Positions 1-34,608 of a DNA stretch of 34,608 nucleotides are shown in pieces. This DNA is from a virus. The DNA is taken from the IMG/VR virus record IMGVR_UViG_3300030098_002634, positions 1 to 34,608 of that record; one strand, written 5' to 3'. Each line of letters starts with the position of its first letter. Positions within the stretch are counted from its first letter, which is position 1. The position numbers and the translations under genes were made by a program. The notes beneath the pieces were generated by a model, which saw only the letters and a program-made list of their open reading frames with translations, made no database searches and was not told the origin of the DNA.

Positions 1-99
1 TCAACTGGAGCAGGTCAAGCAGGAAACAATTTGGAATCTTTGGATCGTGTAACTGCAACTTTGGCTTATGTTACTGATGCACAGTCACCATCTAACAGT
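1..99. repeat. Terminal direct repeat, left copy (circular overlap)
   Basis: These 99 bases are identical to the last 99 bases of the window (34510-34608), and the capsid reading frame continues through the join. An exact overlap of this size fits the k-mer overlap left when an assembler closes a circle. It is therefore read as one sequence seen twice, not as a biological long terminal repeat. Confidence 0.95.
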
Positions 100-660
100 C
101 AAGATGACTGTGATATGTATAGTTTAGATATTTCGTCTGCATCTTGGTTTGACGCAGGCCACACTCACTATACTGACGATGGTTCTAACAACGCATTGGC
201 ATTAGATGACCTTGACACAGCTATTGCAGCATTATTAGAAAACGGAGCAAACTATAACAGCTTGGTTATGTTAACTGGATACGACACATATCAGAACTTG
301 AAAGCATTAATGCAAGCAACTTCTGGAGCAGCATTCAGATACGATTTACAAGGTGCAGGAGCAGCTAATATGAATGGAGTAACTGGAGAAGCTGGTTTGA
401 ACTTTGATTCAAGAGTCGGTGCATACGATGGAATACCAATATTCCTATCTCAACACGTTCCAAAAGATGGCGCAAGCAGAATATATCTATTAGATATGGA
501 CAGCTTGGCACTAAGGGTCGCAGCACCAACAACTTATGTGGACAACACTAACCTCGCAGTAAGGCAAGTTCTCAGCAGAGAATATGCATTCATTACTGCT
601 GGTGAATTAGTAGCATACAGAAGAGACACAAGCGGAAGTATCCGAGACTTAACGGCATAG
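1..660 (+). CDS. Major capsid protein, C-terminal part (continues from 34018)
   Basis: This is the 3' part of the gene that begins at 34018. Joined across the 99-base overlap it encodes about 383 residues, a usual size for an HK97-fold major capsid protein. The segment is in frame from base 1 and ends with TAG at 658-660. It carries regularly spaced alpha/beta sequence and a C-terminal part typical of HK97-like shells (around LALRVAAPTTYVDNTNLAVR). It follows the protease/scaffold gene, the classic order for head maturation genes. The role as the shell subunit that assembles into the icosahedral head is family knowledge plus context. An internal ATG at 31 is not the true start. Confidence 0.85.
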   Translation, partial: STGAGQAGNNLESLDRVTATLAYVTDAQSPSNSQDDCDMYSLDISSASWFDAGHTHYTDDGSNNALALDDLDTAIAALLENGANYNSLVMLTGYDTYQNLKALMQATSGAAFRYDLQGAGAANMNGVTGEAGLNFDSRVGAYDGIPIFLSQHVPKDGASRIYLLDMDSLALRVAAPTTYVDNTNLAVRQVLSREYAFITAGELVAYRRDTSGSIRDLTA

Positions 661-681
661 AGTGATTGGAGGACTAATTAA

Positions 682-1014
682 ATGGTCAAAATCACCTACA
701 ATGGTTCTCGGTTTACTAGGCGCAGGTTACCTAATGGGCGCTGGATTACTTTCAGACCCCATGCGACCGTTGAAATCGAAAGTGAAAGGCTCGCTGCGGA
801 ACTCGAAGCGCAAAGGGACTTTGATGTTGCAAAAGACTCTTCCCCTAAAGTTGGGGGAGGGGTTAAGACTCACATCAAAACTCCTAAGCGTAGGGGCAGA
901 CCTCCTAAGTCCAAAGCTAAGCCAAAAACCAAGATCCAAGAAAAAGTAGACAAAGCAATTAAGGAGCCTAAACCTAAAGGTCTTAAGAAGGCCAAGAAGG
1001 AGAAGGCTGACTAA
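682..1014 (+). CDS. Basic head-associated small protein with AT-hook-like motif
   Basis: This 110-residue protein starts 12 bases after a GGAGG ribosome site (666-670). Its N-terminal half (VKITYNGSRF then RRRLPNGRWITF) resembles a small beta-rich phage head or neck accessory protein. The C-terminal third is lysine-rich with KRRGRPPKSK near residues 68-77, matching the RGRP core of AT-hook minor-groove binders. It lies just after the capsid gene and its stop overlaps the next ATG (TAATG). A DNA-contacting role inside the head is inference. The alternative frame at 662-949 was rejected because it lacks this pattern and overlaps fully. Confidence 0.7.
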   Translation: MVKITYNGSRFTRRRLPNGRWITFRPHATVEIESERLAAELEAQRDFDVAKDSSPKVGGGVKTHIKTPKRRGRPPKSKAKPKTKIQEKVDKAIKEPKPKGLKKAKKEKAD

Positions 1015-1397
1015 TGGCATCTACCGTAGTAAGGACAAGTAAAAGACTAGACAGAACTCGCACAGCAATGACGTTCTCCAATACGGAGACTGCTGTGGGA
1101 GGCTCTGAAACAACAGTCTTAGATAAGTTTGATGCAGCATTGTATAACAGATATGCAATACAAATATTCAATAGTGATGGTTCAACAGCAGGAGTAGCTA
1201 AGGTTTACGGATCGTTAAAAGACGAACCAGGAGCAGAAGGTGGTTCTGATTGGACACAAATTGGAGATGACATATCAGTTGGTACTAGCAGTAATGCATT
1301 GAAAGCAATATCTACAACTGCTTTGAAACATCTATGTGTAAGGGCTACAGGCAATGGCGCAGATCTTACAGTCATTGTCTATGGGGAGCAAGTTTAG
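1014..1397 (+). CDS. Hypothetical virion protein, beta-rich
   Basis: This 127-residue protein overlaps the preceding stop (TAATG). It is rich in Thr, Ser, Gly and Val, has no membrane segment, and ends in a beta-strand pattern (LTVIVYGEQV) typical of small virion decoration or neck proteins. Its place between capsid and surface-adhesin genes suggests a structural part such as a head decoration or fibre-anchoring protein. No family is recognised with certainty, so the function is left open. Confidence 0.7.
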   Translation: MASTVVRTSKRLDRTRTAMTFSNTETAVGGSETTVLDKFDAALYNRYAIQIFNSDGSTAGVAKVYGSLKDEPGAEGGSDWTQIGDDISVGTSSNALKAISTTALKHLCVRATGNGADLTVIVYGEQV

Positions 1398-1400
1398 TGG

Positions 1401-1451
1401 ATGGCTTCTCCTATATACTCTAATATAGTCTCAGTAAGTGAGGTTGTCTAA
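1401..1451 (+). CDS. Possible 16-residue ORF coupled to the next gene
   Basis: ATG at 1401 opens a short frame (MASPIYSNIVSVSEVV) whose TAA overlaps the next ATG as TAATG, the same coupling used across this genome. The gap also contains a 6-bp inverted repeat CTATAT/ATATAG (about 1413-1430). The frame may be a translation-coupling relay or chance. Only the overlap geometry supports it. Confidence 0.25.
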   Translation: MASPIYSNIVSVSEVV

Positions 1452-3019
1452 TGGCAACGATATACTGGGCTGGTGGCACAGATACAGATATTGATGATTT
1501 CAATAATTATGTTACAAGTGCAAATGGAACAAGTGTTATTTCTGACAATAGTGGAGACTTTAGTGGCGATGATGTTATATTTCAAAGTTTAGCATTAAGC
1601 AATGTAAGTCGTAATCCTACGGTAAATGCTAATGAAACATTTAATTCAATAAGAATAGATTCAGGCTGCACACTTACAGGTAATGCAAGTTATTCAATAA
1701 CTGTAGATGGTGAAGCAGATGGCACGGGAACTACCGAAGCAGGTTATGCAGTAGACATACATGGTGCATTAGGAACTAATGTGAATATAATACTTGCAAC
1801 AAATACTTCAACACTTATAGATTTTGGTAATGCAACATCAGGCACAGTTCATAATCTTACAGTAACTAACGGTATTAATTATCCACAAACGGCTACAAGT
1901 TTAGCTGGAAATCTTACAATAAATGGAGGCACATTTAATACAGATTCAGATACGGCACTTACAGTAACAGGAACTACAACAGTAGCAGGAACATTAATTT
2001 GTAATGGTTCGACAGTAATTCTTGGTTCTGGATATACAGCAGGTTATGCGTTAATTGGTGATGGAACAGTAAATTTTGGCACTGGAACTACTACAGTAGG
2101 TGCAGTTAATACAGATTCAGCATCAGGTATAACAAAGGCAAGTGGAACAATTACATTTAATACAACACAATCAGGAGGGGCAAGTATTGGACCTGCTGTA
2201 ACTAATAGCAACTCACATTTTAATTTTGGTTCAAGCACAGTTAATTTTGATTTATCTGGAGGTGCAGGTAGTAATTTTGCTATAGAACAACATGTTGGTT
2301 CATCTAAAACATTTACAATAACTGCTGCAACTGTAAATTATAAATCAAACGGTAATATTTATCAAGGCAATTCTAATACTAATATTTTTAAAATAATTGG
2401 GAATTTTGTAATTGATGCAAGTAAAACATTTAAAACATTTTATGACGATTCTAATGATTACGGCAGTAAAATAGAAGTTACAGGCGATGTTACTGTAAAT
2501 GGCATATTAAATGCATATTCGGCAAGCAACCCTAAAGCGATGGAATTTGGAAGTCTTACAATAGCAAGTGGAGGAGAATACAGTGCAACAAGCGGAACTA
2601 CTACTCTTAAAAGTGAAACGTCAGGAGGTTCAACGTATGTAAATGATGGAACGTTTACACACAATAATGGAACGTTATTACTTCACGCAGATATTCCAGA
2701 CACGCAGGTATATGCTGGTAGCAGTTCGTTATACAATGTAACATCTTCTACTGGAAATAATGTATGGTTAAAAGAAAATATAACTATTGCTAACGACCTG
2801 ACTATAACATCAGGCACTTTTGGTTCGGGTGGTGGAAATGATAAAGAAGTAACAGTTCACGGTAATGTGTTTATTTCAGGAGGTGAGTTCGGTAATGGTA
2901 GTGAAACTGGTGCATATACTGTTAAAGGTTTAGTTACATTAACTGGAGGAACTTTTGATTTATCAAGTGGAACTATTAATCTTGGTGGAATAAGAAACGC
3001 AGGAGGAACGATTAGCTAA
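1451..3019 (+). CDS. Repetitive beta-strand surface protein (adhesin/fibre-like)
   Basis: This 522-residue protein has short recurring strands of the kind LTVTNG, LTINGGTF, TLTGGTFDLSSGT, with Thr, Ser, Gly and Asn dominating and almost no Cys. This is the texture of beta-helix or beta-solenoid fibres and adhesins. The N-terminus MATIYWAGGTDTD is also typical of fibre shafts in environmental tailed viruses. The stop overlaps the next ATG, linking it to the giant LamG protein downstream. It probably forms part of a virion surface fibre or receptor-binding structure. The fold call comes from repeat texture and has not been modelled. Confidence 0.65.
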   Translation: MATIYWAGGTDTDIDDFNNYVTSANGTSVISDNSGDFSGDDVIFQSLALSNVSRNPTVNANETFNSIRIDSGCTLTGNASYSITVDGEADGTGTTEAGYAVDIHGALGTNVNIILATNTSTLIDFGNATSGTVHNLTVTNGINYPQTATSLAGNLTINGGTFNTDSDTALTVTGTTTVAGTLICNGSTVILGSGYTAGYALIGDGTVNFGTGTTTVGAVNTDSASGITKASGTITFNTTQSGGASIGPAVTNSNSHFNFGSSTVNFDLSGGAGSNFAIEQHVGSSKTFTITAATVNYKSNGNIYQGNSNTNIFKIIGNFVIDASKTFKTFYDDSNDYGSKIEVTGDVTVNGILNAYSASNPKAMEFGSLTIASGGEYSATSGTTTLKSETSGGSTYVNDGTFTHNNGTLLLHADIPDTQVYAGSSSLYNVTSSTGNNVWLKENITIANDLTITSGTFGSGGGNDKEVTVHGNVFISGGEFGNGSETGAYTVKGLVTLTGGTFDLSSGTINLGGIRNAGGTIS

Positions 3020-6000
3020 TGGCAACAATCAATATAGTAGGCACTGGCGGAATAATAGAAGGAAATCTTGGAACGGCAAACGTTAATGTAAATCTTGACA
3101 AAGCTCTAAAATTTGATGGCACTAATGACTACATTAATTGTGGCACAGATACAGATTATGACATTACGGCTGATTTATGTATTGCAGCGTGGATTAAAAA
3201 TGATAACAGCACTACAACAAGCGGTAGTTCTGAAATGATACTTACTAAGTATGCTGGCACTAATGGTGAGAGATGTTATAGAATATATGTGCAAGGCACA
3301 ACTTTAAAGTTTAGCTGCGCAGGAACTGGAGGAACATCTGCCGATACTTATACACTTCAATATTCCATGGCAGATATATTAGATAAATGGAATCATGTTG
3401 CTGGTGTTTTTGACCAAGGCCATATGTATATTTATGTAAATGGAAAACAAAAAGCATATTACGACCATACAGCAGAACCAGCAATTAATGTTCAAAATTC
3501 AAGAGCTGTTGAGATAGGTTCTTATGAAGGAGGAAACAATACTTGGCAAGGACACATAGCAGATGTTAGAATTTACAACGACCATTTACTTACAGGCGGT
3601 GCTGGAACAGCAACTTCTACTTCAACACACATTGAACTTTTAGCAAGTAAAATTAATACAGATAAAACATTAGGAGCAGGAACAACAAACCTTAAAGGAT
3701 ATTGGAAATTAAATTACGAGACAGCTACAGGCGGTACTGCTGGAGATGGTGGAAATGGTTTTGTTCCAGATGAATCAGGAACAGTAAATCAAGGAACACT
3801 TACAAATTTCCCAACAACACCAGCTTACTGGGATTACGATGCTTTTAGTGTAAATGTTCAGGACAACGGAACAACGACAGATGGAAACTTTACAGTAACA
3901 CAAGGAAAGGTAGAGTGTTTGTCAATGAATTGCGTAAAGTTAGATGGTAGTGGCGATTATGTTGATACAGGAACTCCTTTAAAATCTGAAATTCAAACTG
4001 GTTTTAGTATTTCTGGGTGGATAAAACCTGACGATGGAATGTCAGGCACAAATCAAGCAATTTTTGGTATATATCATAATAGTAACCATCAAGTTTTATT
4101 GTATCTTGATTCAGGCGGGGGTAAGCTCTCGGCTCGAATGAATGTTGATGGTTCAGCTTTAGTTTATGCAGTAGAAGATTCGGCTTCTTTTGTTAATGGT
4201 GCTAATCCGTGGACTCACGTTGCTTTGACTGTAGAAAAAGTTGATTCAAGTAATGCTACTCAAAGGTTATACGTTAATGGAGTTAAAAGAACATTAAACT
4301 CAAGTAATAATGGACTTATGTCATCAGTTGATTTAGCAGATTATTTAAGCGGAATAAGTGAAGGTGATGCAAAGCATTTGTTATTAGGTATAGTTGCAAC
4401 TGATAGTAGCCGTGAATGGGAGTTTGCTGGTAAAATACGAGACGTAAGATTTAATGATAATGTATTAACTGATAACCAAGTAGCTTCTCTTTATTCTAAT
4501 ACTTATCCAGTAACGCCTGATCATTGGTATAAACTGGATGTAGTAGGACAGACAACAATTTCTGATGAGGGAACAGGAACGGCAAGTAACGCAAGTATGC
4601 ACGGCAATTCAACTGGATTTCACGTATCAGACAATACACACACTCTTAACCTTGACGATAGGTTTACAATAGAAACCAATGGTTCTTTTTCAGCACCAAG
4701 AGGTGTTTTAGAGTTTTCTGGTAATCTTGATATTAATTGTACAAATGTAGATACTACATCAGCAGGAAATCAGTTTATACATAATAATGGTAAATTTACA
4801 GCAAAGGATGCTGTTGATGCTTTTGTTGCTCCAAATAATGCAACCTTTTTTAATTTTAATTTAGAAACAACATCAGGACACGATATTGATTTAAGAGAAA
4901 GTATAACTATTTTAGGGACATTAGATTTAACAGGTTCAAGCGATAATTTTGTTGTTGACGCTGCAAACGCAGCAGGTAATATTACTATGACAATGGGGGA
5001 TGCAGATAATCAGGCTATCATTGAAAGTAATACAGCAGATACACTTAGGTTTAATCCACATGCTACAAGAGAGATATTAATCACAGGAGGTTCTTCTTTG
5101 AAACCTTGTCGTGTAACTGGACAAGATTGGAAATGGGATAATGGGGCGGCTGGTGCGGCAGGAATTAAATTAGCTAATATGAAGTTTGAAGTTGCAGTTG
5201 ATACCGATACAGGCACAGGTAATGCAGTTAAAATAATACTTACAGGAGATTGTGAGTTTGATGCCGTAACAGTAAGTAGTGGAGATACTTTAGATTTGAA
5301 CTCTCAACGTGCTGAGTTTGGTGGTAACTTTAGTCTTACAGGAACTTTATCAGATACAGGCAACGCAGGTATAGCAATATTCAAAGGAACATATACACGT
5401 TCTGGAACTAAAGCAGATTTAAACACTGGAACTGTCTTTATGATTGAAGGTGCAGGTAGTTCAGATTATCACGACCCAGTGCCAGATAAATTCTTTGTTA
5501 ATGCAGGTTCAGGAACAGTAACACTTGGTAATCCATTAGAAGTTGCAGGTTCAGGAACGGCAGATGTTATTTTAGGTTCTGGAACTTTAAATGCTAATAA
5601 TCAAAATATAACTGGTAGAGATGATATAACAATCGCTACAGGCGGAACATATACGGCAGGAAGTGGCACAATCACCTGTAAAGGAGATTTTACTACCAGT
5701 GGTGGTCTTATTGGTAAGAGTGCTGCTGACTTTATTTGTCACGATGATGGAACTACAAATGGTAATTACATTAATTGTGGAGGTGCAACAGATTCCGATA
5801 GCTGGAGCAATATAACTGTTGAATGTTGGGTAAATCTTGACCATACTGGTAGGCAGGGTGGTGAAACTACGTTTTATTCTCACGGCTCTAATGCAGTTCC
5901 TAAATTTGGATTAAGTGGTGGAGTAATGAGATTTTATGCAGGTTCTTCAAGTAAAGCACTTAATGGCAACACTACATTAACAACAGGTAAATGGTATCAT

Positions 6001-7302
6001 TGTGCTATGTCTTATAATAATTCAACAGGATTATTAAATTTATATCTTGATGGTAAATTAGATGGCTCAGCCACAATAGATACAGGATGTATAACTGCCG
6101 ATGTGGGAGTTTCTTGTATAGGTGCACAGTCCACAGGTAACAGACACATGGATGGGCGTATGGGAAGAATCAGTGTTTGGAATCACGCACTTACTCAGAC
6201 AGAATTAAGAGCAATGATGTTTTATGATTATGATGCTTTAGAAGCTGACAATACTAATTTCCCTGATGCAACAAGAAACGATTGTGTATTCTTTTATCAG
6301 TTTGATGAAGGCACTGGAGATACTATTGCTGACAAAGCTACAAACTCTACAATAGGAGGACAGAACGATGGAGCTTGGCAAACACACAACGGTCAAGGAG
6401 CAGCTTGGGCAGGAGCAGGAACATTCACCGAAGGCACTTCTACGCTTGTCTTTACAGGTTCAGGAAAAACTTGGACAATGGGTAGTTATCTTGGCGTAGG
6501 TACTCAAATAAATAATATGACAGTTAATGCTCCACTTACTTTGAAAAGTATAGACAATGGTTACGGTGCAGTTTATATGACAACTGCTGGAACATTTACG
6601 CTTGGAGCCAGTGGTACACTAACATCTACTGATGCTGAAACATTGTATTTTTCTACGGCTGGTTCGACTATTGATGTCTCGGCTAATACTGATGGCCTTT
6701 CTGCTTTGGAGGCATTAAGATTCAGACATAGTTCAGGAAATATTAATCTTCCAGAACTTACTACTAAAAGCGTTAAGTGTGAAGTATCAGGAGGCACAGT
6801 AACTTCTACGGGAGACCTTACACTTACAACAGAGTTAGAAGTAAACAATACGACAACCTTCAATGCTAATGGTAATACAATAGCTTGTAAGTTAGTAGAC
6901 GTAAACGGAGGAATATTAGATTTAAGAAATTCAACACTTGACTTTAATCAAACAGCAACAGGAGATGAATTTAATTTACATTCAAGTTCAACACTTACAA
7001 CAGGAAACACAACAATAACAGGTAACACATCTTCAAACACCCCTGCTTACTTATCTTATGGTGGTAATTTTGAAGTTGTAGGAGATGTTTCTAATTTAGA
7101 ATTACAAAGTAATGCTGACCTTACAGTAATTGGAGCAGTAACAAATTGCACATTTCAAAGTGGTGTCACTAATGCTAACATAAGACAATGGCATCACACC
7201 TTAGACACTCAGCAGTTATTGGATGCAGATGAAAAAGGGGACGATGATCTTAGATTAACAAAGCCAGCCCTGGATAATGCAAATGAATTACAAACGGGAT
7301 GA
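3019..7302 (+). CDS. Giant surface protein with three LamG/ConA-like domains
   Basis: This 1427-residue protein is the largest of the genome. Three concanavalin A-like (LamG) domains are visible. Each opens with a LKFDGTNDYINCG-type strand, has a W-x-H-V/C-A core and closes with a DVRIYN-like strand. They span about residues 29-190, 305-490 and 910-1060. Between and after them are beta-helix-like repeats similar to the preceding protein (GNLTLTG texture), so the two genes probably share ancestry and function. LamG domains bind glycans or proteins, so a receptor-binding or adhesion role on host surface sugars is the likely job (family knowledge plus inference). There is no signal peptide, as expected for a virion component. 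It ends with TGA TAA in tandem. Confidence 0.8.
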   Translation: MATINIVGTGGIIEGNLGTANVNVNLDKALKFDGTNDYINCGTDTDYDITADLCIAAWIKNDNSTTTSGSSEMILTKYAGTNGERCYRIYVQGTTLKFSCAGTGGTSADTYTLQYSMADILDKWNHVAGVFDQGHMYIYVNGKQKAYYDHTAEPAINVQNSRAVEIGSYEGGNNTWQGHIADVRIYNDHLLTGGAGTATSTSTHIELLASKINTDKTLGAGTTNLKGYWKLNYETATGGTAGDGGNGFVPDESGTVNQGTLTNFPTTPAYWDYDAFSVNVQDNGTTTDGNFTVTQGKVECLSMNCVKLDGSGDYVDTGTPLKSEIQTGFSISGWIKPDDGMSGTNQAIFGIYHNSNHQVLLYLDSGGGKLSARMNVDGSALVYAVEDSASFVNGANPWTHVALTVEKVDSSNATQRLYVNGVKRTLNSSNNGLMSSVDLADYLSGISEGDAKHLLLGIVATDSSREWEFAGKIRDVRFNDNVLTDNQVASLYSNTYPVTPDHWYKLDVVGQTTISDEGTGTASNASMHGNSTGFHVSDNTHTLNLDDRFTIETNGSFSAPRGVLEFSGNLDINCTNVDTTSAGNQFIHNNGKFTAKDAVDAFVAPNNATFFNFNLETTSGHDIDLRESITILGTLDLTGSSDNFVVDAANAAGNITMTMGDADNQAIIESNTADTLRFNPHATREILITGGSSLKPCRVTGQDWKWDNGAAGAAGIKLANMKFEVAVDTDTGTGNAVKIILTGDCEFDAVTVSSGDTLDLNSQRAEFGGNFSLTGTLSDTGNAGIAIFKGTYTRSGTKADLNTGTVFMIEGAGSSDYHDPVPDKFFVNAGSGTVTLGNPLEVAGSGTADVILGSGTLNANNQNITGRDDITIATGGTYTAGSGTITCKGDFTTSGGLIGKSAADFICHDDGTTNGNYINCGGATDSDSWSNITVECWVNLDHTGRQGGETTFYSHGSNAVPKFGLSGGVMRFYAGSSSKALNGNTTLTTGKWYHCAMSYNNSTGLLNLYLDGKLDGSATIDTGCITADVGVSCIGAQSTGNRHMDGRMGRISVWNHALTQTELRAMMFYDYDALEADNTNFPDATRNDCVFFYQFDEGTGDTIADKATNSTIGGQNDGAWQTHNGQGAAWAGAGTFTEGTSTLVFTGSGKTWTMGSYLGVGTQINNMTVNAPLTLKSIDNGYGAVYMTTAGTFTLGASGTLTSTDAETLYFSTAGSTIDVSANTDGLSALEALRFRHSSGNINLPELTTKSVKCEVSGGTVTSTGDLTLTTELEVNNTTTFNANGNTIACKLVDVNGGILDLRNSTLDFNQTATGDEFNLHSSSTLTTGNTTITGNTSSNTPAYLSYGGNFEVVGDVSNLELQSNADLTVIGAVTNCTFQSGVTNANIRQWHHTLDTQQLLDADEKGDDDLRLTKPALDNANELQTG

Positions 7303-7334
7303 TAATTATTTAAGGGAGTAAGGGATAAACAAAT

Positions 7335-7754
7335 ATGGATGAATCGATTAAGCACAAAATAAAACAACAATACAATCGTTTGTCTGCGTTACTAGTTTTC
7401 ATAGCAAACGCATTCACTTTGATGTATGTTGGGGGTATGCAATACAACGATGCCTTATGGTTTGGTTCGGTAAGTGGTGCTTTCACGTACACGATCTTGT
7501 CTACGATAGCAGATTCTCAAGACTTGGAGGATTTAATTCCTGAACGTCGAAAGAAACAACCTGCATCTTATCAAGTACCTAATCAGCCAATTCCGCAAAA
7601 TATGATACCGTTTCAACAGTATCAACAAATGCAACAGCAACCTCCGATGGCACCAACGCCAGCAGGTGGATATATTAATCCACAATCAGGAGAGTTGTTA
7701 GATGCGGAGCAAGGCCCACACATTGATAAGATAGCAGGTAAACAGAGTGGATGA
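7335..7754 (+). CDS. Two-helix membrane protein with Gln/Pro-rich tail
   Basis: This 139-residue protein has two predicted membrane helices at about residues 17-34 and 41-58, then a polar tail rich in Gln, Pro and Met. A purine-rich site (AAGGGAGTAAGGG) precedes the start. It opens a cassette of three successive membrane proteins between the adhesin and neck genes. Size and topology fit a holin-like protein, but many small viral membrane proteins look alike. The holin role is inference. Confidence 0.7.
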   Translation: MDESIKHKIKQQYNRLSALLVFIANAFTLMYVGGMQYNDALWFGSVSGAFTYTILSTIADSQDLEDLIPERRKKQPASYQVPNQPIPQNMIPFQQYQQMQQQPPMAPTPAGGYINPQSGELLDAEQGPHIDKIAGKQSG

Positions 7755-8571
7755 GGGTCTAGTTTTTGCATGGTTTATTGCGGTAGCAATAGGAGTTTCA
7801 GCAGCAATAAGCAAAGCAAAGAAGTCATCATTTTCAGATTATAAAATAAGAAGTTTACAGGGAAAAGCAGCGGCACAAGTATTTGGAATACTAGGCGCAT
7901 TAATTTTCAGCATAGGATTGTTAATGTATAGCGGACTTTTAGCAAAGACTGAATACATTGTTGGGGTATCTGCACTTACCTACGCTGCTTTTTCCCAATA
8001 TAGCCCAATAAATGGGGCATTATCGTTCTTAACAGTAGCTTACAGAACAGAATTTGCTATAGATGATTGGATAAAAGTATCAAACGATGCAGGTTCAATA
8101 AAAGGCAAAGTAAAGGATTTTAATCTTAAGGGTGTTAGGATTAAGACTTTTGATATGAGTGAGTGCATTATTGGTTGCGATGAGCTTATGCATTCGGTAG
8201 TTGAGAATCTAACGCCTTCAGATATTTTTAGATGGGAAACGCCATTATCAGTATCTAAAATGATAAAAGTTAAGATCATAGAAAATACGGTAAATGCTGT
8301 ATTAATGGAGCATAATTTAGATTCTCTTGTAGATGAAGAAGGATTCCCACAAAAAGCATACATTGAATACCATGATGATAAATTGGATTTTAAACCTAAC
8401 TTTCGTAGGATTACTATTTATACCTATCATCCTAAGTGGATTCCAATGCCTGAAGGTGCGGAACCAATTGGATATGAAGTCGCTTATCAACTTTCACGAG
8501 ATTTTAAGAAGGACATTTATGAGAAAATGGATTCGCATAAGAATGCATACGCAGACATGGTGACACAATGA
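7747..8571 (+). CDS. MscS-like mechanosensitive channel domain protein
   Basis: This 274-residue protein starts at GTG (7747), overlapping the previous stop. Three hydrophobic helices (about 5-22, 42-62, 70-96) are followed by a segment that reads like the MscS beta domain. The F-x-I-D-D-W-I strand (about 103-109), then G-x-V-K-D-F-N-L-K-G-V-R-I-K-T-F-D (about 120-136), and IIGCDELMHS (141-150) correspond to the family pattern FxVGDxI, then LRxTxIRTxD, then VIPNxxL. The third helix leads straight into this domain, as the pore helix does in MscS. MscS proteins gate ion flow when the membrane is stretched. A virus copy could act in lysis, release or ion balance. The fold assignment is from pattern and the role is inferred. 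Confidence 0.65.
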   Translation: MDEGLVFAWFIAVAIGVSAAISKAKKSSFSDYKIRSLQGKAAAQVFGILGALIFSIGLLMYSGLLAKTEYIVGVSALTYAAFSQYSPINGALSFLTVAYRTEFAIDDWIKVSNDAGSIKGKVKDFNLKGVRIKTFDMSECIIGCDELMHSVVENLTPSDIFRWETPLSVSKMIKVKIIENTVNAVLMEHNLDSLVDEEGFPQKAYIEYHDDKLDFKPNFRRITIYTYHPKWIPMPEGAEPIGYEVAYQLSRDFKKDIYEKMDSHKNAYADMVTQ

Positions 8572-8951
8572 GATTCATAAGAAATATGTTGTTTGGGACT
8601 GGCAGGTATCCTAGCACAATGGGTGCAGGAGGCCAACAGGATGTAGAGTTCTGTAGATACTTAGAATGGGTATGGTTCAAGAGATGTGTATGGCTTCTTG
8701 GTATAAGTTTTGCATTTGGAGGAGTTGGACTTTATGTTGGTTATTATTATGATGAAGTTGTGAAAGACTACGGTATGACAATATGGGGGGTTGCTTGGTT
8801 ATACAATGGATTCCTTATGTTTGTTTTAGCTGTAAGTATTATACTTTCTACGATCAAGGCTTTAGTAGTAAAAGCATTTGTTAGTCCAGAAGTTCAGGTA
8901 GGGCAAGCAGCAACTAGGACAGCTCAGATGATGAGGAAAGGTGGACTGTGA
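8568..8951 (+). CDS. Two-helix membrane protein
   Basis: This 127-residue protein overlaps the previous gene by an ATGA junction. It has hydrophobic helices at about residues 41-60 and 77-100 with aromatic-rich flanks (WVWFKRCVW) and a basic tail ending RKGGL. It is third in the membrane cassette after the MscS-like protein and may be its partner or a holin/antiholin. No family is recognised. Confidence 0.65.
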   Translation: MRFIRNMLFGTGRYPSTMGAGGQQDVEFCRYLEWVWFKRCVWLLGISFAFGGVGLYVGYYYDEVVKDYGMTIWGVAWLYNGFLMFVLAVSIILSTIKALVVKAFVSPEVQVGQAATRTAQMMRKGGL

Positions 8952-9022
8952 CCGAAAGTAAGTTTGATAGAATGTTAGATGCGTTGTTAAAGATTAAAGA
9001 CATATTAGAGGAGAAGCTGTGA
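8948..9022 (+). CDS. Micro-protein, 24 residues
   Basis: It starts at GTG (8948) overlapping the previous TGA, and reads as an amphipathic helix (FDRMLDALLKIKDILEEKL). The next gene starts inside its stop region at GTG 9019. Support comes from exact overlap at both ends within a tightly coupled gene string. Function is unknown. Confidence 0.45.
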   Translation: MTESKFDRMLDALLKIKDILEEKL

Positions 9023-9156
9023 GTAAAAATGGTTTTTCGAGAGACACCTGGGTTGCAGTTAAATGCAAGATATGTAGTAAGAAAGCTTCTTGGTCTAATG
9101 AATCAACAGGCGCACATTATTGCACACAATGTATGGAGGATGTGGCATTCAAATGA
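9019..9156 (+). CDS. Small zinc-ribbon-like protein
   Basis: This 45-residue frame starts at GTG and has CKIC (about 16-19) and CTQC (about 35-38). The two CxxC knuckles are about 16 residues apart, which fits one zinc ion. It overlaps both neighbours. It is one of many tiny zinc-binding proteins in this genome. Its partner and role are unknown. Confidence 0.6.
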   Translation: MSKNGFSRDTWVAVKCKICSKKASWSNESTGAHYCTQCMEDVAFK

Positions 9157-9218
9157 AATTTAAATGGATTAAAGAAATGGTCGAGCTTACTAAGGCATAT
9201 CAAAGGAGGAACAACTAA
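9153..9218 (+). CDS. Micro-protein, 21 residues
   Basis: ATG overlaps the previous stop (ATGA) and its TAA overlaps the next ATG. It is a basic, helical-looking peptide. The last codons contain AAAGGAGGAACAAC, a strong ribosome site for the following gene, so part of its value may be translational coupling. Confidence 0.4.
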   Translation: MKFKWIKEMVELTKAYQRRNN

Positions 9219-9583
9219 TGGCTGGGCCTCCACAAATGCAAACGCTAGCAAGACAGCGACCGCAAACGCAACAAGCACAAGAACAGGAAAGAGAGGTTGC
9301 ACCAGCTCCTAACGTATTACAGCGTGCGCCAGTATCTCAAAAAATGATGCCAAGTGCAGATCAAATGTCAGATGAAGAATTAGATTTATACGTAAAACGT
9401 CTCAGTATGAGACATAAGCGTTTATCACGAAAGTGGTGGGGATTAAGGCGTAAACATGGCAAAGACCAATGTCCTTATTGTGGTATGAATACGGGAGGTG
9501 GATTTTGCAAGATCCATCAACGTGACTACGATGAGTATCTTGGTGCTTTGTCAACCCGTCAGAACAGGAGTTTTGGACTATGA
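9218..9583 (+). CDS. Protein with Gln/Pro-rich N-terminus and C-terminal zinc knuckle
   Basis: This 121-residue protein has a strong AAAGGAGG ribosome site upstream. The first 45 residues are Gln/Pro/Ala-rich and probably disordered. The C-terminal half is basic (LSMRHKRLSRKWWGLRRKHG) and then has CPYCG and a C-x-I-H pair, giving a CCCH zinc site. The basic helix before the knuckle suggests nucleic-acid contact. No family is recognised. Confidence 0.65.
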   Translation: MAGPPQMQTLARQRPQTQQAQEQEREVAPAPNVLQRAPVSQKMMPSADQMSDEELDLYVKRLSMRHKRLSRKWWGLRRKHGKDQCPYCGMNTGGGFCKIHQRDYDEYLGALSTRQNRSFGL

Positions 9584-9690
9584 AGTGGAGAATGCCATCA
9601 TGTCCGCCACGTCCTGTTAACTTGGGACTTGAGAAGTATACTTTGCACTGCGATGGTGTAAAGCGTAAGATAAAATGGAGGAGATTATGA
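9580..9690 (+). CDS. Micro-protein, 36 residues
   Basis: It overlaps both neighbours as ATGA. It is a basic peptide with two cysteines (MKWRMPSCPPRPVN near the start). Its end carries a GGAGGA site serving the next start. Function is unknown. Confidence 0.4.
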   Translation: MKWRMPSCPPRPVNLGLEKYTLHCDGVKRKIKWRRL

Positions 9691-9776
9691 AACAATTAAA
9701 TAAACTTCTTGAAAAGGAGTATGAGATTACTGTCAATTATGTTGACAATTACGAAATATTTTGGAGGAAATTATGA
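9687..9776 (+). CDS. Micro-protein, 29 residues
   Basis: A short coupled frame (ATGA at both ends) that begins MKQLNKLLEKEYEITV. Its last codons hold TTGGAGGAAATT, the ribosome site of the next gene, so it is at least positioned for translational coupling. Function is unknown. Confidence 0.4.
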   Translation: MKQLNKLLEKEYEITVNYVDNYEIFWRKL

Positions 9777-10564
9777 GTGGATACGCAGGAAGTCCAGCAG
9801 GTTATCTTAACCCAGTGGCAGTAGACAAGATACAGCATCCAGATTACGATGCGAAGGCAGCAGAAAATATTACGATGAGGGTATGCCAATACCTATACCC
9901 CGTTTTGAAGAACTCTGTAGAGATGTTAGAAGCACTATGTAAGGAGACCGACGTTCAGGTTCCTACAGATTTAGCAGATAACATGGAGTTTCTAAAGACA
10001 GTTTACAATACTCAGATCGATTGGCATCCAAGAACAATGTATGGTGATGAGGCTGCGGAGGAGCTTAATGCTCGTCTCACCTTGCATGAGGAGTGGGCGC
10101 AAGAAGATAATTCACATCATAGCGTTTTGAACTGGCAAAACCCGTATGGCTCTGATGGCACACTCCAACAAGCTCCTGCCGTAACACAACCACCAATGAA
10201 TCCATATCAACAACCTATGGGACAAATGAATCCTTATGGACAACCTGGTATGCCAATGCAACAAGGCGGTGCAAGTATGTTTAAACCGTGGACTTGGTTT
10301 GGTGTAGGAACTGGAGCTGCTGCTGCGGCCCCTCAAGCATGGCAATTACCACCACCACAGTTAGACACATTATCTAACGGAGAACAATATTATACTGCAA
10401 ATGGAGGCGGGCCTCCACCTTTAGCAGTTCAACAAGGATATACCACATTACCAGTTGGAGGAATTGGCTGGAACATGGCAGGACAACCAATTGACATAAA
10501 CGGAATGGTTGTAGCAACTACAGGCGAGAAGTTGATGAACACGGCTTTGAGTAGGATACTATAA
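9773..10564 (+). CDS. Putative neck or minor structural protein with Pro/Gln-rich centre
   Basis: The start is set at ATG 9773, six bases after GGAGG and overlapping the previous TGA. A longer frame from TTG at 9761 is less likely. The protein has 263 residues: a helical N-terminal domain (about 20-110), a low-complexity Pro/Gln/Met/Gly stretch (about 130-170), a six-residue Ala run, and a Gly/Pro-rich C-terminal part. It immediately precedes the head-tail connector and overlaps it (TAATG), so a head-neck or accessory structural role is inferred. Confidence 0.6.
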   Translation: MSGYAGSPAGYLNPVAVDKIQHPDYDAKAAENITMRVCQYLYPVLKNSVEMLEALCKETDVQVPTDLADNMEFLKTVYNTQIDWHPRTMYGDEAAEELNARLTLHEEWAQEDNSHHSVLNWQNPYGSDGTLQQAPAVTQPPMNPYQQPMGQMNPYGQPGMPMQQGGASMFKPWTWFGVGTGAAAAAPQAWQLPPPQLDTLSNGEQYYTANGGGPPPLAVQQGYTTLPVGGIGWNMAGQPIDINGMVVATTGEKLMNTALSRIL

Positions 10565-11322
10565 TGGTAGCTTATTGCACAGCTAATCAAGTATCAGCTT
10601 TTTTACAGGTTGCAGATTTTAGTGGAAGCACTACACCTACGACCTCTGACGTAGAATCATTTATTGAAATGGCAGAGGAACGTATTGACCAGATGACTGA
10701 ACACGCATGGGCTACAGCAAGAGCTAAGAGTGTTACGGAAGAAAGGGTAAGAATACAGAGAGTAAGATCAAATGTAGTGAATACAAGGGGTAGAATACAG
10801 TTAGAGCATTTTCCTATTCTATCTTTTTCACAGCACGCAACTCCTACTTTATCTCAGACTAATGGAAACATTAAGCTATGGAATGGTAGCAAATATTTAG
10901 ATTATTTAGACTCTGATGAAAGTAAAGATATGGGAAGTTCTGTTACTGACGTAGTTAGCAAAGATTTCTGGGCCGACACAGAGAGAGGATTAATATACAT
11001 TAACAATTACTCAACATTTAATATGGTAAACAGTAGCCCAGCAGGAGTTGATGGATATGTCAGTTATAAGTATGCTACAGCATCTACTCCAGATGATATA
11101 AAATTAGCAACTATTTATCTAACTTCAGCTATGATTGCAATGAATGATGATTTAAATTTAATGCAGGAAGGCGATGATTCTATGGATAACGCTTCAAGAT
11201 CTCAAAAGTTTGAAGATATGGCTCTTAAGATATTAAAGGATAACAAGCGTATTGGTAGAAAATTGATAATGGCTACTGGAGTAGGTGGCTTTGGAATTGG
11301 GAGGGTTGCAGCAGATTACTAA
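10564..11322 (+). CDS. Head-tail connector (adaptor) protein
   Basis: This 252-residue protein has an N-terminal helical segment (TANQVSAFLQV, then DVESFIEMAEERIDQM) resembling the gp6/gp15 adaptor family that docks below the portal. The middle is beta-rich, with conserved spacing to a C-terminal helix bundle. The following genes are tail completion and tail tube, the canonical neck order. Adaptors form a ring that joins portal and tail. The assignment rests on N-terminal pattern and position. Confidence 0.65.
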   Translation: MVAYCTANQVSAFLQVADFSGSTTPTTSDVESFIEMAEERIDQMTEHAWATARAKSVTEERVRIQRVRSNVVNTRGRIQLEHFPILSFSQHATPTLSQTNGNIKLWNGSKYLDYLDSDESKDMGSSVTDVVSKDFWADTERGLIYINNYSTFNMVNSSPAGVDGYVSYKYATASTPDDIKLATIYLTSAMIAMNDDLNLMQEGDDSMDNASRSQKFEDMALKILKDNKRIGRKLIMATGVGGFGIGRVAADY

Positions 11323-11783
11323 TGGCTGTAACCTATGCATCAGTTAACGACCCTGTGGCAACAGTGGTTTCTGTATTATCAGACAATTGGGCGCAAGTAG
11401 CATCAAATGTAGATAGTACAACGCCAACAATAGATGAGTCCTGGGATATGGGCAAAAAGAATTTAAAAAATGGAGATTTAATTCGTTGTTACGAAGTAGC
11501 AGCAAATCACGACTTTTTAGGAATAGGCGATGGAGTAGACAAAGGAACTGCTAGAGTTTCTATAGATATATCCACATCGGTAAGTAGGTCAAGACTAAGA
11601 AAGCTTTATTCAGGAGTTGTAAGTATTATTAGAGGCGCAAGGGCAGGAAACTCCTCTACTGCCCTACACGCCAACTACGCAGATGTAAAACTGCTTTCTA
11701 GGATAGACCAGTCTGATAAAAACAGGCGATGGTATCGTTACGTTCTCGATTGTGAAATAACAAGTTACGAGGCGGTGGTATAA
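11322..11783 (+). CDS. Tail completion / tail terminator candidate
   Basis: This 153-residue protein lies between the connector and the tail tube gene, with one-base overlaps on both sides. Its layout (N-terminal helix around ATVVSVLSDNW, a strand with ARVSIDISTSVSRSRLRKLY, and a C-terminal CEITSYEAVV strand) matches tail terminator proteins that cap the tail tube. The call is positional plus general fold texture. Confidence 0.6.
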   Translation: MAVTYASVNDPVATVVSVLSDNWAQVASNVDSTTPTIDESWDMGKKNLKNGDLIRCYEVAANHDFLGIGDGVDKGTARVSIDISTSVSRSRLRKLYSGVVSIIRGARAGNSSTALHANYADVKLLSRIDQSDKNRRWYRYVLDCEITSYEAVV

Positions 11784-13114
11784 TGGTAAAACTAACACAG
11801 AATATAGAAGCAGCTTTTCAAGCTGAGAGAACGGCAGGAGCTGGTGATTCTTATGGAGACCCTACTCCTGATTCAGCTCTAGTGCATTTAGGATTATTGG
11901 ATACGTTTGATCCGAGGTCAGTAGAGATGAACATAACACCTGTAGCATCCATAGGGCAATCCACAGAAGGATTCCATGCTTCAGGCCCAATAGCAGTAAA
12001 TGTTCCAATAAAGGTAGCTGCACAAGGAACGTCTACAGGTTGGCAAGAGCTAATTGGTAGAGCAATAGGTGGAGCAACTGGCACAGGAATTAGCACACCC
12101 ACTCCACATTGTTTAAGTAATACAATAGACAGTATGTCATTATTAGTAAGAGATAATTCAAACAATCAATATACATTAGCAACAGGTGTAGTTCCTAATG
12201 AAGTTACATTAGAAGCAGATTATACTACTGGTGGATATATTACAGTAGACGCAGCTTGCACTGCTTTTTTTACAGAAGATAGTGATAATGCTAATTTTGC
12301 AGAATCAGAAGAATTTTTAAATGACAACTTTTCTTCGTCAACTTTTCCAGCGGCACCAACAGCAGACCCTTTACTTCCAACAGATTTATCTGTTACAGTA
12401 GGACTTGCAGCAGCAACTAATAAATTAGTTGTAGATGGCTCAGCAGCAAGTTATATTGAAGTAGGTGAAAAATACATGAGAGTTTATTCAGGAGAAGATA
12501 CTTTGTCTAATGCTCATGGAGATGGAGTTATAGAATTAGCATCTGGAACAGATACACAAAATACTACAGAAGGTGTAAAAGATTTAATTCATGCAGCATC
12601 AGGGTTTACTTGTACGCGTGGTGGTAGTTCTGTAAGTTCCGTCGATCTGCTAAAAGGAATATATAATGTAGAAAATGCTTCTTCGGAAATATTTGCTGTA
12701 GATAACATGACTACTACTTTTGATAATCTTAAGACAGTTAAGCTAATGATAAAAAATAACAATGTTCCTGTTCCTGGTAAAACAACTAGGAACTCTGTAA
12801 CAAAATGGCTAACCAATAATTCAATAAGCAGAGGATTAGCCGATGTAACATTGGAAATATCAATGGCTGCTGAAGATGAAACTTGGTATGATAAATATGT
12901 GGCTGGCACTACGATCCCACTAATTAGGTTAGATTTTGGTGCATCTTACGGTTCAATCGCTTTAACTAACGGAACAATAACTGCTTTCTCTAGGCCAATG
13001 TCTGGAGCTGGTGAGATAGTAGATACAATGACTATCAAATTCCGTGGAGCAGGCGATTACAAAAACTATAGTGCATTTGCAATAAGCGCAGATTGGACAC
13101 TTAACACAACTTAG
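11783..13114 (+). CDS. Major tail (tube) protein
   Basis: This 443-residue protein is placed directly before the chaperone and tape measure genes, the usual location for the tube subunit. It opens with a loop (AAFQAERTAGAGDSYGDPTP), then beta-strands, and closes with a long strand set (DTMTIKFRGAGDYKNYSA) typical of tail tube folds. An inserted region around residues 150-290 explains its size above the usual 200-300 residues. It should polymerise around the tape measure. Confidence 0.7.
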   Translation: MVKLTQNIEAAFQAERTAGAGDSYGDPTPDSALVHLGLLDTFDPRSVEMNITPVASIGQSTEGFHASGPIAVNVPIKVAAQGTSTGWQELIGRAIGGATGTGISTPTPHCLSNTIDSMSLLVRDNSNNQYTLATGVVPNEVTLEADYTTGGYITVDAACTAFFTEDSDNANFAESEEFLNDNFSSSTFPAAPTADPLLPTDLSVTVGLAAATNKLVVDGSAASYIEVGEKYMRVYSGEDTLSNAHGDGVIELASGTDTQNTTEGVKDLIHAASGFTCTRGGSSVSSVDLLKGIYNVENASSEIFAVDNMTTTFDNLKTVKLMIKNNNVPVPGKTTRNSVTKWLTNNSISRGLADVTLEISMAAEDETWYDKYVAGTTIPLIRLDFGASYGSIALTNGTITAFSRPMSGAGEIVDTMTIKFRGAGDYKNYSAFAISADWTLNTT

Positions 13115-13123
13115 GTAGGTTAA

Positions 13124-13696
13124 ATGGTAAAGGTCAAAGGTCAAATCGACACGCCCCTAATTGACATGAGTCATATCCGAGAGGAGTATTGGCAGAGAAA
13201 AGAAGTATTCTTACCATCAGTAGCTAAGTTTATGCCTAAGAAGAAGGTGTGGTTTGGTCTTAAAGAAGTAGAACAGAAACCTATGATTGTTTTACGTAGA
13301 TTATCTGAAGAAGAGTGGAGATCAATAAATGAGAGATTTTGGAAAACAAAGGAGAACATGGCTAAAGATTTGCCATTGTTACGTAAGTTGTATGAAAAAT
13401 CTGCAAAAGGTTTAACATTAAAAGCAGAAGAAATTAAGGTTCTTAATAATGCACAAAATCAATCAATGCCTATTTACATTGGAATGCTAGAACTTATGAT
13501 TGAAGAGCCTAAGATGAATTATGAAGACGTTAGATTGTTAGTAGATGCTTTAGATGATTATGATAGAGATACACTAATATCTTATGTAAACTCATTGACA
13601 TCTGAAAAAGCTAGTATTGCTCAGAAAATTAACCAAGAAAGGTTAGAAGAATTAAATCAAATGCAGAGCCAAATAAGTGCGGAGTTGGGTGTATAA
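13124..13696 (+). CDS. Tail assembly chaperone candidate
   Basis: This 190-residue, helix-rich and charged protein sits exactly between tail tube and tape measure, where tail assembly chaperones occur. It has long amphipathic helices at the C-terminus (KINQERLEELNQMQSQISAE). I see no second frameshifted product of the lambda G/GT type. The next gene starts at TAATG overlap instead. Function by position. Confidence 0.55.
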   Translation: MVKVKGQIDTPLIDMSHIREEYWQRKEVFLPSVAKFMPKKKVWFGLKEVEQKPMIVLRRLSEEEWRSINERFWKTKENMAKDLPLLRKLYEKSAKGLTLKAEEIKVLNNAQNQSMPIYIGMLELMIEEPKMNYEDVRLLVDALDDYDRDTLISYVNSLTSEKASIAQKINQERLEELNQMQSQISAELGV

Positions 13697-14370
13697 TGGT
13701 CCAAGTAGATGAATTGGGAATAATATTAGAAGCAGACCCTACTGGTTTAGAAGAAGGTTTAGATAGGGCAAATCAAAAAACTAAAGAGTTTGAAGATAGT
13801 CAAGCAGCAGCAAGTTTAGCAATGATGGAATCTTTAGCTAAACAAGAAGCGTTAGTTAGTAGTTTAAATCAGATATCTGGTGGTTATGCTAAAACGGTTG
13901 CAGCAGCTCAAGAGTTAAATCTTATAAATGAAGAACAAGCTAAGTCTGCAAATAAAGTAAGATTTGCTTTTGAATTAGTAGCAGGGCCATTAGAAGTTGC
14001 AATAGCTTTACAGAAATTAAGCACAGTTGTTTCTTTGGCTAGTGTAAAAGCTAAGATCTTAGAATCTAGCGTTGTAACTGGAACGGCAGCAGCTTGGACA
14101 AAATTAAATCTAGCTATAGCTGCAAATCCAATTGGTGCAATTATAATAGGCGTAATCTTGCTTGTAGTGGCGTTAGTTGCTCTTGAACGAAAGTTTGGAT
14201 TAGTTACTAAGGCTGTAGATGCGCTAGGAAAAATATTTGAAATGTTAGGACAAAAGGTAGATAAGGTAATGGATTCGATTAAAGGCGTTACGTCGGCGGC
14301 GGCAGAGTTAGGTGATGCTTTAACCTTCGGCCCTATTAGTGGGTTGATGAATGTATTAGGAGGTAGATAA
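13696..14370 (+). CDS. Tape measure protein, unusually short
   Basis: This protein has only 224 residues. The N-terminal part is helical with coiled-coil tendency (about 15-85). Residues about 136-168 hold the hallmark hydrophobic segment NLAIAANPIGAIIIGVILL, a motif seen in many tailed-virus tape measures. Tape length sets tail length at about 1.5 angstrom per residue, so about 34 nm is expected if the whole chain is extended (inference). Tube and baseplate genes flank it in the canonical order. Confidence 0.7.
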   Translation: MVQVDELGIILEADPTGLEEGLDRANQKTKEFEDSQAAASLAMMESLAKQEALVSSLNQISGGYAKTVAAAQELNLINEEQAKSANKVRFAFELVAGPLEVAIALQKLSTVVSLASVKAKILESSVVTGTAAAWTKLNLAIAANPIGAIIIGVILLVVALVALERKFGLVTKAVDALGKIFEMLGQKVDKVMDSIKGVTSAAAELGDALTFGPISGLMNVLGGR

Positions 14371-17300
14371 TGTCTGTTACAGTTCCTATTAGTAGAGGTG
14401 ATTTAGAGCTTGTTGAAATAGATAGTGGTAATGAAACACAATGTCGCAGTTTTTCTACTGTGGCAGTTGATGGCATTTTTAATGTAAGGTCAATTCCTTT
14501 ATCTGGTAATGAAAGAACAAAAGCTTGTTTTTTTCAATTTACAATACCTTCAAGAGAAGAATTGATTAGAGCTGGTAATGCATTAACTTCTAAACATTAT
14601 ATTAACAATATGACATTTCATGTAAATGTTTCTACAGGAGGAGATAATTTTTTAATATATAAAGTAAAATCAGCTTACGAAAATATTAATTTTGGCCAAG
14701 CTAGTTATTATTCTTTTACTCAAGAGGGGCAAGCTAGCGCTAATAAAACTTGGACTCCAGATCATTTTCACGCTGTAGACTCTGCTGTTCTACCAAATGC
14801 AGAAGCTCATCTTGGGGTTACTGCGGTAAAGTCTCCCGTTGAAGGCGATTATATTTCTGTAACAGGTGCAAGTAGTACTGGGCCTAAAAGTTTAAACATT
14901 TCTGCGTCGGCTGTAAAAAAATACGGTTGGACATTTGGAAGTAAAGTAACTTTAGCTTTGTATAATGAAGATGAAGATAATATAGCTTTTTCTGTAGAAA
15001 GCACAGCAATTAATCTTATTTGTTATAACTCGCCACCAGATGCAGCTACGCTTACTACTACACCAGCAGCAGATGGAGTTAGTGCAAACTTAACTGTAGG
15101 TTTACCAAACGATGATTCAATAAATGAATATTATTATGTTACAGCTAGTTCAGGAAGTCAAGCTGCATCAGGAACTAAACGTTATGAACAAAATTCTTTA
15201 GGAATTAAAACAATTAATACAAACGAATTGTCAACAACCTGGAATCATGGTGCTAATTTTTACGTAAGAGTATTTACAGAAAATACAGATTATACAACGA
15301 CAGCAGCAACAGCGGGAGAAGAAATTTTATTATTTAGGCCACAAGTTTCAACTGCGGTTCTTTATACTGATTCAGCATTATCTTCAGCAGTTCCAGCGGA
15401 TGCAGAAAATATAACGCTTGGACAAAAGGTATATCTCAAAGTTACTAATGCAGCAGTATCAACGCCAACAGGAAATAAGTTTACTAAGATTAGAGTTAAC
15501 TGGGATTCTGGTAGTAGCGATACTGATGAAGATTATAGTGTTTACGAAATGCAAGATCTTGCTCCCGTTTTAAACAATGGCTCTAACACAGTAATATCTC
15601 ATCGTTATCATTCTGGTGGAGAAAAGACTGTTAAGGTGCAAGTAGAAGATGAAAATGGATTTAGGTCTGACAAAGCAAACATTACTGGCGAGATGCCGCA
15701 TCCTAAGTTGGGTCAACCTACTTCGGTTTTATCTACATCCTCTACAAGAGTTACTCAAGCTAAGTATGGGGATCGAACAACAGCAGTTACTTTGTCAGCT
15801 CAACAGTCTTTATCAAGTGGTTCAGGAACAACGTTAGAAGGATATGGTTGGGGATATACGGCAGTCGCAGCTAATACAATAGTTACATCTAATGCTTTAG
15901 AAAACGATAACAGTGTATTTGATGATAGTACTAAACGTGTTAAAATTGGTGCGTTGTCTGCGGTTGATATGGGCGATACTGTTTTCAAGATATTTGGTTT
16001 GGCTAGTTTTAGAAGTAACGGAGTAAGTGTAGGAGATAATGATACAACTAATTTTGACCATTATGCATATACTTCAGCTACAGCATCACCAGGTTCTTTT
16101 GATATAGATGCTAGACCTAATATTGGTAACGCTGCTGTAGATTCAGGTGGCAATGAAATTCATTTTAAAGAAATTGAATGTGTAGTATGTATTACTAAAG
16201 ATGGAAGTGAAAATGGTCAACAATATGATGCATCAAGGTTTATTTTAGTAACGCACGAAAGTGACACAACAGGTTCAGTTAATAGTCCAATAAACACAAA
16301 CTTACGTTATGGCAGTAATGTGGCTGCAACTTTAACAGACTCTCTTGATAACACAGATGAAGCTTTAGACGTAGGTGAAATTCTATTAGATAGAAATGCT
16401 AGTAACGTGGCTAAAGGAGACGTTATTAGAGTTAACAATGAAGATATGCTCGTGCATCACGAAAGCGGTCTTACAATTCGCCTTCGTAGAGGTTATAACA
16501 ACACAGCAGATATAGCTCACGATACTGGGGCAGATATACATCGTTATAATCTTGGTGCAAGATACAAATGGGGCGGTCTTGGTTTTGTTAGAGGCGGTGC
16601 AGGTACTTATGTAGATTTCTTGTCATCAAATGGAATTAGTATAGCAAGTACTAATGTATTGCACTCATCTTCAGATCAACTATGTTGGATGGACAATGGT
16701 TTCTATGTTGGTGACATTGTAAAAGCAGCAGCATTGACTGGCGACAATGGAACTTTTGAATCACCTAAATATTACAAGATTGCATCTTTTACAGCGTCAG
16801 GCAATTATTATCCAGTTATTAATATAGAAACTGACCCTGCAAATTTGTCAGTAGAAGAACGAACGTATGTGTCTACTTCAACTACAGCAGATACGGACGA
16901 AACGGGAGTGGATGTAGTGCTTTATGATGCCTACAAAAAACCAAGCATTACCGCAGCCATTTACAATTCTGATGGCAATGATGATACCGTTACATTTTAC
17001 TGTGGTGTATTTGATAGTGAGCAACGATTGTTTACAAGTAACACTAGTAATAATTATAGTACAACTCCAGCAGCAGGTGGTAAGGGCGTAGGTTTGTTTG
17101 GATATTGGTCTGAATCTACGCAAGAAGTAAGAGCTGTGTCACCAAATACGCTTGATCTTGATACGTTAGCTGATGCTAAGAATATTGCAATAGAAAAAGT
17201 AACGCTTTCACGTAGTGGAGGAATTTCTGCGCAAATGCCTCTTGGTATCCGCAGGTATCCTGTTGGAGTTAGTAGAACTAAATTGGGCATTCCTAAAGTG

Positions 17301-17534
17301 ACGTTACAAGCTAAAGCTTTGGATCAAACAGGCTACAGAGCTTTGTTTAGTTTAGTTGAAGGAAACCGTTACGATTATGCTTTCTTAGATAGTAAAAAGC
17401 TTGACTCTCCTACAACATCTTATCGTTCATTACGCATGAGAGTAGAATCTGGAAATATAACTAAAGATACTGCTGACCCTAATGTTTACAATGCTTCGAT
17501 AACGTTTATTGTTCTTGGAGAGGAAGTTAGTTAA
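14370..17534 (+). CDS. Large tail/baseplate protein with PKD-like domain
   Basis: This 1054-residue, beta-rich protein starts at ATG overlapping the tape measure stop. The N-terminus (about 1-220) looks like a distal-tail or baseplate domain. A PKD-like segment is visible near residues 340-435, with GGEKTVKVQVEDENG as its terminal strands. The last 100 residues again look like a tail-fold domain, including an FLD/YAFLDS strand. It follows the tape measure and precedes the hub, so it should form the tail tip and perhaps bind the host. PKD domains are common in archaeal surface proteins and may aid adhesion. Confidence 0.65.
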   Translation: MSVTVPISRGDLELVEIDSGNETQCRSFSTVAVDGIFNVRSIPLSGNERTKACFFQFTIPSREELIRAGNALTSKHYINNMTFHVNVSTGGDNFLIYKVKSAYENINFGQASYYSFTQEGQASANKTWTPDHFHAVDSAVLPNAEAHLGVTAVKSPVEGDYISVTGASSTGPKSLNISASAVKKYGWTFGSKVTLALYNEDEDNIAFSVESTAINLICYNSPPDAATLTTTPAADGVSANLTVGLPNDDSINEYYYVTASSGSQAASGTKRYEQNSLGIKTINTNELSTTWNHGANFYVRVFTENTDYTTTAATAGEEILLFRPQVSTAVLYTDSALSSAVPADAENITLGQKVYLKVTNAAVSTPTGNKFTKIRVNWDSGSSDTDEDYSVYEMQDLAPVLNNGSNTVISHRYHSGGEKTVKVQVEDENGFRSDKANITGEMPHPKLGQPTSVLSTSSTRVTQAKYGDRTTAVTLSAQQSLSSGSGTTLEGYGWGYTAVAANTIVTSNALENDNSVFDDSTKRVKIGALSAVDMGDTVFKIFGLASFRSNGVSVGDNDTTNFDHYAYTSATASPGSFDIDARPNIGNAAVDSGGNEIHFKEIECVVCITKDGSENGQQYDASRFILVTHESDTTGSVNSPINTNLRYGSNVAATLTDSLDNTDEALDVGEILLDRNASNVAKGDVIRVNNEDMLVHHESGLTIRLRRGYNNTADIAHDTGADIHRYNLGARYKWGGLGFVRGGAGTYVDFLSSNGISIASTNVLHSSSDQLCWMDNGFYVGDIVKAAALTGDNGTFESPKYYKIASFTASGNYYPVINIETDPANLSVEERTYVSTSTTADTDETGVDVVLYDAYKKPSITAAIYNSDGNDDTVTFYCGVFDSEQRLFTSNTSNNYSTTPAAGGKGVGLFGYWSESTQEVRAVSPNTLDLDTLADAKNIAIEKVTLSRSGGISAQMPLGIRRYPVGVSRTKLGIPKVTLQAKALDQTGYRALFSLVEGNRYDYAFLDSKKLDSPTTSYRSLRMRVESGNITKDTADPNVYNASITFIVLGEEVS

Positions 17535-18616
17535 TGCCTCTTATTGAAAGCACAATATCGGCAGATGCGCTTGATATTGAGGCTACGATTGATGGTAATC
17601 AATTTTTAACTATTAGTAAGATATTATACAAATCAGCAGTTAATGAACCTCGTTCAGTTACTCTTCAAATATCAGATAAAGAATCATTGTTAAAAGCTAG
17701 GCTTGGAGCTGAGTTAGTTATTACCGCAGGTAGAGGAAATGCAATACACAATTTAGAATTTAAAGGAATTGTTAAAGTAATCAAACCAGGTAATCAAACA
17801 CACACTATTGTAGCATTAGATAGGATTACTAGTTTAGCAACATCAGAATATGTTTTCTATAAAAACTCGGATTTAATTGGAGAAGATTTATATTATTTAA
17901 TTGTAGATGCAGCAGATTATAGAGATATAAATGTTACAAATGCATTAGGTGGCTCTGGAATTATAGCTACTAAAGAAATGAACTTAGGAGGTTTACAAAA
18001 GCGTAAAGACTTTATTGACAAATGCATGGAATATATGATCAAATCTTATGATGATAGTTTTCATAAAAAAACAGATTTCTTAAGATACAATTACGCAATA
18101 CGTTCAGGTAATTTGTTTGATTTGTATTTAACAGATTACAAAAGGATTGATGCGCAACCAGTTCTTACAATAAAAGAAGATAACGCTAACATAACTGGTG
18201 AAGGTATTGTAGCGCAGATCGACACAACTAGATTGTATAATTCTGTAACTGCACAAAGTAAAAGCGATTCAACGTTATTTGAAACTGTAAGTGATGAATC
18301 TAGCATAAAGCGTTACGGCCCTAATTCTACATTAATAACAGTAGATACTACAAATAGAGATAAATTAGAAGATGCTGCGTATGATGTTCTTCAAGCATTT
18401 TCTACTCCAACATATAGTTATACAATAACAATGCATAATTCAGAATGGTTAGGGTTAGGTGATTTGATAGCATTAGATGTTCCAATGTTAGAGAAAGATA
18501 TTGTTTTACCAGTTGTAGCTTATGAGACAGAGTTAGGTAATACGATTGTAACTAAGTTAACAGTAGGAGAACCTACGCTAACACTGAAAGACTTTGTAAG
18601 ACAACTACAACTTTAG
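17534..18616 (+). CDS. Baseplate hub / tail-tip protein candidate
   Basis: This 360-residue protein is the last of the rightward tail block. The pattern of an N-terminal strand domain (LTISKILYKSAVNEPRSVTL), a middle helical/strand domain with KRKDFIDKCMEYM, and a C-terminal domain with SYTITMHNSEWLGLGDLIAL resembles the hub family (gp27 / late-control-D-like) of tailed viruses. It overlaps by four bases the 3' end of the convergent leftward gene, so the two operons meet tail to tail with no spacer. Confidence 0.6.
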   Translation: MPLIESTISADALDIEATIDGNQFLTISKILYKSAVNEPRSVTLQISDKESLLKARLGAELVITAGRGNAIHNLEFKGIVKVIKPGNQTHTIVALDRITSLATSEYVFYKNSDLIGEDLYYLIVDAADYRDINVTNALGGSGIIATKEMNLGGLQKRKDFIDKCMEYMIKSYDDSFHKKTDFLRYNYAIRSGNLFDLYLTDYKRIDAQPVLTIKEDNANITGEGIVAQIDTTRLYNSVTAQSKSDSTLFETVSDESSIKRYGPNSTLITVDTTNRDKLEDAAYDVLQAFSTPTYSYTITMHNSEWLGLGDLIALDVPMLEKDIVLPVVAYETELGNTIVTKLTVGEPTLTLKDFVRQLQL

Positions 18617-19365
18617 AATAGTTTTGTCTGTTGTTTATCTACCTCTTCCCAGGGATTTAACTTAAGCTCTTCAACCTTATAATACACTCTTGCGATGTTT
18701 CTCCATTCTTTTACATACATAGGTCTCAATGTTTTTTTGTTCTGAGCTGCAATCAAATCAACTTGTTTCATTAGATTTCTAAGATTAAATTCATCTAATG
18801 TGTTAATGTTGTAAAATCTTTTAACATAATCTAAACGCTTCCAACGCTTATGGCCTAACTCTCCAAATGTAATAATCAAACCTTTCTTAACCAGTTTCAA
18901 AGATAAATCAAAACATTCGTATGCGGATCCAAAGGGGTCTAAGTCAATTAAGTCAAACTTTTTTCCATCATAATACATTTTACATAACAGTTTTAAAGAA
19001 GGTAGATTAAAATCACAATTAGTAAATTCTTTGTTTTTATCATTAGTAGTTAAAATTATATCTTGTAGCAATCGTTCTTTGTAATTTTTGTAAAACGATT
19101 CTTCTCCAGCATATAAATCTAAAACGTTTGTAGGTTGAATATTAAGTAAATACTCTGTGTTAGTTTTGTATTTGTCTTTACGATGTTTATCATTATATGT
19201 AGTGTTACTTTTGTTTAATCTTTTAAGTTTTATCTGGATTGACACTTCTGTTCTATCAAGTTTTTTGGCTATATCTTTGTTAGATAATCCTTTTGCTTTT
19301 AATTCTTTAAGAGCTTTGATGTCGTCATCATCCCATTTGCGTGGTTTACTTTTTGTAACGTGCAT
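18613..19365 (-). CDS. HTH plus Trm1-like SAM methyltransferase
   Basis: This 250-residue protein has an N-terminal helix-turn-helix (about 10-50, with LSNKDIAKKLDRTEVSIQIKL) followed by a Rossmann methyltransferase domain. Motif I is VLDLYAG (81-87) and motif IV is DLDPFGS (141-147). DPFGS is characteristic of the Trm1 family, which dimethylates guanosine 26 of tRNA. Cellular Trm1 is longer (about 370 residues or more) and carries a C-terminal domain missing here, so the substrate may differ. The HTH could direct it to DNA. Its start overlaps the stop of the upstream methylase (TAATG), so both are co-expressed leftward. Confidence 0.65.
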   Translation of the reverse strand: MHVTKSKPRKWDDDDIKALKELKAKGLSNKDIAKKLDRTEVSIQIKLKRLNKSNTTYNDKHRKDKYKTNTEYLLNIQPTNVLDLYAGEESFYKNYKERLLQDIILTTNDKNKEFTNCDFNLPSLKLLCKMYYDGKKFDLIDLDPFGSAYECFDLSLKLVKKGLIITFGELGHKRWKRLDYVKRFYNINTLDEFNLRNLMKQVDLIAAQNKKTLRPMYVKEWRNIARVYYKVEELKLNPWEEVDKQQTKLF

Positions 19366-20093
19366 TACATCAACCTCGTTTGTGCTAATATGTCATCCCA
19401 TATTGGTTTTAGGTTTTCATTGATGTCGCATCCCCAGGCTTCACGTTCCAAATTATTTGCTGCAATTAATGTACTGCCTGAGCCACACATAGGATCTACT
19501 ACTAAATCTCCATTATCAGTAGTTGTTAATATTAATCTACTAAGTAATTCAAACGGTATCTGATTTACATAGTTTAGCTTTTCTTTAGCGTTAAACTTAC
19601 AGATGTTAATATCCCACCAATTATAGAGATTGCATCCACGTTTGCCTTTAGCTAATTGCTTTTGTATTCTTTTATCATCAAGATTCTTATATGGTTGAAC
19701 TACTGCGTCTATCTTTATTTTTGGTTCTTCTTTGACTAACCAAAGCACAGCTCTACTTGCTTTAGTAAATCGTTTACTTGAGAATCCAAAGTTACTATTG
19801 TAGACCCAAGTTATCCATTGATGTGTGTTCCATTGAGTATCTTTTATTGTAGAATAGAGTTCAGCAGTTACTTCAGGATAGTTTATCATAAAGAAAGATG
19901 CCGAATCCTTAGATACATCATATGCAATATCTAATACTTCTTTTATTGTTTGTTTATACTCTTCAGGGTCTAAGTTGTCTTTGTATTTAGATTGGTAATC
20001 AAATTTGATGTTATATGGCGGATCCATAATAAACGTTTGAACATCTTTAACATTAGGCAATGCCTTTCTAAAATCGTTTAGTTCAAAGTCCAT
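19365..20093 (-). CDS. N6-adenine / N4-cytosine DNA methyltransferase (beta class)
   Basis: This 242-residue protein has the catalytic motif DPPY at residues 24-27 and the SAM-binding motif DPMCGSG at 200-206. This order (IV before I) defines the beta group of amino-methyltransferases (N6_N4_Mtase family). The C-terminal GCDIN strand binds SAM. No restriction endonuclease neighbours it, so it is an orphan methylase that probably protects viral DNA from host restriction or marks it for regulation. It overlaps the small zinc protein upstream by 11 bases. Confidence 0.88.
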   Translation of the reverse strand: MDFELNDFRKALPNVKDVQTFIMDPPYNIKFDYQSKYKDNLDPEEYKQTIKEVLDIAYDVSKDSASFFMINYPEVTAELYSTIKDTQWNTHQWITWVYNSNFGFSSKRFTKASRAVLWLVKEEPKIKIDAVVQPYKNLDDKRIQKQLAKGKRGCNLYNWWDINICKFNAKEKLNYVNQIPFELLSRLILTTTDNGDLVVDPMCGSGSTLIAANNLEREAWGCDINENLKPIWDDILAQTRLM

Positions 20094-20202
20094 AATAACC
20101 TTTTACGTGACATTCTATGCATTCTTCACAACCAAATTCATGTGAAACAAATTCAAAAAGCTCATCTTCGTCAAATTCTTGTTTACAATAAAAGCAGTTC
20201 AT
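20083..20202 (-). CDS. Small zinc protein, paralogue of the rightward copy at 21021
   Basis: This 39-residue protein begins MNCFYCKQEFDEDEL and has a second CEEC pair about 20 residues later, making a two-knuckle zinc site. It is preceded by a very strong GGGGAGGTGAGTG ribosome site. The rightward operon encodes a clear paralogue with the same opening at 21021. Probable function is protein or nucleic-acid binding. No family is recognised. Confidence 0.7.
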   Translation of the reverse strand: MNCFYCKQEFDEDELFEFVSHEFGCEECIECHVKGYYGL

Positions 20203-20242
20203 CACTCACCTCCCCGATCAAGTGTTACTTTTTCTATTGTTC

Positions 20243-20347
20243 TTAGTTCCCACCATTGTTTAGCTCCATATCGTTTTTTACAGGAAGCCCATGCTTTCCA
20301 TAGTGTTCAGCCATCTCATCAAAGAGGTCTTTCTTTTCTTTACTCAT
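20243..20347 (-). CDS. Micro-protein, 34 residues
   Basis: The start ATG overlaps the previous stop as ATGA, and the frame reads MSKEKKDLFDEMAEHYGKHG near its beginning. Charged and helical. It is supported by coupling with its upstream neighbour, and has no recognised family. Confidence 0.5.
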   Translation of the reverse strand: MSKEKKDLFDEMAEHYGKHGLPVKNDMELNNGGN

Positions 20348-20478
20348 TTTTTAGGGTATCTCCTAGTAAAACTACCTTCACCACAATCTTTGCAGTAACG
20401 ATATTCACGGTAATTTACATAACGGATCATGTTATATCCTGTGTTGTTGCATACACACTCTGTTATTTCTTTAGTCAT
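20344..20478 (-). CDS. Small zinc protein, CxC / CxxC type
   Basis: This 44-residue protein has CVC at about 8-10 and CKDC at about 29-32, giving a four-cysteine zinc site, then a basic tail (FTRRYPKK). It is second in the leftward operon and is linked to the next gene by ATGA overlap. Confidence 0.6.
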   Translation of the reverse strand: MTKEITECVCNNTGYNMIRYVNYREYRYCKDCGEGSFTRRYPKK

Positions 20479-20517
20479 TTAATCCTCGTCACATTCGCAT
20501 TTTTGGTTGTTTGTCAT
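20479..20517 (-). CDS. Leader-type micro-ORF (MTNNQKCECDED)
   Basis: This 12-residue frame is the first after the leftward promoter. Its ATG follows the AGGAAACA leader element shared with two other mRNAs, which argues that the start is used. It has a CxC pair. It may be a leader peptide or a minimal metal-binding peptide. Confidence 0.4.
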   Translation of the reverse strand: MTNNQKCECDED

Positions 20518-20552
20518 TTTTGTTTGTTTCCTTTGCCACATCTTTTGTGTGG
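20515..20552 (-). promoter_or_regulatory. Leader element: hairpin plus AGGAAACA
   Basis: Read leftward, the leader has a 5-bp hairpin CCACA/TGTGG (20552-20536) followed by CAAAGGAAACAAACAAAA and the ATG. The same arrangement of hairpin, AGGAAACA, A-run and ATGA occurs at 20642-20669 and 27172-27202. Confidence 0.5.
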
Positions 20553-20570
20553 TAATTCTAAGATAGGGTA

Positions 20571-20582
20571 GGGATATATAAG
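20571..20582 (-). promoter_or_regulatory. Leftward archaeal TATA box
   Basis: On the minus strand this reads CTTATATATCCC. A transcript start about 25 bases further left (near 20548) would give a leader of about 30 bases before ATG 20517. It drives the leftward operon of zinc proteins and methylases. Confidence 0.6.
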
Positions 20583-20610
20583 CTTTATGCTATTTGAGTT
20601 AGAGGGGTAA

Positions 20611-20624
20611 AGTATATATAACCC
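20611..20624 (+). promoter_or_regulatory. Rightward archaeal TATA box
   Basis: The sequence AGTATATATAACCC is a TATA box of the TATATAACCC type seen at three other places (25841, 27147, 32435). The expected transcript start is near 20642. Together with the leftward box at 20571 it forms a compact divergent promoter. Confidence 0.65.
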
Positions 20625-20641
20625 CTTGTTATCTTAAGTTT

Positions 20642-20669
20642 GCCCTAAAAGGGTAGGAAACAAAAAATG
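20642..20669 (+). promoter_or_regulatory. Leader element: hairpin plus AGGAAACA
   Basis: A CCCT/AGGG hairpin (20643-20653) overlaps AAAGGGTAGGAAACA (20648-20662), followed by an A-run and ATG at 20667. The same 15 bases recur exactly at 27180-27194 before another promoter-proximal gene. Confidence 0.55.
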
Positions 20670-20939
20670 AAAACAGCACAACAACACCTGGCAAACTTAA
20701 AAGCCAGTCAAAAAGGAAAAGCATATCCTAGAAAAGATAAAATGTTAAGTCTTATTTGGGATCAAAAAGGATTAGGCTCAGTTAGTTCTTTTGAGATATT
20801 GCCAATAGTTAGAAGTTGGTATGATAAAATATTAGAAGAATGTGGTGGTAGAGAAAACCTAAGTTTTGGAACTTTTCAAAGAGATGGTGAAACTGCAAGA
20901 GAATATCTAAAAAGGAGATATAAGATCGATGAAGTGTAA
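20667..20939 (+). CDS. Hypothetical first gene of the rightward operon
   Basis: This 90-residue, basic protein is helical at its N-terminus (MKTAQQHLANLKASQKGKAY) and at its C-terminus (GETAREYLKRRYKI). It follows a clear promoter and leader. The high positive charge suggests nucleic-acid binding, but no family is recognised. The next start lies inside its 3' end. Confidence 0.7.
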   Translation: MKTAQQHLANLKASQKGKAYPRKDKMLSLIWDQKGLGSVSSFEILPIVRSWYDKILEECGGRENLSFGTFQRDGETAREYLKRRYKIDEV

Positions 20940-21024
20940 CTGTACTAAAGTAGAATATCACGACATGGGCTTTGGCCCTATGAAATGGATATTATGTGAG
21001 TGTCCTGAAGAGGAGGAAAAATGA
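20929..21024 (+). CDS. Micro-protein with paired CxC motifs
   Basis: This 31-residue frame has CNC near the start and CEC near the end, enough for one zinc. The last codons form the GAGGAGG ribosome site for the next gene. It overlaps both neighbours. Confidence 0.5.
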   Translation: MKCNCTKVEYHDMGFGPMKWILCECPEEEEK

Positions 21025-21134
21025 ACTGCTTTTATTGTAAAGATGAATACTCTGAAGATGAGCTTATTGATTATATTACTGGAGAGCTTGGATGTGATGA
21101 TTGTATTGAAGAACTTTATGGAGGTTTGTTATGA
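21021..21134 (+). CDS. Small zinc protein, paralogue of the leftward copy at 20083
   Basis: This 37-residue protein begins MNCFYCKDEYSEDEL and has CDDC about 20 residues later. It is clearly homologous to the leftward gene at 20083-20202 in opening motif, spacing and acidic middle. It is coupled to both neighbours by ATGA. Duplication into divergent operons suggests that both sides need the activity. Confidence 0.7.
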   Translation: MNCFYCKDEYSEDELIDYITGELGCDDCIEELYGGLL

Positions 21135-21280
21135 ACTGTATTAAATGCGGAGGAACAATAGGAGCTGAAACAATAGATGCAGGTTCTTACGATTGTTGTA
21201 TCTTAAGTTGTTTAGCTTGTGGAACTATTGTAGATAAAACCTGGAATAAAAAATCTAAGGAGGAATTAAATGCTAACTGA
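21131..21280 (+). CDS. Small zinc-ribbon protein
   Basis: This 49-residue protein has CIKCG at 3-7 and CLACG at about 27-31, the pattern of a zinc ribbon such as those in TFS/TFIIB or ribosomal proteins. Extra cysteines (CC at 22-23) lie between. Its end carries AAGGAGG for the next gene. A role in transcription or RNA binding is possible but not shown. Confidence 0.6.
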   Translation: MNCIKCGGTIGAETIDAGSYDCCILSCLACGTIVDKTWNKKSKEELNAN

Positions 21281-21503
21281 TAGTTATACAATAAAAATGG
21301 GCATTACTGTTGCAGGAGCTAAGCAATACGAATCGATCCGTGTTGATGTTAGCGAGACAGTCTCATTAGACCCTTCGGAACAGTCAGATATACAATTACA
21401 ACAGGCAAGCTTTAGACAGCTAAGAAAAGACCTTAAGGTCAAAGTATTAGAGGCTGTGGCAGATGCTAAGGAAGCTGCAGCATTATCAAGAGGTAGTGTA
21501 TGA
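21270..21503 (+). CDS. Hypothetical protein
   Basis: This 77-residue protein has a strand-rich start (SYTIKMGITVAGAKQYESIR) followed by a long C-terminal helix. An AAGGAGG site lies upstream. The strand-then-helix layout recurs in small viral early proteins, but no family is recognised. Confidence 0.65.
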   Translation: MLTDSYTIKMGITVAGAKQYESIRVDVSETVSLDPSEQSDIQLQQASFRQLRKDLKVKVLEAVADAKEAAALSRGSV

Positions 21504-21691
21504 GTGATCCGAGAGATATCTGGATTGTTGTTCTAAATGAAATGCGAGAACACGTTAAGATGTTTGCAAATAAGAATGTTATGGAATTTAAAGACAAAGA
21601 ATACGAAGCTTTTGCTGTAGGACTTGGAATGGTTGATGTTCTTTGTAAACGTATGATTGAAGATATTATGGAGGGCAAAGATGGGGAGTGA
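21500..21691 (+). CDS. Hypothetical helical protein
   Basis: This 63-residue protein is helical throughout (IWIVVLNEMREHVKMF, then VDVLCKRMIEDIMEG). It is coupled by ATGA to the previous gene and overlaps the next start at 21681. Confidence 0.6.
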   Translation: MSDPRDIWIVVLNEMREHVKMFANKNVMEFKDKEYEAFAVGLGMVDVLCKRMIEDIMEGKDGE

Positions 21692-21782
21692 TTATTGGCG
21701 TTGCAAAGGATGTGGTGCAGTTCTTTCTACTAAAGACATAGAAGAGCATGGTAGCTTTTGTTGGGAGTGTAGAAATGAGTGA
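21681..21782 (+). CDS. Small zinc-ribbon protein
   Basis: This 33-residue protein has CKGCG and, about 15 residues on, CWEC, plus a histidine between them. It overlaps both neighbours. Confidence 0.6.
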   Translation: MGSDYWRCKGCGAVLSTKDIEEHGSFCWECRNE

Positions 21783-21891
21783 ATTTACTACAGCACTTAT
21801 ACTGTCTGTATTTTTTCTAATAATGTTTATTGGAGGATTCTGGTTAGGCGTTTACTGGCAAATAGGGAGGGATGAAGATGGAAGATTATAA
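21775..21891 (+). CDS. Single-span membrane micro-protein
   Basis: This 38-residue protein has one hydrophobic helix (about 5-28, with LILSVFFLIMFIGGFWLGVY) and an acidic tail. It starts inside the previous gene and ends inside the next. A modulator of a membrane protein or a lysis factor are options. Confidence 0.55.
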   Translation: MSEFTTALILSVFFLIMFIGGFWLGVYWQIGRDEDGRL

Positions 21892-22051
21892 ACCATATAA
21901 ATGTAATATGTGTGATAACTTAGGCATTCGTCAATTTTGTTACGAATGTAAAAAACATCATGGACATGGTTTAGTTTGCCTGGATAAAGAATATAAGAAT
22001 GGTAGCTACGCTTGGTGGCTTTGCAACAAGTGTTCCGAGAGAGAACAATGA
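21878..22051 (+). CDS. Small multi-knuckle zinc protein
   Basis: This 57-residue protein has CNMC, CYEC, a His pair, one further Cys and CNKC. Nine potential ligands allow two zinc ions. The spacing resembles treble-clef or RING-like folds. No family is recognised. Confidence 0.6.
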   Translation: MEDYKPYKCNMCDNLGIRQFCYECKKHHGHGLVCLDKEYKNGSYAWWLCNKCSEREQ

Positions 22052-22122
22052 CAGAACTTGATCCTGACGAATTAGTAAAGAAATGGCAAAAAATAGTAAA
22101 AAAACTAAGGGAGGAGTTATAA
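22048..22122 (+). CDS. Micro-protein, 24 residues
   Basis: A coupled helical, charged peptide (DELVKKWQKIVKKLREEL). Its end contains a GGGAGGAG sequence. It is the last frame of this run before the AT-only spacer. Confidence 0.4.
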   Translation: MTELDPDELVKKWQKIVKKLREEL

Positions 22123-22219
22123 TTATATCTTATATAATATAAATAAGAAATTATATATTATATATAAGAAAAAAGTATTTAACAGGTTACTTTATGATTA
22201 TGCTCCAGAGGTATTAAAA
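22123..22219 (+). promoter_or_regulatory. AT-only spacer with imperfect inverted repeat (promoter/operator)
   Basis: The first 48 bases are nearly all A/T and hold CTTATATAAT (22129-22138) and ATTATATATAAG (22157-22168), two arms of an imperfect inverted repeat. Several TATA-like boxes lie upstream of the gene at 22220. It may be a promoter with operator for the ribbon-helix-helix genes that follow. An origin is a weaker possibility. Confidence 0.45.
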
Positions 22220-22795
22220 ATGGGTAGAGGTAGAAAGAATAAAGATGAGGTAAGAATAGTTAGAGGCATATCTGTTTCACCTTCGTTTTGGCAACGATTC
22301 AAAGCATGGTGTAGAGGTAAATCTATGTCTGAAATGATAGAGATTGCTATCCTTAGAATGATGGATGAACAGAATGATGTATTATCCTTAACGCTACAAA
22401 CTGAAGAGTTAAGATCAACGATTTCGTCTAAACGATTTGAATATAAGAAAATGCAAGCTGAATTAGAAAATGAAGAACATAACTTAGCAGTGTTAGAAGA
22501 AAGGTTATCTGAGATTAAGATGTCAGAAAAAGCTATTGAAGTTCAAGCAGCTAATGATAAGTCTTGGATGTTAGCTTTCAAAGAAAAAAAGATAGGTTCT
22601 ATTAAACGTAGTTTTCCTAGATTTGTAGAAGAAGGAACAGACTATGCAGGGTTGTTACCATCTATTGATATATTAAAACAAAGAACAGATATACTAGATG
22701 GCTTTAATCCCGTACAAACTCAAATGGCTTGGATAGCATTAAAATATCCAGAAGATGATTGGCAGTTTTGGTTAAAAGAAAGGAGAGTTATATAA
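22220..22795 (+). CDS. Ribbon-helix-helix-like protein with coiled coil
   Basis: This 191-residue protein has at about residues 12-50 a strand (VRIVRGISVSP), then two helices (WQRFKAWCRG, MSEMIEIAILRMM) that fit a ribbon-helix-helix DNA-binding domain. A charged coiled coil follows (about 55-110), then a C-terminal domain with WIALKYPEDDWQFWLK. The combination suggests a DNA-binding regulator or segregation-like factor that dimerises by the coil. The AT-rich inverted repeat just upstream could be its binding site (inference). Confidence 0.65.
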   Translation: MGRGRKNKDEVRIVRGISVSPSFWQRFKAWCRGKSMSEMIEIAILRMMDEQNDVLSLTLQTEELRSTISSKRFEYKKMQAELENEEHNLAVLEERLSEIKMSEKAIEVQAANDKSWMLAFKEKKIGSIKRSFPRFVEEGTDYAGLLPSIDILKQRTDILDGFNPVQTQMAWIALKYPEDDWQFWLKERRVI

Positions 22796-22817
22796 CCCTA
22801 TATGGGAGTAGGTAAAC

Positions 22818-22988
22818 ATGGCATACAAGAATAGACCATATCAGTATTTGCTCACGTTCCCGAAAGGAACAAAAAACAGTTGGGATGAGTTTAGTAAAAT
22901 AGCTCAACAACAAGGTAGACCCGTATCAGAGTTAGCTAGGCAAGTTATCAAGACCTATGTTAAAGAGTGGAATGGGCAACAAGACTAA
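22818..22988 (+). CDS. Small ribbon-helix-helix-like protein
   Basis: This 56-residue protein has a strand (YQYLLTFPKG), then helix WDEFSKIAQQQG, then turn RPVSELARQVI and helix. This pattern matches CopG/Arc-type regulators. It follows the larger RHH gene and overlaps the next ATG (TAATG). Confidence 0.6.
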   Translation: MAYKNRPYQYLLTFPKGTKNSWDEFSKIAQQQGRPVSELARQVIKTYVKEWNGQQD

Positions 22989-23131
22989 TGGCCCAAGAAG
23001 GTTATGGTAAATGGCATTATGGATTAGTAGATTTAAAATGTAAAAAATGTAATAAAACATTTAAACCATTAAGTCAAAGTTATGGTTACTTAGATAAAAT
23101 GGGATTTTGTATGTGGTGTGCAGGTGAATAA
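22988..23131 (+). CDS. Small zinc-ribbon protein
   Basis: This 47-residue protein has CKKC (about 18-21) and CMWC (about 41-44). It overlaps both neighbours by a TAATG junction. Placed directly before the small terminase. Confidence 0.6.
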   Translation: MAQEGYGKWHYGLVDLKCKKCNKTFKPLSQSYGYLDKMGFCMWCAGE

Positions 23132-23616
23132 TGCCTCGCTATAACGATACAATAAAAGAAGAAGCCAGGGCATTATATTTACAAGGAATGGGCTACAAAA
23201 CCATTGCAGCTAAATTAAGAGAACAACATCAAAACAAACTATCATTTACTTCAATTAAAAGATGGGCCGATAAAGAAAATTGGCAAGAGGTTTTAGAAAA
23301 ACAAAGAAAGGCTATACGTTCCGAAACGGATCGAAACGCAACCCGTTCTAATATAAAGAACATTAAGACCCTACAAGCTATACGTTCTAAATTTATTACT
23401 CAGTTAGAAACTAGTTCATCTGAAATACGCCCTTATGAAATGGTTTCAGTAATTAGAGAGCTACAGAGGTTAGAAGGTGCTAAAGATTTACAGGATACTT
23501 TAGTGGAAGAGGTTGCAGAGAAGTTGCCTGAAGCAATGAAAAAAGCTAAGATCCCGCAGAAGAAAATTAATCTTATAATTAGATATTGGGTAGAAATGGT
23601 TCAGGAGATGGAATGA
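23131..23616 (+). CDS. Terminase small subunit candidate
   Basis: This 161-residue protein has at residues about 7-50 a helix-turn-helix (EEARALYLQGMGYKTIAAKL, then SFTSIKRWADKENW) of the type in TerS and DNA-binding phage proteins. Helical oligomerisation segments fill the rest. It lies two genes upstream of the large subunit. TerS recognises viral DNA and starts packaging. The identification is by HTH, size and position. Confidence 0.65.
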   Translation: MPRYNDTIKEEARALYLQGMGYKTIAAKLREQHQNKLSFTSIKRWADKENWQEVLEKQRKAIRSETDRNATRSNIKNIKTLQAIRSKFITQLETSSSEIRPYEMVSVIRELQRLEGAKDLQDTLVEEVAEKLPEAMKKAKIPQKKINLIIRYWVEMVQEME

Positions 23617-24158
23617 AAGTTTTAGTTGCTTGTGAGTTTAGCGGTATAGTAAGAGATGCATTTAGAAACAAAGGACACGATGCTACAAGTTGTGATATTT
23701 TGCCAACAGATAAACCAGGTTTACATCATCAAGGCGATGTAAGAGATATTCTTAATAATGGCTGGGATTTAATGATAGCACATCCTCCCTGCACACATTT
23801 AGCAGTATCTGGTGCTAGGTGGTTTAAGGATAAACAAAAAGAGCAGAAAGAAGCATTAGATTTTGTAAGATTATTATTAGACGCACCAATAGATAAAATA
23901 GCATTAGAAAACCCAATATCAGTAATTAGCACAAAAATACGCAAACCAGACCAAATAATACAACCGTGGATGTTTGGTCATGGTGAAACCAAAGCAACTT
24001 GTTTTTGGTTAAAAAATTTATCTAAACTGCAACCTACTAAAATAGTAGAGGGTCGTGAAAATAGAATACACAAAATGCCACCTAGCAAGAATAGAGGCAA
24101 ATTACGAAGTATAACATATCAAGGGATTGCTAATGCAATGGCTAGTCAGTGGGGTTAA
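23613..24158 (+). CDS. Small C5-cytosine methyltransferase-like protein
   Basis: The true start is ATG 23613, overlapping the TerS stop (ATGA); an earlier in-frame start at 23586 would read through the TerS end. The 181-residue protein begins MKVLVACEFSGIVRDAF, motif I of C5 methylases, has the catalytic HPPC (motif IV) and ENPIS (motif VI). It is about half the size of a full Dcm and has no clear target-recognition domain. Such short forms are frequent in tailed viruses. It may modify viral cytosines, though a different substrate is possible. Confidence 0.7.
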   Translation: MKVLVACEFSGIVRDAFRNKGHDATSCDILPTDKPGLHHQGDVRDILNNGWDLMIAHPPCTHLAVSGARWFKDKQKEQKEALDFVRLLLDAPIDKIALENPISVISTKIRKPDQIIQPWMFGHGETKATCFWLKNLSKLQPTKIVEGRENRIHKMPPSKNRGKLRSITYQGIANAMASQWG

Positions 24159-24314
24159 ATGTTTAGGATCTGCGATAGTGAAACAGGAGAGGTAATATTT
24201 CAAACAGATGACATACAAAAGTTATCTGATTATATGGTTGCTAGAGATGCTAAGTATATTACAGTATCAAAGAACCAGGAGTATATTGACGAGTGTCTAA
24301 TATCGAAGGATTAG
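24159..24314 (+). CDS. Hypothetical 51-residue protein
   Basis: It begins MFRICDSETGEVIFQTDD and is followed by a helix and the strand AKYITVSKN. It directly follows the methylase stop and overlaps the terminase start at 24293. Its 3' part contains CCAGGAG, the likely ribosome site for the terminase. Confidence 0.55.
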   Translation: MFRICDSETGEVIFQTDDIQKLSDYMVARDAKYITVSKNQEYIDECLISKD

Positions 24315-25756
24315 AATTATTTACACAACACTTTTTAGCTAAAGGTTTAGCGGAGCAAGATCTTGATTTTATGGATTTTGCTAGCGATGTTCTTACAGAT
24401 TTTATGAGGCAAGAGCCTAGTGACTTTGTTCCATTAGGAAAGATGCATAAAGAATGGTATAACACAATTAATGATAACAAACATTACGTAGGAATAATGT
24501 GTGCAAGAGGCCATCTTAAGACTACATTTACTTTGACTTACTGTGCGTATATGATGCATAAATATCCTAACTTTAGAGCATTGTATGTATCTGCAACATT
24601 AGACCAGGCAATAGATAAGTTAGAACAGTTTGAAGAATTATGTAAACGTTCTTGGCGGTTGTCTAGTTTTATAAAAGGTAAAGAAGATGGCGGATCATGG
24701 AAAAAGAGTGAGAAGTTCTTTAACAATGGTAGTAGATTGAGAGCAGCTTCTACATCTAAATCTTTGGAAGGGCCACACGTTCATTTAATTATTTTAGATG
24801 ATATATTAGAGGAGTTTCCTAGAATGACGGATGATAGAGTTATTCATTATATCAAAAGAGTTGTGATGCCAATGCGGTTGCCTGAAGGCAAGATATTATT
24901 GATAGGAACACAAAAAAGAATAGGTGATGCTACGGATTGGGTAAGGCAGAGTCCTGATTGGTCGCACGTTTGGCATCCTGCTGTAAAAGAAGATGGAACA
25001 CCTAGATGGCCTGAATATTGGAATGAAGATAGATTAGAAGCAGAACGACATGCTATGGGTAGTAGAGCTTTTGAGTCAGAATATTTGTTGAATCCACTTG
25101 ATCCAGAAACCGCAGTTATTCCGTGGAATACAATAGAGCCTTGTTTAGATGAGTCAATAGGTTTTGGTAATCCCTTAGAAAAAACAGATATTGTTATAGG
25201 TGTTGATTTGGCAGTTGGATTAGATACTGCAAATGATGAAACTGCATATAGTGTATTGTCGTATGATAGAGATACAAAAATGCGTCACCTGATTTATCAG
25301 TGGTGTGGTAAGGTAAAAGCAGAAGGGGCAGGTTGGCTAACTGCTCAGGTAAAGAATTTGGTAGATTTAGCTAACAAATATAATCCAACAATGGTTATGG
25401 TAGAAACTAATGGGTTCCAAAGATTAGTAGCACACGCAGCTAAGGACTTAGCATCATTACCTGTTAAAGGGCATAGGACAGGTTCAGAAAAACATCACGC
25501 ACAGATTGGTATTCCTAGAATAGCGTTAGCATTAGAACAAGGCAAATATATTATACCCTGGAACAAAGAAGTGAATAAGGCAGGGCCAGTGGGATCAAGG
25601 AAATTGGTAGAAGGCTTGTCTAGGTTAATGTGGGGAAAGAACGGCAGGTTAGATGGACATACATCAGATGCAGTAATATCTTTGTGGATGTGTGAGTTGG
25701 CGTTGCAAGAAATAGATAAACGTGGGATACGAATAACAAGCTGGGATAACTTCTAG
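24293..25756 (+). CDS. terL: Terminase large subunit (TerL)
   Basis: This 487-residue protein starts at GTG (24293), inside the previous gene. The ATPase domain has a Walker A variant CARGHLKTT (70-78), Walker B LIILDD followed by E (165-173) and coupling motif LLIGTQKR. The RNase-H-like nuclease has acidic residues at D305 (VIGVDLAVG), E371 (VMVETNG) and D459 (GHTSDAV). TerL pumps viral DNA into the prohead and cuts it. Length and motif order match the family. A noncoding, highly structured region follows immediately. Confidence 0.93.
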   Translation: MSNIEGLELFTQHFLAKGLAEQDLDFMDFASDVLTDFMRQEPSDFVPLGKMHKEWYNTINDNKHYVGIMCARGHLKTTFTLTYCAYMMHKYPNFRALYVSATLDQAIDKLEQFEELCKRSWRLSSFIKGKEDGGSWKKSEKFFNNGSRLRAASTSKSLEGPHVHLIILDDILEEFPRMTDDRVIHYIKRVVMPMRLPEGKILLIGTQKRIGDATDWVRQSPDWSHVWHPAVKEDGTPRWPEYWNEDRLEAERHAMGSRAFESEYLLNPLDPETAVIPWNTIEPCLDESIGFGNPLEKTDIVIGVDLAVGLDTANDETAYSVLSYDRDTKMRHLIYQWCGKVKAEGAGWLTAQVKNLVDLANKYNPTMVMVETNGFQRLVAHAAKDLASLPVKGHRTGSEKHHAQIGIPRIALALEQGKYIIPWNKEVNKAGPVGSRKLVEGLSRLMWGKNGRLDGHTSDAVISLWMCELALQEIDKRGIRITSWDNF

Positions 25757-25773
25757 TTTCTATATGCCTTCGG

Positions 25774-25811
25774 AATTTCTATAATGCCTAGAAATTGCAT
25801 AATTTTCTAGG
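25774..25811. repeat. Overlapping inverted repeats after terL
   Basis: AATTTCTA (25774-25781), TAGAAATT (25789-25796) and AATTTTCTAGG (25801-25811) form two alternative hairpins that share the middle arm. A further TTTCTATATGCC copy lies at the terL stop. This could end terL transcription, serve as an operator for the promoter 30 bases on, or be a switch. Confidence 0.5.
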
Positions 25812-25836
25812 ATTCGTGCTTAAATCATTAACCCAA

Positions 25837-25850
25837 CGCTTATATAACCC
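25837..25850 (+). promoter_or_regulatory. Archaeal TATA box for the structured RNA
   Basis: CGCTTATATAACCC matches the TATATAACCC box of the other rightward promoters. Transcription would start near 25868, exactly where the run of hairpins begins, with no start codon in reach. Confidence 0.7.
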
Positions 25851-25867
25851 TAACAAACTATAGTATT

Positions 25868-26360
25868 GTTGCTTAGGCAACTTGGTTGGAAACAACCAGC
25901 TAACAGGTGGCGACACCTAAGACGGCTGGCTTCTTACCAGAAACGCCCCCGAAACGAAATAATGGCTTAGTTCCCGAAGGTTCGCAAGAACAGACGTGAC
26001 GATGACTAACATAACATAAGCGAGTTAGCTGCTACACTTCCAGAAGGCGTAGTTTCCACTGGTTAGGTCAAAAGTAGTTTCAAAAGATACAAACTGGAGT
26101 AGGTATCTGGGGCGATTACAGTCATACGCAAACATTTGTTCCTTAGTGGTAGCAAAGACGTGAGATCCTCAAAGCTCGACAAGTCTTTGTGTGAGGCATT
26201 AAGTAAAAAGAATAAGTTCAAGCTAAACTACATCTTAAGAGCAAATGTTTGCCTGGCACCATTACAGTAACAACGGGTTTTGTTTCCCGTTGCAAACCTT
26301 TTCTTGCGAGGTGTTACAAATGGCAAGAAGGGTTTGGCCTTACCTTTCCCCAAAAGGCCA
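25868..26360 (+). ncRNA. Large structured noncoding RNA candidate (about 490 nt)
   Basis: No convincing gene covers this stretch on either strand. Local helices: GTTGC/GCAAC (25868-25881), TGGTTG-GAAA-CAACCA (25883-25898), AGGTG-GCGA-CACCT (25905-25918), CTGG/CCAG (25926-25940), GTTC-GCAA-GAAC (25980-25991), CTAAC/GTTAG (26006-26028), CTAC/GTAG (26032-26052), AGTTT/AAACT (26076-26095), CAACGGG/CCCGTTG (26271-26292), a 14-bp bulged hairpin (26293-26336) and GGCCTT/AAGGCC (26336-26359). An 11-bp helix GCAAACATTTG/CAAATGTTTGC (26128-26138 with 26242-26252) encloses CAAAGAC/GTCTTTG, TTAAG/CTTAA, and a pseudoknot CCTCA/TGAGG (26167-26171 with 26192-26196). Three of the loops are GNRA. A promoter precedes it. 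It may belong with ornate viral RNAs of the GOLLD/ROOL kind, but I cannot match it to a known family. Confidence 0.75.
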
Positions 26361-26371
26361 CAAAACCAAAG

Positions 26372-26617
26372 GTGAGAAAATTGGCCCGAAATAAAAACTA
26401 CGACCCAAAAGGAAAACAGCATTTGTTAGACGCTGGCGTAAACAAAGAGAAACAATACATCCTTAGTTGGATGAGAGAAGAATACGGAAAAGGAAACGTA
26501 TCTGAAGGAATATGGATTGCATTAGCAAACCACATAGAAATATTAGAAAAAGCAAGAGCTAAATCTAACATGAAAGCACAAGACAAATTTTTTGCTCTTG
26601 TAGAGAAGTGGGGGTGA
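26372..26617 (+). CDS. Hypothetical helical protein
   Basis: The start is placed at GTG 26372 (81 residues). An open frame exists back to 26249, but that part runs through the structured RNA hairpins and is unlikely to be translated. The TTG at 26381 is an alternative start. The protein is basic at the start and then helical (EKQYILSWMREEYGKGNVSEG, IALANHIEILEKARAKS). Function is unknown. Confidence 0.55.
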   Translation: MRKLARNKNYDPKGKQHLLDAGVNKEKQYILSWMREEYGKGNVSEGIWIALANHIEILEKARAKSNMKAQDKFFALVEKWG

Positions 26618-26621
26618 GAAG

Positions 26622-26810
26622 GTGACTAAACCAAATATAGCATTTACCAAAGACGAATGGAGAACGTGTCCTGAGTGTCTTGATCCATTAAGCAAATGGG
26701 ATAAGGTAGCAGAAGATAAGATACACTGTAAACATTGTTATACTAAACTAAAACATGGGTCGGTAGACATCAATAACTGCTTTAAGGGGTCAGTCATTAT
26801 AATAGATTAA
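26622..26810 (+). CDS. Small zinc-ribbon protein
   Basis: This 62-residue protein starts at GTG (26622). It has CPECL (about 16-20) and CKHC (about 36-39), the spacing of a zinc ribbon. The stop overlaps the next ATG (TAATG). Confidence 0.6.
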   Translation: MTKPNIAFTKDEWRTCPECLDPLSKWDKVAEDKIHCKHCYTKLKHGSVDINNCFKGSVIIID

Positions 26811-26947
26811 TGAAGCGTAAACACTTCGCATCAAAACAACCTAACATGACATTGTGCGGTTATCCTTGCACAAATTCAGAATATCGTGTAATGTCTAAGA
26901 AGAATAAATATTTTGTAAATTGTAAGAAGTGCCTGGAGAGATTATGA
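26810..26947 (+). CDS. Small zinc protein
   Basis: This 45-residue basic protein has CGYPC and, about 18 residues on, CKKC, forming a four-cysteine site. It is coupled to both neighbours. No family is recognised. Confidence 0.55.
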   Translation: MKRKHFASKQPNMTLCGYPCTNSEYRVMSKKNKYFVNCKKCLERL

Positions 26948-27129
26948 GGTGGAGATTTGATTGTTTTGTATGTGGAGAACGTTGGGAAGAAGAGCATAGA
27001 TTGATAGATGAAGATCATTTTATTTTTAGTGAGAAGAAAGAAGGAAGGCCGATGGTAGATTGTTATAGATGTAAGATGGACATGATATATACGCCTTTGA
27101 TGGGAGAGATGGTAGGAAATCGTGGGTAA
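26944..27129 (+). CDS. Small zinc protein
   Basis: The start is ATG 26944, overlapping the previous TGA (ATGA). The 61-residue protein has CFVCG (about 7-11) and CYRC (about 40-43). An in-frame earlier start at 26929 lies inside the previous gene and is less likely. Confidence 0.6.
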   Translation: MRWRFDCFVCGERWEEEHRLIDEDHFIFSEKKEGRPMVDCYRCKMDMIYTPLMGEMVGNRG

Positions 27130-27142
27130 TGTTGTATAGTAA

Positions 27143-27157
27143 AGCTTATATAACCCT
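27143..27157 (+). promoter_or_regulatory. Archaeal TATA box
   Basis: AGCTTATATAACCCT repeats the box in front of the structured RNA. The transcript start is expected near 27174, just before the leader hairpin. Confidence 0.65.
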
Positions 27158-27171
27158 ACTGAATGTCTACA

Positions 27172-27202
27172 ATACCCACAAAGGGTAGGAAACACAAAAA
27201 TG
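27172..27202 (+). promoter_or_regulatory. Leader element: hairpin plus AGGAAACA
   Basis: TACCC pairs with GGGTA across CACAAA, then comes AGGAAACA and an A-run up to ATG 27200. AAAGGGTAGGAAACA (27180-27194) is identical to 20648-20662. Confidence 0.55.
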
Positions 27203-27343
27203 ACAACAAAAAAGGAACTTGCCTTATACGTTAAGGAAAGGATACAAAAGATAGAACAATGGGACACCGAGTTTGGTGAGCATTACTGGGTAATAAGAGA
27301 GCTCAAAGCAATGCAAGAAAACTTTGATTTGGAGGTAAAATAA
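27200..27343 (+). CDS. Hypothetical helical protein
   Basis: This 47-residue protein is the first gene after the 27150 promoter and is all-helical and charged (TTKKELALYVKERIQKIEQW). It has TAATG overlap with the next gene. No family is recognised. Confidence 0.6.
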   Translation: MTTKKELALYVKERIQKIEQWDTEFGEHYWVIRELKAMQENFDLEVK

Positions 27344-27477
27344 TGGATTGCACAGGAAACGAAAAGAAATGTAAATGCATGGATTGTTCTTACAACAGAG
27401 CTGAAGAGAGATACTTAGAACGTTGCTTAGAACAAGACGAAGGTGAACTTTATGGAAATGATTGGGGGTGGAATTAA
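27343..27477 (+). CDS. Small cysteine-rich protein
   Basis: This 44-residue protein has C3, C10, C12 and C15 close together, then an acidic tail ending WGWN. The cysteine cluster could bind zinc, but the spacing is not a standard ribbon. Confidence 0.5.
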   Translation: MDCTGNEKKCKCMDCSYNRAEERYLERCLEQDEGELYGNDWGWN

Positions 27478-27714
27478 ATGGCATCAACCATAGCTAAGCT
27501 TGTTGCAGAAATGCAAGAACTACAAGATGCACATGAAGAGGAAAAGAAATGGCTCAAAGAAAGAATCCATCTTCTTAGAGCTGACTTATCCAGGTTACAT
27601 GATCTTTACTTTGATAAAGTAAAACAAATAGAAACAGATGTAGCTTTGATGAGAGAATACTTGACAAGCAATAAAGATTTTAAGCGATGGGCAATGAGGG
27701 AGTTGTTTGACTAG
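27478..27714 (+). CDS. Coiled-coil protein
   Basis: This 78-residue protein is a continuous amphipathic helix with heptad spacing (IAKLVAEMQELQDAHEEEKK, then LHDLYFDKVKQIETDVALM). It directly follows the cysteine protein. It probably dimerises. Function is unknown. Confidence 0.65.
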   Translation: MASTIAKLVAEMQELQDAHEEEKKWLKERIHLLRADLSRLHDLYFDKVKQIETDVALMREYLTSNKDFKRWAMRELFD

Positions 27715-27742
27715 TAACGGTCATAAAGACGGAGTAAACTAT

Positions 27743-27862
27743 ATGCGAAAATTAAAATTAATAAAAGCTGAATTAGAAGAGATTGACCATCAAGATAATC
27801 TTGTGACATCAACAAAGACATGGGTTAAGCAAATTAAAGAGGATATAAAAAATGGCTTATGA
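27743..27862 (+). CDS. Hypothetical helical micro-protein
   Basis: This 39-residue frame begins MRKLKLIKAELEEIDHQ. An in-frame TTG at 27707, overlapping the previous stop, would add 12 residues and fits the coupled style of this genome. It overlaps the next start at 27852. Confidence 0.5.
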   Translation: MRKLKLIKAELEEIDHQDNLVTSTKTWVKQIKEDIKNGL

Positions 27863-28190
27863 TGCATTTAAACATTTAGACAAGACTGAAGATGTAGTAA
27901 GAAAGCATCTCAAAGACAACATAGTTTGTAGAGATAGCACTACTTACTTGGAATACCTTGTTTTGAGAGAATACTATTTAGCAACAAGCAACAGTGGAAA
28001 ACAATGTGAGAATGAAGCCTTCTTATCTGATTTGTATGACCTTCTACATTATGCCCCAAATACTGAAACGATACAGAGGGCTAGAAGAAAAGTTCAAAAT
28101 AAATATAAAGAATTTAGGCCATCTAAGAAGATTCAACAACAAAGGCTGGATCTAATGGATGACTACAGCGATTACGGTTTAGCTGATTAA
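27852..28190 (+). CDS. Early phage-type protein of the VR-x-L / RARRKVQ family
   Basis: This 112-residue protein has an opening (KTEDVVRKHLKDNIVCRDS), a middle helix with LEYLVLREYY, and ERARRKVQ-type ending (TIQRARRKVQNKYKEFRPS) that resembles a small protein common in phages and prophages of Firmicutes, where it sits among early or replication-regulatory genes. Its exact function is not known to me. The last gene before the next promoter. Confidence 0.6.
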   Translation: MAYDAFKHLDKTEDVVRKHLKDNIVCRDSTTYLEYLVLREYYLATSNSGKQCENEAFLSDLYDLLHYAPNTETIQRARRKVQNKYKEFRPSKKIQQQRLDLMDDYSDYGLAD

Positions 28191-28191
28191 A

Positions 28192-28203
28192 TAAATATAT
28201 AAA
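28192..28203 (+). promoter_or_regulatory. Archaeal TATA box
   Basis: AAATATATAAAG lies just after the previous stop. Transcription should start near 28223. It drives the RHH regulator and probably the portal and head genes that follow. Confidence 0.6.
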
Positions 28204-28209
28204 GGGCGG

Positions 28210-28222
28210 TTGGCATAGCCAA
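28210..28222. promoter_or_regulatory. Operator-like palindrome TTGGCATAGCCAA
   Basis: A perfect 5-bp inverted repeat with a 3-base centre lies between the TATA box and the expected transcript start, where a bound repressor would block transcription. The first gene downstream is a ribbon-helix-helix protein, so autoregulation is plausible. Confidence 0.55.
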
Positions 28223-28226
28223 TACC

Positions 28227-28307
28227 GATGACAGACTCGTACACCAATTGCTTGACGATTTTGGGTTTAGCTCATGTTCCAAAAAAAATCATTCGAGGCC
28301 TGTCATC
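28227..28307 (+). ncRNA. Structured mRNA leader candidate
   Basis: GATGACAG (28227-28234) pairs perfectly with CTGTCATC (28300-28307). Inside it CTCG (28236-28239) pairs with CGAG (28294-28297), and GATTTTGG (28257-28264) can pair with CC-A-rich-ATC (28279-28290). A three-part stem with an apical loop fills the whole leader and ends four bases before ATG 28311. It could be a riboregulator that controls access to the start. Confidence 0.55.
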
Positions 28308-28310
28308 TTA

Positions 28311-28490
28311 ATGGCTCGACTAGAATTAAAAGGCATTGACAACCGAGTTCGAGAAGATGTTAAAGTATTAGCTAAAACGCATGGAGTCACTGTCGCTAAA
28401 TTCCTAGAGCCTGCGATTAAAAACTACATATATCAAGCCGATAATAGAGAAAGGCTTATTAGAGCAAAGAGGTCTGACCCAGACTGGTAG
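28311..28490 (+). CDS. Ribbon-helix-helix regulator
   Basis: The start is ATG 28311, after the structured leader; a longer frame from 28248 crosses the leader stem and is unlikely. The 59-residue protein has strand ARLELKGI, helix VREDVKVLAKTHG, turn and helix VTVAKFLEPAIKNYI, the RHH/CopG fold. The basic tail ends RAKRSDPDW. It probably binds the palindrome at 28210 and controls the head operon. Confidence 0.7.
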   Translation: MARLELKGIDNRVREDVKVLAKTHGVTVAKFLEPAIKNYIYQADNRERLIRAKRSDPDW

Positions 28491-28491
28491 T

Positions 28492-29898
28492 ATGGGATTC
28501 TTTGACAGATTTAGGAGCAAGCCAAAGCAGAGCCGTGTTCAGGCATATTTAGATGGAAATATGAACGGTCTTGAGAAAGAAGCTCGAACTCCTGTTTATG
28601 ATATGGCTCCTGCAATGGGAAGCACTGGGCCAATGCGCATCGATCCACCATATAACTTACATCATTTAGAAGATTTATCAATTAATTATTCTCATTTACA
28701 AACAGTAGTAACCAGGATAGCTTCGCAAACTGTTGCTAAAGGATACCGATTAGAACAAACTGTAGAAGCTCCAAGTGAAGACCAACAAAGGATATTTGAA
28801 CGTCTTTTGGTAGACCCATCAAATGGAGAAACAGATATTACTGGAGAAGAATTTTGTAAAGCACTTATTAGGCAATTAGAAGTATTTGATGACGCTTGGG
28901 TTTCTGTAGTATATGATTATGTTAAAGATGAATCAGGTAGAATATTAGGAAAGCAAGTATCTCAATTATGGGTTGAAGATTCTAAGTACATGAGATTTAA
29001 CACGGACAGATATGGTAAATTCCAAACCGAAAATAAGTTTTGTCCTACTTGCAGAAAAACAATGAATGGCTCAGCTTGTGCAGAATGTGGCACTGGTTTA
29101 GAATTGATTGCTTATACATTTGAAGACCCTGAAGGAGACATTCCTTTTGCAAGAGATGAGATCATACATTTTAACAAATATAGTTCAACAGCTCGCCTTT
29201 ACGGTGAATCACCAATTATAGGTCTTTCTAAAAAAATCGAAACGGCTTTAGCCATTGAAGCATACCAAAATAAACTATTTCGATTAGAAAGGCCACCCAA
29301 AGGATTCTTAGATATTCCTAATTTAGATGAACAAGCACTTAATAGATTAGGTGAATACATTGCAGAAGAAACCAGGAGAAATCCTAACTTTGTTCCAATT
29401 ATATCATCAGGAGAAGGACAGTCGGGGGCTAAATTTGTATCTATTATGCCAAGTCAAAATGAATCTGGTATGATCCCGTATATGGATAAAATAAACCAAG
29501 ATATAAACGCATCTTATGGTGTTATGCCATTAGCAGTTGGTGATGTGTCTGGTGTTGGTGGATTAAATGCTGAAGGCGAACAGTTGTCAATGATGGACAG
29601 AACAATTACGGAAACACAGCAAATCTTAGTAAACGGCTTTTTCAAACCATTAGCAGATTTATTAAAAGTAACAGATTGGGAAGTTGTGTTTAATGACATT
29701 GATGAACGCAATGAGCAACAACATCTTGCTAACTTACAAACTAAAGCTAATGTGATTGCATCATTCCAGGCTGTAGGAATTACAGTAGATTTAGATGAAG
29801 AAGGAGAGTTAGTATTACCACAAACAAACTTAGAAAGTTTGCCAACGTCGCTGGTGGAAGAGGAGCCAAGCGAACAAGCAGACTTGTATCAGCCTTAG
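28492..29898 (+). CDS. Portal protein with inserted zinc ribbon
   Basis: This 468-residue protein fits the HK97/SPP1-type portal family: an N-terminal clip-stem region, wing core with LSINYSHLQTVVTRIASQTV, DEIIHFNKYSS (about 215-226), and a C-terminal stem/crown segment ASYGVMPLAVGDV. Portals form the 12-fold ring through which DNA enters. An extra CPTC (184-187) and CAEC (196-199) pair forms a zinc knuckle not typical of portals. It is followed by the MuF-like gene, the usual order. The stop is at 29898. Confidence 0.8.
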   Translation: MGFFDRFRSKPKQSRVQAYLDGNMNGLEKEARTPVYDMAPAMGSTGPMRIDPPYNLHHLEDLSINYSHLQTVVTRIASQTVAKGYRLEQTVEAPSEDQQRIFERLLVDPSNGETDITGEEFCKALIRQLEVFDDAWVSVVYDYVKDESGRILGKQVSQLWVEDSKYMRFNTDRYGKFQTENKFCPTCRKTMNGSACAECGTGLELIAYTFEDPEGDIPFARDEIIHFNKYSSTARLYGESPIIGLSKKIETALAIEAYQNKLFRLERPPKGFLDIPNLDEQALNRLGEYIAEETRRNPNFVPIISSGEGQSGAKFVSIMPSQNESGMIPYMDKINQDINASYGVMPLAVGDVSGVGGLNAEGEQLSMMDRTITETQQILVNGFFKPLADLLKVTDWEVVFNDIDERNEQQHLANLQTKANVIASFQAVGITVDLDEEGELVLPQTNLESLPTSLVEEEPSEQADLYQP

Positions 29899-29975
29899 AT
29901 AGAAATCTAGCAGTTACTATCAAAAGAGAAGTAAATAGACTTCGTTCTGCTCAGTCATTTTCAGAGTTAAATGAA

Positions 29976-31004
29976 ATGCTACCAATGTTAATGATTTCAT
30001 TATCTCAAGATCTTAAGAATTTAGTAAATGAAGAAATGCGAGATGCTTATATTCATGGTTTTAAATCTGCTGCATTAGAAGATAAAGTTAAAGTATTAGA
30101 GAAACAAGATAAATATTCTCATATTAATTTTAAACCAACAGCAGCAATGGCTAAAGAAGCAGCTAAAGGTTTAGAATATCGTAAAGAGTTTAACAGAGGC
30201 GGAACTGAAGTAGGGGTTGCAAGAGCTAGAGATATTAAGAACCGTAAGAACTTATCACCAAGAACTTGTAAAAGAATGAAAGCTTTTTTTGATAGACATC
30301 AAGTAGATAGACAAGGAGAGAATTGGGGTAATGAACATAATCCAAGTGCAGGATACATTGCGCATTTACTTTGGGGCGGAGATGCAGGATATTCTTGGTC
30401 AAGAGCTAGAGTGCGTCAGATAAATGCTGCTGATAAGAAAAAAGGGGGGGTAAATGGCCTTGAAAAAGGAGAAACGAACGATTTAGTATATAAAGCAGAG
30501 ACATTAGCAATAGATTTTGATCAGGCTGATGAGGATGCAATTAGGGCATTACAATCAGGTCAAGTGCAGACAAATAACTACAATGAGTTGTCTACTGTAC
30601 TTAGCGCAAAATTAAATACTGAAATTAATAATGCAATAGTAGAAGGCCGTAGCATTCCTAATACTGTAGCGGCGATGCAGAAAGTAATTAACACAGAAAC
30701 TTACAAATTAACCAGAATTGCAAGAACTGAAATAATTAATGTAACCAATGAAGGTAGGTTAGCATCTTATCAAAAACAAGAGAAGGTTCGTAAAAAACCT
30801 TTCAGATATACATTAGTTGTTGCATCAGGAGCTAGGACTTGCGATGCTCATAAAGAATTAGATAGTAAGATTCCTGCTAAAGGATTGTTAATGAATGAAT
30901 TAATAGAATTACAGCAGCAAGTAGGTGCAAGCTATGGGTTTACTTTAAGAGGCAATTCTTTGTTGCATCCAAATCAGAGAACTGTATTGATGAGGGTTCC
31001 ATGA
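29976..31004 (+). CDS. MuF-like head morphogenesis protein with extra N-terminal domain
   Basis: This frame encodes 342 residues from ATG 29976. The frame is open without a stop back to 29799, and the upstream codons read like protein (VSALDRNLAVTIKREVNRL), so the true protein is probably longer. Residues about 68-150 are a phage domain with YRKEFNRGGTEVGVARARDI and PSAGYIAHLLWGGDAGYSW. The C-terminal half has the MuF/SPP1 gp7 pattern (LTRIARTEIINVTNEGR, then GARTCDAHKELDSK and LLHPNQRT). MuF proteins join the head at assembly and may enter with DNA. Confidence 0.72.
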   Translation: MLPMLMISLSQDLKNLVNEEMRDAYIHGFKSAALEDKVKVLEKQDKYSHINFKPTAAMAKEAAKGLEYRKEFNRGGTEVGVARARDIKNRKNLSPRTCKRMKAFFDRHQVDRQGENWGNEHNPSAGYIAHLLWGGDAGYSWSRARVRQINAADKKKGGVNGLEKGETNDLVYKAETLAIDFDQADEDAIRALQSGQVQTNNYNELSTVLSAKLNTEINNAIVEGRSIPNTVAAMQKVINTETYKLTRIARTEIINVTNEGRLASYQKQEKVRKKPFRYTLVVASGARTCDAHKELDSKIPAKGLLMNELIELQQQVGASYGFTLRGNSLLHPNQRTVLMRVP

Positions 31005-31096
31005 ATCAAGATCAAAAGAATTACACAATCCACATTAGTAATGCTAAGTATGGCCATCAAGGAAACGGTAAAAAAAAGGAGAAAGAAAATGAGTAG
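31001..31096 (+). CDS. Basic micro-protein, 31 residues
   Basis: It overlaps the MuF stop by ATGA and its end overlaps the next start. A lysine-rich tail (GNGKKKEKENE) lies over the AAAGGAG ribosome site of the next gene. Function is unknown. Confidence 0.45.
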   Translation: MNQDQKNYTIHISNAKYGHQGNGKKKEKENE

Positions 31097-31322
31097 TTGT
31101 AAAAAATGTAGAGCTGGAGCAATGCGAGTTCACATTCTAAGTAATGGTTTTTGTCAAGAATGTGCTGCAGAATTATCCTGGAAGCAGGGCGATAGGATTG
31201 CACGTAAGCAAGCCAATAGGGCAAGGCGAATAGCAATGTATAAACAGGGTGAAAAAGTAATTAAGAAAAAATGGAAAGAGAAGTATGGTGACGCTTCAGT
31301 TGATGAAGTTCTAGGATACTGA
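31089..31322 (+). CDS. Zinc-finger protein with basic helical tail
   Basis: The start is ATG 31089, after AAAAAGGAGAAAG. The longer frame from 31041 lies in the overlap and has no ribosome site. The 77-residue protein has CKKC (4-7) and CQEC (about 22-25), then a basic helix (RKQANRARRIAMYKQGEKV). It probably binds nucleic acid and is set among the head genes. Confidence 0.6.
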   Translation: MSSCKKCRAGAMRVHILSNGFCQECAAELSWKQGDRIARKQANRARRIAMYKQGEKVIKKKWKEKYGDASVDEVLGY

Positions 31323-31666
31323 TGGGAATTACAATAAAAGGTGGAGACGCTTTTAAGAAAAAATTACAAGACCTTGCAGCAGAATATCCTGAAGTGATGG
31401 ATCAAGCATTGGATGATACAGCCGACGCAATGTCTTTGGATGCCCAACGTATGGTTCCTGTAGATACAGGCCGTTTACGGGCCTCTATTAACGTTAAAAG
31501 AGACTTTCTGATAAAAGCCATTGGAACTAATGTAGAATATGCACCTCATGTTGAGTATGGTTCACCAGAAGGCACTGGTCCCAATGGCGGTCCTAAGCCA
31601 TACATGAGACCAGCTTTTGAAAAGAACAAGAAACGGGTGGCTGAGTTCTTTATTCAGAACCTTTGA
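31322..31666 (+). CDS. HK97 gp10-like head-tail joining protein
   Basis: This 114-residue protein matches the HK97-gp10-like family. MVPVDTGRLRASI (44-56) and IGTNVEYAPHVEYGS (67-81), followed by PKPYMRPAFE (91-100), are the signature. The family bridges head completion and tail. Its start overlaps the previous stop. It ends the rightward head block, meeting the convergent zinc operon six bases on. Confidence 0.82.
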   Translation: MGITIKGGDAFKKKLQDLAAEYPEVMDQALDDTADAMSLDAQRMVPVDTGRLRASINVKRDFLIKAIGTNVEYAPHVEYGSPEGTGPNGGPKPYMRPAFEKNKKRVAEFFIQNL

Positions 31667-31671
31667 TCCAC

Positions 31672-31791
31672 TCACTCAATAATTCCAACCATTCCTCCAT
31701 AGTCACCATCGTTGTCGTGCCAGCATTGGTAACAGAATCCTTCGTACTTGGTTTGACGAATTTGACCATCGCATAATTTACAGCGTTTCAT
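31672..31791 (-). CDS. Small zinc-ribbon protein
   Basis: This 39-residue protein has CKLCDG near residues 4-9 and CYQC about 12 residues on, plus a His right after. It is the last gene of the leftward operon and is linked to its upstream neighbour by ATGA. Confidence 0.6.
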   Translation of the reverse strand: MKRCKLCDGQIRQTKYEGFCYQCWHDNDGDYGGMVGIIE

Positions 31792-32015
31792 TTAGGAACC
31801 TCCCATCCACAATCATTTGGTTTGTTAGGGCCACCATCTCTTTCACAGCACCAAATAGAAGTGCCTTTGCCTGCAGCAAAAGAACAGAGAGCTGCTTCTT
31901 TAGCATAGGATAAACATTCTTTATCAAAGAAACATTTAGGACAATATGGCCCTTCTTCCTTGCCAGTATCAATATCAGTATATTTGATCGGCTGAGAATA
32001 ATCATGCTGACTCAT
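31788..32015 (-). CDS. Cysteine-rich zinc protein with NKPxDCGW ending
   Basis: The start is ATG 32015, overlapping the upstream stop as ATGA; an earlier ATG at 32036 is less consistent with coupling. The 75-residue protein has CPKC, further cysteines and ends with GGPNKPNDCGWEV. It shares the NKPxDCGW ending with the upstream gene, so the two are paralogues. The cysteine pattern suggests two zinc sites. Confidence 0.65.
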   Translation of the reverse strand: MSQHDYSQPIKYTDIDTGKEEGPYCPKCFFDKECLSYAKEAALCSFAAGKGTSIWCCERDGGPNKPNDCGWEVPK

Positions 32016-32251
32016 AAATCGTGCCTCCATCCACAATCGTGTGGTTTGTTATGCCCATTATCTCTGGTACAAATTAAGACAGTGCTTGGTGCTTTATTCA
32101 TTAGCTTTTGACCTTTGACAGGTACTAAAGTAATAATGTCCCTTTTGACAACTTTAGAGCGAACTCCTTTCTGAAAACAGACAGGACAATACGTATTGTA
32201 TTGATTCGGCCCAAACATCTTCTTACGAATCTGCACAGGCTTGCTGGCCAT
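32012..32251 (-). CDS. Zinc protein with NKPxDCGW ending
   Basis: The start is taken at ATG 32251 (79 residues). In-frame earlier starts at GTG 32344 and ATG 32326 exist, but that stretch is a run of hairpins and may be a leader. The protein has CPVC, then a basic stretch, then CTRDNGHNKPHDCGW at the end. It is paralogous to the next gene leftward. Confidence 0.6.
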   Translation of the reverse strand: MASKPVQIRKKMFGPNQYNTYCPVCFQKGVRSKVVKRDIITLVPVKGQKLMNKAPSTVLICTRDNGHNKPHDCGWRHDL

Positions 32252-32344
32252 AGTATTGGCCTTCGGGCGACGAGTGGATTTACCACTCACAGGAGGGACT
32301 TTCACCCTCGGTGCGGATGCACACATCAAATAGTGCCGAAGCAC
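32252..32344 (-). ncRNA. Five-hairpin leader RNA candidate
   Basis: Read leftward, five hairpins follow one another: GTGC-TTCG-GCAC (32344-32333), GTGC-ATCC-GCAC (32322-32311), GAGGG/CCCTC (32309-32293), GAGTGG/CCACTC (32288-32272) and GCC-CGAA-GGC (32268-32259); a GGCCA/TGGCC palindrome overlaps the ATG at 32251. The stretch is far more GC-rich than its surroundings. It may be a riboregulator, a structured noncoding RNA or, less likely, coding. Confidence 0.55.
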
Positions 32345-32370
32345 TTGTCGTATATCCCTAATAGCGTAGT

Positions 32371-32384
32371 GTTTATATAATCTT
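32371..32384 (-). promoter_or_regulatory. Leftward archaeal TATA box
   Basis: The minus strand reads AAGATTATATAAAC. Transcription would start near 32351, just upstream of the first hairpin of the leader. Confidence 0.6.
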
Positions 32385-32398
32385 TCCCTACTTTATTC

Positions 32399-32413
32399 AG
32401 CTATATTTTAGCT
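32399..32413. promoter_or_regulatory. Operator-like inverted repeat between divergent promoters
   Basis: AGCTA-TATTT-TAGCT lies midway between the leftward and rightward TATA boxes. A bound protein could control both transcripts. Confidence 0.4.
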
Positions 32414-32431
32414 ACAAAACAGACCGATAAT

Positions 32432-32445
32432 CTTTATATAACCCT
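32432..32445 (+). promoter_or_regulatory. Archaeal TATA box with leaderless start
   Basis: CTTTATATAACCCT lies about 23 bases before ATG 32460, the usual distance to the transcript start, so the mRNA should begin at or next to the start codon. Confidence 0.65.
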
Positions 32446-32459
32446 GCCACTGACATACT

Positions 32460-32786
32460 ATGCCCTCATGGAAATGTGACACTTGCAAAAAAACTTGCAG
32501 AACCATTAGACCTGCACGTAAGAATGAAAGATGCCTTGATTGCATCCGAAAGGATTTCAAAAAGAATGGTTATCCATGTGCGCACTGTAAGAAGAAACAT
32601 TTTATGAATATTGAAACCTTAAGTAAATTTGGAGGTAAAGAAGTATGGACACCTACTATGAGAGGCCCAGACAAAGATGGAGTTCCAACAACTCACTCAA
32701 GTAAAAGATACATGGGTGGATACAGATGTCAAAACACTAAAGTAAATACTAATGAAGAAAACATAACATGGAGGATCAATAAATGA
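32460..32786 (+). CDS. Zinc protein, leaderless
   Basis: This 108-residue protein has CDTC and CLDC pairs (about 6-9 and 25-28), then CAHC (about 40-43) and a late single Cys. One classic zinc knuckle plus a second site are likely. The N-terminal part is basic. No ribosome site is present and the TATA spacing points to leaderless translation. It shares its region with the protease/capsid operon but may be regulatory. Confidence 0.65.
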   Translation: MPSWKCDTCKKTCRTIRPARKNERCLDCIRKDFKKNGYPCAHCKKKHFMNIETLSKFGGKEVWTPTMRGPDKDGVPTTHSSKRYMGGYRCQNTKVNTNEENITWRINK

Positions 32787-32992
32787 GTAAAAGCAAAAAA
32801 GAAATAGAAGCAATAATAAACGTCTTAGAGGAAGTCGAAACCAAAATAAGGAAAGAAGGTCTAAGTTATACTGACTTTGATACCGACAGAACTATGAAGG
32901 AGTTTTGGGGAATGATGGAAGCAGAAAGAGTAGTTAAAAGAATCAGATATGATTTTGAAAAGGAGTTAAGCCGACATAACCGTCACAAATAA
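32783..32992 (+). CDS. Hypothetical helical protein
   Basis: This 69-residue protein is charged and mostly helical (KKEIEAIINVLEEVETKIRK, then MEAERVVKRIRYDFEKEL). It overlaps the previous stop by ATGA. A GGAGGATC site precedes. Function is unknown. Confidence 0.6.
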   Translation: MSKSKKEIEAIINVLEEVETKIRKEGLSYTDFDTDRTMKEFWGMMEAERVVKRIRYDFEKELSRHNRHK

Positions 32993-32993
32993 A

Positions 32994-33014
32994 TAGTAGC
33001 AATACAAACTACTA
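32994..33014 (+). promoter_or_regulatory. Hairpin in the spacer before the protease gene
   Basis: TAGTAG (32994-32999) and CTACTA (33009-33014) form a 6-bp stem with a 9-base loop, ending two bases before ATG 33017. No good ribosome site is seen. It may affect translation of the protease. Confidence 0.4.
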
Positions 33015-33016
33015 CT

Positions 33017-34015
33017 ATGGCCACTGATTCTAAAGGCTGGAAAGTCTATCGCAAAGAATGGTATAATGATAGGATTATGGAGACCTACATTAACGCACCA
33101 ATTATAGATAAACAGAATGATTTAATCCCCACTAATGTATTAGAAGATTCAATGGATTTCTATATGAAGTATGGAGTTTATTCTTATCAACATGAAGAAA
33201 TACCTATTGGTTTACCATTAGCTTACAAGATAGACGATGGTAAAATTAAAGTAAAGTATGGCATTCATAATCAATTAGAAATGCATGATAATGTATGGAA
33301 AGAGATAAAGGACTTTGGAACAAAAGGAGCTAGTAGTATTAGGGGTGAAACACTGTCTCAGGATATGGTTTGCCCAGAAGGAGCTGATTCTTGTTTTAAT
33401 AAAATTAATGATCTTGGATTGTGGTCTGTATCATGGGTTGGCGACAATCCAGCTAACGTAGAAGCTACTGTAACAGACGTTGCAATGGCTAAAGCCGACA
33501 AAGGACTTAACTTTATAAATGAAAGTAATAAAATAGCAGTTATGGCTAAGAAAGACGCAGATTGCGAATGCACAACAGAAAAAGCAGAGGAGACTGAAGT
33601 AGTAGAAGAACCTGAAGTCAAATCTGAAGAAGTTAGCGTTGAAGTCATTGAACCTGAAGAATTACCTGATGTAGTTGATGAAGAGGAAGTCAAAGAAGAT
33701 GAACCTGAAGAACTAACATTAGAAATGCTTGCAGAGGAAATGAAAGCAATGCGAGCTAAGCTAGATGAAATGACACCTGAAGAAGAAAAGGAAGATGAAA
33801 TGGAAGAGGAAGCAGAGAAATCTGAGACCGAAACCGAAGCTGAACCTTCTTTAGAAGTCGTTATGAAATCACTTAAGAAATACGGAATATCCGTATATAC
33901 TGGAACTAAGGCAACACCAGCTCCAGTAACTGACACTCCAAAAGTAGAATCCTTTGATTGGAACAACGTATCTAAATCCTGGGATGAACTTGAAGAAATA
34001 ATAGGAGACAACTAA
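33017..34015 (+). CDS. XkdF-like prohead protease fused to acidic scaffold
   Basis: This 332-residue protein has an N-terminal half (about 1-150) resembling the XkdF-type serine protease, with YINAPIIDKQNDLIP (about 24-38), a histidine at 59 (YSYQHEE) and a serine pair at 106-107 (GASSIRGE) as candidate catalytic residues. The second half is extremely acidic and low in complexity (about 180-280), typical of scaffolds, and ends with a helix (NVSKSWDELEEII) of the kind that contacts the capsid. It lies directly before the capsid gene. It should shape the prohead and then remove itself by cleavage. Confidence 0.75.
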   Translation: MATDSKGWKVYRKEWYNDRIMETYINAPIIDKQNDLIPTNVLEDSMDFYMKYGVYSYQHEEIPIGLPLAYKIDDGKIKVKYGIHNQLEMHDNVWKEIKDFGTKGASSIRGETLSQDMVCPEGADSCFNKINDLGLWSVSWVGDNPANVEATVTDVAMAKADKGLNFINESNKIAVMAKKDADCECTTEKAEETEVVEEPEVKSEEVSVEVIEPEELPDVVDEEEVKEDEPEELTLEMLAEEMKAMRAKLDEMTPEEEKEDEMEEEAEKSETETEAEPSLEVVMKSLKKYGISVYTGTKATPAPVTDTPKVESFDWNNVSKSWDELEEIIGDN

Positions 34016-34017
34016 AT

Positions 34018-34608
34018 ATGGCAGGAATGAGTTTCGAAGAATATGTAAACGCCTACTACGGCGGAACACTTGGAATATCCAAGAGGTACGGCATTAGTAA
34101 ATCTGATGACAACATTGATACAAGTGGCCTAGCAGGTGGATTAAACACCATGTTCGGAGCTAAAGTATTCAGTCAGCTAAATACTAAGTCAGAAGTTTTT
34201 AAACTTTTGAAGAAAGAAGCATGGACACAGTCTGGTTTCAGAGCATTGACAGCACGTCACGCAACAACCAATGGAGTTTCTGAAGGTGGAGCTTTCCCAG
34301 CAACTGACCACCCAGAGATTTCTGAAGTTACCCTAACTTTGAAAGAAGTAGTAACTCCGTGGCAAATGTCCTCAAAAGCTGAGATCTTATCTGAATCAGA
34401 TGATGGTCTAGGCAACTTAGCAGCTTTTATGAGAAAAGAGCAAGGAGAAGCACACGCTTTCTACCTTGATGATATGTTAACAAAATCTGTAGAAGCAAAC
34501 AGTGACGGCTCAACTGGAGCAGGTCAAGCAGGAAACAATTTGGAATCTTTGGATCGTGTAACTGCAACTTTGGCTTATGTTACTGATGCACAGTCACCAT
34601 CTAACAGT
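34018..34608 (+). CDS. Major capsid protein, N-terminal part (continues at 1)
   Basis: The 5' part of the capsid gene (ATG 34018) runs off the window end and continues in frame at position 1; after removal of the 99-base overlap the protein has about 383 residues. The N-terminus has a mobile arm, then FRALTARHATTNGVSEGGAF and LTLKEVVTPWQMSSKAEILS strands and a long helix (LAAFMRKEQGEAHAFYLDDM) that match the spine helix and E-loop area of HK97-fold shells. It follows the protease/scaffold by two bases. Confidence 0.85.
   Translation, partial: MAGMSFEEYVNAYYGGTLGISKRYGISKSDDNIDTSGLAGGLNTMFGAKVFSQLNTKSEVFKLLKKEAWTQSGFRALTARHATTNGVSEGGAFPATDHPEISEVTLTLKEVVTPWQMSSKAEILSESDDGLGNLAAFMRKEQGEAHAFYLDDMLTKSVEANSDGSTGAGQAGNNLESLDRVTATLAYVTDAQSPSNS
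34510..34608. repeat. Terminal direct repeat, right copy (circular overlap)
   Basis: Identical to 1-99. See the left copy. Removing one copy gives the 34,509-bp circle. Confidence 0.95.

Follow-up and report, generated by a model that had tools for sequence, protein, structure and literature searches.

Comparison among related viruses shows that the plus strand directly behind the large terminase gene (terL) of IMGVR_UViG_3300030098_002634, a 34.6-kb linear virus record from IMG/VR analyzed over all of its 34,608 nucleotides (hereafter, the window), encodes a structured RNA composed of exchangeable, independently closed domains. As judged from the same comparison, these domains lie between a conserved 5' start and, mostly, a 3' double pseudoknot, and they are separated by short ATTACA linkers. 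The first-pass annotation of this DNA had proposed a large ornate noncoding RNA after terL, and the relatives bear this out for an RNA that is larger than was noted, adding its modular make-up, its linkers and, at 26267-26361, the double pseudoknot T. The locus contributes a large class of RNA and about a dozen new families of recurring RNA domains, whose members are exchanged whole at defined junctions. The array may be the RNA equivalent of a modular multidomain protein or of a cassette array.

Organization of the locus in the window

The window array consists of the M1 hairpin, M2, module A, ATTACA, module B, ATTACA and module T (Table 1). Its limits agree closely with the earlier ones, as the start at 25868 is exact to the base, corresponding to the first G of the hairpin GTTGC-TTAG-GCAAC, and the end at 26360 is upheld by a final structured module reaching 26361 and a next gene with a TTG start at 26381. 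No credible gene lies between these limits, the longest plus-strand open stretch being 55 codons vs. 64 in shuffles. All three GNRA loops reported previously (GAAA, GCGA and GCAA) were found; the GCAA loop is not conserved, and relatives have GGGAU. The 11-bp helix described earlier is likewise real (GCAAACATTTG/CAAATGTTTGC, near 26128-26138 with 26246-26256), and the candidate pseudoknot inside it is backed by two compensatory changes. As for gene X, the ORF containing it yielded no PHROG or Pfam match, its C-terminus is conserved (AQDKFFALVEKWG) and an AlphaFold model of it was unusable (pLDDT 52).

Table 1. Features of the array and of its surroundings in the window.
Feature	Position	Strand	Remarks
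Small terminase	23131-23616		weak match
Methyltransferase gene			between small terminase and terL in gene order
terL, large terminase	24293..25756	+	phrog_38, E 2e-56; array directly 3'
Promoter cassette	25759..25849	+	upstream element TCTATATGCCTTCGG; exact TATA match
TATA box CTTATATAACC	25839-25849	+	same cassette precedes leaderless ORFs of relatives
M1, 5'-terminal hairpin	25868..25881	+	GUUGC-UUAG-GCAAC; 25868 = inferred first RNA base
M2, conserved 5' domain	25880..25939	+	helix CCAGCU/GGCUGG; hairpin AGGUG-GCGA-CACCU; closing UGGU/ACCA
Module A	25943..26113	+	closed by GCCCC/GGGGC
Linker GATTACA	26114..26120	+	TTACA between modules in most arrays
Module B	26121..26260	+	base GUCA-UAC-GCAAACAUUUG / CAAAUGUUUGC-C-UGGC; pseudoknot CCUCA/UGAGG
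Linker ATTACA	26261..26266	+	
Module T, two H-type pseudoknots in series	26267..26361	+	first part: P1 GUAACA/UGUUAC, P2 hairpin, P1b, P3 UCUUGC/GCAAGA; second part: P4 hairpin, P5 GGCCUU/AAGGCC
Gene X, 78 aa	26381..26617	+	TTG start; conserved in 10 relatives, 11 homologues aligned; behind some arrays only
Portal	28492-29898		
Mu-F-like head protein	29976-31004		

Evidence for RNA structure

One earlier statement, that the density of structure is far above that of other gaps, is not reflected in the folding energies. The minimum free energy of the whole region has a z-score of -1.7, with 6 of 100 shuffles being equally good, and 150-nt windows of the array score inside the range of the remaining genome. 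Folding energy was rejected on these grounds as too weak a proof of structure, and because it is unimpressive by itself, the proof is taken from the relatives and is comparative rather than thermodynamic. The lowest folding z-scores of the window occur at 10501-10650 (-4.1) and 33751-33900 (-3.8), both within genes.

The richest comparative record comes from module T, of which 16 distinct copies were aligned by their helices. Of 493 pair cells, 490 hold, a count that is flattered by an alignment drawn with the helices in mind, and 13 pairs exhibit double changes. Helices P2, P3, P4 and P5 are all altered on both sides, for example from UCUUGC/GCAAGA to CUCAAG/CUUGAG in P3 of the related locus L017 and from GGCCUU/AAGGCC to GGUCUU/AAGACC in P5. 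When the substitutions of the tree were redealt at random in 500 simulations, the strictest form of this tree-aware null reached at most 445 paired cells and 8 double-change pairs, and the loosest at most 392 and 11. A structure-blind MAFFT alignment gave 95.7% paired, with P2 and P5 misplaced. Furthermore, a covariance model constructed from the unaided T alignment after removing L017 and one L032 copy (L032c) recovered both (7.5e-9 and 2.5e-12, respectively) and had no match outside the arrays. An R-scape-like test of single pairs in T is not significant, lacking power with n=16 related copies, and was replaced by the tree-aware test at the level of helices, which is positive.

Similar patterns extend to the other modules. 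Among nine distinct rows of M2, 100% of cells are paired and four of the six main-helix pairs are altered on both sides; the three copies of module B have 104/104 cells paired, with its pseudoknot changing from CCUCA/UGAGG to CUCCA/UGGAG; and module A has three pairs with double changes. G-U cells are frequent on the plus strand (about 29 in T), which identifies it as the RNA strand, since the complementary strand would have A-C mismatches in their place. The array shows compensatory changes and no coding signal, the general marks of a structured noncoding RNA.

Promoter, transcript ends and viral context

The distance from TATATA to the first M1 base (GTTGC) is exactly 27 nt in 15/15 promoter-holding arrays, counting from the final TATATA where the box reads TATATATA, in line with the earlier remark that a TATA box lies at the right distance from the first hairpin. 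An identical interval of 27 nt separates the GCTTATATA box from the ATG at all 18 listed leaderless ORFs of these viruses, several of which carry the upstream element of the array as well. This equal spacing puts the RNA where a leaderless gene would otherwise stand, and its most likely first base is 25868, i.e., 27 nt from the TATATA at 25841. We strongly infer that the array has a TATA promoter of its own, from which transcription begins at that base. A promoter cassette of ~100 bp (TATATGCTTTCGG ... AAGCTTATATA) is also repeated before leaderless accessory genes shortly downstream of terL (L004:3591, L005:8100, L012:8100, L023:8100 and L043:2473), and some of the repeats run into near-identical first codons (ATGAGCAAA...AACTCA).

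At their 3' ends, the arrays are more varied. Those of L032, L027 and L043 stop ahead of TTTTT and another promoter cassette, as befits a stand-alone unit, and TTTTT would terminate transcription in archaea. Some arrays extend up to the next gene, and in the window gene X follows 20 nt after T with no T-run there, such that the RNA may in part serve gene X as a leader. Taken further, the entire region could be a long 5' UTR controlling gene X and the genes that follow it in cis. In favor of this, the ribosome site of gene X is immediately preceded by T or a minimal GUCA-UCAAAU-UGAC hairpin at 11 loci. However, gene X is missing behind at least eight arrays (L006, L008, L014, L021, L027, L032, L040 and L043), the three arrays ending in TTTTT are separated from what follows by a new promoter, and up to 1.2 kb of swapped contents would be unusual for a leader, all of which renders control in cis improbable.

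The gene order of the window is of the tailed-virus type, and the closest described portals all derive from archaeal tailed viruses, namely HVTV-1, HCTV-5 and a Methanofastidiosa virus. Together with the TATA boxes and the leaderless genes, this points to archaea, which are probably the hosts of the virus group carrying the array. Judging by the sample numbers, the group is probably marine. Neither M2 nor relatives of TerL were found among GTDB genomes, so these provide no link to a host. On the minus strand, the window has only two clearly recognizable genes (18613-20093), one encoding a regulator-like protein that carries a DNA-binding domain at its N-terminus and the other a DNA methyltransferase.

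Module strings among related viruses

A TerL search of IMG/VR provided 30 related loci, to which DNA patterns added the arrays of L032, L037 and L040 (by M2) and L043 (by T), and all arrays were read directly; the pattern matches L065, L066 and L069 are due to chance. All-against-all comparison resolves the arrays into strings of sharply bounded blocks. Within the compared stretch, the match of the window to L040 (98%) ends at position 355, and those to L006, L003, L016 and L032 end at 357, 358, 361 and 374, respectively. Module A ends at 357; the first four matches stop at this edge, while that of L032 continues through the linker and just into the module behind it.

The 15 arrays with an intact 5' end have 15 different module strings. 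In addition to M1-M2-A-B-T of the window, these include M1-M2-A-K-F-T (L003), M1b-B (L008), M1-M2-F-C (L010), M1b-T (L011), M1-T (L017), M1-M2-D-E-T (L019), M1-M2-A-D-C-O-T-T-T (L032) and M1-M2-A-G-C (L040). M1 is always first, usually with M2, T closes most arrays, and varied modules lie between. M1a, M1b, M2, A, B, C, D, E, F, G, P and T all recur, as does the minimal hairpin; blocks K, J, N and O occur once each and are defined by their surroundings only. In M1b (L008, L011 and L018), a longer insert takes the place of the M1 loop. Module A is common to the window, L003, L006, L016, L032 and L040, and in part L018, and module B to the window, L008 and L014. Modules B, C, D and H have the common base GUCA-NAC-GC...GC-YN-UGAC, and ATTACA stands behind most modules. 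Wherever present, module A is directly 3' of M2, as is module F in two of the three arrays that have it, and T is followed only by more copies of T (one shortened, in L027) or by the minimal hairpin. The array occurs once per contig, on the same strand, and directly behind terL wherever the contig has terL.

Some modules vary internally as well. Module A of L016 (2344-2559) contains an insert of ~44 nt that forms an additional hairpin (ACTAATAAA...TTTATTAGT) at the top of the module, which is a case of module growth by helix insertion. Module P (L027:1176-1359 and L021:3482-3564) repeats several times a sub-motif near RUAURGGRAGGCUUUCNGCRAUAY, a possible protein-binding hairpin, and the shortened T-like unit behind T in L027 (1710-1790) has the second pseudoknot only (GGCTC/GAGCC).

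The arrangement of the strings has a bearing on two other explanations. The transcript could be a polycistron of small RNAs, cleaved at its ATTACA linkers into modules that act alone, much like a tRNA array. Each module does have its own closing helix, TTACA is recurrent between modules, T is found in tandem two or three times, and minimal arrays (M1b+B, M1b+T and M1+T) exist. Conversely, the order within these arrays is constrained: M1/M2 always come first, nothing other than T copies or a small empty hairpin comes after T, and A and F, where present, almost always adjoin M2 on its 3' side. To our knowledge, there is also no nuclease site for such cutting, and we regard this explanation as rather unlikely. 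Alternatively, the locus might function at the DNA level as MITE- or integron-like cassettes with inverted ends for recombination, RNA folding being a by-product. The inverted ends shared by modules B, C, D and H (GTCATACGCAAA/TTTGC..TGAC) and the repeated ATTACA flanking them would fit such cassettes. Against this, no copy exists outside the single locus in any contig, no tyrosine recombinase (PF00589) was detected in 22 records, all of them fragments, by a search whose positive control gave 14/14, the internal helices covary with G-U pairs on one strand, and the promoter spacing is fixed, which makes a DNA element very unlikely.

An accessory locus beside a conserved terminase

Comparison of these genomes shows the array to be an accessory element of these viruses. 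There are 11 related TerL contigs without it, and array sequence was absent elsewhere in their records, which are fragments. On the TerL tree, presence of the array requires at least nine changes, five of them forced by well-supported branches, and it is not clustered. L012, which has no array, and L013, which has an ORF and T but no other module, encode identical TerL proteins, and L002, the nearest relative of the window with 99% TerL identity, has the promoter and T only. L009 (7464-7734) and L013 (3055-3326) have, ahead of T and in place of the RNA modules, a gene for a small protein (MSKNNSTTK...) with that same promoter, so that a single site exchanges RNA for protein cargo.

This on/off pattern among viruses with near-identical TerL strongly disfavors a required partner of the packaging motor. 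The first-pass annotation had suggested a packaging or virion role comparable to the phi29 packaging RNA (pRNA), for which the position behind terL, and nothing else, speaks. Both RNAs adjoin a packaging gene, but the array is dispensable, modular and missing beside the same TerL, and the TerL in question is of the phrog_38 type and not the phi29 ATPase. We therefore consider a packaging or virion RNA exceedingly improbable.

Possible functions

The reading we tentatively prefer, based upon sequence comparison, is that the array may encode an accessory RNA that acts in trans, with interchangeable domains that would bind host factors as decoys, in counter-defense or in host takeover. M1/M2 and T would cap the ends of the RNA effector, conferring stability or recognition, while the middle modules would serve as binding domains or decoys for host factors and would be swapped as hosts and rivals change. 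Counter-defense or host takeover would be the most likely purpose, given the fast turnover, the gene-like promoter and the swapped content, which are also seen in such accessory genes. The tRNA-elbow-like pieces of some modules would fit the binding of tRNA-handling proteins. Somewhat more speculatively, these combinatorial, self-contained RNA domains with their fixed 5' start and frequent 3' pseudoknot cap could constitute an exchangeable arsenal of archaeal viruses against host systems. Behind the trans-acting RNA, the other explanations rank in the order of polycistron, leader of gene X, DNA cassette element and packaging RNA. Since near-identical viruses differ at the locus, they form natural comparison sets for the role of each module. 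Should the modules neutralize host systems, archaeal viruses would offer in this locus a catalogue of RNA inhibitors.

Relationship to known RNAs and cassette systems

The earlier failure to match the RNA to GOLLD or ROOL is confirmed by covariance-model searches, in which neither the window nor 15 related loci matched any Rfam family at the gathering score and the GOLLD and ROOL models had no match at positions 25700-26500 of the window even at E 10. Weak Rfam matches in the window (snoMBII-202, mir-1542 and others) were dismissed as chance. GOLLD and ROOL are nonetheless nearest in spirit to the array, being phage-encoded RNAs of 0.5-1 kb with many helices and pseudoknots. One end of GOLLD is universally conserved and the other variable (PMC12286853), whereas the arrays can have both ends in common, with a combinatorial string between them. 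Assembly into an RNA-only cage is another hallmark of GOLLD and ROOL. GOLLD and ROOL are also often near a tRNA island, unlike the array, which is not in one and has a probably archaeal host; no tRNA genes were found in the window or 21 loci. An integron cassette array similarly has a fixed promoter end followed by variable cassettes, but the cassettes here are gene-free RNA domains and no integrase was found. Neither the window array nor three others matched GenBank phages or PLSDB plasmids, and no description of a modular RNA of this kind was found in the open-access literature. Whole-domain exchange at defined junctions is common for proteins, but we know of no description of it, or of such exchange between fixed ends, for any noncoding RNA.

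Type III antitoxins and the PhiTE mimic are phage-borne RNAs of tandem pseudoknot units directed against a host system, the ToxI repeats being about 36 nt. T is likewise a pseudoknot unit, present singly or as two or three copies in tandem, but it is about 95 nt with two pseudoknots and has no Rfam match. Phage PhiTE evades ToxIN via RNA-based molecular mimicry (PMC3475682), which sets a precedent for RNA mimics in viruses.

Resemblance to tRNA is confined to particular relatives, the window array having no tRNA-like piece. Positions 720-766 of L040 contain a tmRNA-like T-arm (below threshold), and in L043 a T-arm followed by a D-arm (22-71) scores 24.7 bits with the YrlA model, below the gathering score of 69; these pieces suggest contact with tRNA-handling proteins. 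The permuted T-arm-D-arm order is shared with YrlA and bacterial Y RNAs, but it is below threshold and limited to module H of L043. The Ro60/TROVE gene (PF05731) is absent from 11 records, all fragments. Within that module (L043:7-219), another T-arm-like sequence, GTGGGTTTAAATCCCA, and a D-arm-like stretch come after the YrlA-like elbow, such that module H possibly contains two permuted tRNA mimics in tandem.
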